A stretch of 64,000 nucleotides of DNA from Myxococcus stipitatus (GTDB taxonomy: Bacteria > Myxococcota > Myxococcia > Myxococcales > Myxococcaceae): assembly GCF_038561935.1 (NCBI RefSeq), contig NZ_CP102770.1:4030001-4094000 (forward strand), read 5' to 3'. The notes beneath the pieces were generated by a model. It was not told where the DNA came from and made no database searches. It saw nothing but the letters and a program-made list of their open reading frames with translations. This document shows positions 1-64,000 of this stretch, piece after piece. The position numbers and the translations under genes are program-made. Numbering within the stretch: position 1 is the stretch's first letter; each line of letters begins with the position of its first letter.

Positions 1-245
1 CGCTGTCACCCCAGCGACAGCTCTCCCTGTTGAAGTTGATTCATGATCTGGTGGCGCAGCAATGCCAGTTCATCATTTCGACGCACTCGCCGCTGCTGCT
101 CGCCTATCCGGATGCGTGTATCTACCACCTGTCCGCGAATGGCCTCGCTGCGGTCGCGTATGAGGAGACAGAGCACTACTCCTTGACCCGCGACTTCCTG
201 AACGACAGGGCGCGCTACCTTCGACGCCTGCTCGGAGATGGATGA
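1..245 (+). CDS. AAA-family (SMC/RecF-like) predicted ATPase, C-terminal fragment
   Basis: The frame is open from the left edge, so the start lies outside the window and only about 81 codons are visible. The visible part reads LSPQRQLSLL, a typical D-loop region of the AAA_21/AAA_15 predicted ATPases. It is followed by the FIISTHSPLLL strand that carries the H-loop (switch) histidine in this family. After this comes a helical tail with many Arg residues ending RRLLGDG. Such ATPases occur alone or with a nuclease in defence and DNA-repair settings, but no partner is visible here. Its 3' end overlaps the convergent gene at 215-712 by about 30 bp. Confidence 0.75.
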   Translation, partial: LSPQRQLSLLKLIHDLVAQQCQFIISTHSPLLLAYPDACIYHLSANGLAAVAYEETEHYSLTRDFLNDRARYLRRLLGDG

Positions 246-712
246 GATGGAGGAGCCGCGACCTCCACGCGGAGCATCTGGGTCAAGTTGCCCCGCGTGA
301 GGGGATCGGCGGTTTCCATCGCGCTGCGCGCCCGCACGAGCATCTGCTCCGCGTCCTGCACATCCGCTGGAGAGCAAGCCGAAGCCCACTTCCAGTACTC
401 AGCCGCCGCGAACGTGTATCGACTCACCCCCAACGGGTGGTCGAGGAGGCCACGAAGGGCTTCGCGGACGATGCGGCGGCTCTTCTTCCAATGAGTCGCA
501 CAGAAGAAAGCCTCCTCCGCGAGTGCTCGCCGCATCGGAACATTCGGCACGTGTTCCGAGTGTTCCTTCTCCAATCGTCGCAACCCCCGTCGGTAGCGAG
601 TCCAGTCGCGCCGGGCCAGGCGGCTGTTGGCTTCCTTGTCGAGCGCGAAGGCTCGCCAATCTTCATCGTGCAGCGTCGGATCCTTGGGCCCCTCGTCTCG
701 ATTCCGGCGCAT
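215..712 (-). CDS. Hypothetical protein, Arg-rich and helical
   Basis: This is a 165-residue protein that I do not recognise. I chose the ATG at 712 (MRRNRDEGPKD) over an open extension to 769, because the extension is low-complexity Ala/Arg and would overlap the upstream gene. The protein is highly charged, with no signal peptide or membrane segment, and has aromatic-rich helices (for example FAAAEYWKWA) in the middle. The C-terminus is a Pro/Ser/Arg tail. The gene lies 22 bp downstream of the 735-1493 gene on the same strand, so the two may be co-transcribed. Its residue composition looks like a real protein, unlike the antisense frames here. Confidence 0.55.
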   Translation of the reverse strand: MRRNRDEGPKDPTLHDEDWRAFALDKEANSRLARRDWTRYRRGLRRLEKEHSEHVPNVPMRRALAEEAFFCATHWKKSRRIVREALRGLLDHPLGVSRYTFAAAEYWKWASACSPADVQDAEQMLVRARSAMETADPLTRGNLTQMLRVEVAAPPSHPSPSRRRR

Positions 713-734
713 GGCAGGCGTCCTCCGTGCCTGA

Positions 735-1493
735 CTACGGCTCGCCCGCGCGGCCCTCGCGAGGCCCACGGGGACGGGAGTTCATCTGCTCCTCGCGCCG
801 CATCACCTCGTAGCTGGCCAGCTGGCTCTCGCTCAGCACGGACTTCATCGTCTGGTCCGTCTCCTGGCGCAGCGTCCGCAATGTCTGTCGGACATCGCGC
901 GCGGACTTCGTGCCATTGCGCAGCTCATTGAACAGCGAGACACGCGTCGAGTCCTCGAGCTCCAGCCGGCGCGTCAGCTCGGCCTCTTGCGAGTAGTTCA
1001 GCTTCGCCTCGGCGACGAGCCGCTTCACCCGCTCCGCGCGCTGCGCCTGCCCGCGAACCTGCGCCTGCATCCACTCCTCTTGCCGCGCCTGGGTGCGCTC
1101 GTTGCGCATCTCCTCCTGGACCGAGCGCATCGCATCCTTCAGCGCCTCCCGACCGCCCTCGGTGCTCAGCGTCTCGCCCGCCATCAGCCCGCGCACCTCC
1201 GCGCGCAGCTGCTCCAGCTCCGCGTCGAGCGCCGGCGCCGCCGGGCCTCCATCCGCGGTGACACGCGCCACCGGCTGCCGCTCCAGCTCCATCAACCGCC
1301 GCGACAGGCTCAGCGTCGTGTCCTCCAGCGCCTGGATGCGTCGCTCCAGTCCCTCGGGGCTCGACTGCACCACCGGAGCGGGCTCCGCCTTCTCCTCGGC
1401 GCGAGGGGCTTCACCCCGCCCGGGACCCCAGAGGGCCACCACGAGCGCGGCCGAAGCGAGAACGAAGGATGCGGGGCCAAGGAGCTTGTTCAT
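735..1493 (-). CDS. Envelope-anchored coiled-coil protein, unknown function
   Basis: This 252-residue protein starts with MNKLLGPASFVLASAALVVA, an uncleaved-type membrane anchor or signal sequence. An acidic/Pro linker follows, then long charged helices (about residues 45-235) rich in Glu, Arg and Gln, as expected for a coiled coil. The segment VLSESQLASYEVMRREE near the C-terminus resembles the last helix of periplasmic Spy/CpxP-like or heavy-metal-resistor proteins (a LTxxQ-type motif). That resemblance is weak and I do not assign the family. The protein most likely sits in the periplasm tethered to the inner membrane. Confidence 0.6.
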   Translation of the reverse strand: MNKLLGPASFVLASAALVVALWGPGRGEAPRAEEKAEPAPVVQSSPEGLERRIQALEDTTLSLSRRLMELERQPVARVTADGGPAAPALDAELEQLRAEVRGLMAGETLSTEGGREALKDAMRSVQEEMRNERTQARQEEWMQAQVRGQAQRAERVKRLVAEAKLNYSQEAELTRRLELEDSTRVSLFNELRNGTKSARDVRQTLRTLRQETDQTMKSVLSESQLASYEVMRREEQMNSRPRGPREGRAGEP

Positions 1494-1604
1494 GTCCTCT
1501 CCGACGGGGGCAGGGGCTTCCTATTCCATACCCTGCTCGCGCACCTGGCTCCATCCCGTCGCGCCATGCCCTCGCATGGCGCCTTGCCCCACTCAGGAGC
1601 GACC

Positions 1605-1814
1605 TCAGCCCCGAGGCTGGTGGGGCACCTGGATCGGCTCATCCATGTCGATGGGCCCTTGCCCCGGACCCAGCGGCAGCGCGCACTCGTCGCACATCCA
1701 GAAGCGGACAATCATGCCGTTGTCGCCGGTGGAGACGTACGTCGAGCCGACGACCTCGCCGCCCTCGGTCTTCTTGCAGGAGATACAGGTATGCGTCTGG
1801 GTGCTCTGGGTCAT
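1605..1814 (-). CDS. Small zinc-ribbon-like protein
   Basis: This is a 69-residue protein. The ATG at 1814 (MTQSTQTHTC) is preferred over an upstream extension. Two cysteine pairs are visible, CISC near residue 10 and CDEC near residue 42. This is the spacing of a small treble-clef or zinc-ribbon fold that binds one metal ion structurally. The centre (VVGSTYVSTGDNGMIVRFW) has a beta-strand pattern and the C-terminus is Pro-rich. There is no signal peptide, so it is likely cytosolic. The specific role is unknown. Confidence 0.6.
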   Translation of the reverse strand: MTQSTQTHTCISCKKTEGGEVVGSTYVSTGDNGMIVRFWMCDECALPLGPGQGPIDMDEPIQVPHQPRG

Positions 1815-1913
1815 GGCGGTGCCTCGGAGTGTGGAAACGCAACGGACCGACACCCAGCGAGTGCCGGTCCGCGAGAAATCTACCGCAGTCCCTTCATCCG
1901 GCCAGGACTACTC

Positions 1914-3377
1914 TCAGCCGATGGCCATCTGGTAGCCGCCGTTGGGGTTGGAGCGCAGGAAGTGCTTCATCTGCTCCGGGGTGATGGTCTTCACGTTCTG
2001 GTCGGCCGGGTCGCGGACGATGAAGTTGCCCTTCGCGTCCATGCCCGCCACCGTCACGTAGTGACCGGACGTGCGCGACTCGTTCTGGTGCGGAGGCATG
2101 GCGTGGTAGTCGCCGTTGGCCACCACCAGCTTGCCCTGCTTGAGCTGGTTGGCAATCCACTCCACGTCCGCGCCAGGGCCCTTCGTCTCCGCGTTCTTGC
2201 CCATCGCCTTCGCCATCTTCGCGATGCCGTTGACGTCCGTGCCGTTGCCCGACGTGCCACCGATGCGGCCCAGGTGGTTGATGAGCTGCGCGTCCGTCAT
2301 GTCCTTGCCGAAGCCGAACGCGCGGGCAATCTGCGCCATGGACGTGGGGCCGCAGTTGGCCGGGCCGTTCGTGTACGAGCCGTTCTTGCCCGCCGGGTTG
2401 TACTGGCTGATCTGCGGAACCTTGCTCGGGTCCACGCGGCCGTCGCCCGTCACCGGGGCGGCGCCCTCGGTGCCCTGCGTGCCTTGCGTCTCACCGGGGT
2501 TGATGTCCACCGGCCCGGCCTTGTTCGTGCCCGGCGTGAAGGTGCTCTGGTCCTTGCCCGCGACCCCCGGCAGCTTCAGCGAGTCCCCCGTCATGATGAG
2601 GTTGGGGTTGGTGATCTTCGGGTTCATCTCGCGGATCTGGTTGATGATGTCCCAGTGCGAGCCCTGCATGCCCTGGCCCTTGAGCTGCGAGGCGATGCCC
2701 CAGAGCGTGTCACCCTGCTTGATCTGGTAGTCGGAGCTGCCCACCGGCGTGCGCGAGTCATTGCGGCTGGGCGCGATGCCAGGGTTTCCGCCGGTGGTGT
2801 TGTTCTGCCCACCCGGCGTGTTGTTCTGCCCGCCCACGGTGGTGTCGGGGACGTTCGCGCTCGTTCCGCTGGGCGTCTTGCCCCCCGGGAACAGGCTGTT
2901 GATGTGGTTCTGGATCTTGTTCTGGTAGTCGTAGCCGCGCGCGTCGTTCATCGCGCCCGCGCCGCGGTGCCACTCACGCGCGGCGGCCATGCCGCTGCCG
3001 TGCTTCTTGGTCAGGTCGCCGATGGTCTTCGCCAGGAACTCCATCTGCTTCTCGGGCGGAATCGTCTTGGCGTTGGCGCCGCGGCCCACCTGCATGCCGG
3101 ACCACTTCTCGAACGAGGGCAAGAGGCCGTTGTCGTCCAGGCCGATGAGGCCGTGGCCCGTGCCGTCGGCGTGCACGCCGTGGTTCTTGAACGACGACTC
3201 CTGCGCGACGATGCCCGCGAGCACCTTCGGGTCCGCGCCGTACTTCTGCGCGTACTTCTCGATGTACGGCCAGAGCTGCTGGAGGTTGAGCTGCGCGTTG
3301 CGGTCCTGCGGCAAGCCAGAGGACTGGACCGACTGGGGCGAGTAGTTCTGCTGACGGCCTTCGATTCGAGGAGACAT
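1914..3377 (-). CDS. Modular peptidoglycan hydrolase: transglycosylase-like + LysM + C39-like peptidase
   Basis: This is a 487-residue protein if it starts at ATG 3377 (MSPRIEG); a GTG two codons upstream is possible. Residues about 35-165 resemble a lytic transglycosylase, with a candidate catalytic Glu60 in VAQESSF. A Gly/Asn/Pro-rich linker leads to a LysM domain at about 216-270 (YQIKQGDTLWGIA). The C-terminal 150 residues look like a papain-fold C39-type peptidase: Cys342 in NCGPTSM, His439 in SGHYVTVAG and Asp456 in VRDPA. The protein would act on peptidoglycan glycan strands and peptides. No N-terminal signal peptide is visible, so export would need a non-Sec route, lysis or a contractile/T6SS-type vehicle. 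The domain calls are by motif only. Confidence 0.75.
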   Translation of the reverse strand: MSPRIEGRQQNYSPQSVQSSGLPQDRNAQLNLQQLWPYIEKYAQKYGADPKVLAGIVAQESSFKNHGVHADGTGHGLIGLDDNGLLPSFEKWSGMQVGRGANAKTIPPEKQMEFLAKTIGDLTKKHGSGMAAAREWHRGAGAMNDARGYDYQNKIQNHINSLFPGGKTPSGTSANVPDTTVGGQNNTPGGQNNTTGGNPGIAPSRNDSRTPVGSSDYQIKQGDTLWGIASQLKGQGMQGSHWDIINQIREMNPKITNPNLIMTGDSLKLPGVAGKDQSTFTPGTNKAGPVDINPGETQGTQGTEGAAPVTGDGRVDPSKVPQISQYNPAGKNGSYTNGPANCGPTSMAQIARAFGFGKDMTDAQLINHLGRIGGTSGNGTDVNGIAKMAKAMGKNAETKGPGADVEWIANQLKQGKLVVANGDYHAMPPHQNESRTSGHYVTVAGMDAKGNFIVRDPADQNVKTITPEQMKHFLRSNPNGGYQMAIG

Positions 3378-3538
3378 GGGCACTCAGCGATGGAGATTGG
3401 GTTGGGTACTTCCTATGCCCAGATTGTCGCTGGCTAAGAAAAAGAGTTGCCTCGGACCCCGCTGAATTACCTGACTTCAACCTACCTTCAGGGTGAAGAT
3501 GTCTCTGGGAATCAGCTGACAGGGACTCGGAGTCGCAA

Positions 3539-4522
3539 ATGAATGCACTGCGTTATGTGTTCGTGACATGCGTGGTCGGTGGTCTCTGGTCGAGCACCAG
3601 CACCGCGCAGCAACCGGCGCTGTCGGGCGTCTACTCCCGACAGGGCGCGGCCCTCGCCGTGCTCGAAGGCGATGAGCAAACGCTCATTCAGTACGAGTCG
3701 ACTTTTCCGCAAGGGCAGAGCACGGGAGCCTGTGAGTGCACCTTCGCCGTCCGGGAGAAGAAGGCCCCAGGAACCTGGGTTCTCGCCTCGGTCCAGCCTG
3801 AGAGGACTTGGACGCTGAGTGTGGAATCCGGGCGCCTGCGCCTGAAGGGCCCGGGGGCGGGGTGCTGTGGTGCGGGGTGGAAGGGGCAGGACAGCTTCTC
3901 GCGCCCATCCACGCAGGCGTTGACAGCGTGCAAGGTGAAGGGGACGCGGGTGCGCCTGCAGCCGTTGGAGGGCGCCGCGGGGAGTGGGCCGTCCGTGGCC
4001 GCGGGTGAAGAGGTGCAGGTGTTCGCGTCGGTGCCGCCGCCGGATCTGGTTCCCGCTCGTGTCGTGCAGGGCGGGGCGGCGCTGGTGGGGCTCGTGCGTT
4101 ACTCGGACCTGGTGTGTCCGGAGAAAGGTCGCGAGGCGGGCGCGGACGTGAAGTGGATCGCGGGGCGCTGGATCCAGGTGCGGACCGAGGGGAAGGGGTA
4201 CGTCATCGAGAAGTACTGCGACTCGGCGACGCCGTCGGTGCTGCTGAAGTCGGATGGCGCGCTGGTGGTCGACTTCGGACAGGAGTCCGTCGAGGGCACG
4301 GTGACGGCGGTGAAGCCCGGAGCAGCGGGCGAGTCCACGCTGGAGGTCTCGTACGAGGGCGGCACGCGAGAGACGCTCCAGTGGACGGTGGTGGACGCGA
4401 AGCGGAACATCGTGCGCCTGAAGGGCGGGACGGACTACTTCCGCCAGGGCGAGCTCTACGTTCGCGACAACGCACGGAAGGGGATTCCCGTGCGTGCCGA
4501 GGCTTGCGACGAATCCGAGTGA
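3539..4522 (+). CDS. Secreted protein of unknown function
   Basis: This is a 327-residue protein with a clear Sec signal peptide (MNALRYVFVTCVVGGLWSS, probable cleavage after about residue 22 near TSTAQQ). The mature part is beta-rich with several Cys pairs (CEC, CC, and singles near 130, 190 and 230). The cysteines suggest a disulfide-stabilised periplasmic or secreted fold. The segment ERTWTLSVESGRLRLKG followed by repeated short strands hints at beta-sandwich units. I cannot name the family. Its 3' end lies 15 bp from the convergent NAD synthase-like gene. Confidence 0.6.
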   Translation: MNALRYVFVTCVVGGLWSSTSTAQQPALSGVYSRQGAALAVLEGDEQTLIQYESTFPQGQSTGACECTFAVREKKAPGTWVLASVQPERTWTLSVESGRLRLKGPGAGCCGAGWKGQDSFSRPSTQALTACKVKGTRVRLQPLEGAAGSGPSVAAGEEVQVFASVPPPDLVPARVVQGGAALVGLVRYSDLVCPEKGREAGADVKWIAGRWIQVRTEGKGYVIEKYCDSATPSVLLKSDGALVVDFGQESVEGTVTAVKPGAAGESTLEVSYEGGTRETLQWTVVDAKRNIVRLKGGTDYFRQGELYVRDNARKGIPVRAEACDESE

Positions 4523-4537
4523 GCCGGTGGCGGTGGC

Positions 4538-5533
4538 TCAGCCGAGCTTGAAGGGCGCCAGCTCCGCGACGTCCTCGAGCAGCAGCGGCGGCGAGTGCAG
4601 ATACGCCGTGCTGCGGCGCTTCTGGTCGATGTCGTCATAGACGCGCTGCACCTGCGTGGGCGTCAGGCCCATCACCTGCGCGGCCTCGGTCGTGGACACG
4701 TCGTGGTTCTTCGCCCACATCAAGAGGTCGAGCTGGGAGTAGTGCACGGAGAAATAGAAGTCCTCCTGCGACTGCGGGAGGCTGAACGTGTCCGTGGTGG
4801 GCTCGCCGCTGGTGATCTCCTCAATCACTCCCAGGTGCCTGGCCAGCTTGTAGGTCTGGGTCTTGTAGAGGCCGGCGATAGGCTTTACATCCGCGGCGCC
4901 GTCGCCCAGCTTCACGAAGAAGCCCTGGTCATACTCCAGCCGGTTCGGTGTGCCCGCCACCGCGAAGTTGAGACGGTCCGCGTGGAAGTAATCCATCATC
5001 TTCCGCGTGCGCTGCTTGAAGTTCGTCGCGGCGACAATCTGCGTATAGGCCTGCGGCGGCAGACGGAAGCGGCGCTCCTCGCCATTCACTTGCACCACGA
5101 CGTAGAAGAAGTTCACCGCGTCCGTGTTCAGCCGGTCACCGTGCATGACAATCTTCCACTTCATGTCCGGAGTGAACTCCGGGAACACCGAGCGCACCGC
5201 CTCGTCGCGCTGGCGATAACAGCCGGCGGCCTCGAGGATGGGGGCGATGTCGTGGAGCTGGTACTTGATGCCCAGCTTCTCGCAGAGCTTGCGGCCCAGC
5301 TGGGAGCTCCACCCGCTCGAGTCCTTCTCTGGCAGGAGGATGCCAAAGACTCGCTCGGGCCCCAGCGCTCGCACCGACAGCGCCGCGACACACGCGGAGT
5401 CGATGCCGCCGGAGATGGCCACGACGATGCCGCGCTTGCGCAGCTTCTTCAGCACCGTCTCGCGCAGCTTCTCGGACAGCTCGGCCGCCTTCGCCTCCCA
5501 ATCCAGTTCCAACACCTGCTTGGAGAACGTCAT
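4538..5533 (-). CDS. nadE: NAD(+) synthase-like ATP pyrophosphatase (amide-forming)
   Basis: This is a 331-residue protein with ATG at 5533. The N-type ATP pyrophosphatase loop SGGIDSA is at about residues 41-47. Further family signatures include GTPNRLEYDQGFFVKLGDGAAD and the C-terminal ITSGEPTTDTF. NAD synthases convert nicotinate adenine dinucleotide to NAD with ammonia and ATP. This copy has no glutaminase domain. It is longer than the usual ~275 aa because of an insert around residues 120-150 (FTPDMKWKIVMHGDRL). It closes a same-strand run of ligase, AsnB and carrier-protein genes, so it may amidate a cluster product instead of serving core NAD synthesis. That is inference from context. 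Confidence 0.75.
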   Translation of the reverse strand: MTFSKQVLELDWEAKAAELSEKLRETVLKKLRKRGIVVAISGGIDSACVAALSVRALGPERVFGILLPEKDSSGWSSQLGRKLCEKLGIKYQLHDIAPILEAAGCYRQRDEAVRSVFPEFTPDMKWKIVMHGDRLNTDAVNFFYVVVQVNGEERRFRLPPQAYTQIVAATNFKQRTRKMMDYFHADRLNFAVAGTPNRLEYDQGFFVKLGDGAADVKPIAGLYKTQTYKLARHLGVIEEITSGEPTTDTFSLPQSQEDFYFSVHYSQLDLLMWAKNHDVSTTEAAQVMGLTPTQVQRVYDDIDQKRRSTAYLHSPPLLLEDVAELAPFKLG

Positions 5534-5556
5534 TGTGTAGACCCCTCTCAAACCCT

Positions 5557-7134
5557 TCACGAAGAACCGACCGATGAATACCGGGTGCGCAGCTCCGCCT
5601 TGAGCACCTTCCCACTGGGCCCGCGAGGCAATGCGTCCGTGAACACCACATGCTTGGGGACCTTGTGCACCGGCAGGGCCTCCCTGCAGAAGCGCCGCAG
5701 TTCGTCCTCCTTCGCCGCGACTCCCTCCTGGAGCACCACCACCGCGCAGGCGGCCTCTCCGCCCAGCGCGTCCGGCACACCCACCACCGCCACCTCGCGC
5801 ACCGCCGCGTGACGCGCGAGCTGATGCTCCAGCTCCGCGGGGCTCACCCGGTGGCCGCCAATCTTGAGGATCTCCTTGGCGCGTCCCACCAGGAAGATGA
5901 AGCCATCCGCATCCCGCCAGGCCAGGTCGCCCGTCCACAGCCAGCCGTTCCGGAGGATGGCGGCGGTCTCCTCGGGCGCGCCGAGATAGCCGGGCGTTAC
6001 GTTGGCGCCCCTCGCCACCAGGTTCCCTGTCTCGCCCGAGGGGAGGGACGTGCCGTCGTCGCCCACGACGCGCAGCTCCACGCCAGGAATGGAGACTCCG
6101 ATGGAGCCCGCCTTCTCCGCGGCCCGGGTCGGCGGCAGGTAGCTCAGTCGGGCCGTGGCCTCGGTCTGTCCGTACATGACGTACAGCTCCGCGGGGTACA
6201 GCGCCTCCCGCGTCCACTGAATCGTGTCGGGTGACATGCCGCCGCCGGCCTGGGTGGCGTAGCGCAGTCGCAGCTTGGACAGCGCCTCGGCGCCGGCCTG
6301 GCGACGCAGCAGCTCGAACGTCAGCGGCACGCCCGCGAAGCCCGTGCTGCGCTCCTCCGCCATCGCCTCCAGCACCACCTGCGGATACATGAAGCGAGGG
6401 TCCAGGAACACCGAGCCCCCCACGAGCAGGTGCGTCTGCAGGACGCTCTTCCCGTAGCAATAGTGCAGCGGGAGGACCAGGTGCGCCCGGTCGCGTGACG
6501 ACAGGCCCAGGTACTCCACGATGGAGCGCGTGTTCGCGGCGATGTTCCCGAACGTCTGGATGACACCGCGAGGCGTGCCCGTGCTGCCCGAGGTGTAGAC
6601 GATGGCCGCGTGGGCATCGGACTTCACGTCCGGGAGTGCGCTCAGGGGCGTCACCGGAGCCTCGGGGTCGAGGGCTCCGTCCTCCTGCACCCACGTGCAC
6701 GTCGCGGGTGACAGGACTTGCAGCATGCGCTCCGGTGGGCGCGTGGAGTGAATCACATACAGGTGTCCCAGGCCGGGCTTGCCCGCCCACTTGCGGGCGT
6801 CCTGTCCGAAGATGAAGGCATGGTGGGCCTGGGTCTGCGCGAGGATGGCGTCGACGGAGCTCGCGCCCGTCTCCCGGTCCAGCTCCACCGCGCACGCGCC
6901 CAGCGCCTGGACCGCGAGCCCCGCCACCGCGCCCGCCGAGCCGAGGGGCAGGGCGATGAGCACCTTGTCACCGGGGGCGACACCGGACGCGCGCAGGTGC
7001 CCCGCGAGCGTACGCAGGGCCTCGGCGAGCCGTCTGTAATCGAGCCGCGTCCAGGGCGAGTCGATGGCGGGCGCGTTGGGGGTGCGCTCGGCATGGGCCA
7101 GCACCCAGGCGGGAGAGGAATCCGTCGCGCTCAT
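5557..7134 (-). CDS. AMP-dependent acyl/aryl ligase (ANL superfamily)
   Basis: This 525-residue protein starts at ATG 7134, which overlaps the asnB stop by 4 bp (ATGA). The open frame continues upstream but only as a shadow of asnB. The P-loop motif YTSGSTGTPRG lies near residue 180. The motifs YGQTEAT (A5) and WLWTGDLAWRD (A7) and the C-terminal PSGKVLK (A10, with the catalytic lysine) are all present, so it should activate a carboxylate as its acyl-adenylate. The carrier protein two genes upstream is a plausible acceptor. Similar ligases accompany an amidotransferase and an ACP in exosortase-associated polysaccharide loci, but no exosortase is visible here. The substrate is unknown. Confidence 0.85.
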   Translation of the reverse strand: MSATDSSPAWVLAHAERTPNAPAIDSPWTRLDYRRLAEALRTLAGHLRASGVAPGDKVLIALPLGSAGAVAGLAVQALGACAVELDRETGASSVDAILAQTQAHHAFIFGQDARKWAGKPGLGHLYVIHSTRPPERMLQVLSPATCTWVQEDGALDPEAPVTPLSALPDVKSDAHAAIVYTSGSTGTPRGVIQTFGNIAANTRSIVEYLGLSSRDRAHLVLPLHYCYGKSVLQTHLLVGGSVFLDPRFMYPQVVLEAMAEERSTGFAGVPLTFELLRRQAGAEALSKLRLRYATQAGGGMSPDTIQWTREALYPAELYVMYGQTEATARLSYLPPTRAAEKAGSIGVSIPGVELRVVGDDGTSLPSGETGNLVARGANVTPGYLGAPEETAAILRNGWLWTGDLAWRDADGFIFLVGRAKEILKIGGHRVSPAELEHQLARHAAVREVAVVGVPDALGGEAACAVVVLQEGVAAKEDELRRFCREALPVHKVPKHVVFTDALPRGPSGKVLKAELRTRYSSVGSS

Positions 7135-9098
7135 GCCGCCTCCAGCTCCACCGCATCCAGGTCCGCCTGCGATGGCGAGCGTGGCGTGAGGAAGTGATGT
7201 GCCAGCAGCTGCGTGGACGCGATGGCGAACAGGGCCATCGTGTCGGCCTCGCTCTCGGCGGAGTTGGGCGCACGCAGCTTGGCGACGAGCCGCTCCGCCT
7301 TGCGCGCATCGAACACCCCCACCTTCGCCACCACCTCGGGCGCGAGCAGCTCCCGAGCCCACGCGGGCGCGTCCGGCCCCACCAGCGCTCCCGCGATGGG
7401 GGCCCGGTAGGGGAACTTGCTGCGCTCGAGAATCGATGCGGGGACACGGCCTCGCGCGAAGCGCTTGAGCACGTTCTTCTCGTCCAGTCCCTTGAGCCGC
7501 ACGCGCTCGGGAATCCGCGCCGCCAGCTCCATCACCGACGTGTCCAGGAAGGGGAATCGCCCCTCCACCGCATTGCCCAGGAGCATGCGGTCGCCCTGCG
7601 CGGACAGGAGGTAACCGGACAGCAGCGTCTTCGCCTCCAGGTACTGCGCCCGCGCCAGCGGACGCCACGAGGCCACGGACGCAGGCACTGTCGCCAGCAC
7701 CGAGGCCACCGGGTCCTCATCCGCCACGCCCGCCGCGAAGTCGGGCGCGAGGAAGCGCAGGATGCGGCCGCTGTTCGACCAGCGCACCAGGTGCGAGAAG
7801 CCCAGGCTCCCCGGCTCGTCGAGCCCCATGCCGAAGAACTCCCGCAGGAGCTCCACGTTCTGCTGGCTCACCGACAGGGTGGGGTAGAGCCGCCGCAACA
7901 GCAGGGGCCGCCACTTCGACGCCGGATGCCGCGCCCAGAACTGGCGGACCTTCGTCTCCTTGAAGAGGTCGTAGCCCAGGAACATCTCGTCCGAGCCCTC
8001 GCCCGTCAGCACCACCCGGATGCGATTGTCCCGCACCCACTCGCTCAGGCGGAGGAACGGTGCGGGCGCCGAGCGCATCATCGCCTGCTCCGCATGGAAG
8101 ATGACGCCGGGCACCAGCGCGCCGATGTCCCCGTCCTTCATCTCCACCACGCGGTGGTTCGTCCGCAGCTCGCGCGCCACCGTGGCCTGGTGCTCCCGCT
8201 CGTCGAAGCGCGCGTGCGCGAAGCCCACGGAGAACGTCTGCAGCGTCCCTCCCAGCTGCTCCTGCGCCAGCGCGCACAACAGGCTGGAGTCCAGTCCGCC
8301 CGACAGGTACGCCGCCACGGGCACGTCCGCGCGCAGCCGCAGCCGCACGGCCCGCTCCAGCGTCTCACCCAGCTCCTCCTGGATGCGCGCGTCGCTCGCC
8401 GTGCTCGGCTCCACGCCGAAGTCCAGGTCCCAGTAGCGGAACGTCTCCAGCTTCCCCGCACGGAAGCGGGCCGAGTGCGCCGGAGGCAACAGCCGGACCC
8501 CCTCGAACGACGTGCGTGGGGCGACTGGCGCCCACAGCTGGAAGGTCTGCTTCAGCCCTCGCGCATCCAGCGCGGGTGTCACCAGCCCGCTCGCGAACAG
8601 CGCCTTGGCCTCCGAGCCGAACGCGAGCTGTCCACCGGGCAGCTCCGCGTAGAACAGCGGGCAGATGCCCACCCGGTCCCTGGACAGCCACAGCGTCGCA
8701 TCTCGCGGGTCCCACAGCGCGAAGGCCCACTGGCCCTCGAGCTTCCGCACACAGTCGATGCCCCATGCGAGGAACGCCGCGAGGATGACCTCCGTGTCCG
8801 AGCGCGTGCGGAACGTGTACTGGCTGGAGAGCTGCTCGCGCAGCTCCACGTGGTTGAAGATTTCACCGTTGAAGACGATGGTGAGCCCCGTCGCCGCGTC
8901 GCGCATGGGCTGGTGCCCACCCGTGAGGTCGACGATGGACAGACGCGTGTGGCCCAGGGCCACCCCCTCCAACAACAAGGCCCGCTGCGCGTCGGGGCCC
9001 CGGTGGCGGAGGCTGGCCGTCATCCGGCGAAGCCGCTCGGCGGGCTCGGACCGAGCGGTCCCTCCCGCCGGATATGTGAAACCCGCGATGCCACACAT
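7131..9098 (-). CDS. asnB: Asparagine synthase (glutamine-hydrolysing)-type amidotransferase
   Basis: This is a 655-residue protein. Residues 1-~200 form the Ntn glutaminase domain: Met1 is removed so that Cys2 of MCGIAGF becomes the nucleophile, with RLSIVDL and NGEIFNH further along. Residues ~230-600 form the synthetase domain with the ATP pyrophosphatase loop YLSGGLDSSLL near residue 265 and the motif LTGEGSDEMFLGYD. It transfers glutamine-derived ammonia to an adenylated carboxylate. Being 9 bp after the ACP gene and overlapping the ligase gene, it more likely serves this cluster than asparagine supply, like the 'amidotransferase 1' proteins of polysaccharide loci. Confidence 0.85.
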   Translation of the reverse strand: MCGIAGFTYPAGGTARSEPAERLRRMTASLRHRGPDAQRALLLEGVALGHTRLSIVDLTGGHQPMRDAATGLTIVFNGEIFNHVELREQLSSQYTFRTRSDTEVILAAFLAWGIDCVRKLEGQWAFALWDPRDATLWLSRDRVGICPLFYAELPGGQLAFGSEAKALFASGLVTPALDARGLKQTFQLWAPVAPRTSFEGVRLLPPAHSARFRAGKLETFRYWDLDFGVEPSTASDARIQEELGETLERAVRLRLRADVPVAAYLSGGLDSSLLCALAQEQLGGTLQTFSVGFAHARFDEREHQATVARELRTNHRVVEMKDGDIGALVPGVIFHAEQAMMRSAPAPFLRLSEWVRDNRIRVVLTGEGSDEMFLGYDLFKETKVRQFWARHPASKWRPLLLRRLYPTLSVSQQNVELLREFFGMGLDEPGSLGFSHLVRWSNSGRILRFLAPDFAAGVADEDPVASVLATVPASVASWRPLARAQYLEAKTLLSGYLLSAQGDRMLLGNAVEGRFPFLDTSVMELAARIPERVRLKGLDEKNVLKRFARGRVPASILERSKFPYRAPIAGALVGPDAPAWARELLAPEVVAKVGVFDARKAERLVAKLRAPNSAESEADTMALFAIASTQLLAHHFLTPRSPSQADLDAVELEAA

Positions 9099-9107
9099 GG
9101 CGCGCTC

Positions 9108-9362
9108 TCAGCCCGCTTGCGGAAGCCGCTGTGGCTGCTTGCGCTCGACGAAGGCCACCACCCTCGCCAGCGAGTCCAGGTTCTCGGGCACCAGCTCCTT
9201 GTCCTCGAGCTTGATGCCGAACTCCGTCTCGATGAAGGACACCAGCTCCATCATCCCCGTGGAGTCGATGAGCCCCTTGCGCAGGAAGGAGTCGTTGTCG
9301 CCGAAGTCGTCCACGAAGAACGTGTCGACGATGAAGGCACGGATACGGTCACGAATGCTCAC
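9108..9362 (-). CDS. Acyl carrier protein
   Basis: This is an 84-residue protein. I chose the GTG at 9362 (VSIRDRIRAF) because an AGGAC Shine-Dalgarno-like element precedes it; an upstream extension to 9416 has no family resemblance. The phosphopantetheine site is Ser34 in the motif GLIDSTGMMELV, at the start of helix II as in all ACPs. The protein is acidic and all-helical, of the right size. It presumably carries the acyl group activated by the ligase encoded at 5557-7134. It is the first of a tight set (ACP-asnB-ligase-nadE). Confidence 0.85.
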   Translation of the reverse strand: MSIRDRIRAFIVDTFFVDDFGDNDSFLRKGLIDSTGMMELVSFIETEFGIKLEDKELVPENLDSLARVVAFVERKQPQRLPQAG

Positions 9363-9455
9363 GGGAAGTCCTGTCTGGGAATGCGGTGGATGAACGGGAA
9401 ACGGCCCGGACGTCAAAAACTTCGGCGTGCGTCCGGGGATTGACGCTCGAGGGGG

Positions 9456-10046
9456 TCAGCTGCCTGTGTCGCGGGCGACAAGCTCCAGGCTCATGTTCCG
9501 AGCGGGGTTGCCCATGGCCAGGGTGTCGGGAGGCACGTCCTGCGTGACGATGCTGCCGGCGGCGACCACGGAGCGCGCGCCCACGCGCACCCCGGGCATG
9601 ATGATGGCGCCGTGGGCCACCCAGACGTCATCCTCGATGACGATGGGCGCCGTGTGCCGTCCGTCCCGGTCTCCCACCCGGACGAACGAGGCGAACATGC
9701 ACCGGGCGCCCACGCGCACCGACTGCCAGGCCTCCAGCGCGACGCCGTAGTTGAACTGGCTCTCCGGACCGATGAAGAGCTGCGCTCCCGGGTGACACGA
9801 CAGCGAGCTGGGAATCATGCCCGCCACGAAGGTGAGCCGGTCTCCCAACACCATCTCGCCTTCGTTGTGCACGGAGAGCGGCCCGTAGGCGGCCACGTTG
9901 CGGCCCATCGACTGGACGGCGCGGAACACCCAGCGCGCGCGCACCAGCGCCACCGCGCGCTCGGCGCGAGGCTGCATGGACTTGCGCAGCTCCTCGAGCT
10001 GGGCGGCCACCGCGGGCAGCCGGACAAATGGCAGACGCGACGTCAT
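9456..10046 (-). CDS. Left-handed beta-helix (hexapeptide) acyltransferase
   Basis: This is a 196-residue protein. After an N-terminal helical section, hexapeptide repeats of the type [LIV]-G-x4 run from about residue 65 to 180 (VLGDRLTF, FIGPESQF, VRVGARCM, VWVAHGAIIMPGVRVGARSVV). It ends with the MGNPARNM coil typical of the CysE/LacA/NodL group. The active-site His is probably in VAHGAI. It should transfer an acetyl or other acyl group from CoA or ACP to a sugar or small molecule. It overlaps the next upstream acyltransferase gene by 4 bp. The two are different members of the fold, not tandem copies. Confidence 0.8.
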   Translation of the reverse strand: MTSRLPFVRLPAVAAQLEELRKSMQPRAERAVALVRARWVFRAVQSMGRNVAAYGPLSVHNEGEMVLGDRLTFVAGMIPSSLSCHPGAQLFIGPESQFNYGVALEAWQSVRVGARCMFASFVRVGDRDGRHTAPIVIEDDVWVAHGAIIMPGVRVGARSVVAAGSIVTQDVPPDTLAMGNPARNMSLELVARDTGS

Positions 10047-10591
10047 CCCATCACCTCCCTGCGCAAGACTCGGGCAGGCACGCCGCCCACACTGACTCCA
10101 GCCGGAATCTTCCGGGAGACCACCGTCCCGGGCGCCACCGTGCAGCCCTTGGAGAGGTGTGTCCCCGGAAGGAGGATGGCGCGGCTTCCCACCGACACCG
10201 CCTCCTCGATGACCAGCGGCACCGACGCGGGCCGCGCATGGCGGTTGCCCCGGAGCGGATGGTGCTGATTGTCCATGACCTTGCAGAAGGCACCCAGGCG
10301 CGAGCCCGCGCCCACGGTGATGGAGCTCATCGCCTCCAGCGAGGCGCCGCCTTCGAGGACCACGTCATCACCCAGGATGATGAGGCTGTCACTCGCCACG
10401 ACGTTCAGCTCGATGGGGGCCAGCCGGCCGTCCAGGATGACGCGGTGGCCCACATGCACTCGACCCGCGCCGTGAATCCACACACGGCCCAGCACCGTGG
10501 GCGAGTCCCCCACCTCCTGACAGCGCCGCAGCTTCAGGCGGGACAGGAGCGTCTTCAGCTCTCGCGAAAGGGATTGATGGAACGGCGTCAT
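10043..10591 (-). CDS. Left-handed beta-helix (hexapeptide) acyltransferase
   Basis: This is a 182-residue protein. Hexapeptide coils run from about residue 30 to 170 (VLGRVWIHGAGRVHVGHRV, IILGDDVVLEGG, ITVGAGSRLGAF, VSVGSRAILLPGTHL). A GGVPARVL closing motif follows. The segment KVMDNQHHPL carries the likely catalytic His, as in maltose/galactoside acetyltransferase-like enzymes. The gene sits 1 bp after the SGNH-like gene stop and overlaps the next acyltransferase by 4 bp. The three are therefore co-transcribed and probably modify the same saccharide or lipid. Confidence 0.8.
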   Translation of the reverse strand: MTPFHQSLSRELKTLLSRLKLRRCQEVGDSPTVLGRVWIHGAGRVHVGHRVILDGRLAPIELNVVASDSLIILGDDVVLEGGASLEAMSSITVGAGSRLGAFCKVMDNQHHPLRGNRHARPASVPLVIEEAVSVGSRAILLPGTHLSKGCTVAPGTVVSRKIPAGVSVGGVPARVLRREVMG

Positions 10592-10592
10592 G

Positions 10593-11462
10593 TCACGGCG
10601 TGGCCTGGACAGCGGGAATGGGAGGCTGCACCGCGGGCGCGGGGAGGTTTGCCAGGAAGTTCATGAGCTCCTTGGCCAGTCGCTCCTGGCCCGTCGCGTT
10701 GAGGTGGCCGCCATCATCCGAGTACCCCGGCACCATCGCCGGCCATGCCTGCCCATTCAGCTCGTACGTCTCCCGCGAGCCGTCGGGCGCGGTGGACTCC
10801 AGCCGCGCCAGGTCGAACAGCGGCTCCTTGCCGCCGTACGTCTTGCGCATCAGCTCGTTGAAGGTCTCTCGCTGCACGTTCTCCGCGATGCCCCACACGG
10901 GCCGGCCGAGCAGCTCCTTCAGCCACGCCTTGGCTCCGCGCTGCACCGTGGTGAGCGGCGCGGTGACGTGCACGAAGGTGGTGTTCGGGTGGCGCGCCTT
11001 CAGGCCCTCCATCGACGCGCGGTACTTCTCGAACAGCGCGCGGCTGTCCGTGGCGCCGTTGAAGTCGATGTAGCAGAACTTGAAGAAGGCCACGTCCGTC
11101 GTCCTGGCCAGCCCCGAGTCCATCAACCGCTCGAAGTCGGCGATCTTCGACTCGGGCTTCTCGTTCTGCCCCACCATCGCGTGTGCCAGGGTTCCGGGTG
11201 CCACCGTCTCCGTCGGACTCTTCACCTCGACGATGCGCGGTGCGGGGCCCTGCGATGACGCAGGCAGCCGTTGCACACCTTCCAGGAGATTGCCGCCCAC
11301 CGACTGATGCCCGAAGAAGATGCGGCGGCTCGACAGCTTCTCCAGGGGAGCACTGCTCCCCGGCGTCGCCGCGTGGGCGACCGCGCCATGCAAGGCCATC
11401 AGCAACATGGCGGGCAACACCAGCACGCTCACGCGCACCAGAAAGCTCCAGTCGAAGTGCAT
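10593..11462 (-). CDS. Secreted SGNH/GDSL-like hydrolase
   Basis: This 289-residue protein starts at ATG 11462 (MHFDWSFLV), which begins a signal peptide or anchor of about 31 residues ending near AHAA. The nucleophile block is FFGHQSVGGNLL (Ser about residue 54), a variant of the GDS motif. A C-terminal YSDDGGHLNATGQ supplies the Asp-x-x-His-like pair of the SGNH fold. Such proteins deacylate or acylate exported polysaccharides. Its position directly ahead of two hexapeptide acyltransferase genes fits polysaccharide esterification. Catalytic assignment is by motif only. Confidence 0.7.
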   Translation of the reverse strand: MHFDWSFLVRVSVLVLPAMLLMALHGAVAHAATPGSSAPLEKLSSRRIFFGHQSVGGNLLEGVQRLPASSQGPAPRIVEVKSPTETVAPGTLAHAMVGQNEKPESKIADFERLMDSGLARTTDVAFFKFCYIDFNGATDSRALFEKYRASMEGLKARHPNTTFVHVTAPLTTVQRGAKAWLKELLGRPVWGIAENVQRETFNELMRKTYGGKEPLFDLARLESTAPDGSRETYELNGQAWPAMVPGYSDDGGHLNATGQERLAKELMNFLANLPAPAVQPPIPAVQATP

Positions 11463-11626
11463 GCGGACTCTTAAACCCTTCCCTCGGCAAGCGTCAAAGG
11501 GCCAACCGTGCGGGACGTCCGCTGGTTCGCTCATTGCCTCGCGAGGAGGGATGGGGCGAAGTCACCCCATGCATGCGTCTGGTGCGGTGCGAACAACCCC
11601 AGGGGCTTCTGCTCTGGGATTGTCCG

Positions 11627-14038
11627 CTACTCGGCGCGAAGCGAGACGGAGGGCGACACGCGGCTCGCGCGCAGCGCGGGGACCCACGTGGCCAGGATGG
11701 ACACTCCCGCGAGCACGAGAGCGACACCCGCGAAGACGGTGGGCTCATTGGCATTCACGCCATACAGCAACGAAGCAAGCAGCCGCATGCAGACCACCGC
11801 GGTGAGCAAGCCCATTCCCACGCCCAACACCGTGAGCCTGAGTCCCTGACGCATCACCAGGCCCAGCACCTGCCGGGGATGTGCGCCGAGCGCCAGGCGG
11901 ATGCCCAGCTCCCGTGTGCGTTGCCCCACTGAGTAGGCCATGACGCCATAGACACCCACGCCGGCCAGCACCACCGCGAGCAGCGCGAAGGCCGCCAGGA
12001 GCCGCGTCGTCGCCAGGGGGCGGGACAGCTGTCGCTCCAGCCGGGTGTCGAATGGCAGCAGGTCGAAGATGGGCTGGTCGGCGTCCAGGGCCTTGAGCTC
12101 CTGGCGCACCGAGCCCGCAAGGGTGGAGGGCTCGCGCCGGGTGCGCAGCACGAGGGACATGACCCGCAGCGGGTACTGGTCGAACGGGACATAGGCCTCC
12201 GGCGTCGCGGGCTCCGTCAGCCGCGCGTGGCGCACGTCCGCGACCACGCCCACGATCTCCCGGAAGGGCTCGTGGTCGCTCCAGTCCAGACGCACCCTGC
12301 GGCCCAGGGGCTCGCTTCCGCCCAGGAAGGTGCGCACGAAGCTCTCGTTGACGATGATGACCGGCGCGCTCTTCTCGGAGTCCTGGGGCCCGAAATCCCG
12401 GCCCTGCCTCACGGCGATGCGCAGGGTGCGGAAGTAGTCAGGAGAGGCCACGCGGAACTCGGCGACATGGCGCGCCGTCGGATTCACGGCGCCTCCTTCC
12501 AGCGTGAAGTCGCCGTTGGTGTTGGATCCTCCCAGCGGCGCGTCATTGACCACTCCCGCCGACTCCACCTCCGGCAGCGCGCGCAGGCGCCCGAGCAGCT
12601 CGGTGTAGAAGCCGCGGAGCTTCTCGGGATGGGGATATTTGACGTCGGGCAATGACAGACGTCCGGCGAGCACCCCTTCCGCGTCGAACCCCGGGGCCAC
12701 GCCCTGCACGTTGCGCAGCGTCTGCACCATCAACACCGTGCCCACGAGGAGCACCAGCGCCAGCGCGAGCTGCACCGCCACCAGCATGTTGCGCAGCGGG
12801 TGGTTGGCCCGAGCGCCCACGGCGGTGCTGGACTGCTTGAGCAGGGGCAGTACGTCCATGCCCGTGGTGTGCAGCGCGGGCGCGAGTCCGAAGAGCAGGC
12901 CCGCTCCCACCGAGAGGGCGAGGCTGAACAGGAGCGCGGGCACGCTCAGCTCCACCGGCGTCATGCGCAGCATCGACTCCGGAAGCAGCGTGCGCACCAG
13001 CTCCATGCCCCACATGACGAGGAGCAGCCCGACCACGCCACCGAACAACCCCAGGAGCACGCTCTCCGCCAGCGCCTGCTGCACCCGGCGCGCGCGGCTC
13101 GCACCGAGCGCCGCGCGGATGGCCCCGTCGCGCTGCCGCGCCAGGGCACGCACGAGGAGCAGGTTGGCCACGTTGGCGCAGGCGATGAGCAGCACGAAGC
13201 CCACCGCGCCCCAGAGCGCCCACAACACGGGTCGGCTGCTCGAGGTGAGGTGCTCCTGCCACAGCGCCGTCGTGACGGTATGGGCCTTGTCGGGCTTGTC
13301 GCCCACGCGCGACTCGTAGACGGTCAGCGCCGCCCGCTTCAGGTCCGCCGTCGCCGCCTCCATCGAGATGCCCGGCGCCAGGCGACCCAGCACGCGCATG
13401 TAGTGGTTGCCGTGTGCCTCCGGGTCCATCCAGTCGGGCAGCCACACATCGACGTGGTCGCCGAAGTCCGGGAACGTGAAGCCCTCCGGAAGGATGCCCA
13501 CCACGGTGTGCGAGTGGCCATCGAGGATGATGTCGCGGCCCACCGCGTCCGCGGCGCCTCCCATCGACATGCGCCAGAAGCCGTGACTCACCAGCGCGGT
13601 GCGGGAGGCATTGTCGGGCTGGGCGTCCTCATCCACGAAGTCGCGCCCCTGCATGGGCGAGGTGCCCAGCAGCTTGAAGAAGTTGGGGGTGACTCGCGCG
13701 GCGCGGACCCGCTCGGGGGTGTCTCCGCCCGTGAGGCTCAAGTCCCGACGGGAGAAGCCCGCCAGCTCGCTGAAGCCCCTGGAGTGCTCACGCCACCCGA
13801 GCAGCTCCGCGGGCGTCACGGACGCGAAGTTGATGCCTTCCTGCTCGCACCAGATGCGCACCAGCTCCGCCGGGCTCCGGAAGGGCAGGGGCTTGAGCAG
13901 CATGGCGTGGATGGCGCTGAAGAGGACGGTGTTCGCCCCGATGGCCAGCGCCAGCGTCACCACCGCCGCCAGCGTGAAACCCGGCGTGTGCTTCAGTGTG
14001 CGCAGCGCGTAGCGGAAGTCCTGACGAAGCGAGTCCAT
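11627..14038 (-). CDS. ADOP-type ABC transporter permease (FtsX/MacB-like)
   Basis: This is an 803-residue protein with ATG at 14038 (MDSLRQDFRYALRTL), the standard start of the acidobacterial duplicated-orphan-permease (ADOP) family. It has an N-terminal transmembrane helix, a MacB-type periplasmic core and an FtsX block. A second membrane helix, periplasmic core and FtsX block follow, ending RELGIRLALGAHPRQVLGLV and a final helix pair. The family has no ATPase encoded next door, and none is seen here. Substrates are generally unknown. The 164 bp between it and the SGNH gene leave co-transcription uncertain. Confidence 0.85.
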   Translation of the reverse strand: MDSLRQDFRYALRTLKHTPGFTLAAVVTLALAIGANTVLFSAIHAMLLKPLPFRSPAELVRIWCEQEGINFASVTPAELLGWREHSRGFSELAGFSRRDLSLTGGDTPERVRAARVTPNFFKLLGTSPMQGRDFVDEDAQPDNASRTALVSHGFWRMSMGGAADAVGRDIILDGHSHTVVGILPEGFTFPDFGDHVDVWLPDWMDPEAHGNHYMRVLGRLAPGISMEAATADLKRAALTVYESRVGDKPDKAHTVTTALWQEHLTSSSRPVLWALWGAVGFVLLIACANVANLLLVRALARQRDGAIRAALGASRARRVQQALAESVLLGLFGGVVGLLLVMWGMELVRTLLPESMLRMTPVELSVPALLFSLALSVGAGLLFGLAPALHTTGMDVLPLLKQSSTAVGARANHPLRNMLVAVQLALALVLLVGTVLMVQTLRNVQGVAPGFDAEGVLAGRLSLPDVKYPHPEKLRGFYTELLGRLRALPEVESAGVVNDAPLGGSNTNGDFTLEGGAVNPTARHVAEFRVASPDYFRTLRIAVRQGRDFGPQDSEKSAPVIIVNESFVRTFLGGSEPLGRRVRLDWSDHEPFREIVGVVADVRHARLTEPATPEAYVPFDQYPLRVMSLVLRTRREPSTLAGSVRQELKALDADQPIFDLLPFDTRLERQLSRPLATTRLLAAFALLAVVLAGVGVYGVMAYSVGQRTRELGIRLALGAHPRQVLGLVMRQGLRLTVLGVGMGLLTAVVCMRLLASLLYGVNANEPTVFAGVALVLAGVSILATWVPALRASRVSPSVSLRAE

Positions 14039-14208
14039 GGCGGGCCCCAAAGCGAAGGCCATGCCAGCGTGCCAGAGCCGAAGGCTCCCTGCGCGGAACG
14101 GGGCTTGTCCCCCCGCCTGGCGCTCCGAGGTTTCACGGATACGGGAAGTGGCGTCCCGGAAACGAACACCCGCCCCGACCCGAGAGGGAGGGGCGGGTGC
14201 GGGGATGG

Positions 14209-14889
14209 CTAGTTCCGGTCCCAGCGGCCGGCGATCTCCTCGCAGGCGAGCGTCACGTCATTGAGCCGGCGCTGCTGGGCACGAGGCGCGACGAAGAGGC
14301 GGCCGGCGAACACGTCGAACACGCCGACCAGTCGCGGGTCCACGGGGCCTCGCTGCTCCAGGCGCTCCTGGGCGAAGAGCTGGAGCACGGTGGCGATATA
14401 CTGGCCGGCGCGCTCGTCCAGCGGCGCGTGCTTGGAGAAGTAGAGCTTGAGCACGCCCGAGCGCATGTGGCCGCGTGCGTCGACACCGCGGAGGAGGACC
14501 TCCGGCTTGACCTTGATGGCGACGCCGGCGACCTCCAGCGGGGCGGGGTCCTGGTCCGCCGGGCTGGCGATGGCCTGGACCGCCAGCTCCTCCGTGGTGG
14601 CGAGGCAGCGGTGCAGGGCCTCGGCGCACAAGGCGAGGCGGTGGGCGTCGAAGTCCGACTCCGGCTGGGCGTTGAGCAGGCGCCGCTGGTGGTAGCGGAG
14701 GATGACCTCGTCACGCCCCTCGCACAGGTACTCGGTGATGGCCTGGGCGGCGGCGGGGTAGCGCAGGTACTGCGGGTCCACGGGGTTCTTCTGCGCCTGG
14801 ATGATGCGCTTGCGGAGCGACGGAGTTCCGGTGAGGTACTGGCCCAACTGGTTGACCGAAACGCACGGGTTCTCACGAGGGGTGGTCAT
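14209..14889 (-). CDS. Hypothetical protein, possible PD-(D/E)XK-like fold
   Basis: This is a 226-residue soluble protein, starting at an ATG with a purine-rich AAGGAA element upstream. The segment VAIKVKPEVLLRG, then about ten residues, then GVLKLYFSK has the strand-acidic-strand-lysine layout of restriction-endonuclease-like (RecB-family) domains. A C-terminal FDVFAGRLFVAPRA is followed by helices. It also has an alpha-helical N-terminal half (ILRYHQRRLL). The nuclease suggestion is tentative; it may instead be a catalytically inactive relative. It stands alone, with about 170 bp on each side. Confidence 0.6.
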   Translation of the reverse strand: MTTPRENPCVSVNQLGQYLTGTPSLRKRIIQAQKNPVDPQYLRYPAAAQAITEYLCEGRDEVILRYHQRRLLNAQPESDFDAHRLALCAEALHRCLATTEELAVQAIASPADQDPAPLEVAGVAIKVKPEVLLRGVDARGHMRSGVLKLYFSKHAPLDERAGQYIATVLQLFAQERLEQRGPVDPRLVGVFDVFAGRLFVAPRAQQRRLNDVTLACEEIAGRWDRN

Positions 14890-15057
14890 GTCGGTTTCCT
14901 TTCCGGTTGCGTGAATGAAGAGAGACTACCGGAAGGGTCTGACATTCCCTCGGAGGGGAGGGGGTGGAAGGGGCGCCCCAGGAAGACCCCCTGGAGGGTA
15001 GGATTCCAGGGCCCAACCCGCCCGGAAATGACCCCTGGGAGGGGGGCGAGGACGGGG

Positions 15058-16551
15058 CTACTCGTGAGAGGCGTGCAGCCCGAAGATCTGGCGCAGCCGC
15101 CCGAGGATTCGACCCACTTCGGCGGGGATGGGGTCGGTGCCCGCGCCGCTCGCCTCGGCCACGGCGCGCAGCTGGGTGCGCCGCTGCGCCAGGATGGCGG
15201 AGAGCTGCCGGGCGAGGCCCGGGTGTTCGCCGAACAGCCGCGCGAAGGTGGGGCGGTCGACCTCGATGAGGATGGAGTCCTCGAGGGCGACGATGGTGGC
15301 CGCGCGCTTCTCGCCGGTGAGCAGTGACATCTCGCCGAAGTAGCTTCCCTGGCCCAGCCGCGTCACTTCCGCCTGGAGCTTGCCCGCGCGCACGCTGACC
15401 TCTCCGGACGCGAGCACGTAGAACGTCCGCCCGTCATCGCCTTCCTGGATGATGTGCTCGTCCCGTCCGAAGCGGCGCACGTGGACCTCCTGGCCCAGCC
15501 GCTCCAGGTCCGCGTCCGCCAGGGGCTCGAACAGGTCCACGGCCCGGAGGAGCCGCAGCACGGTGTGCTCGGGCAGCTCCGGCGTGGGCTTGTCCTCGCG
15601 CATGCGCACCACGCGCTGGGGCACGGGCGATTCCACGCCGTCGCGCCGCAGCCGGTACCACAGCCGCGTGTAGACCTCCGCCGTCACCGCGTCCGCGAGC
15701 GAGAAGTCATTGACGAAGAAGCGCACCATGTAGCGCACGCACGACTCGTCGAACGCGAGCGTGCGGGCGATGGGCGGCGGGTCCACCAGCACCTGCGGAA
15801 TCTCGCGCACCACGTCCAGCAGCGCCGCCTTCATCACGTTGGGCGGGGTGTCGTACGAGGCTCGCACCTGCGCGTCCACGCCCACCGGGTCGCGGTCCTG
15901 GGAGAAGTTCTTGAGCTGCTCCTTGGCCACCACCGAGTTGGGCAGCGTCACCAGCTCCCGGCGGAACGTCATGATGCGGATGGAGCGCCAGTTGACCTGC
16001 GCCACGCGTCCGGTGTGCTCGCCGATGCGGATGAAGTCCCCGACCTCGAAGGGCTTGTCCAGCTGCAACGATAGGCCCGCGAAGAGGTTGCCCAGTGTCT
16101 CCTGCAACGCCAGACCGATGACCACCGACAGCACCGCGGACGTGGCCACCAGGCCCGTCAGGTCCAGGTTGAGCTGTGTCTGGAGGATGGGGACCGCGGC
16201 CAGCGTGTACAGCAGGAAGTCGATGACGTTGCGGAGGATCTTCGGCGTGGCCACGGACGGCGTGCGCAGCCGGGCCAGCTTCAGGCCGAAGCCCACGCTC
16301 GCGCGGATGACGCCGAACGCGAACGTCAGCATCCAGGCGACTTGAATCGCTTTCACCAGTCCGGGTGGCGTCGTCTGGGGCAGGGCCCAGGCCGCCATGC
16401 GCACCGCCAGGCACATCACCAGGAGGCGGAGCGCGCCGGTCAGGTCCCGCTTCAGGTCCTGGTCCTGGGAGGTCGCTCGCGCGCCCAGCAGGATGAGGAT
16501 CAGCACCGCTCCGACCGCGAGCGACAAATTGCTCTGGAGAAAGGACAGCAA
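15058..16551 (-). CDS. Mechanosensitive (MscS-type) channel with cyclic-nucleotide-binding domain
   Basis: This is a 497-residue protein. There are about four N-terminal membrane helices (residues 10-150). The MscS pore helix and beta domain follow, with ATSAVLSVVIGLALQETLGNLFAG, DKPFEVGDFIRIG and VTLPNSVVAKE. From about residue 345 a cNMP-binding fold is evident: FEPLADADLERL, EGDDGRTFYVLASGEV, GSYFGEMSLLTGEKRAATIVA. The phosphate-binding cassette reads FGEMSLLTGEKRAAT, with the Glu retained and the Arg placed as expected. This is the bCNG architecture, which in tested members gates poorly to tension and responds to nucleotides. It would sit in the inner membrane. Confidence 0.9.
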   Translation of the reverse strand: MLSFLQSNLSLAVGAVLILILLGARATSQDQDLKRDLTGALRLLVMCLAVRMAAWALPQTTPPGLVKAIQVAWMLTFAFGVIRASVGFGLKLARLRTPSVATPKILRNVIDFLLYTLAAVPILQTQLNLDLTGLVATSAVLSVVIGLALQETLGNLFAGLSLQLDKPFEVGDFIRIGEHTGRVAQVNWRSIRIMTFRRELVTLPNSVVAKEQLKNFSQDRDPVGVDAQVRASYDTPPNVMKAALLDVVREIPQVLVDPPPIARTLAFDESCVRYMVRFFVNDFSLADAVTAEVYTRLWYRLRRDGVESPVPQRVVRMREDKPTPELPEHTVLRLLRAVDLFEPLADADLERLGQEVHVRRFGRDEHIIQEGDDGRTFYVLASGEVSVRAGKLQAEVTRLGQGSYFGEMSLLTGEKRAATIVALEDSILIEVDRPTFARLFGEHPGLARQLSAILAQRRTQLRAVAEASGAGTDPIPAEVGRILGRLRQIFGLHASHE

Positions 16552-16632
16552 GGCCCCTGGACTCTGACCCGTGCGAGGGGGTGGGTCAAGGCAGCGGTTG
16601 ACGCGTGGGCCGGGAGCGGGGATACACGCGCC

Positions 16633-17667
16633 ATGACGCTCGCCTCGGTGCTGGGACAGCCCCGCGCGATTGATTCACTTCAGGCGGCCCTTCGCGCGGG
16701 CGCGGTTCACCATGCGTACCTCTTCGCGGGGCCCGAGGGGGTGGGCAAGGAGCGGGCGGCCATCGGCCTGGCCCAGGCCCTCACGTGCCCCGAGCAGCCG
16801 GACGTGGGCTGTGGCACTTGCGCCAGCTGCGTGCGGGTCGCTCGCGGACTGCATCCCGATGTCACCTGGGTGATGCCGGATGATGAGCGGGTGTCGCGAG
16901 GGCTCGCGGGGCGCTCGGACTTCACGGGCACGCCGAGCCGCGACCTGCGCGTGGAGCAGATTCGAGGGCTCCAGGAGCGGCTCGCGCTGCGCGGCCTGGA
17001 GTCGCGCCGCAAGGTGGCCATCCTCGTCTCCGCGCAGGCGATGAACGTGCAGGCGCAGAACGCGTTCCTCAAGACGCTGGAGGAGCCGCCGTCGGACACC
17101 ACGCTGGTGTTGGTGGCGAGCGCCATGGACAAGCTGCTGCCCACCATCCGCAGCCGGTGCAGCAAGCTCCACTTCGGTCCGCTCCCGGTGGAGCTGGTCG
17201 CCGAGCGCGTGCGCACCGAGCGCAAGCTGGACGCCGACACCGCGCAGCTGGCGGCCATCATGTCGGGCGGAAGCCTGGGGCGGGCCCTGGCGCTGGACGT
17301 GGCGGCGCTGGCGCGGCGCAAGGACGTGGTCTCCGCCTTCGAGTCGCTGCGAGGCGAGGACGCGGTGGGCCTGCTGCGCTTCGCGGACGAGCACGGCGGC
17401 TCGCGCGAGGACGCCGAGGCGACGCTGGAGCTGCTGGTGCTGTGGACGCGCGACGTGGCGCTGGCGAAGGCGGGGCAGGAGGCGCTGCTGGCCAATCGGG
17501 ACCTGCGCACGCTCGCGGTGGAGGTGGCCTCGCGGCACTCCGAGGTGTCGCTGCACCGCAGACATGTGTTGTTCGAGGGCGCTCGCGCGGCGGTGGCTCG
17601 CAACGGCGCGCCCAGGCTTCAGCTGGAGCGCATGCTCATCGATTTGTTCACGGAGGCCTCGCGATGA
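16633..17667 (+). CDS. holB: DNA polymerase III delta-prime (clamp-loader) subunit
   Basis: This is a 344-residue protein. The ATG at 16633 (MTLASVLGQP) gives the canonical start, since the upstream open frame overlaps the divergent channel gene. The AAA+ P-loop GPEGVGKE is at about 33-40. A zinc module has Cys52, Cys60, Cys63 and Cys66. FLKTLEEPPSDTTLVL and LPTIRSRCSKLHF (SRC arginine finger) complete the family pattern. It works with delta and tau/gamma to load the beta clamp at the fork. Its stop overlaps the holA start by 4 bp, so translation of the two clamp-loader subunits is probably coupled. Confidence 0.9.
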   Translation: MTLASVLGQPRAIDSLQAALRAGAVHHAYLFAGPEGVGKERAAIGLAQALTCPEQPDVGCGTCASCVRVARGLHPDVTWVMPDDERVSRGLAGRSDFTGTPSRDLRVEQIRGLQERLALRGLESRRKVAILVSAQAMNVQAQNAFLKTLEEPPSDTTLVLVASAMDKLLPTIRSRCSKLHFGPLPVELVAERVRTERKLDADTAQLAAIMSGGSLGRALALDVAALARRKDVVSAFESLRGEDAVGLLRFADEHGGSREDAEATLELLVLWTRDVALAKAGQEALLANRDLRTLAVEVASRHSEVSLHRRHVLFEGARAAVARNGAPRLQLERMLIDLFTEASR

Positions 17668-18980
17668 GCTCGGAGCTCGATGACGTCCTGGCGGGAGTGA
17701 AGGCCGGGAAGGTCGCGCCGCTGTATCTCCTGTGGGGCGAGGAGTTCCTGGTCCGCAAGGGCGCCGACGAGCTGGTCAAGGCGCTGGTGCCCGACGCGGC
17801 GGTGGGGCTCAACCTCGTCCCGCTGGACGCGGGCAGCCCGCGCGAGGTGGCGCAGGAGCTGGCCACGATGCCCCTGTTCCCGGGGCGCAAGGTCGTCCTC
17901 GTGAGGGACCCGGAGTTCCTCGCGCCGAAGAAGGGCCGGGGAGATCCACTGGCCAAGGCCCGCGAGGCGTGGAAGGCCAACAAGCGCAAGGAGGGCGCGC
18001 GGCGGTTGCTGGCGCTCGCGGCGCGCGCGGGCTGGGGCGTGGACCAGTTGGACCCGTCCGCTTCGGGGGCTCCGTCGGTGGAGCAGTGGAAGGAGGAGCT
18101 GAACGTCGACCTCGCGGAGGCGGACGTGGCGTTCCTCAAGGAGGTTGCGGCCTTCTGCAAGGAGGAGCGCATCCACGCGCCGGAGGGCGATGCCACGGTG
18201 CTGCTGGACCTCATCCAGAAGGGTGTCCCGGCGGGGCACGCGCTGGTGATGGCCGCGTCCGAGGTGGATGCGAAGAATCCCCTGGTGAAGCTCGCGCAGG
18301 ACAAGGGCCACGTCGTCGAGCGCAAGGTGGCCGCGCGCCACAAGGACCTGGACCTCACCGACATCGCGAAGGAGTTCCTGGCGCCCTTCAAGAAGAAGCT
18401 GGGGCCCGGCGCGCTGGAGGAGCTCAAGGAGCGCGTGGGCGGCAACATCCGCCTGCTGCAGTCGGAGCTGGAGAAGCTCGCCACGTACTCGGAGGGCCCC
18501 GCCATCGAGCGCTCCGACGTGGTCATGCTGGTGCACCACGCGCGCGAGGAGGAGTTCTTCGAGCTGTCGGAGGCGCTCCAGAAGCGCGACTTCCGAGGCG
18601 CCCTGTCCTACGCCGAGGATGCGATGGGGCAGGGGACGCACGCGCTGCAGCTTCTGGGCGCGGTGGCCTCCATCGTCCGCACGCTGCTGGAGAGCCACGA
18701 GTGGCTGATGCGCTACGCGGGAGGCACACCGCCGCGCACCGCGAAGGACGTGGAGGCGCGCGTGTTCCCCCGGCTGGAGGCCGAGCTGAAGGGCACCAAG
18801 CGCAAGATGCCCAACGCCTGGGCGCTCACGTTCAGCATGAAGGCCGCGGCGGGGTACGAGCGCCGGGAGCTCCTGGGCTCGCTGGTGGCGTGCGCGGAGG
18901 CGGACCTGGCGCTGAAGTCGTCGGGCAACGGACGGCTCATCATCGAGCGGCTCCTGGCCACCGTCTGCACCGGCGCCTGA
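17664..18980 (+). CDS. holA: DNA polymerase III delta subunit
   Basis: This is a 438-residue protein starting at ATG 17664 within the holB stop. Family features are YLLWGEEFLVRKGADEL at the N-terminus and TMPLFPGRKVVLVRDPEF (clamp-interacting region). The middle contains ERVGGNIRLLQSELEKLATY, and the C-terminal half is helical (FELSEALQKRDFRGAL...). It is about 100 residues longer than the typical ~340. The extra segment is roughly residues 90-190 (KKGRGDPLAKAREAWKANKR onward), charged and helical, splitting the N-terminal ATPase-like fold. The function (opening the beta clamp) is assigned from the family; the insert's role is unknown. Confidence 0.85.
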   Translation: MSSELDDVLAGVKAGKVAPLYLLWGEEFLVRKGADELVKALVPDAAVGLNLVPLDAGSPREVAQELATMPLFPGRKVVLVRDPEFLAPKKGRGDPLAKAREAWKANKRKEGARRLLALAARAGWGVDQLDPSASGAPSVEQWKEELNVDLAEADVAFLKEVAAFCKEERIHAPEGDATVLLDLIQKGVPAGHALVMAASEVDAKNPLVKLAQDKGHVVERKVAARHKDLDLTDIAKEFLAPFKKKLGPGALEELKERVGGNIRLLQSELEKLATYSEGPAIERSDVVMLVHHAREEEFFELSEALQKRDFRGALSYAEDAMGQGTHALQLLGAVASIVRTLLESHEWLMRYAGGTPPRTAKDVEARVFPRLEAELKGTKRKMPNAWALTFSMKAAAGYERRELLGSLVACAEADLALKSSGNGRLIIERLLATVCTGA

Positions 18981-19042
18981 AGGACGGGCGGGCGCGTGGG
19001 GGACGTGCACTTGGCGTCCGGCTCGGGTAGAGGAGGCCGCGT

Positions 19043-19504
19043 ATGGCGGACAAGCGTCGCTTCGACCTCTTCGCGGACCTCATCGTGTCGCGCTTCGTGG
19101 CTCCTCGCGTCTTCGACGTGGCGGGAGGGCAGGGGAAGCTCAACGAGGCGTTGACCCGGCGCGGTCGCGTCGTCACCACGTTCGACCTGAGGCACAAGCA
19201 CCTGCCCGTGACGTATGCGCAGCGCATCTTCACGCTGGACGAGCCCTGTGACGCGGAGCTCGTGGTGGGCATGCACCCGGATGGCGCCACGCGGGTCATC
19301 ATCGAGTACGCGGCCAGGCACCGGCTGCCCTTCGCGGTGGTGCCGTGTTGCTCCGACAACGGCATGCCCTACAACCCGTGGATGCGGCACCTGGCCGAGC
19401 TTGCCCGCTCGGCGGGCTTCACCACGGTGGAAGAGGTGACGCTCTCCATGGATGGCCGCGCGCGGGTGCTGGTGGGCGAACACTCGCCCGTGGAGCCGCG
19501 CTGA
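19043..19504 (+). CDS. Small SAM-methyltransferase-like protein
   Basis: This is a 153-residue protein. Motif I of a class I methyltransferase appears as FDVAGGQGKLNEAL. The acidic end of the second strand is TTFDLRHKH. A cysteine pair sits in VVPCCSDNGMPYNPW where catalytic motif IV would lie. The size is small for a complete enzyme, so it may be a compact variant or act on a small substrate or tRNA. It follows holA by 62 bp on the same strand and may ride on that transcript. Confidence 0.55.
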   Translation: MADKRRFDLFADLIVSRFVAPRVFDVAGGQGKLNEALTRRGRVVTTFDLRHKHLPVTYAQRIFTLDEPCDAELVVGMHPDGATRVIIEYAARHRLPFAVVPCCSDNGMPYNPWMRHLAELARSAGFTTVEEVTLSMDGRARVLVGEHSPVEPR

Positions 19505-19613
19505 CGTTCTGCCGGGGACCGCACACCTGTCTCGGGCTCCAGGGGCGGGTGGTCCCTTGGGAGCGGCGGATCTAGCTTCGCCGGCATCCGGACGTGGGTA
19601 GCGGGAGCTGACC

Positions 19614-20162
19614 ATGGCGATGGAGTGGGACGGGTATGCGACGGCGCAGGTCTGGCGCCCGGAGTCGTACCCGGGGTTGGTGCTGTACCGCGTGAGGGGT
19701 CGAGCGTCTTCCCAGGCACTTCATGTCCATGACGAGCTCCAGCTCACGCTGGACGCGGGACATCTCCAGGAAGTGTCGTGTGGGGGCTCGCGGCTGACGG
19801 CTCCGCCGGGCAGCCTGGTGGTCATTCCTCCGGGTGAGGTCCACGCGTTGCGCGCGGAGGGAGGGCGCCCGGGAGTCCTGTACGGGATGCTGGTCCCGAC
19901 TGTCTTCCTGACGTTGGGCGCGGGACCCCTGGCGGCTGGCGAGGAGGCGGCGCCTCGCGAAGAGCCGCTGCTGGGGGGCGGGGCGGTGCTCGATGATCCG
20001 GAGGTGGCTCGGGACTTCGTGGCGCTGCACCGGGCGCTGCGAGTCCCCGGGCCCGTGGTGGAGCCCCGGTTCTGGACCTTGTTGTCCTCGCTGCTGTCGC
20101 GCCTGGGCGTGGGGCGGGTCGTGCTCAGGCCGGAGGACGCGGCGCATCAAGCAACGCCGTGA
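19614..20162 (+). CDS. Cupin protein resembling the AraC N-terminal ligand-binding domain, no DNA-binding domain
   Basis: This is a 182-residue protein. Residues about 15-110 form the cupin of AraC-type regulators: LHVHDELQLTLDAG, then APPGSLVVIPPGEVHALRAEGG and YGMLVP. A C-terminal helical part (FVALHRALRVPGPVVEPRFWTLLSSLLSRLG) matches the linker helix where AraC proteins normally lead into two helix-turn-helix motifs. The frame then stops without any such motif. It may be a sensing domain that regulates by partner binding, or a trimmed former regulator. Its end overlaps the convergent NRDE gene by 38 bp. Confidence 0.6.
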   Translation: MAMEWDGYATAQVWRPESYPGLVLYRVRGRASSQALHVHDELQLTLDAGHLQEVSCGGSRLTAPPGSLVVIPPGEVHALRAEGGRPGVLYGMLVPTVFLTLGAGPLAAGEEAAPREEPLLGGGAVLDDPEVARDFVALHRALRVPGPVVEPRFWTLLSSLLSRLGVGRVVLRPEDAAHQATP

Positions 20163-20931
20163 CGTCGCGCCACGGGCCCTGGTCCGGGGGCGTGTCGCTC
20201 GCCAGGTAGTGACCCACGCGCCCCGGCGCGAGCGCGACGATGGCGGAGGAGCGCGTGCCGTAGGTGGGCGTGCGGATGCACAGCGCCTGGAGCTGCTGGA
20301 GGAAGTCGCGCGGGAACGCCTCCCCCGAGGGTGACACGGGCACCTGCTCCAGCGGAGGGAGCTGGTCGTCCGCCAACAGGGCCTTCAGGCCCGCTTCGAC
20401 GCGGGGCCAGGGCTGATGCACCAGCGGCAGGGCCAGCTGCCTTGCCCGTTCGACCTTGGGCAGGGTGGGGGTGTCCAGGTCGTCATTGGGCAGGACGTGG
20501 ACGCCGGGCGGGACGTCCTCGCGTCGCAGGTGCGACTGGCCGGTCCGGGCGTACGCGACCCGGAGGGTGCGGGCATCGCCGTAGAGGAGGTTGAAGGGGA
20601 GGAAGTCCTCGCCGGAGAGGGTGTCCAGGTAGCGCTCGATGGCCTCGACGCCGCCCGCCTGGAGGGCCTTGAGCACCACCTCTCCCCGCGAGCGGGGGGC
20701 CGAGCCCTGTATCCGTCCCCCGCGCTGGTTCGTCAGTCCGACGAAGAGCCCTTCGTTAGTGACACCCATCCAGGTCCCTCCGCGCTCCACGTCTCGTCCC
20801 CCCACGGCGCGGGGAGACTCCAGCAGGACCTGGGGGCCCGTCGCCGGGCGAGCGAAGAACTCATCCCGGTTGGCCGCGAGCACCAGCGGCCACTCCGGGT
20901 GGACCTGGCGAAGAATGACGAGGGTGCACAT
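20125..20931 (-). CDS. NRDE (TANGO2-like) family protein
   Basis: This is a 268-residue protein. The ATG at 20931 gives the canonical MCTLVIL start, whose Cys2 would become an N-terminal nucleophile as in Ntn-like hydrolases. The diagnostic NRDEFF motif is at about residues 21-26. GGRDVERGGTWMGV and LTNQRG follow, both family hallmarks. The eukaryotic relative TANGO2 is linked to haem and lipid trafficking, but the bacterial role is not established. The gene diverges from metG across about 115 bp that should hold both promoters. Confidence 0.8.
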   Translation of the reverse strand: MCTLVILRQVHPEWPLVLAANRDEFFARPATGPQVLLESPRAVGGRDVERGGTWMGVTNEGLFVGLTNQRGGRIQGSAPRSRGEVVLKALQAGGVEAIERYLDTLSGEDFLPFNLLYGDARTLRVAYARTGQSHLRREDVPPGVHVLPNDDLDTPTLPKVERARQLALPLVHQPWPRVEAGLKALLADDQLPPLEQVPVSPSGEAFPRDFLQQLQALCIRTPTYGTRSSAIVALAPGRVGHYLASDTPPDQGPWRDVTALLDAPRPPA

Positions 20932-21046
20932 GCGTATCCGGTCGATAACATCCCCGGCGCCGTCTTGCATTCGTGCTCGAGGCCCCCACGCCGTCGATGA
21001 CCTCGGCCCACTGAGCGGCTAATGTCCGCCGCCCCCAGGAGAGTCC

Positions 21047-23161
21047 ATGGCGGAGAGAACCCTCGTCACCAGTGCGCTTCCGTACGCGAACGGCCCCATT
21101 CACCTTGGCCACGCCGTCGAGTACATCCAGACCGATATCTACGTCCGTTTCCTCCGCTCGTGCGGCAAGGACGTCGTCTACTTCTGCGCGGACGACACAC
21201 ACGGCACGCCCATCGAGCTCAACGCGGCGAAGCAGGGACTCAAGCCCGAAGAGTTCATCGCCCGCTTCCAGGACGAGCATCAGAAGGACTTCCACGACCT
21301 GGATGTCCGCTTCGACTACTTCCACTCCACCAACTCGCCGGAGAACCGCCACTACGCGGAGCTCATCTACGGGAAGTTGAAGGAGCAGGGCGACATCGAG
21401 CGTCGCGACATCGAGCAGACCTACTGCGAGAAGGACCGCCGGTTCCTGCCCGACCGGTTCATCAAGGGCACCTGCCCCAACTGCAAGGCGACGGACCAGT
21501 ACGGCGACGCCTGTGAGAAGTGTGGCAAGGCCTACAGCCCCACGGACCTCATCGAGCCGCGCTGCGCGCTCTGTGGAACGCCGCCGGTGCGCAAGTCGTC
21601 CGAGCACCTGTTCTTCAAGCTCTCGCGCCACGCGGACTTCCTGCAGGCGCAGCTGAAGAAGCCCGGCTTCCTCCACCCGGGCCTGGCCGCCCAGCTCCAG
21701 GGCTTCTTCGAGAAGGGCCTGGCGGACTGGGACATCAGCCGTGATGGCCCCTACTTCGGCTTCGCCATCCCGGGCGAGACGGACAAGTACTTCTACGTCT
21801 GGCTGGACGCGCCCATCGGCTACATCGCCACGACGGAGAAGTGGGCGAAGGAGACGGGCAAGGCGAAGAGCGCGCTGGACTACTGGGCCAAGGACAGCGG
21901 CGCGCGCATCGTCCACTTCATCGGCAAGGACATCGTCTACTTCCACGCCTTGTTCTGGCCCGCGGTGCTCGAGGTCGCCGGGCTCCACGTCCCCAACGAG
22001 GTCAAGGTCCACGGCCACCTCACGCTCAACGGCGAGAAGATGTCGAAGACGCGCGGCAACTTCGTGTCGGCGCGCGACTACCTCAAGCAGCTGGACCCCA
22101 GCTACCTGCGCTACTTCTACGCGGCCAACCTGGGCTCGGGCGTGGAGGACCTGGACCTCAACCTCAAGGACTTCCGTCTGCGGGTGAATGGGGAGCTGGT
22201 CAACAACGTGGGCAACCTGGCCAACCGCGCCCTGTCGCTGCTGGCCGGGCCGCTGGGCGGGACGCTGGCGCCGGGCCGCGCGGACGGGGCGGGGCGCGCG
22301 CTGGTGGAGTCCGTGCTCGCGCGAGTCCCCGAGGTTCGCGAGGCCTTCGAGAAGCTGGAGTACCGCAACGCCATCCGCGTCATCACGGACATCGCGTCCG
22401 CGGCGAATGCCTTCGTGCAGGCGCAGGCGCCCTGGGCGCTGGTGAAGAAGGACGCGGAGGCGGCCCGTGCCGACCTGTCCGACGCGGCCGACGTGGTGTA
22501 CCTGCTGGGCGCGCTGCTTGCGCCGGTGACGCCTCGGTTGTCGGAGAAGCTGTTCGCGCAGCTGGGCGGGCAGCCGCTGACGTTCCAGGCGCTGGAGGGG
22601 GCGAAGTACCCGCTGCTGGATCGCAGCCGTCCCATCGGTACGCCGGAGCCGCTGCTGCCGCGACTGGAAGAGGACCGCGTCAACGCCATCCTGGAGGCGT
22701 CCGCGAGCGCGGCCGCGCCCGCCGCCGAGGTGAAGAAGGCGGACGGTGGGGCGAAGGAGAAGAAGGCCGAGAAGAAGCCCGCCGAGGCCGCTCCGGCCGC
22801 GGCGTCTGCTCCGGCCGCTCCGGCCACGTCGGGCGAGATTGAGTACGCGGACTTCGCCAAGGTGGTGCTCAAGTCGGGCAAGGTGCTGGCGGCGGAGAAG
22901 GTTCCGAAGGCGGACAAGCTGCTCAAGCTCTCGGTCGACGTGGGCGAGGCGACGGGGCCGCGGACCATCGTCTCCGGCATCGCGGAGGCGTTCGCACCTG
23001 AGTCGCTCGTGGGGCGCAACGTCGTCGTCGTCGCGAATCTGAAGCCCCGCAGCCTCAAGGGCATCGAGTCGCGGGGCATGCTCCTGACGGCGGGGCCGGG
23101 TGGCAAGGACCTGTCCTTGCTGGACCCTGGCAACGTGCCGCCGGGCAGCGATGTGAAGTGA
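21047..23161 (+). CDS. metG: Methionyl-tRNA synthetase
   Basis: This is a 704-residue protein. The HIGH motif is present as PIHLGH near residue 18 and the KMSKS loop as KMSKTRG near residue 330. Two zinc-knuckle pairs lie between them (CPNC/CEKC and CALC with a preceding Cys). After the anticodon-binding helices an Ala/Lys/Pro-rich linker (about 555-600) leads to a C-terminal tRNA-binding OB domain (IEYADFAKVVLKSGKVLAAE..., GIESRGMLL). That domain aids dimerisation and tRNA binding. It is an essential enzyme charging initiator and elongator tRNA-Met. Confidence 0.95.
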   Translation: MAERTLVTSALPYANGPIHLGHAVEYIQTDIYVRFLRSCGKDVVYFCADDTHGTPIELNAAKQGLKPEEFIARFQDEHQKDFHDLDVRFDYFHSTNSPENRHYAELIYGKLKEQGDIERRDIEQTYCEKDRRFLPDRFIKGTCPNCKATDQYGDACEKCGKAYSPTDLIEPRCALCGTPPVRKSSEHLFFKLSRHADFLQAQLKKPGFLHPGLAAQLQGFFEKGLADWDISRDGPYFGFAIPGETDKYFYVWLDAPIGYIATTEKWAKETGKAKSALDYWAKDSGARIVHFIGKDIVYFHALFWPAVLEVAGLHVPNEVKVHGHLTLNGEKMSKTRGNFVSARDYLKQLDPSYLRYFYAANLGSGVEDLDLNLKDFRLRVNGELVNNVGNLANRALSLLAGPLGGTLAPGRADGAGRALVESVLARVPEVREAFEKLEYRNAIRVITDIASAANAFVQAQAPWALVKKDAEAARADLSDAADVVYLLGALLAPVTPRLSEKLFAQLGGQPLTFQALEGAKYPLLDRSRPIGTPEPLLPRLEEDRVNAILEASASAAAPAAEVKKADGGAKEKKAEKKPAEAAPAAASAPAAPATSGEIEYADFAKVVLKSGKVLAAEKVPKADKLLKLSVDVGEATGPRTIVSGIAEAFAPESLVGRNVVVVANLKPRSLKGIESRGMLLTAGPGGKDLSLLDPGNVPPGSDVK

Positions 23162-23544
23162 CGAAGCATGGGGGCGGAGCTCGAGGGCTCCGCCCTGGTG
23201 TCCCGGGTATCGACGGGTGAGGGCGTCGGGAGGGAGCCCCTTCCCCGGCGGCAGGTGGAGGGGAGCCGAGCGCGCCCCACGCTGGAGGCGCACAGGGGCT
23301 CGCAAGGGCCCTTCGGGTGGAGGGCTGGGGCTTGCGTCGCGCGGGGTGGCCTGGAAGGGGCGTGGCCTCGAAAGGGCAGCGGCTGAACGTCTTCCTCGCG
23401 GGGAAGACGAGGTCCGCGGCCCATGAGGGCGGTGTCGCGAGGATTCCTCGGGGTATGGCCGGTGTTGTTGGCCTCCGGAGCCAAAGGCCACAGGTTCGAA
23501 GTCGGGCACGGGGCGTCTCGCCACCGGGCCGTGAGGGGCTGGAC
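23162..23544 (+). other. Intergenic stretch between metG and the HEAT-repeat gene
   Basis: These 383 bp are very G-rich and open in some frames, but the translated products are low-complexity Arg/Gly/Pro and have no recognisable start signal. I see no tRNA, clear terminator with a T-run, or repeat. A GAGGGG element at the right end is the likely ribosome-binding site of the GTG-started gene at 23545. Confidence 0.4.
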
Positions 23545-24519
23545 GTGACGGATTGGCGTGCGGAGCGGGACCGGGCCTTGCTGACGCTGGAGCGCGAGAA
23601 GCGTCCCGCGTTCCGAGCGGAGGCGGCCGAGCAGCTTCATCACCTCGCGGCGGAGGCCCCCGCGCGAGCCGCGGACTTCATGGACGTGCTGCCGCGCCTG
23701 CTCGGGGATGCGCAGCCGGAGGTGAAGCGCTCCGGTGTCGCGCTGGCCACGGTGGTGCTGCCTCTCGAGGAGATGACGACGCTCCTCATCGCCCGGCTGC
23801 GGGACGAGGAGTCCCTGGTGCGCCTGGAGGCGACGGGCCGGCTGGCGGACCTGGCTCGGCCCGAGCTGCGTGGAGCCCTGGCGGGAATGCTGGAGGACTC
23901 CGTCCCGGAGGTGCGCTTCGAGGCCGCGCGAGGCATCGCCGCCCTCAAGCACCCCGCGGGGCTCGAGGTGCTCATCGAGGCGCTCGACGCGGACCTGCTG
24001 CGCTTCCGCGCCCTGGGGGCCTTGGCTGAGCTCGAGGACCCTCGCGCGCTCCCCGCCGTGAAGCGCCTGTTCGGCCGCTGGCTGTTGCCCGCCTTCGACA
24101 GGACCCAGGCCGCGGGGGTGCTCGCGAAGCTGGGCGACGCGGAGGGCGTCGCGCACCTGCTCCAGCGCTCGCGCAAGAAGTGGAGCCAGGACCGGGCCCT
24201 CGCCGTGGAGCTGCTCGGTGAGGTGAAGGCCCCGGGTGCGCTGGAACGCTTGAAGGTCATCCTCGACGACGTGAAGGACTCCGCCCGTGGCGCCGCCGCG
24301 CGGGGGCTGGGACGTCTGGGAGACGCGAAGGCGCTGCCCTGGCTGGTCGCACTCCTCCAGGACACGAGTGCCCAGGAGGAAGACCGGCTGGACGCGGCCG
24401 ATGGGCTGTGGCGGCTGGGGGGACCCGAGAGCCGCGAGCACGTGCGCGCGGCGGTGAGCACCTTCACCTCGCCAGAGGCGCGCCAGGAACTGGAAGAGCT
24501 GTTTCAGGAGGACACATGA
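23545..24519 (+). CDS. HEAT-repeat protein
   Basis: This is a 324-residue protein if started at GTG 23545 (VTDWRAERDRALL), chosen because GAGGGG lies about 8 bases upstream. The open extension before it lacks repeat character. From about residue 30 onward it is built of roughly 30-residue helical pairs with HEAT/PBS-lyase-like signatures (VPEVRFEAARGIAALKHPAGL, SARGAAARGLGRLGDAKALPWL). These form a scaffold solenoid that usually binds proteins. The stop overlaps the tatD start by 4 bp, so the two are translationally coupled. The partner is unknown. Confidence 0.75.
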   Translation: MTDWRAERDRALLTLEREKRPAFRAEAAEQLHHLAAEAPARAADFMDVLPRLLGDAQPEVKRSGVALATVVLPLEEMTTLLIARLRDEESLVRLEATGRLADLARPELRGALAGMLEDSVPEVRFEAARGIAALKHPAGLEVLIEALDADLLRFRALGALAELEDPRALPAVKRLFGRWLLPAFDRTQAAGVLAKLGDAEGVAHLLQRSRKKWSQDRALAVELLGEVKAPGALERLKVILDDVKDSARGAAARGLGRLGDAKALPWLVALLQDTSAQEEDRLDAADGLWRLGGPESREHVRAAVSTFTSPEARQELEELFQEDT

Positions 24520-25292
24520 GACTGGTGGATGCGCACTGCCACCTGGAAGTGAAGGACTTCGCGGACGTGGCCCCGGTGCTGGAGCGGGCTCGGGCCGCGG
24601 GGCTTGTCCACGCCATCGTCGTGGGGCAGTTCCACGGCCCGGGGCAGTGGGGCAACGCGCTGGAGCTGGCCGCGCTCCATCCCGAGTTCCTGTCACCCAC
24701 GCTCGGCATCCATCCGCACGAGGCCGCGCGAGCCACCGACGAGGACCTCGCCATGCTCGACAGCACCTGCGCGCGCCCCGAGGTTCGCGCCGTGGGCGAG
24801 GCGGGCCTCGACTACTACTACGACCACTCGCCGAGGGAGGCGCAGGCTCGCATCTTCCGGCACCAGTGCGAGCTCGCGGTGAAGCTGGGCAAGCCGCTCG
24901 TCGTGCACGTGCGGGACGCGCACGAGGACTGCGACGCGATTCTCGGCGAGGCGAAGGTCTCCCGAGGCGTCATCCACTGCTTCACGGGCGACACGGAGGC
25001 CGCGCGGCGCTACCTGGACCGGGGCTTCTTCCTCTCGCTCTCCGGCGTCATCACCTACAAGAAGACGGAGGCACTCCAGGACGCGGTGCGCTTCGCGCCG
25101 CTGGACCGGCTGATGGTGGAGACGGACAGCCCCTACCTCGCGCCCGTGCCGCACCGAGGGCGGAAGAACGAGCCCTCGCATGTCGTGGAGACGGCGAAGA
25201 AGCTCGCGGAGCTCAAGGGCGTGACGTTGGAGACGGTGACGGAGGTCACCACCGCCAACGCCTCGGCCCTCTTCAACCTCACGCTGCGGTGA
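24516..25292 (+). CDS. tatD: TatD-family metal-dependent hydrolase (DNase)
   Basis: This is a 258-residue protein. Metal ligands are visible in order: VDAHCHLE (HxH at 7-9), GEAGLDYYY (Glu), VVHVRDAHED and VIHCFTGD (His residues), and VETDSPYLAP (Asp). This is the full TIM-barrel amidohydrolase set of TatD. Family members have 3'-5' exonuclease activity on DNA or RNA and some act as D-aminoacyl-tRNA deacylase-like enzymes. It is coupled to the HEAT-repeat gene by a 4-bp overlap. Its 3' end overlaps the convergent gene at 25279 by 14 bp. Confidence 0.9.
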   Translation: MRLVDAHCHLEVKDFADVAPVLERARAAGLVHAIVVGQFHGPGQWGNALELAALHPEFLSPTLGIHPHEAARATDEDLAMLDSTCARPEVRAVGEAGLDYYYDHSPREAQARIFRHQCELAVKLGKPLVVHVRDAHEDCDAILGEAKVSRGVIHCFTGDTEAARRYLDRGFFLSLSGVITYKKTEALQDAVRFAPLDRLMVETDSPYLAPVPHRGRKNEPSHVVETAKKLAELKGVTLETVTEVTTANASALFNLTLR

Positions 25293-27234
25293 GGCCGCCG
25301 GCCAGGGCCTGGAGGTCCTGGTCCATCTGCGGCACGTCCAGCAGCAGCGCATCCGGGTCGTACTGGAAGTCGGCCTGCTTCAGCTTCAGCAGCGCCTGGA
25401 GCGCCGGCTCTCCGGTGTGTCCACCGAAGGACGCGAAGACGACGCGGCCCCCCTCGAGGTGGAGCGAGCCCTCCAGCGTGTGCTGACGAAGCTGGAGCTT
25501 GCCGCTCTTCTTGCCTCCGCCCAGCGTGCGCAGCAGCTCGCGCGGGGGAAGCTCGTCGAAGCTGCCACGCACCACGCGGCCCGGCCCGTTGTGCAGCACC
25601 CGGTCCTCCAGGAGCGCACGCACCGCCTTGGCCACCAGGGACTTGTCTCCGGGAGGCAGCAGCTCCGTCGCGCCGCCCATCAACAGCCGCTCGCGCGTGG
25701 GTGCATCCGGCTCGCCCACCACGGCGATGGGCAGGCCCGCGGTCTCCGGCGTGGAGCGCGCCTGCTGCAGCAGGTCCAGCACCTCCTGCTGTCCCAGCCG
25801 CAGGCTCACCACCAGCACGTCGCAGTCCTGCCGCGCCAGTCCGTCCTGCGCGCCTTCCTGCGTGGAGAGCGCATGGGCCACGAGGCCCTGCTTCAGCACC
25901 GCCTCCAGCAGCTCGCCGCGCGCCGTCTCGTCCGGCTCGACGACGAGGACTTGCCGGCCCTCGCACTCGAGTCGGTGACGGAGCAACTCGCCGCTCTGCA
26001 GTTGGATGACGATGTCGGCGACGACCGGGTCGTACAGCACGCCCGAGTTCGTTCGAAGGTGCTCCAGGGCCTGGTCCTTCGTCAGCGCCTTGCCCAGCGC
26101 GTTGCCCGGGTTCTTGGTCAGCTCCAGGAAGCTGTCCACCGCCGCGAGGATGCGGGCCCCCAGTGTGATGTCCTCGCCCTTGGCGCCCTGCGGGGTGCCA
26201 GAGCCATCCCAGGCTTCATAGAGCTGCGCGAGGATGGTGTTGACCTGCGTGGGCAGGTGCACCGTCTCGAACATCTTCGTGGGCGCGCGACAGGCCGCGC
26301 GGGCCTGCGCCTTCCACTCGGGATTGACGGCGTTGCTCGCGAGCGAGAAGTGCCGCTCGGAGGGCTTGCCCAGGTCGTGCAGGTACGCGGCGATGGACAG
26401 CGCGGCCAGCTCCTTGTGGGGCATGCCCATGCGCTGGCCCACGATGCCCGCCTGCCGCGCGAGCTGCGCGGAGTGTCCCCGGTGGCGCTGGCGGTCCTGC
26501 TCCAGCAGGCCCACGAGGATGCCCAGGGTCTCCACGTAGTCGATGTCGCTGACCAGCCCGCGGGGCCCACCGGGCTCGCGCCGCTGCGTCGACGACGGCT
26601 TGCCGCCCACCTGTGTCCCGCCGCCCGCGCGCTGCATGCGCATGCGGGCATCCGTCTCCATCCGGAAGGAGAGGCTGGCGCGGTGGCCCGTGGAGGTGCG
26701 GTTGTGCTCGGCCGCGCCCGTGCGCGAGGTGGACTCGGCGGGGCTCGACTGGGCGCTCGCCGCCTCCAGCAGGGCGGTGAAGGCGGTGGGGTCACCGTAG
26801 TAGTGCTTGCGGATGGCCGCGGCGATGGCGCCGCGCAGGCCCACGTACGCGTAGACCTCCGACATGCCCGTGACGAGGGCAATCTCGTCCATCAGCGCCT
26901 TGTTCTGCGGCTCGGCGGCGACGACGGACAGCAGCTTGCGGTCCGGGTCCACCGCCAGGGGCAGCACGTTCTGCGCCTCGGCCAGACGCACCGGAAGCCG
27001 GTCGAGCACCTCGGTGGCGATCTTCGCCTTGGCCAGCTTGTCCGCGCTCACGAAGCGCGTCTGGAACTCCGCGGCCAGGAAGCGCAGCAACGCCGCTTCC
27101 TGAAGGAGCCCCAGCTCCACCAGACAATCCCCCAGCTTGTGGCCGGTGATCTTCTGGTGCTCCAGGGCCTGCTCCACGGCCCCGGCGTTGACGAGCCCCG
27201 CCTCGATGAGGCGCTCACCCAGCTTCTTCGCCAT
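25279..27234 (-). CDS. MshEN + HD-GYP-like + degenerate receiver + DUF4388 regulatory protein
   Basis: This is a 651-residue protein. The N-terminus (MAKKLGERLIEAGLVNAGAVEQALEHQ to about 150) is a MshEN/GspE N-terminal module, a fold that can bind cyclic-di-GMP. About 235-400 is an HD hydrolase-like domain (HRGHSAQLARQ, AYLHDLGK), with GSGTPQG where HD-GYP enzymes have the GYP loop. About 410-530 is receiver-like but has VVSLRL in place of the phospho-acceptor Asp. The last ~85 residues are DUF4388 (VRGSFDELPPRELLRTL, VVFASF). It probably senses a second messenger by binding. It is 6 bp downstream of the nuclease gene at 27241. Confidence 0.75.
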   Translation of the reverse strand: MAKKLGERLIEAGLVNAGAVEQALEHQKITGHKLGDCLVELGLLQEAALLRFLAAEFQTRFVSADKLAKAKIATEVLDRLPVRLAEAQNVLPLAVDPDRKLLSVVAAEPQNKALMDEIALVTGMSEVYAYVGLRGAIAAAIRKHYYGDPTAFTALLEAASAQSSPAESTSRTGAAEHNRTSTGHRASLSFRMETDARMRMQRAGGGTQVGGKPSSTQRREPGGPRGLVSDIDYVETLGILVGLLEQDRQRHRGHSAQLARQAGIVGQRMGMPHKELAALSIAAYLHDLGKPSERHFSLASNAVNPEWKAQARAACRAPTKMFETVHLPTQVNTILAQLYEAWDGSGTPQGAKGEDITLGARILAAVDSFLELTKNPGNALGKALTKDQALEHLRTNSGVLYDPVVADIVIQLQSGELLRHRLECEGRQVLVVEPDETARGELLEAVLKQGLVAHALSTQEGAQDGLARQDCDVLVVSLRLGQQEVLDLLQQARSTPETAGLPIAVVGEPDAPTRERLLMGGATELLPPGDKSLVAKAVRALLEDRVLHNGPGRVVRGSFDELPPRELLRTLGGGKKSGKLQLRQHTLEGSLHLEGGRVVFASFGGHTGEPALQALLKLKQADFQYDPDALLLDVPQMDQDLQALAGGLTAA

Positions 27235-27240
27235 TGCGAC

Positions 27241-28755
27241 TCAGCTTTCCGAAGAGCCCTCGCCGTTCTTGGAGGCGGGCGGTATCGACGTCAGCGCGCT
27301 GAACGGCTTGAAGGTCAGCTCCTTGGGCAGCGTGCTCGAGTCGCGAGGAGGACGCTCCTCACGCGGCGGACGCTCCTCGCGAGGCGGGCGCGGCGGGCGC
27401 TCCTCGCGCGGCGGACGCTCCTCACGGGCCTGGCGCTCTTCACGGGGCGGACGCTCCTCGCGGGGCGGGCGCTCCTTCCGAGGCGGGCGCTGTTGCTGCT
27501 GCTCCGCGCGAGGGGCCGGCGCGGTGCCCTCGGCGGCGGGGGAGGCGGCGTCCGTCTGCTGCGGGGCCTTGTCGCCCCGGCCCTTGCGCTTCTCGTCGCG
27601 CGACTTGCGGCGCCCGCCCCCTTCGACGGGCGCGCGGCCCCGGACGGTGGGCATGGGGCCCTTCCAGAGCTGCCGCTCATAGTGGCGCTGCACGTCCGTC
27701 CACTTCTCGTTGGGGTCGCGCTGCATGGCCTCCAGCCACGAGGCGATGCGCGAGTCCAGCGAGTCCAGCGCGTGGACGATGTGCGCCTCGAGCGTCACCG
27801 GCACCTTGGGGCTGCCGTACTCGAGCTGCCCGTGGTGGGCGATGACCAGGTGCGTGATGTGCTGCTCCAGCAGCGGCGGGAAGCCGGGGATGGCCAGCGT
27901 CTTCTCGCGAATCTTCTGGGCCGTCATCACCAGGTGGCCCACGAGCTTGCCCTCGTCGGTGTAGTCGAAGCCCTTGTCCGACGAGATTTCGGCGACCTTC
28001 ATCACGTCGTGCAGCAGCGCGCCGGCCAGCAGCAGGTCGCGGTCCGCCATGGGGTAGTGGTCCGCCACCCGCAGCGTCAGCCGCATCACCGACAGGAGGT
28101 GCTCGGCCAGGCCCCCGCGCCATGCGTGGTGCATGCCCTTGGCCGCCGGCGCCACCGGCAGCCCCGCGGCCACCTGCGAGTCATCCAGGAACGCCAGGAG
28201 CAGCTGCTTCACGTACGGGTCATTCACCCGCTCGGTGACGATTTCGCGGATGAGCCCCACGGCGCGGGCGCCACCACCGCCCTCGTGACGGGACTCGGCC
28301 TTCTCGCCCTTCTCGGCGGCGGGCTTGGGCTCGGAAGCAGGCTTCGCCTCGGGGGCGGCCTTGGCCTCCGGGGGCGGCGCCGGAGGCGGCTCGAACTCCT
28401 TGGGGTCCAGGGGCTCGGGGTCCAGCCGCTCCACGGCCTCCACGACAATCTGCGTGCGGCCATGGAACTGGATGACGCCGCCCGTGATGAGGACGTAGTC
28501 GCCCGACTGGAAGGCGGGCTCGAGCGCGTCCACCTTGTCGAAGACGCGCGCATCCACCTCGCCGCTCTTGTCGGCGAGCGACAGGGCCAGGAACACCTTG
28601 CCGCTCCGGGCCGTCACCTTCTCCTTCTTGGTGACACGGAAGACAGTGTTGACGCGGTCCTTCTCACGCAGGTCGGCCGCGTACACCTTGCGGACGGTCT
28701 CGACGGAACCTGCCGGGGTGGGGGTCGCGGTCTCTTGGACGTTTTCGTTGGTCAT
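27241..28755 (-). CDS. YhaM-like 3'-5' exoribonuclease: OB fold + HD domain, with Pro/Arg/Glu repeat tail
   Basis: This 504-residue protein starts at ATG 28755 (MTNENVQET). Residues about 30-125 form an OB-type nucleic-acid-binding domain (YVLITGGVIQFHGRTQIVVEAVERL). A Pro/Ala/Lys linker follows. The HD phosphohydrolase domain (about 165-370) shows HHAWRGGLAEHLLSV, LLHDVMKVAE and IAHHGQLEYGSP. This is the YhaM layout, which trims RNA and DNA 3' ends using divalent metal. The unusual part is the tail (about 385-490), dominated by PPREER-type repeats that are highly charged and probably disordered, suited to RNA or protein contacts. The next gene starts 6 bp downstream. Confidence 0.8.
   Translation of the reverse strand: MTNENVQETATPTPAGSVETVRKVYAADLREKDRVNTVFRVTKKEKVTARSGKVFLALSLADKSGEVDARVFDKVDALEPAFQSGDYVLITGGVIQFHGRTQIVVEAVERLDPEPLDPKEFEPPPAPPPEAKAAPEAKPASEPKPAAEKGEKAESRHEGGGGARAVGLIREIVTERVNDPYVKQLLLAFLDDSQVAAGLPVAPAAKGMHHAWRGGLAEHLLSVMRLTLRVADHYPMADRDLLLAGALLHDVMKVAEISSDKGFDYTDEGKLVGHLVMTAQKIREKTLAIPGFPPLLEQHITHLVIAHHGQLEYGSPKVPVTLEAHIVHALDSLDSRIASWLEAMQRDPNEKWTDVQRHYERQLWKGPMPTVRGRAPVEGGGRRKSRDEKRKGRGDKAPQQTDAASPAAEGTAPAPRAEQQQQRPPRKERPPREERPPREERQAREERPPREERPPRPPREERPPREERPPRDSSTLPKELTFKPFSALTSIPPASKNGEGSSES
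27341..27490 (-). repeat. Imperfect tandem repeats encoding PPREER units
   Basis: About eight degenerate units of roughly 15-18 bp (a core like gcggacgctcctcgcg on the + strand) follow each other inside the tail of the exoribonuclease gene. They encode Pro-Pro-Arg-Glu-Glu-Arg units. Units differ by synonymous and small changes, so copy number may vary between strains. They are in frame and keep the coding sequence open. Confidence 0.65.
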
Positions 28756-28803
28756 CGCGGCCGCGCACACTACCACTCCGGAAGGCGGCGCGGGGGACTC
28801 GCG

Positions 28804-29943
28804 TCAGGTGACTTCGAGCGCCACCGCGTCGAGGTACTCGGCGCCAGGGGAACCCACGAGTGTCGGGTGGTCCGGCGGGAGCCCCGGACGGGCCAGCCGG
28901 GTGGCGATTCGTGCCTCGGCCTCACAGGCCGTGGCGACCAGGTCGTCGAAGCCGCCGGGTGGGAGTGGTGGGTGGTGGCCGACCACGAGCAGCCTGCCCC
29001 CATGCCGGGTGCGACGCAGCGCGTACTGGACGTGTTCGACGAACTCCTCGGGCGAGCCCACGCGGGAGGTGTCCAGCAGCACCAGGTCGAAGGTCTCCCT
29101 CACGGCGCGGAGGGCCTGGAGGGCGGTGCCCTTCTCGACGAACACCCGGCCGAGCAGGCCGTTGGCCTCGGCGTTCTCCCGGGCCAGGTCCCCCGCGTCG
29201 GCGTCCGCGTCGAAGGCGAGGATGTGGCGGGCGCCATTCAGCCCCGCGTGGACGAAGAGGCCACCCACGTTGCAGTTGACGTCCAGCACCCGGGCGTCCC
29301 AAGCCATGCGCCCGACGATGCGCCTTATCTCGCGCTGGTCGTACGCGTAGCCGGTGCCCAGGCCATAGGTGAGGTCCACGGTGAAGCGGGCCCCCAGCTC
29401 CAGGAGCCGGCACCAGCGGGGCGGGGTGCCATAGAGCACGTGGGGGCGCTGCGTCGGCAGGCCCAGCGCGCGCCGTCGCGGAGTGTCATTGCGCAGCAGC
29501 ACCGAGCCCGCGCCCGTCACCTCCACCAGCGCGCGGGTGATGTCCTGGTGGCGCGCGTCCATGGAGCGCGTGAGCGTCTGCACGACGAAGTGGGCGTCGT
29601 ACCGGTCCACGATGAGGCCGGGCAGGCCGTCTCCGTCGTCGTTCACGATGCGGCAGAAGCGCGGGTCATCCACCAGCCGGCCTCGCCGCTCGAAGGCGTG
29701 CCGGAGGTGGCGGGGGATGAGGCCTTCCACCGCTTCGTCCGGAAGCCCCAGCCGGCGCACCGCGAGCGAGGACTCCAGGTCCACATCGCCCAGGCCCAGC
29801 ACGACGCCGTCCTCGTCCCGGAGCTGCACGAGCTCACCGGGCTGGGGCGTCCCCTCCATCGACACGATGTCCTCGCGACGCAGCCACGGAGCTCCATGGC
29901 GCAGACGGCGGGCGGCATCCCGGGACAGATAGGTGCTGAGCAC
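28804..29943 (-). CDS. RlmI-like class I SAM-dependent RNA methyltransferase
   Basis: This is a 379-residue protein. An N-terminal PUA-like domain (about 1-75: LSRDAARRLRHGAPWLRREDI, GELVQLRDEDGVVLGLGDVD) is followed by an EEHEE-like linker. A Rossmann methyltransferase domain comes next (GLGTGYAYDQREIRR, then motif I VLDVNCNVGGLFVHAG). This matches RlmI/RlmK-type 23S rRNA cytosine methyltransferases. Motif IV, normally DPPxF in this family, reads LLDTSRVGSP here, and motif I has Asn-Cys-Asn where family members usually show a Cys/Tyr-Thr-Gly pattern. The target base or the activity may therefore differ. Confidence 0.7.
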   Translation of the reverse strand: MLSTYLSRDAARRLRHGAPWLRREDIVSMEGTPQPGELVQLRDEDGVVLGLGDVDLESSLAVRRLGLPDEAVEGLIPRHLRHAFERRGRLVDDPRFCRIVNDDGDGLPGLIVDRYDAHFVVQTLTRSMDARHQDITRALVEVTGAGSVLLRNDTPRRRALGLPTQRPHVLYGTPPRWCRLLELGARFTVDLTYGLGTGYAYDQREIRRIVGRMAWDARVLDVNCNVGGLFVHAGLNGARHILAFDADADAGDLARENAEANGLLGRVFVEKGTALQALRAVRETFDLVLLDTSRVGSPEEFVEHVQYALRRTRHGGRLLVVGHHPPLPPGGFDDLVATACEAEARIATRLARPGLPPDHPTLVGSPGAEYLDAVALEVT

Positions 29944-30086
29944 GGTGCGTCCTCCTCTCGCGTGGCCGCCTCAAGCCAGCGGGCCCGAGCGCGGGTGTCA
30001 TTTCAGCGGAGAACATGCGCCGTGCATCGAGCCGCTGCCGGCGGGCGCAAGGCCCTCGCGCCGAGGGGCGGGGGAGGGGACGAGCC

Positions 30087-30455
30087 CTAATCCTGGGGAG
30101 GGGGCCGCTTGAAGGCCTTGACGGTCACCCGGGTGAGAATCGAGCTGACCACCAGGGCGAGCACGATGCCCACGATGCGCAAGCTCCAGGACTCCTTGAG
30201 CACCAGCGTGAGGGCGAGCACACCCAGCGCCACGCAGCCCGCCACCGCGAGCCACTGTCCGCGGGCCGCCAGCCCCGAGGCGGGACGGCGGGCCCGAGCG
30301 AGCACCGGCAGGCTGCCCGCCTTGCGCCAGAGCTCGGAGGTCTCCTCGCGCACCTCGTCGTCGGGGTCCACCAGGCCCTGGGTGTACGCACGCTCCACGT
30401 CACCCAGGCTGGGGTAGGTCAGCTCTCCATCCGGAGTGCGCACGACGTAACGCAT
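30087..30455 (-). CDS. Small membrane protein with N-terminal GYF-like sensing region
   Basis: This is a 122-residue protein with ATG at 30455 (MRYVVRTPDGELTYP). Residues 1-50 (DVERAYTQGLVDPDDEVREETSELWRKAGSLP) resemble the GYF_2-like regions often placed before membrane segments in myxobacterial proteins. Two hydrophobic helices follow at about 63-80 and 88-108 (WLAVAGCVALGVLALTLVL, IVGIVLALVVSSILT), then a short basic tail. It lies 31 bp after the FAD oxidoreductase stop and is probably in the same transcript. The function is unknown. Confidence 0.6.
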   Translation of the reverse strand: MRYVVRTPDGELTYPSLGDVERAYTQGLVDPDDEVREETSELWRKAGSLPVLARARRPASGLAARGQWLAVAGCVALGVLALTLVLKESWSLRIVGIVLALVVSSILTRVTVKAFKRPPPQD

Positions 30456-30486
30456 GGCGGGCTCCTCCGTGAGGTCTTGGACCGCC

Positions 30487-32082
30487 TCACGCCAGCTCGG
30501 TGGCAATCTGCTCCGCGACGCGCAATCCATCAATGGCCGACGAGACGATGCCGCCCGCGTAGCCACATCCCTCGCCCGCCGGGTACAGGCCCCGCATGGA
30601 CACCGACTGCAGGTCCTCGCCTCGGGTGATGCGCACCGGGGACGAGGTCCGGCTCTCGATGCCGATGAGCTTGCCCTCGTCGCTGATGAAGCCGCGCATC
30701 TTCCGGTCGAACGTGCGGAGCGCCTGCTTGATGGACGTGGTGAGCCGCGCGGGGAAGAGCCGGTTGAGGTCCACGTGCGCCAGGCCCGGCCGGTAGCTGG
30801 TGCCGCCCGGGTCCTTCGTCACGCGGCCCGCGAGGTAGTCGGGGATGGTCTGCGCCGGAGCGAAGAAGCGGCCTCCGCCCAGCTCATATGCCTTCTGCTC
30901 CCAGTGGCGCTGGAACATCAGGCCCGCGAGCGGCCCTCGGAAGCCCTCGCGCTCGAAGTCCGCGACGGAGACGGAGACGACGATGCCCGCGTTGGCGTAG
31001 CGCGCGTTGCGGCGCGAGTTGGACATGCCGTTGGTGCACTGCAGGCCATCCTCGGTGGGCGTGGGCACCACGATGCCGCCGGGGCACATGCAGAACGAAT
31101 AGACGCCGCGCACCTCGCCGTCGACGTCCAGGTTCTCCGCGAGCTTGTAGTCGGCGGGAGGCAGCTTCGGATTCTTGGCCGCGTTGCCGTACTGGATGCT
31201 GTTGATGAGCGTCTGCGGGTGCTCGGCGCGGAAGCCGAGCGCGAAGGGCTTGGCCTCCACGAGGACGCGGCCGTCGGCGGCGAAGCGCTCATACAGCTCT
31301 CGCGCGGAGTTGCCGGGCGCGAGGATGACGCGGTCGCTCTCCAGCGTGCGCCCATCCGCCAGCTTCACGCCCGCGATGTGTCCGTCGCGGTAGAGCAGGT
31401 CGTCCACGCGCTGCTCGAAGTGCACCTCGCAGCCGCCGGCGATGAGCTCCTCGCGCAGCCGCGCCACCGCGCCCGGCAGCAGGTCCGAGCCGATGTGCGG
31501 CTTGCCCTCGATGAGGATGTGGTCGGGCGCGCCGTAGCGGGCGAAGGCCTCGATGACCTTGCGCACCATGGGGTGGTTGATGCGCGTGGACAGCTTGCCG
31601 TCCGTATAGGCCCCGGCGCCGCCTTCCCCGAAGTTCATGTTGCTCTCCGGGTCCAGCGTGCCGTCGCGCATCAGCTTCGCGACGTCCTTGCGCCGCGTCA
31701 CCACCTCGCGGCCTCGCTCCAGCAGGATGCTGCGCACGCCGCGCTCCAGGAGCCCCAGCGCGCAGAACAGCCCCGCGGGGCCGGTGCCGATGATGATCGG
31801 CCACTTCTCCGGCGGCTTCACCGGCGAGAGGGGCTCGGGCGGGGGCGGCGCCTCGCCCACGTCGGGAGGCAGCTGCCGGGGCTTGCGGCCCGGGGCCAGC
31901 TCCACCTCCAGCGTGTAGATGTACCGCGGGCTGCCCTTCTTCCGAGCGTCCAGAACCGAACGCACCACTCGCACCGAGGCCAGGTCGGACCGGGTGACAC
32001 CCAGCTTCTCCGCGGCCCGCTGACCGAGCAGCTCCTCCGGCTCGTCCAGCCACAGCCCGATGTTGTTCACCCGATACGCCAT
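30487..32082 (-). CDS. FAD-dependent oxidoreductase (COG2509-type dehydrogenase)
   Basis: This is a 531-residue protein starting at ATG 32082 (MAYRVNNIGL). A family-specific N-terminal region precedes the dinucleotide-binding loop IIIGTGPAGLFCALGLLERG near residue 95. NFGEGGAGAYTDGKLSTR and the C-terminal GLYPAGEGCGYAGGIVSSAIDGLRVAEQI, which closes the FAD site, are both diagnostic of this uncharacterised but conserved dehydrogenase family. It is full length. Its 5' end faces a rightward gene across 326 bp. The substrate is not known. Confidence 0.85.
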   Translation of the reverse strand: MAYRVNNIGLWLDEPEELLGQRAAEKLGVTRSDLASVRVVRSVLDARKKGSPRYIYTLEVELAPGRKPRQLPPDVGEAPPPPEPLSPVKPPEKWPIIIGTGPAGLFCALGLLERGVRSILLERGREVVTRRKDVAKLMRDGTLDPESNMNFGEGGAGAYTDGKLSTRINHPMVRKVIEAFARYGAPDHILIEGKPHIGSDLLPGAVARLREELIAGGCEVHFEQRVDDLLYRDGHIAGVKLADGRTLESDRVILAPGNSARELYERFAADGRVLVEAKPFALGFRAEHPQTLINSIQYGNAAKNPKLPPADYKLAENLDVDGEVRGVYSFCMCPGGIVVPTPTEDGLQCTNGMSNSRRNARYANAGIVVSVSVADFEREGFRGPLAGLMFQRHWEQKAYELGGGRFFAPAQTIPDYLAGRVTKDPGGTSYRPGLAHVDLNRLFPARLTTSIKQALRTFDRKMRGFISDEGKLIGIESRTSSPVRITRGEDLQSVSMRGLYPAGEGCGYAGGIVSSAIDGLRVAEQIATELA

Positions 32083-32325
32083 TGCCGTTTGCTCCTGGTG
32101 GGGGCGCGTATCTGCTTCACCCCGCTGAAAGATTGCAAGCACTTGAAACCACGAGGGCTCCGCTTGCTCCTCCGGGTGCGTATCGCGTGAGGCACCCGGA
32201 CTTCCACTTCCCTCGAAGGGGTTGTCGGGTGCGTAGGCTCCTTCGCACCCCAGGGCCCCCCGTGCCGGCCCTCGAAACACGTCAACCCCGCGTAACTGTT
32301 GGGGATTCCGTTTGGAAGAGAACGT

Positions 32326-32358
32326 CTGGCACGGGGGTTGAAGTACAGGGCCCCCGTG
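32326..32358 (+). promoter_or_regulatory. Perfect 8-bp inverted repeat overlapping a sigma-54-like promoter
   Basis: The stretch CTGGCACGGGGGTTGAA (32326-32342) has a perfect -24 block (TGGCACG) and correct spacing, but the -12 block reads TTGA instead of the usual TTGC. Overlapping it, CACGGGGG (32330-32337) and CCCCCGTG (32351-32358) form an inverted repeat with 13 bases between. The site is about 50-80 bp ahead of the GTG-started small gene. It could be a sigma-54 promoter, an operator or a leader hairpin. The rest of the 326-bp divergent gap (32083-32408) shows nothing else I can name. Confidence 0.4.
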
Positions 32359-32408
32359 AAGACCTGGCGGCCCCCCTCATTTCGCCGCCCACTTTGGAGG
32401 CATTCACT

Positions 32409-32618
32409 GTGAGCACCGATCAAAAGGGCACCCGAATCCTGGCGCGCACCTTCTTCAACCAACTGCGCGCGAGCGGCTACACCCCGCACCAGGTCATCGG
32501 CATCGCCACGGAGCTGCTCGATCTGGTGACCTCGGACCTGAAGGAAGGCGACAAGGACGTCGCCGCGGCGCAGGCCACCCCGGAGCAGCAAGGCTCCGAG
32601 TGGCGTCAGCGCGCCTGA
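32409..32618 (+). CDS. Small conserved-looking helical protein
   Basis: This is a 69-residue protein started at GTG 32409, which is preceded by GGAGG at good distance. The sequence (STDQKGTRILARTFFNQLRASGYTPHQVIGIATELLDLVTSDLK) predicts two amphipathic helices and no membrane segment. The tail is Gln/Glu-rich. Clean codon usage, a strong ribosome-binding site and a terminator about 90 bp downstream support a real, separately transcribed gene. I do not recognise the family. Confidence 0.6.
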   Translation: MSTDQKGTRILARTFFNQLRASGYTPHQVIGIATELLDLVTSDLKEGDKDVAAAQATPEQQGSEWRQRA

Positions 32619-32709
32619 GGTGCGAGGCTCTCGCTTCGCGGCAAGACCCTCGGCGGGTGAGTGGACTCCGGACAGGCTCTGGGGTCCCCGCCCACGAGGC
32701 GGCGGTGGA

Positions 32710-32730
32710 ACCGGCATCAGCCGGTTTTTT
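32710..32730 (+). terminator. Intrinsic terminator
   Basis: The stem ACCGGC / GCCGGT with an ATCA loop is followed directly by six T residues. It ends the rightward transcript of the small gene at 32409-32618 and overlaps the last codons of the leftward dgkA gene, so on that strand it lies within coding sequence. Confidence 0.8.
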
Positions 32731-33424
32731 CGTTTCCAGGGTGTGGAGGGTTGATGCCCGAGTCACCCGAGGGCTGGCCTGAGGAGCGCGCTTCGCGCCG
32801 CCGCGAGTAGGCCGCGGAAGCCGCGACGAAGAGCAGCCCCGCGGTGAGCGCGCTGAAGACCAGGCTGGCCGAGTGCATGGCCAGTGCGCCCATCAGCACT
32901 CCGCCTCCCAGGAAGGCGAGCAGGTCCACCCAGAGGGGCCTCGGCTGAGGCCGCACGAGCACGAGCACGCAGGCGGCGAGGGGCAGTCCCAGGGCGACCT
33001 GTCGGACGATGGCCTCCGTGCTGGTGCGCACCGTGTCCCAGTTGTGGACGAGGATGGCGGCGAAGATGACCACCGTGCCCAGGGCGAGCACGAGGACTCC
33101 CGCGGCGGCGGCGTCCTTGGTGAGTCGAGCCTTCTCGTCGAACTGCTGCACGGCCAGGTCGACCAGGTGCTCCAGCGCGCTGTTGAGAATCTCCGCGAAG
33201 AAGATGAGCAGGACGCAGAAGATGAGCGTCACCTTCTCGGCGAGCCCCAAGGGGATGCCGCTGCCCACCAGCCCCACCAGCACGGCGGAGATGAGGTGCA
33301 CGCGCATGTTGCGCTGGTGGACAACGGTGTGGATGAGGCCCGCCCAGGCGTGGCCGAACGAGGCGAAGAGCCCCGAGCCGTGACGGGCGGGAAAGCGGGG
33401 AGGTGGCCGGGCAGGTACGGTCAT
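32717..33424 (-). CDS. dgkA: Diacylglycerol kinase family protein (DgkA-like) with C-terminal membrane extension
   Basis: This is a 235-residue protein. The first ~125 residues are the small membrane kinase: GHAWAGLIHTVVHQRNMRVHL, the catalytic AEILNSALEHLVDL with its Glu and Asn, and LTKDAAAAGVLVLAL. This matches prokaryotic DgkA/undecaprenol kinases, which phosphorylate a lipid alcohol at the inner membrane. About 100 further residues carry three more hydrophobic segments (ALGLPLAACVLVLV, LLAFLGGGVLMGAL, VFSALTAGLLFVAA), where E. coli DgkA ends. The extension may stabilise the protein or add a sensing role. Confidence 0.85.
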   Translation of the reverse strand: MTVPARPPPRFPARHGSGLFASFGHAWAGLIHTVVHQRNMRVHLISAVLVGLVGSGIPLGLAEKVTLIFCVLLIFFAEILNSALEHLVDLAVQQFDEKARLTKDAAAAGVLVLALGTVVIFAAILVHNWDTVRTSTEAIVRQVALGLPLAACVLVLVRPQPRPLWVDLLAFLGGGVLMGALAMHSASLVFSALTAGLLFVAASAAYSRRREARSSGQPSGDSGINPPHPGNEKTG

Positions 33425-33502
33425 CGGAACCTGAAGGGACAGTCAGGCTAGCACCCACGGGTTCGATTGCCGTGGGGATGTGAATGGGTAAGGTCGGCCG
33501 CC

Positions 33503-36364
33503 ATGAGCACCGACTCCTCCCGGGCGCGTCCAGTGGGCGTGCTGGCGGCCCTTTTGTTGACCTCGTCTCTCGCGGCCGCCCAGGCTCCCGCGCCACACGT
33601 CCACGACGACGAAGTGGGGGCGTGTGGCCTGGAGCCGCCCGGTGCGGTGTACGTGCCGGCGCCGGGGCCCAGGGGCCACGAGGCGCGCAAGCTGAGCGCC
33701 GCCGATGCACCCGTGGTGCGGCGAGTGGAGAAGGGTGGAGGGACCCAGGCCAAGGTGTCGGGTGTCCCGCAGACGCGGACGCGGGCCGGCGCGCTGTCGG
33801 GGAAGGTCATCTACCTGAGCCCGGGCCATGGCTTCTACCGCGCCCCGACGCTGAAGCGCTGGGCCACGCAGCGTCCCAACACCTGGGCGGTGGTGGAGGA
33901 CTTCATCTCCGCGGAGGTGATGAACCAGGAACTGCTGCCCATGCTGATGGGCGCGGGTGCCACGGTGGTGCCCGTGCGCGAGTCGGACCTCAACTCGCGG
34001 ATGGTCATCGTCGACGACGGTGGCGCGGGCTACTCGGAGGCGGGCGACACGGCCCTGTTCCGCGCGACGAGCCGGAAGGGCTGGGGCACACCGCCTTCGC
34101 CCATGAAGAACGATGTGGAGCCCTTCACGCTGGGCACCACGCGGGAGCTCCTTGCCACGACGACCGCGACGACCTCGGCCACGTGGGCGCCGACGGTGCC
34201 CGCGGATGGCAACTACCACGTCTATGTCTCCTATGCGGCGGACCCCTCGCGGACGGAGAACGCGCACTACGTGGTCCACCACGCGGGCGGAGAGAGCCAC
34301 TTCCGCGTCAACCAGCGCAGGCACGGCGGGACATGGGTGCTCCTGGGCCGCTTCTTCTTCAAGGCGGGGGCCGGCGCGGACGCGGCCTCGGTGGTGTTGA
34401 TGAACGACGCGGAGCAGGGGAGCACGGTGTCGGTGGACGCGGTGCGCTTCGGAGGCGGCAGCGGAGTCATCGGCGATGCGCAGATGGCCGCGCTGGCGCG
34501 TCCTCGCTACGAGGAGGCCGCGCGCTACCATGTGCAGTTCAGCGGCGCGCCGGCGTCGGTGTATGCGCCCACCGGCGCGAATGCCATCGGCAACGAGCGC
34601 AACGCGGACGTGTCCGCGCGCCCGCGCTTCGCCGCGTGGCTGCACGAGGAGGGAGAGGACGCGGTGTACGTCGCGTGGCACACCAACGCGTCCACCACGG
34701 GGAAGGTGGTGGGCACGGAGGGCTACGTGTACGGGAAGAACCCCGTGGACGGGACGCTGAACTTCTCGGGGGTCCCTGGGAGCGACGTGCTGGCGCGTGC
34801 GCTGCTGGACGAGCTGGGGAAGGACCTGCGGCGCGAGGTGGACCCGACGTGGCGCGTGCGCACCCTGCGCTCCGCGAACCTGGGCGAGGTGAACCCCGAG
34901 CACAACCCGGAGATGCCGTCGGTGCTCTTGGAGATTGCGTACCACGACACCGTCGCCGACTCGAACCGTCTGAAGGAGCCGGCCTTCCGCCGCGTCGCCG
35001 CGAGGGCCATCCTCCAGGGGCTCATCAAGTACTTCGCCGCGCGCGATGGCGTGGCGGTGCGACTGCCGCCCGAGGCCCCCTTGGCGGTGGTGGCTCGCAA
35101 CACCGGGGCGGGAGCCGTGGAGGTCCGCTGGGCCGCGCCCGAGGCGAATCCGGACGAGGAGGGACATGACGTGCCCACCGCGTACCGCGTCTACCAGAGC
35201 GAGGACGGGCTGGGCTGGGATGACGGCACCGAGGTGACGCAGACCTCCTTCACCCTGCCGCTGGCGGCCGGCACCGCGCGCTATTTCCGGGTCGCCGCGG
35301 TGAGCGCGGGCGGCGAGGGCTTCCCGTCCTCCATCGTCGGCGTGCGCGCGGGGGACGTGGCGACGGCGCTGGTGGTCAACGCGTTCGAGCGGATGGACTC
35401 CGCGCTGGCCTGTGGCGAGGCGCTGGAAGCGTATGACCTGGAGGCGCCGCTGCGGGTGCTGGTGGAGCTGATGAACGACGGTACCTACGTGCGCCGGCAC
35501 GGGGATGCGATGAGCCAGTCCGGGCTCGCGTTCGACAGCGCGACGAGCGCGGCCGTGGCGGCGGGGCTGGTGTCACCCGGGGCGGGTACGGGTTACCGCG
35601 TGGTGGACTGGTTCACGGGGCGAGGGGGGGCACAAGGGACTCGGCTGACGCGCGCGGAGCAGGATGCGCTGCGTGCCTTTGTCACGGGAGGCGGGCACCT
35701 GCTGCTCTCGGGGGCGCAGGTCGCGTCCGCGCTGGCAGCCGGGGACGCGGCCGACAAGGCGTTCCTGGCGGACATCCTCCGTGCCGCCCCCTCGAGCGGG
35801 GCTCCGTCGTTGAAGGTGGAGGGCCTGCCCGGGGACTTCCTCTCGTCGCTGACGGGCGTGGCGCTGGATGACGGCACGCGAGGCGCCTTCCCGGTGGGGG
35901 TGACGGATGTGTTGACTCCGGCATCAGGTGGCTCGGCGGTGCTGCGCTACGCGGGGACGGACCTGACGGCAGGCGTGTTCTCCATGCCGGGGGGGCAGGT
36001 GCTCCTCTTGGGCGTGCCCTTCGAGTCGGTGGTGGACCGGGCGGCGCGGGCTCGGCTCCTGTCCGCGTTCCTGGTGCGCGCGGGCTTCCCCTCGCCAGGG
36101 ACGGCGCCTATCGGGGATTCCGGCGATGGGGGCCCTGGCCTGCTGGCCCGGTGTGTGGCGCCGCGCGGGGTGGATCCCCATCCTCCAGAGCCTGAGATCC
36201 CGGCTCCCATCGTCCTGGAGCCGCTGCCGCAGTTCTATCCGCTCGGGGACGCGGGCTGTGGTTGTGGGGCGGGCGCGGGAACGGGGGGCGGGCTGTGGCT
36301 GTTGCTCGGAGTGATTGTTCAGCTTCGGCGCGCGAGGCGGCGCGCGGGAGACTTGAGGCGTTGA
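33503..36364 (+). CDS. Secreted N-acetylmuramoyl-L-alanine amidase with CBM-like and FN3 domains, MYXO-CTERM
   Basis: This is a 953-residue protein with ATG at 33503 and a signal peptide to about residue 27 (AAAQAP). Amidase_3 motifs appear in two blocks split by an insert: VIYLSPGHGFYRA (zinc His) and, much later, YVAWHTNAS and PSVLLEIAYHD (His and catalytic Glu). The insert (about 190-320) is a golvesin/CBM-like beta domain (WAPTVPADGNYHVYVSY...AVRFGGG). An FN3-like domain sits near 540-625 and a Rossmann-like region follows. The tail has GDAGCGCGAG, a hydrophobic helix and RRARRRAG, the MYXO-CTERM pattern thought to direct processing and surface display. It should cleave peptide stems from glycan. 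Confidence 0.8.
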   Translation: MSTDSSRARPVGVLAALLLTSSLAAAQAPAPHVHDDEVGACGLEPPGAVYVPAPGPRGHEARKLSAADAPVVRRVEKGGGTQAKVSGVPQTRTRAGALSGKVIYLSPGHGFYRAPTLKRWATQRPNTWAVVEDFISAEVMNQELLPMLMGAGATVVPVRESDLNSRMVIVDDGGAGYSEAGDTALFRATSRKGWGTPPSPMKNDVEPFTLGTTRELLATTTATTSATWAPTVPADGNYHVYVSYAADPSRTENAHYVVHHAGGESHFRVNQRRHGGTWVLLGRFFFKAGAGADAASVVLMNDAEQGSTVSVDAVRFGGGSGVIGDAQMAALARPRYEEAARYHVQFSGAPASVYAPTGANAIGNERNADVSARPRFAAWLHEEGEDAVYVAWHTNASTTGKVVGTEGYVYGKNPVDGTLNFSGVPGSDVLARALLDELGKDLRREVDPTWRVRTLRSANLGEVNPEHNPEMPSVLLEIAYHDTVADSNRLKEPAFRRVAARAILQGLIKYFAARDGVAVRLPPEAPLAVVARNTGAGAVEVRWAAPEANPDEEGHDVPTAYRVYQSEDGLGWDDGTEVTQTSFTLPLAAGTARYFRVAAVSAGGEGFPSSIVGVRAGDVATALVVNAFERMDSALACGEALEAYDLEAPLRVLVELMNDGTYVRRHGDAMSQSGLAFDSATSAAVAAGLVSPGAGTGYRVVDWFTGRGGAQGTRLTRAEQDALRAFVTGGGHLLLSGAQVASALAAGDAADKAFLADILRAAPSSGAPSLKVEGLPGDFLSSLTGVALDDGTRGAFPVGVTDVLTPASGGSAVLRYAGTDLTAGVFSMPGGQVLLLGVPFESVVDRAARARLLSAFLVRAGFPSPGTAPIGDSGDGGPGLLARCVAPRGVDPHPPEPEIPAPIVLEPLPQFYPLGDAGCGCGAGAGTGGGLWLLLGVIVQLRRARRRAGDLRR

Positions 36365-36389
36365 CTCGGCGGGGCCGCGTGCCTACGGT
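36361..36389 (+). promoter_or_regulatory. Candidate sigma-70-type promoter of the glycolytic run
   Basis: TTGACT at 36361 and TACGGT at 36384 are separated by 17 bases, a near-consensus vegetative promoter. The predicted start near 36396 gives a leader of about 70 bases before gap. The -35 box overlaps the stop codon of the amidase gene. Confidence 0.5.
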
Positions 36390-36424
36390 CGGCGGCCCTC
36401 ATTTTTTGACGGAACTGATGACCC

Positions 36425-36447
36425 GAGGGCGCTCTTCACGCGCCCTC
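36425..36447 (+). promoter_or_regulatory. Leader hairpin ahead of gap
   Basis: GAGGGCGC and GCGCCCTC pair perfectly across a 7-base loop, about 20 bases upstream of the gap start codon and just before its AAGGAGA ribosome-binding site. There is no T-run, so it is not an ordinary terminator. It may stabilise the 5' end of the message or modulate translation. Confidence 0.45.
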
Positions 36448-36467
36448 TGCTCCAAGGAGATACGCAC

Positions 36468-37478
36468 ATGGCTACTCGCATCGCCATCAACGGCTTTGGT
36501 CGCATCGGTCGCTGCATCCTGCGCGCCGCGCTGAGCCGCAAGGAAGACCTGGAGATTGTCGCGATCAACGACCTGGACAAGCCGGCGGCGCTGGCGCACC
36601 TGTTCAAGTACGACTCCGTGCACCGCACCTGGCCGGGCGAGGTGAAGGCGACGGACAAGGGCATCGTGGTGGACGGCAAGGAGATCGCCGTCACCGCGGA
36701 GAAGGACCCCACGGCGCTGCCGTGGAAGAGCATGAACGTGGACGTGGTGCTGGAGTGCACCGGCCGCTTCACCGCGCGCGACGGGGCGGAGAAGCACCTG
36801 AAGGCGGGCGCCAAGAAGGTCGTCATCTCCGCGCCGGCCAAGGGCCCGGACCTGACCATCGCCTACGGCATCAACCATGCCGAGTATGACCCGGCCAAGC
36901 ACCACATCATCTCGAACGCCTCGTGCACCACCAACTGCCTGGCGCCCATCGCCAAGGTGCTGGTGGACAACTTCGGCGTCGAGAAGGGCCTGATGACGAC
37001 GGTCCACAGCTACACCAACGACCAGCGCATCCTGGACCTCACGCACGACGACATGCGCCGCGCGCGCGCCGCCGCCCTGTCGATGATTCCGACGAGCACG
37101 GGCGCCGCCAAGGCCATCGGCGAGGTGATTCCGTCGCTGAAGGGCAAGATGCACGGCATCTCCGTGCGCGTGCCGACCCCGAACGTGTCGCTGGTGGACC
37201 TGACGGTGAACACCACCAAGGCCACGACGGCGGAGGCGGTCATCGACGCGTACCGCAAGGCGGCCGCGGGCCCGCTCAAGGGCATCCTGGAGTTCAGCGA
37301 CGCGCAGACGGTGTCGGTGGACTACAACGGCAACCCGCACTCGGCCATCTTCGACTCCACCAACTGCTTCGTGATGGGCGACACCATGATCAAGGTGATG
37401 GCCTGGTACGACAACGAGTGGGGCTTCTCCAACCGCATGGTGGACACGGTCAAGTTCCTCGTGTCCAAGGGCGTCTAG
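36468..37478 (+). CDS. gap: Glyceraldehyde-3-phosphate dehydrogenase
   Basis: This is a 336-residue protein. The NAD-binding INGFGRIGRCILRA is at the N-terminus. The catalytic Cys lies in SNASCTTNCLAPIA (about residue 152), with the partner His in TVHSYTNDQ. The C-terminal WYDNEWGFSNRMVD is conserved. It oxidises and phosphorylates glyceraldehyde-3-phosphate in the cytosol. The AAGGAGA ribosome-binding site is strong. The gene is followed within 30 bp by pgk and then tpiA, a common glycolytic arrangement that probably forms one operon. Confidence 0.97.
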   Translation: MATRIAINGFGRIGRCILRAALSRKEDLEIVAINDLDKPAALAHLFKYDSVHRTWPGEVKATDKGIVVDGKEIAVTAEKDPTALPWKSMNVDVVLECTGRFTARDGAEKHLKAGAKKVVISAPAKGPDLTIAYGINHAEYDPAKHHIISNASCTTNCLAPIAKVLVDNFGVEKGLMTTVHSYTNDQRILDLTHDDMRRARAAALSMIPTSTGAAKAIGEVIPSLKGKMHGISVRVPTPNVSLVDLTVNTTKATTAEAVIDAYRKAAAGPLKGILEFSDAQTVSVDYNGNPHSAIFDSTNCFVMGDTMIKVMAWYDNEWGFSNRMVDTVKFLVSKGV

Positions 37479-37508
37479 CCCCCGTCCGGGGCCCAGGGGA
37501 TACGCAAG

Positions 37509-38696
37509 ATGATTCGTTATATCGACGAGCTGCAGCTCACCGGCAAGCGCACCTTCATCCGCGTGGACTTCAACGTCCCGCTGGAGGGGCGGCGTGTGAC
37601 GGACGACACCCGCATTCGCGAGGCGCTGCCGACCATCCGGCGGGCGCTGGAGCTCGGAGGGAAGGTCATCCTGGCGTCCCACCTGGGCCGCCCCAAGGGC
37701 GCGGACCCGAAGCTGTCGCTCGAGCCCGTCGCCCAGCGGCTGGCGGAGCTGCTCGGCCCCAAGCACGAGGTCATCCTCGCGGATGACTGCATCGGGGACG
37801 GCGTGAAGAAGCAGGTGAAGGAGCTCAAGGAGGGGCAGGTCGTCGTGCTGGAGAACCTGCGCTTCCACAAGGAGGAGGAGGCCAACGACGAGACCTTCTC
37901 CCGCGAGCTCGCGGCGCTGGCGGATGTCTACGTCAACGACGCTTTCGGCACCGCGCACCGCGCGCATGCCTCCACGGCGGGCATGGTCCCCTACGTGAAG
38001 GAGAAGGCGGCGGGCCTGCTGATGAAGAAGGAGATCGAGTACCTGGGCGGCGTGCTCAAGACGCCGGAGAAGCCCTTCGTGGCCATCCTGGGCGGCTCCA
38101 AGGTCAGCGACAAGATCAAGGTCATCGAGAGCCTGCTGCCCAAGGTGGACGCCCTGCTGGTGGGCGGCGCCATGGCGTACACGTTCCTCAAGGCGCAGGG
38201 CGTGGAGGTGGGCAAGTCCCGCGTGGAGGAGGACAAGCTGTCGTTGGCCACGCGGCTCATGGACGCGGCGCATCGGCTGAAGACGCCCATCGTCCTGCCG
38301 GTGGACCACATCGTGGGCACCGAGCCCACGGAGAAGAGCCCCGCGCAGGAGACGCCCGACAACGCGGTGCCCGCGGACATGATGGGGTTGGACATCGGCC
38401 CCAAGACGCGCGCGCTCTTCACCCAGCACATCCGGGATGCGCGCACCGTGGTGTGGAACGGGCCCATGGGCCTGTTCGAGGTCGCGAAGTTCGCCGAGGG
38501 CACGCGCTCGGTGGCCACGGCCATGGCCAACAACAAGGAGGCCATCACCGTGATTGGCGGTGGCGACAGCGCGGCCGCCGTCGAGCAGATGGGAATGGCG
38601 GACCAGCTGAGCCATGTGTCGACTGGCGGAGGCGCCTCCCTGGAGTTCCTGGAAGGCCGGGAGCTGCCGGGCATCAAGGCGTTGGAAACACGCTAG
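37509..38696 (+). CDS. pgk: Phosphoglycerate kinase
   Basis: This is a 395-residue, full-length protein. RVDFNVPLEGRRVTDDTRI at the N-terminus and SHLGRPKG (3-phosphoglycerate site) are present. The middle has LRFHKEEEAND and FVAILGGSKVSDKI, and the nucleotide-binding tail has GGGDSAAAVEQ and HVSTGGGASLEFLEG. It makes ATP from 1,3-bisphosphoglycerate. It sits between gap and tpiA with 30- and 47-bp gaps. Confidence 0.97.
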   Translation: MIRYIDELQLTGKRTFIRVDFNVPLEGRRVTDDTRIREALPTIRRALELGGKVILASHLGRPKGADPKLSLEPVAQRLAELLGPKHEVILADDCIGDGVKKQVKELKEGQVVVLENLRFHKEEEANDETFSRELAALADVYVNDAFGTAHRAHASTAGMVPYVKEKAAGLLMKKEIEYLGGVLKTPEKPFVAILGGSKVSDKIKVIESLLPKVDALLVGGAMAYTFLKAQGVEVGKSRVEEDKLSLATRLMDAAHRLKTPIVLPVDHIVGTEPTEKSPAQETPDNAVPADMMGLDIGPKTRALFTQHIRDARTVVWNGPMGLFEVAKFAEGTRSVATAMANNKEAITVIGGGDSAAAVEQMGMADQLSHVSTGGGASLEFLEGRELPGIKALETR

Positions 38697-38743
38697 GCTG
38701 CGCGCGGTTAGGCAACACCACCACACCTTCGGGGGAGTGACTC

Positions 38744-39517
38744 ATGGCCGCCTCGGCTCGTCGTCGGAAGATCGTCGCCGGCAACTGGAAGATGAACAAG
38801 ACGGTGCCGGAGGCGTTGGCACTGGTGCGCGAGCTGCGGGGGCCGGTGTCCTCCGTGGGGGATGTGGTGGAGGTGGTGCTGGCGCCGCCGTTCGTGGCGT
38901 TGCAGCCCTTGCACGTGGCGCTGGAGGGGGCTCCCTTCCAGCTCGCGGGGCAGAACTGTCACTGGGAGGCGTCGGGGGCGTTCACCGGAGAGGTGTCCGC
39001 GCCGATGCTGGCGGAGCTGGGGTGTGCCTACGTCATCGTGGGGCACTCGGAGCGCCGGCAGCTCTTCGGTGAGACGGACGAGACGGTGAACAAGAAGGCC
39101 CGCGCGGTGCGCGACGCGAAGATGACGCCCATCATCTGCGTGGGCGAGACGCTCGCGGAGCGCGAGTCGAACCGGACGCTGGAGGTGGTGGAGCGTCAGG
39201 TCCGGGGCGCGCTGGCGGGCTTCGAGGCGAAGGAAGTGGCCGGCTTCGTCCTGGCGTACGAGCCGGTGTGGGCCATTGGGACGGGGCGCAACGCCACGTC
39301 GGCGCAGGCCCAGGAGGTCCACGCGGCGATCCGCGGGCTGGTGGGTCGGCTGTACGACGGGGAGACGGCCGGGCGGGTGCGCATCCAGTACGGCGGCAGT
39401 GTGAAGCCGGACAACGCCGCGGAATTGCTGGGGCAGCCGGACGTCGACGGGGCGCTCGTGGGTGGAGCGAGCCTGAAGGCGGGCGATTTCGCGGCCATCG
39501 TCAAAGCGGCCACGTAG
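38744..39517 (+). CDS. tpiA: Triosephosphate isomerase
   Basis: This is a 257-residue protein. The catalytic residues are evident: Lys in AGNWKMN, His in [14 protein letters not shown] and Glu in [11 protein letters not shown]. The phosphate-gripping loop and the C-terminal GGSVKPDN and [12 protein letters not shown] complete the TIM barrel. It interconverts dihydroxyacetone phosphate and glyceraldehyde-3-phosphate. It is the third gene of the run, with secG 88 bp further on. Confidence 0.97.
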
Positions 39518-39605
39518 GGTTGATCCACACTTTTTGGTGCTACCGCCGCACTTTGTTCTGGAATAAGGTGCGCCCTCTTTTCACGGAACGTTTGAAAGAC
39601 CACTC

Positions 39606-40028
39606 ATGCTGACCTTCGTCACGATCATCCACGTCCTCGTGTGCGTGTTCATGATCTTCGTCATCTTGCTGCAGCCGGGTAAGGACGCCGGCATGGGCTC
39701 GGCGCTGGGCGGCGGCGCGGCCACGAGCGCGTTCGGTGGCCGTGGAGCGGTGACGTTCCTGAGCAAGCTCACGGGCATCTGCGCGGCGCTGTTCTTCTTC
39801 ACCTCGCTGGGCCTGTCGATGGTGGGCCTGAAGTCCTCGGTGGCCGAGGGCGGTTCGGTGGCGAAGCCTCCGGCGGCCGCGGCGCCTGCCGCTCCGGCGG
39901 CGGGTGAGCAGTCGACGCCTCCCGCGGAGAGCATGCAGCCGGCTCCGGGCTCCGAGCAGCCTCAGGGGGCGGCTCCTGCCGCACCCGCGGAGGGCCAGCA
40001 GGCTCCCGCGCCGACTCCGGCTCCGTAA
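39606..40028 (+). CDS. secG: Preprotein translocase subunit SecG
   Basis: This is a 140-residue protein with two membrane helices (about 3-22 and 52-75). The conserved cytosolic loop between them is QPGKDAGMGSALGGGAATSAFGGRG, a clear SecG signature. The C-terminal 60 residues are a long Pro/Ala/Gln-rich tail, which E. coli SecG lacks. It assists the SecYEG channel. Its placement after tpiA and before a tRNA-Leu gene is a widespread bacterial order. Confidence 0.9.
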   Translation: MLTFVTIIHVLVCVFMIFVILLQPGKDAGMGSALGGGAATSAFGGRGAVTFLSKLTGICAALFFFTSLGLSMVGLKSSVAEGGSVAKPPAAAAPAAPAAGEQSTPPAESMQPAPGSEQPQGAAPAAPAEGQQAPAPTPAP

Positions 40029-40073
40029 GAGCCTCGTTGTTCAAATCCGGAGCACGCAGCAGTGAGAAACTCG

Positions 40074-40102
40074 TTGCGTGGTCCGGTGCGGTGATGTAGA
40101 TG
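40074..40102 (+). promoter_or_regulatory. Candidate promoter of tRNA-Leu
   Basis: TTGCGT and TAGATG are spaced by 17 bases and would start transcription about 8 bases before the mature 5' end of the tRNA. The match is moderate. The tRNA could alternatively be read through from secG. Confidence 0.35.
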
Positions 40103-40116
40103 GTCCGCGCAGCAAC

Positions 40117-40198
40117 GCCCAGGTGGTGGAACTGGTAGACACACCATCTTGAGGGGGTGGCGCCGAAAGGTGTGCGGGTTCGAATCCCGCCCTGGGCA
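40117..40198 (+). tRNA. tRNA-Leu (anticodon GAG)
   Basis: This is an 82-base type II tRNA. The acceptor stem GCCCAGG pairs with CCTGGGC and the discriminator base is A; CCA is not encoded. The anticodon stem CCATC/GGTGG holds the loop TTGAGGG, placing GAG at positions 34-36, which reads CUC/CUU leucine codons. A long variable arm (GCGCCGAAAGGTGT region) and the T arm with GGTTCGAATCC confirm the leucine class. Confidence 0.95.
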
Positions 40199-40207
40199 AT
40201 CCGAAAG

Positions 40208-40240
40208 AGCCTCCAAGTCCTAGCGACTTGGGGGCTTTTT
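40208..40240 (+). terminator. Intrinsic terminator after tRNA-Leu
   Basis: AGCCTCCAAGTC and GACTTGGGGGCT form a 12-bp stem (one G-T pair) over a CTAGC loop, followed by a run of five T. It lies 10 bp after the tRNA 3' end and should end the secG/tRNA transcripts before the leftward accessory operon. Confidence 0.9.
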
Positions 40241-40321
40241 CATTTTCTGCGCATGGCTTCCTGTGCTGGTGCCTCGCCAATCCGGGGCGGGACATGTCTG
40301 GACCCTGCCGCCCTTCGTCGC

Positions 40322-40930
40322 TCAATCCACCGGCCCTTCTTCCCCAAGCTCGAAGAGGACCACCCCCGCGCAGCGAGGGGATTGAGCCAGCGCTGCCTCC
40401 AGTGTGTCGGCCGTGTCTGCCCCTGCCACCGCCATCAAGAGGACAGGGCTTTCACCGGGCTCTACCTTCCAGCGGTTCCCCGGCATCCAACCTTGTGAGC
40501 GGCGCGACTGGTAGAACACCCGGACGTGCTCTCCAGGAGCCTGGACAGGGTTGAGCTCGAGGATGAGCCCCTCCTTGACGAAGAGCGATTCAATGGCTCC
40601 CCAGGCAGGCGCGGTCAGCAGCTCGGGCGCCCTGGCGGTGGGGCCCAGGAGCGCCGTGAGGGACGGTGGCTGGAGATGAACTCGCAGCGCCACACCGGAG
40701 AGGGGGCGTGTCTTGCGCCTGAGCTTGCTCAAGGCTGAAGCGAGCCAGGGGTGGTTGAGGACCTCCGTGGCGAATCGGTCCATCTTCGCACGCCGGACCA
40801 CGGCCTCTGCCCATCGCTCCGCTGCGTCCGGTGTCGTGAGCAGGTTGCTCCAGGCGTCGGCGCTCTCCGGATCGTCCGCGCCTTGAACGAGTGCATCGAG
40901 AGTCACGAAGTCCATGGGCTTGCGGTTCAT
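40322..40930 (-). CDS. Unknown protein, last gene of the CHAT operon
   Basis: This is a 202-residue soluble protein that I do not recognise. The first ~75 residues are helical and charged (ADAWSNLLTTPDAAERWAEAVVRRAKMDRFATEVL). The second half is beta-rich, ending in EHVRVFYQSRRSQGWMPGN and SPVLLMAVAGADTADTLEAAL, a pattern like a small sensor or substrate domain. It overlaps the 333-aa gene by 4 bp and is always co-transcribed with it if the layout is a guide. By position it could be a protease substrate or an anti-sigma-like partner of that gene's product, but the sequence alone does not show this. Confidence 0.6.
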   Translation of the reverse strand: MNRKPMDFVTLDALVQGADDPESADAWSNLLTTPDAAERWAEAVVRRAKMDRFATEVLNHPWLASALSKLRRKTRPLSGVALRVHLQPPSLTALLGPTARAPELLTAPAWGAIESLFVKEGLILELNPVQAPGEHVRVFYQSRRSQGWMPGNRWKVEPGESPVLLMAVAGADTADTLEAALAQSPRCAGVVLFELGEEGPVD

Positions 40931-41928
40931 GGATGCCTCCTGGGGATGGAGGGAAGCGCTTCGATGCGGCGCTCCAGTTCAGGGCTTGCCCCTTCATCCA
41001 GGGAAAATGTGGCGAGGGTGGTTCGGGTCACGGACTTGCGCAGGAGCGTCCACTCCATGAGGGCGATGGCGTCTGCGAGATCCGGTGGCTCGTCGAGCGT
41101 GTTGAGCAACTGGTGGAGGAGGGCTCTGACGCCCTCGCGCCGCAGGCGTTGGACGGCCCGTTTCTCCTTGGGAACCTGTAGGGGCATTGCCGCGGCGATC
41201 TCTTCTTCCGTTCGCCAATAGGGGGGGTGGTTCCGGCAGGGACTGAACAGCCACTCCCTGACAGCGAGCTGCTCAGGGGGCATGTCCTTTCCCCAGTGAA
41301 GCAACTTGCAGAAGAGGCTGGCGAAGCGGAACTGCGCATTATGCACGTGCAGGCTTCTGTCCTTCTTCGCGGATGGCTCGTGAGCGGTCTCGGGGACGGG
41401 CAAGTCGAACCACTGCGCGCGAAGCTCCTCCGTGGCTCGCAGCCACCAGGTGACGAGGTCCGGGCACGTGCGAGTGCGCAGCTCGGACAGCGTGCGATAC
41501 AGCCGCTGGATCAGCTGCTGCACACCCGGGCCGAGCACGGGCTCGTCCGTGGGTTCCGGGGACTTGGAGCAAGCCGCGTCGTTCCAGCGGGCCTCCTCCA
41601 GCATCTGCATCTTTCGCCTGAAGCCCGCGGAACCCTCTCGCTGGGAGAGCCAGAAGTGCGGCTGGGAGAAGAGGCGCCATGTTCTTGAAGACTGACTGAG
41701 CTGTCCCGGATCCAGGTTGCCAGTGGCGAACCGCTCGAGGCACCAGTCGACGGCGTCCTCGAGGGTGTCGAACCGGAACGCGTCGAGCAGGCTCTGCTCC
41801 CCATAGGGCTCTGCCATCCGTGCGAGGCTGTGGTGAAGCAGGAGCGCGAGGACTTCGCGGTGCTCTTGCACCAATGCGGCGCGTCCTTCCCGAGACCAAT
41901 CGGTGATGGGCATATCCAGCTTGGGCAT
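40927..41928 (-). CDS. Unknown helical protein, weakly sigma-factor-like, CHAT operon
   Basis: This is a 333-residue soluble protein. An N-terminal stretch (AFRFDTLEDAVDWCLERFATGN, then RTWRLFSQPHFWLSQREG) has a faint likeness to sigma region 2. Near residues 240-285, YWRTEEEIAAAMPLQVPKEKRAVQRLRREGVRALL has the spacing of a sigma region-4-type helix-turn-helix. Trp, Arg and Leu are abundant. The similarity is by eye and may be chance. The gene begins 3 bp after the CHAT reading frame stops and overlaps the 202-aa gene by 4 bp, so all three belong to one operon. Confidence 0.55.
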   Translation of the reverse strand: MPKLDMPITDWSREGRAALVQEHREVLALLLHHSLARMAEPYGEQSLLDAFRFDTLEDAVDWCLERFATGNLDPGQLSQSSRTWRLFSQPHFWLSQREGSAGFRRKMQMLEEARWNDAACSKSPEPTDEPVLGPGVQQLIQRLYRTLSELRTRTCPDLVTWWLRATEELRAQWFDLPVPETAHEPSAKKDRSLHVHNAQFRFASLFCKLLHWGKDMPPEQLAVREWLFSPCRNHPPYWRTEEEIAAAMPLQVPKEKRAVQRLRREGVRALLHQLLNTLDEPPDLADAIALMEWTLLRKSVTRTTLATFSLDEGASPELERRIEALPSIPRRHP

Positions 41929-41931
41929 GGG

Positions 41932-44900
41932 CTACACCCCCCACCAACGGAAAGCCCCCAGGTGCGATGGCTGGCACAGCTCTGCCACCAGTTGCTCTCC
42001 AGAGAGGTTCTCCACCTGGGGCGAGTCCGCGCCGTCGGCGTACGGCACGAGCAGGCCGGGATCGATCTTGAACAAGCGCTCCGCCGCGGTTCTCCGCAGG
42101 TGATCGAGCTGCTCAAGCACCTGGCGCACCGTCCACGGGCCCTCATGTCGTCGAAGCTCCTGTAGGGCTGTGTCCGTCAGGCATAGTGCTCGGCTCAGCG
42201 CCTCGGGGCGGTGGCCGATGTTCCGCCGCATCAGCCCATAGTGCTCACAGACCAGGGCCTTGATGATGTCGTGGACCGGCCAGGCCAGGTCGATGACCGC
42301 CAAGGCTCCATTGGCGAGGAAGCTCGCGGCGAGACCGGGGATGCGGTCTCCCTCATTGCGCAGGGCATTCATTGCGCCCGCGCTCCCGGCGGTGCATGCC
42401 CACAGCTCCACCACTTCGCAGCGCGGCATGAGCATCCCGTGAGTGTTCCGCTCGCGAAGCGCCCTGCGTCCCTCCAATTGCAAGAGCGCCAAGGTGTCGT
42501 TGAGCGTCGCTGCCTTGCCAACCCCATACAGGCGCAGGGTCCGAATTCGGGCGGCATGAGACTCCAGACTCCTCACCTCCACGACATTCCTGTCGTCGAG
42601 TTCGCGAGGATCGACCACCAGATGAGGGGGCTGAATGCGCCGCAGCGTCTCCACAGCCGCCTCGCCAAACCCGGTGCTGCCATTCTCCTGGTCCCGAGCG
42701 AGCAGGCAGGCCGTGAAGTCGAGGGCCGGGGGCTCCCATGGTAGGGCGGAGAAGCCAAGTGACGGCAGGTGGACGAGCATCTCGACCTGGTGCGCGAGGA
42801 GCTTCCCTCCGACCCTCAAGCCGAGCAGTGGCAGCTCACGCAGGGCTCCCGGAGCCAGGATGCTCCATCTCAGCGGCTTCCTGGCTTGCGCCACACGGAG
42901 CAGCGATTCGAGCACCGGCGCCAGTGCCGCCTCCACCTTGCTCCAGCCGTTCCGGCGCATGGCCGAGGAAGTGCCTCGGTGGGAGTCGAAGTCCTCTTCG
43001 CAGAGGTGCAAGGCCCCCAGGAGTCCGTCCTGCACCCCGCCTGTCTCCACTCGGAAGGTGCGCTGGCCACGGGTGTGCCCGTCGTTCCAGCACGCCATGA
43101 CCAGCACTGCTCCGGAGGGCTCGATGACGAGCCCGAGGACACCGTGTCCGTCTCGCATCTCCCGCAGGGCCTTTTCGTTCGCCTCCAGGTCGCGTCCCGG
43201 CTCGATGATGCTCGTCATTCCTGGAAACTCACTGACGCCCATGCGCTTCCGGCCTTGCTCATCGGCTTCGAGGAGACGCGACCAGGTCTTGGCGATGTCC
43301 TCCTCGAGCCAGGTCGAGAGACAGGTGGCTTCGAAGGCGGCGGTATGCGGCACGCGCGAGCCCTCTTTTCGAAGTGTGTGGCACACCTCTCCAAGGCTCC
43401 AGGCCGTCATCGCCGTCTCCTCCGGGATCTGCGATGACAACTCCAAGGAAGACAGCGCATAGGGATCCCAGAGGTGTGGTTGCGTCAGCTCGCTCCGGGA
43501 GTCCATCGCGGGCAACAGGGCCGCATCGGTCAGCGTGGTGTGAAGGAGCCTCCGGATCCTCAGCAAATCCCAGAGGTACTTCAGCAGGGGCGGGAGGGCG
43601 TCCTGGTTCAGCACTTCGGGCAGACGTGCGAGTCGATGGAGCACGGTCAGTCGCAGGTCGCAGGAGTACTGCAAGCACGCCAGGAGGTGAATCGCGTGGT
43701 CTGGTTGGGCGCGGGCATGTCCAGCGAGGTACCCATTGAGCATCCATCGATAGGCGGGGCCTGGGGTGCCTGTCATTCGCACCAGGGGCGCGCGATCATC
43801 CGTGGGGTATCCCCACAGCGCCCCTTCCATCCGGTTGAGTGCCTCATTGAGGCCGCGGGGCAACACGCCCGCGCCTGGACGCCTCCCCTCCTGATGGGTC
43901 TTGTGGTTGACGACGGCCACGAGCTCCTCGGGGGGCAGGAAGGACAGTGCTGCATCAAGAGGCAACGGTTCGCCGCCCAGGCGTTCGAGCAACCCCATGA
44001 GACGGTACACGGCCGGCAGGGTTTCCGGGTGTGACCACTGCTCTGGCGTCAGCTTGAACAGCCCTTCCAGGTGGCTCGCGTAGCGAGTCCGCACCGCAGG
44101 GGTGCCCAGCGCGATCAGCTCGGCCGCGGTTGTTGCCACTCGGAGCGCTTGGACTGTGCCCGGGGTCACCTGGGACAACGTCGGGAGCACTTCATCGATG
44201 GCAGCCTGGACCATCGAGTCGGAATCCTCCATCAAGCCGTGGGTGACCTCCTGAAGGAAGCGCAACCGAGCCCGTGCTGCCGTGGCATCAGCGGACAGGT
44301 TCGGGGAACCCGGAGAGACATGGGCCAGGAGACGCTCCGCCCGGGCCAATGGCACGGTATGGGGGAGCAGTGGTCGGAGATCTCCTCCTTGGGCGACGTC
44401 GAGCCAGAGATGCGCGGCCTCGGTGGCCAGCTGCTCCCGCTCAGGGGGCGCGATGCTCGGAACCGCCAGCGCTTCGTGAATCCATGCCAGCGCGGCGAGC
44501 AGATTGTCGAGCTGGGAGGAGTTCAGTCGCTCACGCAGCAGCCTCGCCACGCGCAGGGCTCGCTCGGGGGAGGGAGGCTCCCCTGGAGCGGCGGAGAACT
44601 CTCGTTCGAGCCATTGGTCCTGCAGTTCATCGAAGGAGGTGGGCGCCGAAAGCTCTTGTGAGAGGAGCTGCTGCAGATGCGCCTGCTCCTCGGCGGTGAG
44701 CGCCCGTTCCGGGACTGGGGTCCATTCCTTCTCGGACTTCCACTCCGGCAAGCCGACGAAGCGAATCCCCGCCCACGAGATCGGGCAGGACAGACGCGAC
44801 TCGAGCTCGTTCACCTCTTGCTCACTCATCTGCTCCGGGAGGGGACCCAGCATTCCCAACACAGGTCCGCGTAAATCCTGTCTGAGCGGGAGGTCCAAGG

Positions 44901-45924
44901 TGTCAACGAAAGAGGCAATGGCCTCGTTGACGGGATGAGTCCGCAGGCACTGGAGCAACCTCGGGAGACTCTGCTCAAGCCAGTGCCGCTGAGCGCCTGT
45001 CAGGGCTCGAGCTGGCTCCTCGCCCGAGGCGAGCCGCCGCCTGTATTCCCGTGCCACGGTCGCGGTCACCAGATCCGGTACGGACCACTGTGTCCCGATG
45101 GCGGTGCGCACCCCGCTCATGAGCAGGATGTGGTCCAGTCCGTATCCCTCGTTCGAGGGGCGTGTCATGGGGTCGTGGGGGAGGTTTGTGCCTGACTGAC
45201 ACGCCCAGAGCTCCACTCGCTCCATCCCATCCAGCGCCTCTGCGCCGAAAGCACTGACGTCGAGCATTCCTCCCGCCAGCGACAGCTGGGGCCTCGCCCC
45301 TGGAGGGTGCTCTCCGTGGGTGTAGATGCTGAGCGTTCGGGCCTCCCCGAGGACACCTTGAATGGCTTCGCGCGTTGCCTGTGCTCCCTCCAGGCAGCGC
45401 TCATGTGGGCGCAGGGTCTGGAAGGCGATGGGGTGGAAATGTGTCCCTCCTGGGATGACCACCCACTCCTCGGTTCGAGGAGGTGTGGGCGCCGGGCGGG
45501 TGCGCAGCGGAAAGAGGCTGGGGAGCCAGATGATGGACTCGAACCGGTCGATGAGCCGACTGCCCTTCGGGCCGAGTGCAACGAGCGGAAGGTATGTCGA
45601 CTCATGGGAGGGCAGCAGGACCGCGCGGGCCCATGTCCCTGGGGGAAAGGCCGCGGAGAGGTCGAGCTCCCGCAGCAGCTCGGCCAGCCGCTCGGATTGG
45701 GTGAAGGTCCCGATGTTCTCAGCGGCATGCTGAACGAGGTGGAAGACCTCTCCGCGAATGGGGCAGGTGGTGCTCCGGGCCTTCAACTCCTCCCCTTCGA
45801 GCCACGCGGTGATGGCCAGGAGCTCACTCTCTTGTACGAAGAGGCGGACCAGGACGCTGCCTGGATGCTGGCGCAGCACTGCTTCGAGGGCCTTGGGGCC
45901 GAGGTTCTGGTTGAGGACTTGCTG
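41932..45924 (-). pseudogene. 3' part of an IS-disrupted TPR-CHAT-CHAT gene (two CHAT domains)
   Basis: The frame is open from the IS junction (45924) to the stop at 41932, 1,330 codons. Its first possible start is GTG 45879, but coding character (QQVLNQNLGPKALEA) runs back to the junction. Numbering from that GTG, a first CHAT domain at about 90-310 has His188 (YTHGEH), Cys227 (LWACQSGTN) and the GTQWSVPD strand. About 330-1000 is a long helical region without a named fold. A second CHAT at about 1080-1240 keeps Cys1162 (LWACTAGS) but shows LYGVGKA where the His-Gly is expected. CHAT proteins are caspase-like proteases. Expression of this fragment alone would need a promoter in or near the IS. 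Confidence 0.8.
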
Positions 45925-45927
45925 AAC

Positions 45928-45954
45928 TGAGCCTCCCCGGGTTTTGTGGACACC
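45928..45954 (+). repeat. Left terminal inverted repeat of the IS3 element
   Basis: These 27 bp start TGAGCC and contain CCCGGGTT and TGTGGACA. By my alignment 22 of 27 positions match the reverse complement of the right end. Confidence 0.85.
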
Positions 45955-45974
45955 GGAGATGAGGTGACCGAAGG

Positions 45975-46283
45975 ATGTCCACGACGATGCCGAGACGCGA
46001 GCGCAGGAAGTACACGCCCGAGTTCAAAGCCCGGGCTGTGAAGATGGTGCTGGAAGAGGGCAAGTCGCGAGCCCAGGTGGCCAAGGACCTGGACCTGACT
46101 CGCAGTGCGCTGGAGGCATGGATGAGGCAGTCCCGAACGGACGCGGGCCAGGGGCCGTCCGGGGCGCTGACGACGGGTGAGAAGGAGGAACTCGCTCAGT
46201 TGCGCCGCGAGGTGCGCCAGCTGCGGATGGAGCGGGAGATACTAAAAAACGCGGCGGCCTTCTTCGCCAAGGAGAGCACGTGA
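45975..46283 (+). CDS. IS3-family transposase OrfA
   Basis: This is a 102-residue protein. A helix-turn-helix of the Tnp-8/HTH_1-like type (KYTPEFKARAVKMVLEEGKSRAQVAKDLDLTRSALEAWMRQ) occupies residues 13-50 and should bind the terminal repeats. A leucine-zipper-like coiled coil (ELAQLRREVRQLRMEREIL) follows. The last codons overlap orfB by 4 bp. A run of six A (46244-46249) near the end is a candidate -1 slippage site that would fuse OrfA to OrfB. Confidence 0.92.
   Translation: MSTTMPRRERRKYTPEFKARAVKMVLEEGKSRAQVAKDLDLTRSALEAWMRQSRTDAGQGPSGALTTGEKEELAQLRREVRQLRMEREILKNAAAFFAKEST
46244..46250 (+). promoter_or_regulatory. Candidate -1 ribosomal frameshift site (AAAAAAC) of the IS
   Basis: OrfA is in one phase and OrfB in the -1 phase. 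The -1 frame is open from this A6 run through the OrfB start. Slippage here would make an OrfAB fusion transposase, the usual active form in IS3 elements. Confidence 0.6.
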
Positions 46284-47155
46284 GGTTCACGGCCATCCAG
46301 GAGGAGAAGGCGAACTACCCGGTGGCGATGCTGTGCCGTGTGCTGGAGGTGTCCCGAGCGGGCTACTACGCCTGGGAGGGACGTGAAGCGTCGGCACGCC
46401 AGAAGGCCAATGCGGCGCTGGTGGAGCGAATCCAGCAGGTGCATCAGGACAGCCGCCGCACCTATGGTAGCCCACGCGTCCAGGCCGAGCTGAAGGCCCA
46501 GGGGCTGCCCGTGGGCCGGCACCGCGTGGCCCGGCTCATGCGCGAGGCTGGGCTCCGCGCTCGTCGACGCAGACGGTTCGTGCACACCACGGACTCCAAG
46601 CACGGCCTCCCGGTGGCGCCCAACGTGCTGGCTCGCGACTTCAATCCACCAAGGCCCGACCGGACGTGGGCGACGGACATCACGTACGTGCCCACGCGGG
46701 AGGGCTGGCTCTACCTGGCAGTAGTGCTGGACCTCTTCAGTCGGCGCGTCATCGGTTGGGCCATGGACCGCTGCATCGACCGGCACCTGGTGCTTTCGGC
46801 TCTCGACATGGCGCTCAAAGGTCGCTGTCCCCCAGCGGGACTGTTGCACCACTCGGATAGGGGCAGCCAATACGCCAGTGAGGACTACCAGCGAGCGCTG
46901 GCCGCCCGCGGCATCCGATGCAGCATGAGCCGCAAGGGCAACTGCTGGGACAACGCCGTGGTGGAGAGCTTCTTCTCCACGCTGAAGACAGAGCTGGTGC
47001 ACGAAGCGGACTTCTCGACGCGCGAGGCGGCGAAGGGTGGCTTGTTCGAGTTCATCGAGGTGTTCTACAACCGCAAGCGGCGGCACTCCTCACTTGGCTA
47101 CGTCAGTCCCGCCGAGTTCGAGAAGACCGCCTCGCAGGTGCCACTGGCTGCTTAA
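46280..47155 (+). CDS. IS3-family transposase OrfB (DDE integrase)
   Basis: This is a 291-residue frame starting at GTG 46280. It contains an HTH_21-type N-terminus (YPVAMLCRVLEVSRAGYYAW, RRTYGSPRVQAEL) and an rve integrase core. The catalytic triad is Asp in TWATDITYV, Asp in HHSDRGSQYAS and Glu in DNAVVESFFSTLKTE. The C-terminus YNRKRRHSSLGYVSPAEFE is typical of the IS3 group. It is full length and shows no stop or frameshift, so the element appears competent. Confidence 0.95.
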   Translation: MRFTAIQEEKANYPVAMLCRVLEVSRAGYYAWEGREASARQKANAALVERIQQVHQDSRRTYGSPRVQAELKAQGLPVGRHRVARLMREAGLRARRRRRFVHTTDSKHGLPVAPNVLARDFNPPRPDRTWATDITYVPTREGWLYLAVVLDLFSRRVIGWAMDRCIDRHLVLSALDMALKGRCPPAGLLHHSDRGSQYASEDYQRALAARGIRCSMSRKGNCWDNAVVESFFSTLKTELVHEADFSTREAAKGGLFEFIEVFYNRKRRHSSLGYVSPAEFEKTASQVPLAA

Positions 47156-47159
47156 CCCA

Positions 47160-47186
47160 CCTGTCCACAGAACCCGGGCAAGCTCA
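47160..47186 (-). repeat. Right terminal inverted repeat of the IS3 element
   Basis: Read on the minus strand it starts TGAGCTTG and contains CCCGGGTT and TGTGGACA like the left end. Its terminal TGA is in frame with the interrupted TPR gene and acts as its new stop codon. Confidence 0.85.
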
Positions 47187-48665
47187 AACCTCCACATAGG
47201 CCGCATCCACTTGGGCGAGTGCGTTGCGCAGGCGGCGCACCTGTCGAGCCCCCTGCTCGACCTGGGCGTCGAAGAATTCGGAGGGGACAGGTGCCTCTCG
47301 GGCCTCGATGCACCTGGGCAGCATGAAGAGGGAGTCCTTGTTCTCTGCCTGCTTCATCTGGGAGATGAGGGCGTCGAGGATCTCCCGCTGGACATCGGGG
47401 GTTTGGTGTTTCATCGACTGTGCATAGCTGTCCAGCAGGTACGTCTGGCCCATGTGCTTCGACAGTTCATGGTAGAGCGCCTTGGGCAACGGTTCCTGCG
47501 GCCTTCGCATATGTGAGGAGAGGTTCTCGGCGAAGCGGAAGCCGCTCGTGTTCTCGAGGGCCAGGAAGGCACGCAGCGCATCTTGCAGGTCCTGCGCGAG
47601 GATTCTCGCCACGAGCTCCGCGGCATCCTGCATGTTGATCGACGCCGCATCTGCCTCGGAGTCGGAGATGGTGGCCAGGGCTCGGTGTTGGATCGCCTTC
47701 TCGATGAAGGTGCTCAGCAGTTCGATGGCCGCATGAGGCGCATCGCAACGCCGGAGCAGGACCGCCAGGTGTCGCTGGTGCTCGAACGCGTCCACGTGGT
47801 TCCAGCGCACTTGCTCCAGCAGGGGCCGGGCGCGAGTCTTTCGGTCGGGGGTATCTCCCGCGAGGATGATCTCCGCGAGCTCCATGCGCGCGAGTGCCTG
47901 GTTCAGTGCGTCCCCCTCGTGGATGACCTCCTTCGCCAGTCGTTCGGCCTGCTGGAGGTCCTGCTTGCGTCCACGCATGCGCAGCAGGCTCGCCGACGAG
48001 AGCCGGGCGCGCAGGGGGACGGCATGGCGGGAGGGACCGAAAAACGCTTGGGCGTGCCTGGCGCACTCCGCCGCCCGGTCATACTCGCGGAGGGCTCGTT
48101 CGACGTCTCCATGCTCGGCTCCGAGGAAGTTGGCGAGGTTCAGGTGGACCTGGGAGAGCTGTTGAAGGCCCAACTGGCCACAGCCTTCGAGGCGCCAGAG
48201 TGCACTCCTGTAACGTCGCTCAATCTCGTCGAAGAGGAGTGCTCGCTTCTCCTGCGAGACGAGGCGCGCCATCCGGCGGAGGCAGACGGCGAGAGAGCTT
48301 TCGGTCTCCGCGGACCGGAGCGGGGCTCGTTGGCGAGACGGCGATTCCAGTGCACGGCTGTAGAGTTGTCGGGCGGTGGCGAGGGCGAAGAAGCTCTCGG
48401 TCTCCTCCGAGAGTTCATGTGCCAGGTCATGGCGAGCGGCTGCCGCCGCGGCGCTGTGATCCTCCTCGGAATGGAGCGCCAGCGCTTGCCGGAAAAGTGG
48501 GAGTGCTTCCTTCCTGCGTCCCATGGCGCTCAGACGCTGGGCACGCAGCCGCAGGTTCAAAGACTCAGGATGTGCTTCGAGGGCCCGGTCGTAGGCTTCT
48601 TCATCTCGAAACGCCTGGCTGCTCTTCTGGGCTTCCGCTAGGACCTTCCTTTTTGACCACAGCAT
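47184..48665 (-). pseudogene. 5' part of an IS-disrupted TPR-CHAT-CHAT gene (TPR-like region)
   Basis: The start is ATG 48665 (MLWSKRKVLAEAQ), preceded by a strong AGGAGG; an open extension beyond it has no coding likeness. The 493 codons encode helical hairpins of TPR type (YDRALEAHPESLNLRLRAQRL, MGRRKEALPLFRQALALHSEE, VHLNLANFLGAEHGDVERALREYDRAAECAR, and more). The last native codon is GTT, within the AAC duplication, and the IS adds TGA. Without the IS the frame passes directly into QQVLNQN of the 41932-45924 part, giving about 1,823 residues in all. TPR arrays usually bind the partner or trigger that activates the CHAT protease. Confidence 0.8.
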
Positions 48666-48960
48666 GTGAGCTCCTCCTGCCCCCATAGCGAAAAGCCTCT
48701 GCTGGGTTTCCCCGAACGAGCTCGTTTCGGGGGCGGTCACTGAACCCAGGTCAGGCGCGGAGGCGCTGCGGAGGTGATCCACCCAGCCGAAGGCCGGGAG
48801 GTCATCGCACAATGGATGAGGCGGGGGCCGTGTGCGGAAAACTCAACGGAAGGCGTCGCCCAGGCACGCGGGCGCGCCTTCCGTGGGTGTCTCAACCACC
48901 CCTTCTTCGCGAGAGGTCAGTACGGACTCCCTGTCGACGAGGAGCGGTGCGACCACCGAC

Positions 48961-49422
48961 CTACGGATTCGGGGTCCAGCAGACGAACACCTCTTCCACA
49001 TAGTTCGACACGTAGTTGTTGGCATCCAGGACGCGGAATCGGAAGTACTTGCGATAGTACCGCCCGCCCGTGCGCAGTCCTTGGATGCAGGAGTCTTGGA
49101 TTGAGGTGGTTCCATCGCGCCACGTGTGGTTCTCTGGCGCGGGACTGGTTCCGAGATCATGGGCCCGTTGCCACTGGTAGCGATACGGAGGCACGCCGTT
49201 GCTGGCGCTTCCGGTGCAGGTGATCTTGTTGTTCAGGGGGTATTCGTCTTCGCAATACATCGTCACCGTCGGCGGGGGGATCTCGAGTTCCGCGGCCGTC
49301 TCGCCGGTTTGAGGCAATCCAGTCTCTTCGGGCATCGGTCCGCCACAGGCGCCCAGCAACGACATTGCAGTGACAAGGACCGCGCCAGTCCAGGTGTTCT
49401 TGATGAGGCTTGAAGCCGCCAT
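48961..49422 (-). CDS. Predicted lipoprotein
   Basis: This 153-residue protein starts at ATG 49422 (MAASSLIKN), with GGAG six bases upstream. A hydrophobic helix ends in the lipobox MSLLGACGG, so Cys is lipidated after signal peptidase II cleavage. The mature chain has an acidic/Pro spacer, then an Ig-like beta domain (PTVTMYCEDEYPLNNKITCTG, PPYRYQWQRAHDLG, YFRFRVLDANNYVSNYVEEVFVC) with four Cys. It probably sits on the outer membrane. The function is unknown. It is separated from the TPR start by about 295 bp in which no other gene is visible. Confidence 0.75.
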   Translation of the reverse strand: MAASSLIKNTWTGAVLVTAMSLLGACGGPMPEETGLPQTGETAAELEIPPPTVTMYCEDEYPLNNKITCTGSASNGVPPYRYQWQRAHDLGTSPAPENHTWRDGTTSIQDSCIQGLRTGGRYYRKYFRFRVLDANNYVSNYVEEVFVCWTPNP

Positions 49423-49546
49423 GGAGCACTCCATCGGGTGAGGGGAAGGCGGCTCAGTATTGATTGATTTGCAGGAGAAACAGGATTGCAGAAGTGGGAG
49501 TGTTGGAAAGTGGTCAAATGCGGCGGGTTCCGGGAGCTCCGAATCC

Positions 49547-50869
49547 TCACTCGAGGGCCACCCTCCAGTCGGGAGGCCAGATGCGTGGCCGATACGTGGG
49601 GTCCTGTCGCCATGCCGCGACTTCGTCCCGCCAGCGAGGCCAGTCCGCGTGTTGTCCTCGGCGCTCGACGAGGCCCGACGTGTGGCTCGCGAAAGCCAGG
49701 ATGAGCAACGGGAGCGCGAGCGCGCGCCGCATCCGGCTGAAGCGGTTGTTTTCGTCCGGCGCCAAGGCCGAGATGACCAGGAGCAACACGAGGACGGCGG
49801 GGACGTAGAAATAGCGGCCATAGCCCCCCGTGGGGAGCACGAGCTGCGACTTGTCGCCTGAACCGAGTGAACCCACCATGCACAATGCCGCGAGCAGGGG
49901 ACCGCTCACGGCGAGCAGCCGCACCTGGAACCGCTGTCGGTACTGCATCGCCCAGCTCCACCCGAGCAGAAGGACCGCACAGCCTCCCGCGAGGAGCACC
50001 GCGCGCCATGGCAACGCGCGGCCTCGCACCACCGCGGACGCCAACCGGTGGGCCAGGGGCAATCCCAGCACAGGCTCGAAGAGGGCTCGGGTCACCAGCG
50101 AGGTGGAGATGACGTCGAGAGAGGGCCTCGCCCGCCCAGCGCTCGCGGCCTCGAGTCCCTCTCGCAGAAACGCCGCGCCCCAGATGGCCAGGTGTGCCCC
50201 GACACACGCGGTGAGCAGGCCGGCCTGGATCCACGCCTCGCGTTGACGCGTCCTCCAAGCGCGCCACAGGAAGAGGGGAAGGAGGAAGCAGGTGACCGGT
50301 CCGGTCATCCCCGCGAGCACCAGCAGGGCCCTTCGGGCCCACAGCCCGGACCGCGAAGGCTCACCCTCGGATTCGAGCAACAGGAGCACGCTCGCGAGCG
50401 CGAGGTGGAACTGGGAGTTGATGGTGTTGAGCCACACCTCCTCGGAAGGGGAAGCCAGGATGAGGGCGGCGAGCGCGAGCGCCTGCCGGCCCGGGGTCCG
50501 GAGGAAGGCGATACGGCCCGCGAGCACCAGGGCGACGGGGATGAGCTGGATGCCCAGCGCCAGGAGGGTGGTGACCCAGGGGCCTGCTTCCGGCCTGGGG
50601 AGGCTCGCGAGAAACCCGGCCAGGTTGCTGAAGAGGGAGTAGTACCCCAGGTGTGGCGTCGCGAGCGCGGCGACCCCCACGTCGCGCGCATGCTCGAAGT
50701 ACACCGTGGCCTCCTCCGCCCAGAAGCGTGGCGAGCGCAGGAGGAGGGGCTCGCGCAGACAGATCCCCATGACCGCGGCGAAGAACAAGAGCCCTGCGTG
50801 GGGGCGTGTGGTGGTGTCTGGCGGAGCGGAGGTCGGCACGGTGCGGAGGGCTGTGGGCGCCGGAGTCAC
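49547..50869 (-). CDS. Polytopic membrane protein (glycosyltransferase-like)
   Basis: This is a 440-residue protein started at GTG 50869, which has AGGTGG about seven bases upstream. It has about nine to ten hydrophobic helices spread over residues 30-400 (LLFFAAVMGICL, LLALGIQLIPVALVLAG, WRAVLLAGGCAVLLLGW, VPAVLVLLLVISAL). The first extracytoplasmic loop contains FWAEEATVYFEHA, with the acidic pair that GT-C-type glycosyltransferases carry there. The soluble tail is short. It may transfer a sugar from a polyprenyl carrier, but no acceptor is indicated. Confidence 0.65.
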   Translation of the reverse strand: MTPAPTALRTVPTSAPPDTTTRPHAGLLFFAAVMGICLREPLLLRSPRFWAEEATVYFEHARDVGVAALATPHLGYYSLFSNLAGFLASLPRPEAGPWVTTLLALGIQLIPVALVLAGRIAFLRTPGRQALALAALILASPSEEVWLNTINSQFHLALASVLLLLESEGEPSRSGLWARRALLVLAGMTGPVTCFLLPLFLWRAWRTRQREAWIQAGLLTACVGAHLAIWGAAFLREGLEAASAGRARPSLDVISTSLVTRALFEPVLGLPLAHRLASAVVRGRALPWRAVLLAGGCAVLLLGWSWAMQYRQRFQVRLLAVSGPLLAALCMVGSLGSGDKSQLVLPTGGYGRYFYVPAVLVLLLVISALAPDENNRFSRMRRALALPLLILAFASHTSGLVERRGQHADWPRWRDEVAAWRQDPTYRPRIWPPDWRVALE

Positions 50870-51458
50870 TGTGCCACCTCGAGAGCGTTCCCTCAAAACC
50901 CAACTCGCCTGAGCGACTGACCACACGTCGCGCTCAGCGAGGCCCTCCGAGCGCCGTACCTGGGGAGGCGCGCTTCAGGGGCGGCCCAGGTGTATGTCCG
51001 GATTCCGAGCCAGACATATGAAAGATGGCGGAATGCCGCGTCGCGCCAGCACCAAGTCAGACACTTCATGACCCGTGTGCGTGTTTTCCAGGGGATTCAA
51101 AGACATTCATGGAAATCCTCCAGTCCAACTGTCCCTCTCATTCCTGTCTTCCACGCCTTGATTGGGAATGTTGGGTCCGAACTCACCCGGTAGGTGGGGC
51201 CCATACGGGGCAATGGAATGGCAAAGTGTGTTGCCCTTGGAAAGTCATTGGAGCTCTTCCATGCATTGTTCGTGAGCCGCTATTATTCGTCCTCGTGGCT
51301 TGTGCAGTTGCAATCCACCAGGGAGGGGGGGCTTGTGAAGACGAGTCAGCCGAGTACAGGTCTGTGCTTGGACGTCAGGCGTCGATTGTCGAGCAGGGGG
51401 CTCATGGTGCAATCACCGTGGATGCAGTCGTTCATCCACGAAACTGCGAGGAGGGGAC
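50870..51458. other. Long intergenic region upstream of the first halogenase
   Basis: These 589 bp are less GC-rich than the surroundings (for example around 51090-51260). I find no convincing gene, tRNA or terminator in them. The last 49 bases form the leader shared, in diverged form, with the second halogenase, including the GAGGAGGGG ribosome-binding site. Confidence 0.4.
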
Positions 51459-53060
51459 ATGGACACCGCGATTCGTGAGGTGGTGATTCTGGGAGGTGGG
51501 ACGGCGGGCTGGATGGCCGCGGCCTATCTTCAGAAGGTCTTCGAGGGCACCGTCCAGGTGACGCTCCTGGAGGCAGCGACCATCCCGAGGATCGGGGTGG
51601 GGGAAGCCACGGTCCCCAACCTGCAACGCGTCTTCTTCGACCGGCTGGGCATCCCCGAAGACGAGTGGATGCGCGAGTGCAACGCCGCCTTCAAGACGGC
51701 GGTGAAGTTCGTCAACTGGCGCAAGAAGGAGCCCGGCGCTCCAGACAATCATTTCTACCACGCGTTCGGACTCATCCCGAACGTGGACAACATCCCGCTG
51801 TCTCACTACTGGGTGCTGCGCAACGAAGGATGTGAGCGGCCCGATGAGGGAGTGGACTACGCCTGCTACCGCGAGCCGCCGATGATGGACGCGAAGCTGG
51901 CACCGCGCTTCCGGGACGGTCGGCCCGCGGTCAACTACGCGTGGCACTTCGACGCGCAGCTGGTGGCGGACTACCTGCGGCGGCTGGCCACGGGGTGGGG
52001 CGTGAAGCACGTCGTGGACGAGCTGGCGTCGGTGGAGAAGAGGCCAGACGGACACATCAAGGCGCTGCACACGCGAGGCGGCCGTGTGCTGGAGGGTGAC
52101 TTCTTCGTGGACTGCAGTGGCTTCCGGGGCCTGCTCATCAACCAGGCGATGGAGGAGCCGTTCCTCGACATGAGCGACCACCTGCTGTGCAACAGCGCGG
52201 TGGCGACGGCCATCGAGCATGATGACGCGCGGTTCGGAATAGAGCCCTACACGTCGGCGATAGCGTCGAAGCACGGGTGGATGTGGAAGATTCCGATGCT
52301 GGGGCGATTCGGGACGGGGTACGTCTATTCGAGCAACTTCTGCTCGCAGGACGAAGCCATTCGCGAGTTCTCCGCGAAGTGGGGGCTGGACCCGGACAAG
52401 ACGGCATTCAATCGCATCCGGTTCCGGGTGGGCCGAAACCGGCGCGCGTGGGTGAAGAACTGCGTGAGCATCGGGCTTGCGTCGTGCTTCGTGGAGCCGC
52501 TGGAGTCCACCGGCATCTACTTCATCACCGCGTCCATCTACCAATTGGCGAAGCACTTCCCGGACAAGGGATTCAACCCGGTGCTGGTGGACCGTTTCAA
52601 TCGAGAGATTGAGATGATGTTCGACGACACCCGGGACTTCCTGCAGGCGCACTTCCTCACGTCGTCGAGGGACGACACGGCGTTCTGGTTGGCGAACAAG
52701 AACGACTTGAAGCTGTCGGACGCGCTGAAGGACAAGCTGGAGACGTGGAAGGCGGGCCTGACGGTCAACATGCCGGTGTCGGGCGAAGAGGCGTACTACG
52801 GGAACTTCGAGACGGAGTTCCGGAACTTCTGGACGAACAGCAGCTACTACTGCGTGTTGTCGGGGATGGGGTGGAGGCCGGAGCAGCCGCTGACGACGCT
52901 GAAGTACCGGCCGTCATCGGTGGCGCACGCGGAGGAGGCCTTCCAGCGCATCAAGCTCCAGCAGCAGGCGCTGCTCCAAGGCTTGCCGAGCAACCACGAG
53001 TTCCTCCAGCGGCTGCACCGCAAGAACGGAATGGACCTGGCTCGCACCGGGACCCGGTGA
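51410..53060 (+). repeat. Long direct repeat, copy 1 (partner 56892-58542)
   Basis: The CDS parts differ at about nine positions in 1,602 by my reading. The 49-base leaders align without gaps but at only roughly 65-70% identity. The copies have the same orientation and start 5,482 bp apart, so recombination between them could delete the ABC operon in the middle. Confidence 0.9.
51459..53060 (+). CDS. Flavin-dependent tryptophan-type halogenase, copy 1
   Basis: This is a 533-residue protein. The FAD-binding GGGTAGW is at 12-18, the halogenase-specific WMWKIP at 274-279, the catalytic Lys at 79 (AFKTAVKF) and Glu at 346 (CFVEPLES). These match Lys79 and Glu346 of PrnA, and His101 and Phe103 also fall where PrnA stacks tryptophan. 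It should chlorinate or brominate an indole-type substrate using reduced flavin, halide and oxygen. No flavin reductase, NRPS or PKS gene is nearby, so the partner reductase must lie elsewhere. It starts at ATG with GAGGAGGGG upstream. Proteins of copies 1 and 2 differ only near the end (ARTGTR versus APTGTR). Confidence 0.93.
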
Positions 53061-53071
53061 CCTCGGAACCC

Positions 53072-53101
53072 AGACAGGGGCTCGTCGCGGAGCCCCTGTC
53101 T
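53072..53101. terminator. Strong hairpin between convergent halogenase and binding-protein genes
   Basis: AGACAGGGGCTC and GAGCCCCTGTCT pair perfectly (12 bp) over a GTCGCG loop. It touches the stop codon of the leftward gene. There is no T-run on either side, but placement between convergent genes fits a shared transcription end. Confidence 0.6.
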
Positions 53102-54159
53102 CAGTCCTCCAACAACCAGGGGGCGTACTTCCACGCCGTCTGGTGCCGAGCCTTGTCCGCGAACTGGATGTCCACGAACTCCTCGAACGCCATCCGCCGG
53201 TTCAGCAACCCGTGCTCCAGCATCAGGTCCTGCACCAGGTTGAAGTCCGCCTCGCGAGGGGCCAGGGGCGTGTACTGGACGCGGTCGATGGGCTCCAGCA
53301 GCGCGTGGCGCAGCAGCGCGGGCGGCTGGCTGTAGTAGTAGCGCCCGACGAACTCCGCCGCGTACTCGCGCTCCGCGCGCCCCTGGTCCAACCACAGGCC
53401 CGAGCGCGCGATGCCATCCACCAGCACCTGCACCGCCTGCGGCCTCCGGCTGATGACGTCGTCGCGCACCACCAGCACACACGACATGTAGTCGGGCCAG
53501 TACTCCTTCGCGTGGAAGAGGACCCGGCCGAAGCCGCCCAGCTCCGCCTGCGACGGGTACGGCTCTCCCATGGAGAAGCCGTCCACGGCTCCCGCCGCCA
53601 GGGCTCCCGCCACGTCCGGAGGTGACATCTCCACCAGCTTCACCGACGACGGGGGCAGCCCGTGCTCCTTCAGCGCCTTGAGGATGATGAGCCGCTCGTC
53701 CGAGAAGCGGCTCGGGACGGCCACCGTCTTCCCGACCAGGTCGGGCACATGGCGCACGGGGCCGTTCTTGCTCACCACCACGGCGCTGCCGTAGCGATGC
53801 CCCAAGTAGACAATCTTGATGGGTACGCCCTGCGACCGCAGGGCCAAGGCCATGGGGGCCACCAAGAACCCCGCCTGCATCCGGTTGGAGATCAGTGCTT
53901 CTTTGATCTCCGGAAACCCCTGGAACATCTTCGGGATGAACAGCGTGTCATCCAGGGAGTTGCGGGCGATGTAATCAGTGACCGGACAGGCCAGGTGTCA
54001 GGTGACTGGGATGTAGGCGACGTTGAGCTTGCGTGTCTCCTCCGTCTTCCACTCGTTGCGCAGCGACGACCAGTCCAGGTTGAGCCACATGTGCAGGCCG
54101 GAGACCACCACCAACCACGCGGTCACGGCCCAGGCGATACGCCCCGTCTGTCCTGTCAT
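53101..54159 (-). pseudogene. ABC importer binding protein (SsuA/NrtA/NMT1-like) with one in-frame TGA
   Basis: From ATG 54159 (GAGAGGTG ribosome-binding site) the frame runs 353 codons with one interruption, TGA at 53998-54000. Before it lie a membrane anchor or signal (AWAVTAWLVVVSGLHMWL) and LNVAYIPVT. Directly after it the same frame continues HLACPVTDYIARNS. The rest is a complete periplasmic binding-protein core (GFLVAPMALALRSQGVP, VGKTVAVPSRFSDERLIILKAL, DGFSMGEPYPSQ). Only the stop spoils an otherwise intact gene. TGA is one base from Cys codons, so it is either a fresh nonsense mutation or a selenocysteine/readthrough position. I see no convincing SECIS hairpin after it. The gene ends the ABC operon. 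Confidence 0.75.
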
Positions 54160-54186
54160 TGCGGCACCTCTCGAACCTTCAGGTTG

Positions 54187-54981
54187 TCATTCCTCGCGAA
54201 AGCCCCAGCGCACCCAGCGCAGTGACTCCATCTTCCGGATTCCCGTGTCCAACAGCAGGCCGATTCCCCCGATGAGCAACATCCCCGCGACCACCAGGTC
54301 GTAGCGTTTGCCCGCGTTGCGAGCATCCACAATCATGTACCCGAGCCCGGAGTCGACGGCGATCATCTCCGCCGCGACCACCACCTGCCAGGACACCCAC
54401 AGCGCGATGCGCAGCCCCACCAGCAACTGGGGCATCGCCGCGGGCAGCAGGACCTGGAAGAAGAGGCGGGGAGGGGAGAGCCCGAAGTTGCGGCCCGCGT
54501 TCAGATAGATGGAGGGCACCGTGGCCATCGCCCCCGTGGTGTGCAGCGCCAACGGCAGGCTCGCCGCCAGGAAGATGAGCGCGACAGCGGCCTTGTCGCC
54601 CACGCCAAAGAAGAGGATGGCGATGGGCACCCAGGCCAACGGGCTGATGGGCCGGAGGAACTGCACCACCGGCCCGAGCGCCAGGGCCGCCATCGGGTAG
54701 AGCCCCATCACCATCCCCAACACCATTCCCACCACCACGGCCATCCCGAAGCCAATCCCCACCCGCAGCAGCGAGTCAGCGGCATACCGGTGCAACACGC
54801 CGCTGCGCATCAGCTCCAGCACTCCGTCCAGCACCTGCATCGGATGAGGGAACACCTTCGTGCCTGTCCCTCGCACCGCCACCACCCAGCAGGCCAGCAC
54901 CCAGAGCAGCGTGGCCACGGGCAGCACGAAGGACTCGGCGGAGCGCCGCGCGATGAGCACGGTGTCAGATGTGGTGGGCAA
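54187..54981 (-). CDS. ABC transporter permease (nitrate/sulfonate/taurine type)
   Basis: This is a 264-residue protein. I chose the TTG at 54981 because GGGGGAG lies seven bases before it, within the overlapping end of the ATPase gene. Six membrane helices are evident. The EAA loop that docks on the ATPase reads NAGRNFGLSPPRLFFQVLLPAAMPQLLVGLRIAL. The motif FLRPISPLAWVPIAILFFGVGD is typical of the SsuC/TauC/NrtB family. It overlaps the ATPase gene by 17 bp and is followed 27 bp later by the binding-protein gene. Confidence 0.88.
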   Translation of the reverse strand: MPTTSDTVLIARRSAESFVLPVATLLWVLACWVVAVRGTGTKVFPHPMQVLDGVLELMRSGVLHRYAADSLLRVGIGFGMAVVVGMVLGMVMGLYPMAALALGPVVQFLRPISPLAWVPIAILFFGVGDKAAVALIFLAASLPLALHTTGAMATVPSIYLNAGRNFGLSPPRLFFQVLLPAAMPQLLVGLRIALWVSWQVVVAAEMIAVDSGLGYMIVDARNAGKRYDLVVAGMLLIGGIGLLLDTGIRKMESLRWVRWGFREE

Positions 54982-55762
54982 GACCAATCTCCCCCAGCAG
55001 GCTGTTTCGCAGCTCCAGGTATCGGGCCGAGCTGATGTCCCTGGGCCGAGGAACGTCCACCTCCACGATGCGCCGAACCTTCCCGGGCTTCGCTGACATC
55101 ACCACCACCCGGTCCGCGAGTTGCAAGGCCTCCTCGATGTCGTGGGTGACGAAGAGCACCGTCTTGCGCTCCGCCTCCCACAAGCGCAGCAGCTCCGAGC
55201 GCATCGAATGCCGGGTGATGGAGTCGAGCGCTCCGAAGGGCTCGTCCAGGTAGAGCACCTCGGGATTCGCCGCCAGCGCTCGGGCAACCTCCACGCGTTG
55301 CTTCATTCCTCCCGACAGCTCGTGCGGCCAGGCCTGCTCGAAGCCCGTCAGTCCCACCAGCTTCACGTAGTGCGCCACGCGCTCTCGCCGCTGTGCCTCC
55401 GTCAGCTTGAACAGCCCGAAGGCGATGTTTCCCTCGACGGTCAACCAGGGAAAGACACCTCGCTCCTGGAAGACGAAGATGCGGCGCGGGTCCGGGCCCA
55501 CCACGCGCTCCCCTTGGAAGAACACCTCGCCGGAGGTGGGCTTGAGAAACCCTCCCACGACGTTCAGCAGCGTGGACTTGCCGCAGCCGGAGGGACCCAA
55601 GAGACAGACGAACTCGCCTTCGTGCACCTCCAGGTCCACCCCCTCCAGCACGGTCAGCTCTCGCGAAGGGGTGCTGAACCGGACGTGGACGTGGTGGATG
55701 CTCAGGGCCACCTTGCGTGGGGCCTGCTGGGACGCCCGTGTGTTGGTGTTGGCGGGCTTCAC
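54965..55762 (-). CDS. ABC transporter ATPase (nitrate/sulfonate/taurine type)
   Basis: This is a 265-residue protein. Walker A is GPSGCGKST near residue 56, the Q-loop is VFQERGVFPW, the signature is LSGGMKQR, Walker B is EVLYLDEPFGALD and the switch His lies in FVTHDIEEAL. All catalytic residues are present. It powers uptake through the two flanking permeases. The gene starts 1 bp after the upstream permease stop and overlaps the downstream one, showing tight coupling. Confidence 0.93.
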   Translation of the reverse strand: MKPANTNTRASQQAPRKVALSIHHVHVRFSTPSRELTVLEGVDLEVHEGEFVCLLGPSGCGKSTLLNVVGGFLKPTSGEVFFQGERVVGPDPRRIFVFQERGVFPWLTVEGNIAFGLFKLTEAQRRERVAHYVKLVGLTGFEQAWPHELSGGMKQRVEVARALAANPEVLYLDEPFGALDSITRHSMRSELLRLWEAERKTVLFVTHDIEEALQLADRVVVMSAKPGKVRRIVEVDVPRPRDISSARYLELRNSLLGEIGLAHHI

Positions 55763-55763
55763 G

Positions 55764-56573
55764 TCAGGGGCTCCTCACCAGGCGGATGCGGGATACCTTG
55801 GCGGAGGGGGCTGGTGCCGGGAATCCCCAGCTCAACGCGGGAATCCGCTCCATCCTGCGGAGGAGTGCATCCAGCCCCAGCCCCACGGCACCAATGAGCA
55901 CCATGCCCGCCACGACCAGGTCATAGCGATTGCCTGCGTTCCTCGCATCCAGGATGAGGAAACCCAGGCCGGAATTGACAGCCATCATCTCCGCCATCAC
56001 CACCACCATCCACGCCACACCCAGTGTCTGTCTCAAGCTCGTCAGCAGTTGCGGCAGGATGGAGGGCCACACGACGTGTCTCATCAATCCCAGCGTGGAC
56101 AAGCCGAAGTTGCGGCCCGCGTTGAGGTGGACAGACAGGACCTTGCGCACCCCCATGAGCGCGTTGACCATCAGCGGCCCGAAGCAGGCCATGAAGATGA
56201 TGAAGATGGCGGAGAGGTCACCCACTCCGCACCAGAGAATGGCCAGGGGCGTCCAGGCCAACGAGCTGATGGGGCGCAGCAACTGGAGCATCGGCCCCAG
56301 GGCCCGCTCGGCCCGGGGCGACCAGCCCAGCCAGATGCCCAACGGGATGGCGACCAACCCCGCCGACAACAGCCCCCACGTCACCCGGAAGAGTGAGGCC
56401 ACCGTAAACCGCACCAGCCGGCCATCCGCCGCGAGCTGTCCCAACGACACGACGACCTGCCAGGGCGTGGGCATCAATGGCGCCTTGCCGGCCTGGATCG
56501 CGAGCCACCAGAGGGCCAGCAACACCACGACCACCCCCCCAGGCAATACGCAGCGAGTCATGCGCGGGCTCAT
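55764..56573 (-). CDS. ABC transporter permease (nitrate/sulfonate/taurine type), first gene of operon
   Basis: This is a 269-residue protein with ATG at 56573 (MSPRMTRCV). It is homologous to the other permease (LLRPISSLAWTPLAILWCGVGD, and EAA loop NAGRNFGLSTLGLMRHVVWPSILPQLLTSLR) but clearly distinct, so the transporter is probably a heterodimer. It opens the leftward operon permease-ATPase-permease-binding protein. Upstream are 367 bp shared with the divergent second halogenase. The substrate cannot be read from the sequence. Confidence 0.88.
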   Translation of the reverse strand: MSPRMTRCVLPGGVVVVLLALWWLAIQAGKAPLMPTPWQVVVSLGQLAADGRLVRFTVASLFRVTWGLLSAGLVAIPLGIWLGWSPRAERALGPMLQLLRPISSLAWTPLAILWCGVGDLSAIFIIFMACFGPLMVNALMGVRKVLSVHLNAGRNFGLSTLGLMRHVVWPSILPQLLTSLRQTLGVAWMVVVMAEMMAVNSGLGFLILDARNAGNRYDLVVAGMVLIGAVGLGLDALLRRMERIPALSWGFPAPAPSAKVSRIRLVRSP

Positions 56574-56816
56574 GGCTTGAACTCGAGTCTCTCCAACGAG
56601 GAATACGACGTGTGGCCGCTCCCGGGTGCCGTGAAAACAAGACATGTATCCGAGCCGGCGTGGGAGTCCCGGCCCACCCCGTGGCGCGTGTCGTCAAGCG
56701 AAACCCCATGAGAGCGGGTGCCCGTTGGCAGAGCACGCATGAACCTTCCGGTCGTTCCGCTCGAACCACTAAAATGTGTCTCCGCCGATGGCTGACGTGG
56801 GCCAAGAACGAACAAT

Positions 56817-56831
56817 GTGACTGCCAGTCAC
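56817..56831. promoter_or_regulatory. Short palindrome in the divergent ABC / halogenase-2 region
   Basis: GTGACT and AGTCAC flank a GCC centre, about 110 bp before halogenase copy 2 and 245 bp before the first permease. It could be a repressor or activator site controlling either direction. The rest of the 367-bp gap (56574-56940) shows no gene. Confidence 0.35.
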
Positions 56832-56940
56832 TTGAGGACAGGCCCGTATCTCAGGAATAGGAACCAAAGGTTAAGTAGAGAGCACAGGGTCCAATCACCG
56901 CGGGCGTCGTCGCACGTCCGCACATGCGCGAGGAGGGGAC

Positions 56941-58542
56941 GTGGACACCGCGATTCGTGAAGTGGTGATTCTGGGAGGTGGGACGGCGGGCTGGATGGCC
57001 GCGGCCTATCTTCAGAAGGTCTTCGAGGGCACCGTCCAGGTGACGCTCCTGGAGGCAGCGACCATCCCGAGGATCGGGGTGGGGGAGGCCACGGTCCCCA
57101 ACCTGCAACGCGTCTTCTTCGACCGGCTGGGCATCCCCGAAGACGAGTGGATGCGCGAGTGCAACGCCGCCTTCAAGACGGCGGTGAAGTTCGTCAACTG
57201 GCGCAAGAAGGAGCCCGGCGCTCCAGACAATCATTTCTACCACGCGTTCGGACTCATCCCGAACGTGGACAACATCCCGCTGTCTCACTACTGGGTGCTG
57301 CGCAACGAAGGATGTGAGCGGCCCGATGAGGGAGTGGACTACGCCTGCTACCGCGAGCCGCCGATGATGGACGCGAAGCTGGCACCGCGCTTCCGGGACG
57401 GTCGGCCCGCGGTCAACTACGCGTGGCACTTCGACGCGCAGCTGGTGGCGGACTACCTGCGGCGGCTGGCCACGGGGTGGGGCGTGAAGCACGTCGTGGA
57501 CGAGCTGGCGTCGGTGGAGAAGAGGCCAGACGGACACATCAAGGCGCTGCACACGCGAGGCGGCCGTGTGCTGGAGGGTGACTTCTTCGTGGACTGCAGT
57601 GGCTTCCGGGGCCTGCTCATCAACCAGGCGATGGAGGAGCCGTTCCTCGACATGAGCGACCACCTGCTGTGCAACAGCGCGGTGGCGACGGCCATCGAGC
57701 ATGATGACGCGCGGTTCGGAATAGAGCCCTACACGTCGGCGATAGCGTCGAAGCACGGGTGGATGTGGAAGATTCCGATGCTGGGGCGATTCGGGACGGG
57801 GTACGTCTATTCGAGCAACTTCTGCTCGCAGGACGAAGCCATTCGCGAGTTCTCCGCGAAGTGGGGGCTGGACCCGGACAAGACGGCATTCAATCGCATC
57901 CGGTTCCGGGTGGGCCGAAACCGGCGCGCGTGGGTGAAGAACTGCGTGAGCATCGGGCTTGCGTCGTGCTTCGTGGAGCCGCTGGAGTCCACCGGCATCT
58001 ACTTCATCACCGCGTCCATCTACCAATTGGCGAAGCACTTCCCGGACAAGGGATTCAACCCGGTGCTGGTGGACCGTTTCAATCGAGAGATTGAGATGAT
58101 GTTCGACGACACCCGGGACTTCCTGCAGGCGCACTTCCTCACGTCGTCGAGGGACGACACGGCGTTCTGGTTGGCGAACAAGAACGACTTGAAGCTGTCG
58201 GACGCGCTGAAGGACAAGCTGGAGACGTGGAAGGCGGGCTTGACGGTCAACATGCCGGTGTCGGGCGAAGAGGCGTACTACGGGAACTTCGAGACAGAGT
58301 TCCGGAACTTCTGGACGAACAGCAGCTACTACTGCGTGTTGTCGGGGATGGGGTGGAGGCCGGAGCAGCCGCTGACGACGCTGAAGTACCGGCCGTCATC
58401 GGTGGCGCACGCGGAGGAGGCCTTCCAGCGCATCAAGCTCCAGCAGCAGGCGCTGCTCCAAGGCTTGCCGAGCAACCACGAGTTCCTCCAGCGGCTGCAC
58501 CGCAAGAACGGAATGGACCTGGCTCCCACGGGCACCCGGTAA
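56941..58542 (+). CDS. Flavin-dependent tryptophan-type halogenase, copy 2
   Basis: This is a 533-residue protein started at GTG (copy 1 uses ATG) after GAGGAGGGG. All catalytic features are as in copy 1: GGGTAGW, Lys79, His101, Phe103, WMWKIP and Glu346. The nucleotide differences I find are mostly silent (start codon, codons 7 and about 49, two near codons 430-450) plus a cluster in the last six codons, which includes the single amino-acid change Arg-to-Pro. Sequence beyond the stop codons is unrelated between the copies. Both copies should be active if either is. Confidence 0.93.
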
Positions 58543-58678
58543 CGGGCTGCTTCACCCCAGTCCCTCGGAATCCAAGAGAGTGCCGTTTCCGCCGGATGTC
58601 CGGCGACTCGGCGCTCGGATTCGTCATGGCGTGCTGCTTCGGGGTCGAATTGACGCCCGCATCTGGCTATAGACGAGG

Positions 58679-58692
58679 AACGAACATTCGTT
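58679..58692. promoter_or_regulatory. Palindromic operator-like site (TetR type)
   Basis: AACGAA-CA-TTCGTT is a perfect palindrome about 100 bp before the 58784 gene. Its form is very like TetR-family operators, but no TetR gene is visible in the window. Confidence 0.45.
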
Positions 58693-58783
58693 AAGTTCGT
58701 CCGCCCATCTCGGCCCCGCTGGGAGCAGTCCCCTGAAGCATTCGTACGTCCTGGTCTTCCCCCGCTACACCGTCCACTGGGTC

Positions 58784-59452
58784 GTGATGGGGCTCGTCCT
58801 CATCTACCTGTCGTCGGCGGCGTTGCTGGAGTCCCTCTCCATCTACCTGGTGCCCCACGCCGTGCTGCGGGCCCTGTTGAGCAGTCAGTTCGGGTTCTTC
58901 CTCTTGCTGCTCGGCATTCCCTCCGGGCTCTACATGCTGGGGTGGCGGGGCATCGACTTCTTCCTCTGGGTCCTGTCGCCGCGCTTGCTGGTGGTGGACG
59001 CGCAGGGGCTTCGCTCAGGCAAGACGTCCTTCCTGTGGCGCGACCTGCGGTCCGTGGTCCGCATCCATGACCAGGACCGGATGGACTTCCGGCACAGCCA
59101 CGGGAAGTACCGGCTGCGGCTCCACCTGTGGAGCGACGCGGACCACCTCGAGGAGCACGTCACCGAGCGCGTCATCTCCACCTTGCTCCCGCGCATCCAC
59201 CGGCAGGTGGTCGCCGGCGAGGAGGTGGCATTCGGTCCGCTGACGCTCAGCGAGGACGGGGTGGCGCTCAAGCGCAAGCTGTTCCAGTGGGACGACATCG
59301 ACAGCATCCGTCTCCAGGACTCGGATGACAGCGGCCTGGCGTCCCGTACCTTGTTCCTCACCGCCAACGGCCGGCTTCACAAGATTGACGAGGAGAAGAT
59401 CATCAACTCTCCCGTCCTCCTCGCTTATCTCGCGGCGCGTCTCGAGAGCTGA
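58784..59452 (+). CDS. Membrane protein with PH-like cytosolic domain
   Basis: This is a 222-residue protein from GTG 58784. The same frame stays protein-like back to a CTG at 58733 (KHSYVLVFPRYTVHW) with GGGAG upstream, so the true start may be that CTG. Two membrane helices (about 1-20 and 33-66) precede a beta-rich region with LLVVDAQGLRSGKTSFLWRDLRSVVRIHD and FGPLTLSEDGVALKRKLFQWDDIDSIRL. These are two strand-turn units of the bacterial PH (bPH/EbsA-like) type. It is 30 bp before a second membrane protein with a similar unit. Confidence 0.6.
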   Translation: MMGLVLIYLSSAALLESLSIYLVPHAVLRALLSSQFGFFLLLLGIPSGLYMLGWRGIDFFLWVLSPRLLVVDAQGLRSGKTSFLWRDLRSVVRIHDQDRMDFRHSHGKYRLRLHLWSDADHLEEHVTERVISTLLPRIHRQVVAGEEVAFGPLTLSEDGVALKRKLFQWDDIDSIRLQDSDDSGLASRTLFLTANGRLHKIDEEKIINSPVLLAYLAARLES

Positions 59453-59482
59453 CTTCTCTTCACCCAACACAGACATCTCATC

Positions 59483-59977
59483 ATGGAAATCTATCGCTCT
59501 CAGAAATCCAAGGCGAAGGCCGAGAAGCCTCACGAGTTCTACTACTCGCGCAACAAGCTCATCGCGGGGACCGTTCTCTGGTCCGTGGTGAGCGTGGGCG
59601 CCATCGCGCTCTCCGTCGTCGCCATCTCCAAGTCGAACGCGGGCTGGCTGATGGCGGGCATCGCCGCGCTGATGGTCTGGATGCTCATCGGCTGCATCCG
59701 GGGCCTCACCAACCTCGACACGCCGGTGCTGGTGATTGGCGCGGACGGCATCCTCTTCCCCGACGGAGTGCTCATCGGCTGGGAGGACATCGAGGAGAAC
59801 ACGTACCTCAGCCAGTCCTACATGGGCATCCCCACGGGCCGGTTCATCAACGTCAAGACGCGGCTGAAGAAGCCGAAGCGGAAGGCGCTGCGGGTCTTCG
59901 CGCTCGACATGACGAGCGACGAGTACCTGGAGCTGTGTGACCGCTACCTCCAGCGCTACTACGGCGAGGAGGAGTAG
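59483..59977 (+). CDS. Membrane protein with PH-like domain
   Basis: This is a 164-residue protein. Two adjacent membrane helices (about 27-49 and 53-73: IAGTVLWSVVSVGAIALSVVAI, WLMAGIAALMVWMLIGCI) are followed by LVIGADGILFPDGVLIGWEDIEENTYL. That is the same strand arrangement as in the upstream neighbour and suggests a bacterial PH-like fold. A charged helix ends the chain (SDEYLELCDRYLQRYYGEEE). The gene is likely co-transcribed with 58784-59452. No function is known. Confidence 0.65.
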   Translation: MEIYRSQKSKAKAEKPHEFYYSRNKLIAGTVLWSVVSVGAIALSVVAISKSNAGWLMAGIAALMVWMLIGCIRGLTNLDTPVLVIGADGILFPDGVLIGWEDIEENTYLSQSYMGIPTGRFINVKTRLKKPKRKALRVFALDMTSDEYLELCDRYLQRYYGEEE

Positions 59978-59996
59978 TCCCTCACCGGAACGCCCC

Positions 59997-60032
59997 GGCG
60001 GATGAAGCGGGCCTGGCCTCGCCTCATCCGCC
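59997..60032. terminator. Hairpin between convergent genes
   Basis: GGCGGATGA (59997-60005) pairs with TCATCCGCC (60024-60032) over an 18-base loop that can pair further. It lies between the rightward PH-like gene and the leftward small secreted protein. There is no T-run, so it may be a weak or factor-dependent end. Confidence 0.45.
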
Positions 60033-60049
60033 CGGTGGCGGGCGTGCCG

Positions 60050-60499
60050 TTACTTCGTGCTGCCCTTGGCGACCTTCGCGTAGGTCCCCTTGAGCGTGAC
60101 GCCCACGACGAACGAGCCGGCGTGGCACTCGATTTCGGTCGCGTTCTGCAGCTCGTTCTTCTTGTAGTAGCTGACGATGTTGACCACCGCGTTGGCGCCG
60201 CGCTTCTTGGCGCCTTCCTGGAGCGAAATCAGCGCGGACAGGGTGGCCCACTTGCAGCCCTCCTCGTCCGACTTGCCCACGCCGTTGGTCTTCTTGTTGG
60301 AGGTCTCCGAGCCCAGCTCCTCCTGGACCGACGGCGTCTTCGCGCCCGCCAGGTAGAACTTCACCGAGCCATCCAGCTTGTCCTTGGCCTGCGGCATCTC
60401 GAGGACCGACTTGAGCGGAATCATGTAGACGCTGTCCCGCGCCAGGGCCGGGCTGGACACTGTGAACGCGAGCAGCGACAGCAACAGGGGCTTCTTCAT
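60050..60499 (-). CDS. Small secreted protein
   Basis: This 149-residue protein starts at ATG 60499, which begins a classical signal peptide (MKKPLLLSLLAFTVSSPALA, cleavage about residue 20). The mature part has DSVYMIPLKSVLEMPQAKDKLDGSVKFYLAG and a C-terminal RGANAVVNIVSYYKKNELQNATEIECHAG, a pattern like periplasmic proteins with a YbjQ-type repeat of Gly-Ala-Asn-Ala. Two Cys may form a disulfide. It is 11 bp after the ketosynthase stop on the same strand, so it is probably part of that operon. Confidence 0.7.
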   Translation of the reverse strand: MKKPLLLSLLAFTVSSPALARDSVYMIPLKSVLEMPQAKDKLDGSVKFYLAGAKTPSVQEELGSETSNKKTNGVGKSDEEGCKWATLSALISLQEGAKKRGANAVVNIVSYYKKNELQNATEIECHAGSFVVGVTLKGTYAKVAKGSTK

Positions 60500-60510
60500 T
60501 GAGTGCTCCG

Positions 60511-61749
60511 TCAGTGCCATCGGCGGAAGATCAACGACGTGTTGATGCCGCCGAAGGCGAAGTTGTTGGACATGACGACTTCGGTCTCGATTCTTCGTCC
60601 ATCGCCCGTCACGTAGTCCAGCGGGGCGCAGCGCGGGTCCACCGAGGCCGCGTCGAGATGCAGCGTGGGCGCGAACCAGCCGCTGCGCATCATCTCGATG
60701 GTCATCCACGCCTCCAGCGCGCCGCACGCGCCCAGGGTGTGGCCCATGTAGCTCTTGAGGGACGAGATGGGCATCCGCTCGCCGAAGACCTGGTTCGTGG
60801 CGGCGCTCTCCGCGACGTCACCCGTGTCGGTGGCGGTGCCGTGCGCATTCACATACGCGACGAGGCCCGGCTCCAGCGCCGCGTCCTCCAGCGCCAGCCG
60901 CATGGCCTGGGCCATGGTCTCCGCGTGGGGCTGGGTGATGTGGCGGCCGTCGCTGTTGGTGCCGTAGCCCACGAGCTCCGCGTAGATGCGAGCGCCTCGG
61001 GCCCGGGCGTGCTCCAGCTCCTCCAGCACCAGCGTGCACGCGCCTTCACCCAGCACCAGGCCGTCGCGCTGCGCGTGGAAGGGGCGGGGCGTCAGCTCCG
61101 GGGTGGCGTTGTTCTTCGTGCTGGTGGCGAACAGGGTGTCGAACACCGCGGCGCCCGTGGCGTCCAGCTCCTCGGCGCCTCCGGCGAGCATCGCCACCTG
61201 GCGGCCCATCTTGATGGCCTCGTAGGCATAGCCGATGCCCTGGCTGCCGGAGGTGCACGCGCTCGACGTGGTGATGATGCGGCCGGTGAGGCCGAAGAAG
61301 ACGCCGATGTTCACCGCGGCCGTATGGGACATGGACCGCACGTAGGACGTGGCGGTGATGCCCTCGGTCGACTTCGCCATCAGCATCCGGCCGAAGTCGG
61401 CGATGGCGGGCGGAGAGCCCGTGGACGAGCCGTAGGACACGCCCATCTTCCCGCTCGACAGGAGCGGGTCTCCCAGGAGCCCCGCGTCGACGAGCGCGAG
61501 CTCACTGGCGCGCGTCGCCAGCAGCGCCACCCGGCCCATGCCGCGTATCGTCTTGCGCGAGTACGTCTGCGGCGGCAGCTCGAAGGGCGCGGCGGGCGCA
61601 CCCACCTGGGTGTTGAGCCCGTCGTACTGCTTCCAGTCCTCGATGACCTGCACGGCGTTGCGCAGTGACTTCAGCCGAGCCTCCACCTGAGGCCAGTCAT
61701 GGCCCAGGGGGCTCAGGGCACCCACACCCGTGACGACGACCCGCTTCAT
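60511..61749 (-). CDS. Beta-ketoacyl-ACP synthase (aryl-polyene ApeR-like)
   Basis: This is a 412-residue protein. The start ATG 61749 overlaps the ketoreductase stop by 4 bp. The thiolase-fold active site has Cys165 in SSACTSGSQG, His in NAHGTATDTGD and a second His in YMGHTLGACG. SNNFAFGGIN closes the fold. It is therefore a decarboxylating KS of the FabF type. In aryl-polyene loci one full KS follows the ketoreductase and another KS precedes the dehydratase, exactly the order here. It should extend a polyene chain on an ACP. Confidence 0.85.
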   Translation of the reverse strand: MKRVVVTGVGALSPLGHDWPQVEARLKSLRNAVQVIEDWKQYDGLNTQVGAPAAPFELPPQTYSRKTIRGMGRVALLATRASELALVDAGLLGDPLLSSGKMGVSYGSSTGSPPAIADFGRMLMAKSTEGITATSYVRSMSHTAAVNIGVFFGLTGRIITTSSACTSGSQGIGYAYEAIKMGRQVAMLAGGAEELDATGAAVFDTLFATSTKNNATPELTPRPFHAQRDGLVLGEGACTLVLEELEHARARGARIYAELVGYGTNSDGRHITQPHAETMAQAMRLALEDAALEPGLVAYVNAHGTATDTGDVAESAATNQVFGERMPISSLKSYMGHTLGACGALEAWMTIEMMRSGWFAPTLHLDAASVDPRCAPLDYVTGDGRRIETEVVMSNNFAFGGINTSLIFRRWH

Positions 61750-62477
61750 CCGAACAGTCCCCCGTTCACCGAAATGACCTGCCGCGTGACGTAGCCCGCG
61801 TCCTCGCTCATCAGGAAGCTCACCGCGGCGGCGACCTCCTCGGGCTTGCCCATGCGCCGGGCCGGAATCATCTTCAGCGCCTCCTCGACGACGTGGGGCT
61901 CCACCATCTCCGTGTCGATGAGCCCCGGCGCCACGCAGTTGACGGTGATGCCACGGCTGGCCAGCTCCACCGCCAGCGCCTTCGTCGCGCCGATGATGCC
62001 CGCCTTCGCCGCGCTGTAGTTCACCTGGCCCCGGTTCCCGATGAGGCCGGACACGGACGCCAGCGTGACGATGCGCCCGGGCTTGCGCCGGCGGACCAGC
62101 GGCATGCAGAGGGGGTTGAGCACGTTGTAGAATGCGTCCAGGTTGGTGTGGATGACCGCGTCCCAGTCCTCGGCGGGCATGGCGGGGAAGGCGTTGTCCC
62201 GGGCGATGCCCGCGTTGCACACCACGCCGTAGTAGCAGCCGTGCGCCTCCAGGTCCGAGGCGAGGACCCGCTCCGTCTCCGCGCGGTCGGCCACGTCGAA
62301 GCGCAGGACACGCGAGGCCCGGCCCTGCTCACGGACCTGCGCGGCCACCGCCTCCGCCTCCTCCACCTTCGAGCGGCAGTGCACCACCACGTCGAAGCCA
62401 TCCTTCGCCAGCCGCAGGGCAATGGCGCGGCCGATGCCTCGGCTTGAGCCCGTCACCAACACCGTCTTCTCACTCAT
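61746..62477 (-). CDS. 3-oxoacyl-ACP reductase (FabG/ApeQ-like SDR)
   Basis: This is a 243-residue short-chain dehydrogenase. The NADP-binding motif is GSSRGIGRAIALRLA, then CNAGIARDN. The catalytic residues are Ser in LASVSGLIGNRGQ and Tyr/Lys in NYSAAKAGIIGATKA. YVTRQVISVNGGLFG is the usual C-terminus. It reduces the keto group after each KS step. It overlaps the dehydratase gene by 8 bp and the KS gene by 4 bp. Confidence 0.92.
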   Translation of the reverse strand: MSEKTVLVTGSSRGIGRAIALRLAKDGFDVVVHCRSKVEEAEAVAAQVREQGRASRVLRFDVADRAETERVLASDLEAHGCYYGVVCNAGIARDNAFPAMPAEDWDAVIHTNLDAFYNVLNPLCMPLVRRRKPGRIVTLASVSGLIGNRGQVNYSAAKAGIIGATKALAVELASRGITVNCVAPGLIDTEMVEPHVVEEALKMIPARRMGKPEEVAAAVSFLMSEDAGYVTRQVISVNGGLFG

Positions 62478-62934
62478 CCTTGCCCACCTTCGTCACGTCG
62501 AACGAGGCCGGAGGCTGGAACACCGTCAGCGCCGCCGTGGCCACCGTCTCTCCCTCAATCCCCAGGGTGCAGTCGAACTGGCTCATCCCGTTGTCCGTCC
62601 AGAACTGCCGGCGGACCTCGATGCGCAGGTGCTCGCCCACCTTGAACGTCGGGCGGTGGCACTCGTATCTGCGCGTGCCCAGCAGGAAGCCCAGCGGCTG
62701 GGGCTCCCCGCGCAGCCGCTGTCTCCAGCCCGCGTAGGCCGCGATGGCCTGCGCCATGAACTCGATGCCCACCCAGCCGCCCACGACGCCGGACTCCTGG
62801 AACAGACAGTCCTCGCGAATCGTCACCTCGGCGACGAGGCTCTCCTCGTCGCCCTCCACCGCGCGGTCAATCAGCCGCATGCGGTCGGCGTGGGGGACGA
62901 TTTCGGAGATGTCGAAGGTGATGGGCGTGCGCAT
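62470..62934 (-). CDS. 3-hydroxyacyl-ACP dehydratase (ApeP-like hot-dog protein)
   Basis: This is a 154-residue protein starting at ATG 62934, in a TGATG overlap with the preceding KS. HADRMRLIDRAV carries the His expected near the N-terminus of the FabZ/ApeP group. GVVGGWVGIEFMAQAIAAYAGW supplies the central helix with its acidic residue. It would dehydrate hydroxyacyl-ACP to the enoyl form, leaving double bonds. That suits a polyene product because no enoyl reductase is seen beside it. Confidence 0.82.
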   Translation of the reverse strand: MRTPITFDISEIVPHADRMRLIDRAVEGDEESLVAEVTIREDCLFQESGVVGGWVGIEFMAQAIAAYAGWRQRLRGEPQPLGFLLGTRRYECHRPTFKVGEHLRIEVRRQFWTDNGMSQFDCTLGIEGETVATAALTVFQPPASFDVTKVGKDE

Positions 62935-64000
62935 CAGGCCCTTCCCAGGAGGAGCGCGGCGTTGCTGCCGCCAAAGGCGAACGAGTTGCTCAGGACATAG
63001 CGCGGGGGCTGGCCCAGCGCCGTCCCGGGCTTCACCAGCGACAGGGCGGGAAGCGACGGGTCCGGCTCGCCATCCCACCAGTGGGGCGGCAGCCGCCCTC
63101 GGGCCTCGTCCGTGAGGGTGAGCCAGCACAGCGCGGCCTCCAGCGCCCCCGCCGCGCCCAGCGTGTGGCCGGTGAGCGGCTTGGTGGAGCTGCACGGAAC
63201 ACCGTCGCCGAGAAGGGCCTGCACCGCGCGGCTCTCCATCGCGTCGTTCTGGGGCGTCGCGGTGCCGTGCAGGTTGACGTAGCCCACGTCGCCCGGCGCG
63301 ATGCCCGCGCGCTCCAGGGCCGTCCGCATGGCGATGAGGGCGCCGCGGCCTCCGGGCTCGGGGGCGGAGAGGTGGTGCGCGTCCGAGGACTCGCCCCAGC
63401 CCGCGAGGCGCACCGGCCCCGGCTCGCGGGTCATCAGGAACAGGGCCGCGGCCTCGCCGATGTTGATGCCCCGCCGGTGGACGCTCATCGGGTTGCAGCG
63501 CGTGTCGCTCACCGAGTCGAGCGACGAGAAGCCCGCCACGGTGAAGCGGCACAGCGCGTCCGCGCCGCCGGTGATGACCGCGTCGGCCACCCCCATGCGG
63601 AGCAGCCGCGCGGCGGTGGCCAGGGACTTGGCGCTGGAGGAGCACGCGGTGGAGATGACGAGCGAAGGGCCCCGCGTGCCCAGCACGTGTGTCAGCGCCA
63701 GGGCAGGGGAGCCCAGCTCCTGCTGCCGCACGTCGAAGTGGCCGGGGAGCTGACCGGAGGATTCGCGCGCGGCGATGGCGGCTTCGCTCTCACCGATGCC
63801 GGAGGTGCTGGTGCCCAACACCACGGCCACCCGCTCCGGGCCATGGCGTCGCAGGGCTTCATCCACCGCGGGACGAAGCTGCTCCAGCGCGGTGAGCAGC
63901 AGCGCGTTGTTGCGGCTGCGCATCGGCACGGGCAGCGCGTCGGTGGAGACGAGCGGCGCGGTGACCTGCCCCACGTGGAGCGGGCGGTCCGCGAAGTCGG
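62934..64000 (-). CDS. Beta-ketoacyl-ACP synthase, N-terminus outside window (ApeO-like)
   Basis: About 355 C-terminal residues are visible; the frame is open at the right edge (DFADRPLHVGQVTAPL). The active-site Cys is in STACSSSAKSLA, with His in NLHGTATPQND and His in LTGHTLGAAGA; SNSFAFGGSNAALLL ends the fold. It differs from the other KS in the window and overlaps the dehydratase start by one base. Together with the three downstream genes it forms the KS-DH-KR-KS cassette seen in aryl-polyene and flexirubin pigment clusters. Confidence 0.85.
   Translation of the reverse strand, partial: DFADRPLHVGQVTAPLVSTDALPVPMRSRNNALLLTALEQLRPAVDEALRRHGPERVAVVLGTSTSGIGESEAAIAARESSGQLPGHFDVRQQELGSPALALTHVLGTRGPSLVISTACSSSAKSLATAARLLRMGVADAVITGGADALCRFTVAGFSSLDSVSDTRCNPMSVHRRGINIGEAAALFLMTREPGPVRLAGWGESSDAHHLSAPEPGGRGALIAMRTALERAGIAPGDVGYVNLHGTATPQNDAMESRAVQALLGDGVPCSSTKPLTGHTLGAAGALEAALCWLTLTDEARGRLPPHWWDGEPDPSLPALSLVKPGTALGQPPRYVLSNSFAFGGSNAALLLGRA

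Follow-up and report, generated by a model that had tools for sequence, protein, structure and literature searches.

CHAT proteases are kin of the caspases. Among bacterial TPR-CHAT proteases the best studied is Csx29 of the type III-E CRISPR system Craspase, which is activated by the CRISPR effector. The substrate of Craspase is Csx30, which inhibits CASP-sigma; fragments of Csx30 did not protect against the three phages tested (PMC10028731). A more distant TPR-CHAT protein is encoded in the window, a stretch of 64,000 nucleotides from the Myxococcus stipitatus chromosome (NZ_CP102770.1, positions 4,030,001 to 4,094,000; coordinates below count from its first letter). Like Csx29, it has a TPR-like half followed by a CHAT domain (CHAT1) with aligned His and Cys, and its partner genes are encoded alongside. 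Unlike Csx29, it is much longer and carries a long middle region and an extra, degenerate CHAT domain (CHAT2); its partners, d333 and d202, differ from those of Craspase in having no detected similarity to known families, and no Cas7-11 was seen among the neighbours covered by a scan not dedicated to CRISPR. The closest solved chains by sequence are those of the Craspase TPR-CHAT protein (7zoq_A, E=2.5e-4; 8d9f_A and 7x8a_D, E about 0.02), in a distant likeness confined to CHAT1. The titles and abstract openings searched in the literature, with subscription papers mostly outside, held no description of the operon or of a CHAT-viperin link, and the locus reads as an undescribed TPR-CHAT antiviral system.

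The large gene is a single minus-strand reading frame split by an insertion sequence (IS). Its N-terminal, helical half (47187..48665, minus strand, ATG at 48665) holds 493 codons, while the CHAT half (41932..45927, minus strand), comprising CHAT1, the middle region and CHAT2, begins with the Val codon of a target duplication and continues for 1330 codons and a stop, giving 1823 codons in all. The TPR assignment is weak in the window protein (Pfam TPR_10, E=0.01, under the cut-off) and stronger in an Alteromonas relative, L065 (TPR_12, E=1.1e-5, also under the cut-off); the CHAT half matches Pfam CHAT at E=3e-20 in two stretches. The intervening element (45928..47186, plus strand, 1259 bp) has ends TGAG...CTCA, terminal inverted repeats that share 22 of their first 25 positions, and, read from the sequence, an AAC on either side at 45925..45927 and 47187..47189. 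Nine full-length 1259-bp copies occur in the genome, this one included, and six of them carry a 3-bp duplication. It encodes OrfA (45975..46283, plus strand), taken from the ORF list and a Pfam search, and the OrfB transposase (46280..47155, plus strand), supported by the ORF list, Pfam and NCBIfam. OrfB matches the transpos_IS3 model NF033516 at E=1e-113, with 380 bits against a cut-off of 160, and inverted repeats, 3-bp duplication and multiple copies likewise mark the element as IS3. A run of six A at 46244 in OrfA is a possible frameshift site.

A first-pass annotation had read the locus in the same way, as one gene of about 1,823 codons split by an IS3 element with imperfect inverted repeats and an AAC duplication, and had placed the present stop of the TPR half in the IS end; that stop is indeed the TGA at 47186-47184. 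Each AAC copy is a whole GTT (Val) codon on the minus strand, in the frame of its own half, so the codon phase agrees without joining the halves. The exact restoration of the frame on removal of the element, which the annotation had emphasized, holds but is trivial, because removing any IS together with one copy of its 3-bp duplication has the same effect. Fifteen relatives match both halves, and in all 15 a single open frame runs through the insertion site, which is the boundary between TPR and CHAT1; the refuting condition set by the annotation, relatives that always encode two separate proteins, therefore fails. Two of them, L048 and L049, are exactly 1823 aa long counted from the homologous start, are 72% identical to the window protein in the CHAT half, and read continuously through the site as ...YAEV-QRVLNQN and ...YAET-QHILNQN. 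Neither half contains an internal stop codon, and dN/dS of both halves against these two relatives is 0.23-0.26. Because one of the eight other genomic copies is identical to the inserted element over 1259 bp, and because neither half shows other visible damage, the insertion is, on this evidence, recent. Comparison at the sequence level confirms an ancestral gene of one frame of about 1823 codons, broken by this recent insertion.

The split protease in this M. stipitatus strain is probably dead and the three-gene system probably off, since translation would end after the TPR half and no promoter was found for the downstream genes. The genes of the IS are read in the opposite direction to the TPR-CHAT gene, and a scan restricted to the sigma-70 consensus detected no outward promoter towards the CHAT half in 45860-47250; CHAT, d333 and d202 would all be affected. 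It was considered that the split might be tolerated, with the TPR half and a CHAT half starting from GTG 45879, the first possible start now open to it, both working, or with the freed CHAT half constitutively active. The break does fall at a domain boundary, both halves are open frames with no further damage visible, and some relatives are divided elsewhere: L053 has two frames with the break between CHAT1 and CHAT2, and L064 encodes CHAT2 in a frame of its own. However, none of the 15 relatives is split between TPR and CHAT1, undamaged halves are expected anyway after so recent an insertion, and the missing promoter and opposed IS genes also count against it, making a tolerated split very unlikely.

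The annotation had also described tandem CHAT domains. Two CHAT stretches are present, but two working domains are not: the tandem is one catalytic and one degenerate domain, with proteolysis predicted for CHAT1. In CHAT1 (best Pfam stretch 44872..45408, minus strand; PF12770, 73.3 bits against a cut-off of 24, and the family alignment), the catalytic His (codon 45316-45318) and Cys (codon 45199-45201) are each conserved in all 15 family rows that span the domain. In CHAT2 (42145..42927, minus strand, approximate limits taken from the alignment), the His position is Val in the window protein (42520-42522) and the Cys is retained (42394-42396); among covering family rows the His is found in 0/15 and the Cys in 4/15.

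The TPR-CHAT gene, as the annotation had missed, is the first of a conserved operon, followed by the two unnamed genes d333 (40927..41928, minus strand), supported by family conservation and modelled as all-helical with mean pLDDT 84, and d202 (40322..40930, minus strand), modelled with a helical N-terminus and a beta-strand C-terminus at mean pLDDT 82; d333 and d202 overlap by 4 bp. The trio occurs together in 12 loci, the window included, with d202 of L065 assigned by position and by alignment at 25% identity. Strong d333 matches were obtained in 6 of 195 genomes, and a CHAT gene is adjacent in all six. No second d333 was found in the M. stipitatus genome, nor any match on plasmids, where only d333 served as query; a pattern search of viral contigs picked out 35 stretches, and none was a relative. 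A seventh d333 match, in G192, is weak and partial.

The operon lies in a variable spot whose edge is a tRNA-Leu(GAG) gene (40117..40198, plus strand). At the same spot a sister species carries the defence genes Hp1/Hp2 (PADLOC matches) and a near relative a phage integrase. An integrated element would leave a second copy of the tRNA's final 26 bases on the far side of the operon; none was found within 40300-52000 at up to 6 mismatches, which gives no support for the operon itself having integrated at the tRNA. Five relatives lack the whole operon at this locus and, for that reason, cannot serve as an empty IS site.

The partner genes invite comparison with other CHAT loci of the same genome, which has CHAT matches at six places. 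Four of the five other CHAT genes have a sigma-70 region 2 match no more than 2.9 kb away, and three of those four proteins have an N-terminal zf-HC2 match, one of them under the cut-off. These ECF sigma and zf-HC2-TPR-CHAT loci resemble the present one in combining TPR and CHAT with adjacent regulatory partners; they differ in having a single CHAT match each and genuine Pfam sigma and zf-HC2 domains. Together with the Craspase precedent of Csx30 cleavage, they suggest a circuit in which CHAT1 would cleave an anti-sigma-like d202 and free a sigma-like d333, with a transcriptional output. A sequence pattern had suggested d333 as a sigma factor, and 11 of 50 structural rows, judged by title with chain identities not displayed, were titled sigma factor or transcription-initiation complex; their Z scores of 3.2-3.9 are nevertheless within the stated noise range. 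Profile comparison of d333 by hhalign against 20 sigma factors (140-235 aa) of the genome gave a probability of 0.1%, and 0.2-0.7% for its parts, whereas positive controls reached 98.9% and 100%. The N-terminus of d202 aligns in a plausible register to zf-HC2 domains across 47 columns, but with a probability of just 1.9%. Foldseek returned nothing at E<=0.001 for either model, the best VIA Z for d202 being 6.0, to an RSC subunit. Neither protein had a match in Pfam (E<=1), PADLOC (E<=0.01) or NCBIfam (E<=0.1); a sequence search of solved structures stayed at chance level (best E 0.19 for d333, 0.61 for d202), as did the single Pfam match across seven d333 members. A sigma/anti-sigma role for the pair is not supported by sequence, and the transcriptional circuit appears unlikely.

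Evidence for an immune role comes from the neighbours of the operon in relatives. Viperin (pVip) lies downstream of it in 4 of the 12 loci (L060, L063, L064 and L065), two of them from one MAG and the four thus representing three lineages, with PADLOC matches of E 3e-50 to 2e-111. It starts 54, 58 and 9 bp after d202 in L060, L063 and L064, respectively, and in L065 one ParE-like ORF intervenes. Upstream in L060 are the BREX genes PglZ (E=2e-107) and BrxHI (E=2e-263), and in L066 PDC-S68 adjoins the operon (E=0). Such genes therefore stand beside five loci, a count from hand-picked neighbours without a background rate for comparison. No pVip was found in the window, and ten of the 15 strong myxobacterial pVip loci, two of the ten on short contigs, were examined over the stretches obtained without finding CHAT, d333 or d202, so the pVip-operon link is specific to some lineages. 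The strong set comprises matches with E<=2.6e-61; a count at E<=0.001 was discarded since its hits (188/195 genomes, 14/14 controls) evidently took in other radical-SAM enzymes. PADLOC-DB of 2023 had no match to the TPR half, the CHAT half, d333 or d202 at E<=0.01.

These neighbours could also reflect mere island clustering of accessory genes around a protease of development or stress response that has no link to phage. The several CHAT places in the genome, the variable tRNA-Leu spot and the 14 of 27 neighbour proteins, pVips included in the 27, that matched nothing in PADLOC are compatible with this. However, pVip, BREX and PDC-S68 occur as neighbours in separate lineages, and the distribution is patchy (8/145 genomes in the order), as is typical of defence systems; a role apart from phage is accordingly given a low probability.

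The reading considered reasonably probable is a chromosomal, innate-immunity-like antiviral three-gene operon, probably inactivated here by the IS3 element. The TPR half would restrain CHAT1 as long as no infection signal is perceived, and CHAT2 would act as a scaffold or docking domain. Once active, CHAT1 would cut a partner, with d202 and d333 as the leading candidates, and thereby trigger an antiviral response that in some lineages may include the neighbouring viperin. Of the caspase-like immune effector proposed in the first-pass annotation, the immune role is plausible, although a protease that works as a regulated switch on its partners is more probable than an effector acting by itself. 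A more detailed version is tentative and rather less probable: a CRISPR-independent system in which TPR senses infection, CHAT2 presents the substrate, d202 or d333 is cleaved, some bacteria couple it to viperin-made chain terminators, and recurrent breakage of the operon reflects its cost. If the antiviral reading is true, caspase-like proteolysis and viperin, two ancient immune themes, would sometimes be united in one operon, apparently without CRISPR; d333 and d202 would be two unnamed partner families and candidate cleavage substrates, and the IS insertion a natural loss-of-function allele. Further breaks are seen in relatives: transposases have entered the L061 CHAT gene and the L060 pVip, another separates CHAT from d333 in L049, the frame is split in L053, and a stop interrupts d333 in L058.

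In the window strain the TPR half is an ORF of 493 codons on the minus strand, running from the ATG at 48665 to a TGA at 47186-47184, and the CHAT half is an open frame of 1330 codons on the same strand (41932-45927), located on the far side of a 1259-bp element (45928-47186) with IS3-type ORFs. The element is flanked by an AAC target duplication (45925-45927 and 47187-47189), and each copy reads as one complete GTT codon in frame with its own half. The first-pass annotation had proposed a single ancestral gene on the ground that removal of the element restores the frame; this restoration is true but is no evidence by itself, since it holds for any insertion with a 3-bp duplication. One-gene ancestry is borne out instead by the relatives, which are not always found to encode two separate proteins: in all 15 that match both halves by tblastn (loci L048-L055, L058, L060-L063, L065 and L066), the TPR and CHAT halves lie in one frame with no stop between them. 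The insertion into the CHAT gene was also proposed to be recent, and judged by sequence it is, because another copy in the genome (about 10.1-10.17 Mb) is identical over 1259 bp, while the other seven of the eight further full-length copies differ at 10-21 positions. A 3-bp duplication was found at six of the nine full-length copies of this genome. The identical copy, at 763612-764871 of the same chromosome (G000:C1) with an AGT duplication, is a candidate donor or sibling insertion.

Long matches to the CHAT half were found in 8 of 145 genomes of the order (nine loci, the window included), and 15 further genomes gave short matches only, with best E values per genome from 5e-4 to 2e-8. The named family members come from one scan of genome contigs, with 11 loci, three of them repeating loci of the genome set. 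L048 and L049 encode exactly 1823 aa counted from the homologous start, and TPR, CHAT1 and CHAT2 share a single frame in ten relatives (L048-L052, L054, L055, L058, L060 and L063). A frame change separates CHAT1 from CHAT2 in L053, a transposase interrupts the gene after CHAT1 in L061, L062 has a 1549-aa frame that matches to query residue 848 and ends near the contig end, L065 (Alteromonas portus) encodes 905 aa without CHAT2, and L066 holds two tandem copies; L064, which has no TPR match, carries CHAT2 in a separate frame. The record BNCN01000007.1 (L059/L055), titled Comamonas sp. KCTC 72670, is probably a myxobacterium under a wrong label.

Pfam detects only CHAT in the CHAT half, in two stretches. 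The tandem arrangement proposed earlier stands as to number, but the second domain is degenerate. In a family alignment of 19 rows, fragments included and L062 omitted, the His and Cys of CHAT1 are kept in 15/15 covering rows, while the CHAT2 His is kept in none of 15 and its Cys in four (window, L048, L049 and L053). Since the His is lost in all of these rows and the Cys in most, yet the C-terminus is strongly conserved, the best reading of CHAT2 is that it is degenerate and has been retained for structure or binding. Pfam gives weak support for TPRs in the N-terminal half, with E values of 0.01 (window) and 1.1e-5 (L065), both below the cut-off; the closest solved chains to the window protein are the TPR-CHAT proteins of Craspase.

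Two partner genes follow on the minus strand: d333 (40927-41928) starts 3 bp past the CHAT stop, and d202 (40322-40930) overlaps d333 by 4 bp. All three genes are present at 12 loci (window, L048-L053, L058, L060, L063, L064 and L065); the d202 of L065 gave no tblastn match and was recognized by its position, as an ORF that likewise overlaps d333 by 4 bp, and by 25% identity in alignment. Tblastn detected neither d333 nor d202 in L054, L055, L061, L066 and L062, the contig of the last being too short for judgement. In a phylum search d333 was matched in 7/195 genomes and adjoins the CHAT gene in six, the seventh match (G192) being weak and covering 52 residues. Against L048/L049, dN/dS is 0.19-0.30 for the four ORF stretches.

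Beyond this observed conservation and neighbourhood, we infer activation, cleavage and antiviral output, for which Craspase, a TPR-CHAT with a cleaved partner, offers the parallel. The TPR half would sense, or be gated by, an infection signal, CHAT1 would act as the protease and CHAT2 as a scaffold, with d202 and d333 as first candidates for substrate and output. According to the Craspase report, TPR-CHAT cleaves Csx30 and CASP-sigma is freed, and Csx30 fragments gave no defence against three phages (PMC10028731). Tests of d333 as a sigma factor and d202 as an anti-sigma factor were negative or weak.

Four viperins and a further neighbour protein served as tblastn queries against the window and L048-L066; viperin turned up in L060, L063, L064 and L065 only, all four PADLOC-confirmed as prokaryotic viperin (pVip), and none in the 64-kb window. 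The pVip gene directly follows d202 in L060, L063 and L064; in the Alteromonas locus one ParE-like toxin ORF (L065 12790-13137) intervenes. Other neighbours are PglZ and BrxHI upstream in L060 (Sorangium cellulosum So ce26), a PDC-S68 protein in L066, a caspase-domain ORF in L055, and a WD40-GTPase-phosphoesterase protein in L051 that PADLOC models match in part. Among 27 neighbour proteins, hand-picked and thus no census, 14 had no PADLOC match. The operon was not found in the stretches obtained beside 10 fetched of 15 strong pVips elsewhere in Myxococcota, nor was a description of it found in the literature searched.

The operon evidently occupies a variable chromosomal spot, because the homology of relatives to the window stops at tRNA-Leu(GAG) (40117-40198, plus strand) and other genes lie there instead. 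Five relatives, including the three closest by PGK, lack the operon, and their homology ends at this tRNA or at most 80 bp beyond; in G017 it ends exactly at the tRNA 3' end. Hp1/Hp2 occupy the spot in G017 and a phage integrase in G006. A repeat that would mark the operon as an integrated element was looked for and none was found. At the same spot G019 carries a 1402-aa ORF (L097 9378-13586) with a partial PADLOC match to PDC-S73.

The operon is expected to be off in the window strain, because the element ends translation directly after the TPR half, its genes point in the direction opposite to CHAT, and a search for promoter-like sites that could drive CHAT gave none. Damage or insertion within the operon was seen at six loci: the window, L049 (where a transposase separates CHAT from d333), L053 (the frame change, possibly an assembly error), L058 (a stop in d333, likewise possibly an assembly error), L060 and L061. 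Recurrent breakage is a lead only, as the window was chosen for its insertion and no background rate stands behind the count. In L060 (15701-19175) pVip is in two pieces and the ORF between them matches Mu transposase C-terminal and rve; an ORF with the same matches breaks the CHAT gene of L061 (11755-14181), a deltaproteobacterial MAG.

Elsewhere in the window genome, four of five other CHAT matches (L130, L131 and L132 among the loci) have a sigma-70 region 2 match at a distance of 1.6-2.9 kb, a proximity of ~1e-5 by chance on rough arithmetic from 54 such matches in 10.1 Mb. Three of those CHAT proteins, encoded beside the sigma gene, match zf-HC2 at the N-terminus (below cut-off in one) and have TPRs, and at L131 the zf-HC2-TPR part is a separate protein beside it; a sigma/anti-sigma-CHAT circuit is possible at these loci. 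In the window itself, two paralogous ~533-aa proteins (51459-53060 and 56941-58542), which we take to resemble flavin-dependent tryptophan halogenases, flank ORFs resembling ABC-transporter genes.
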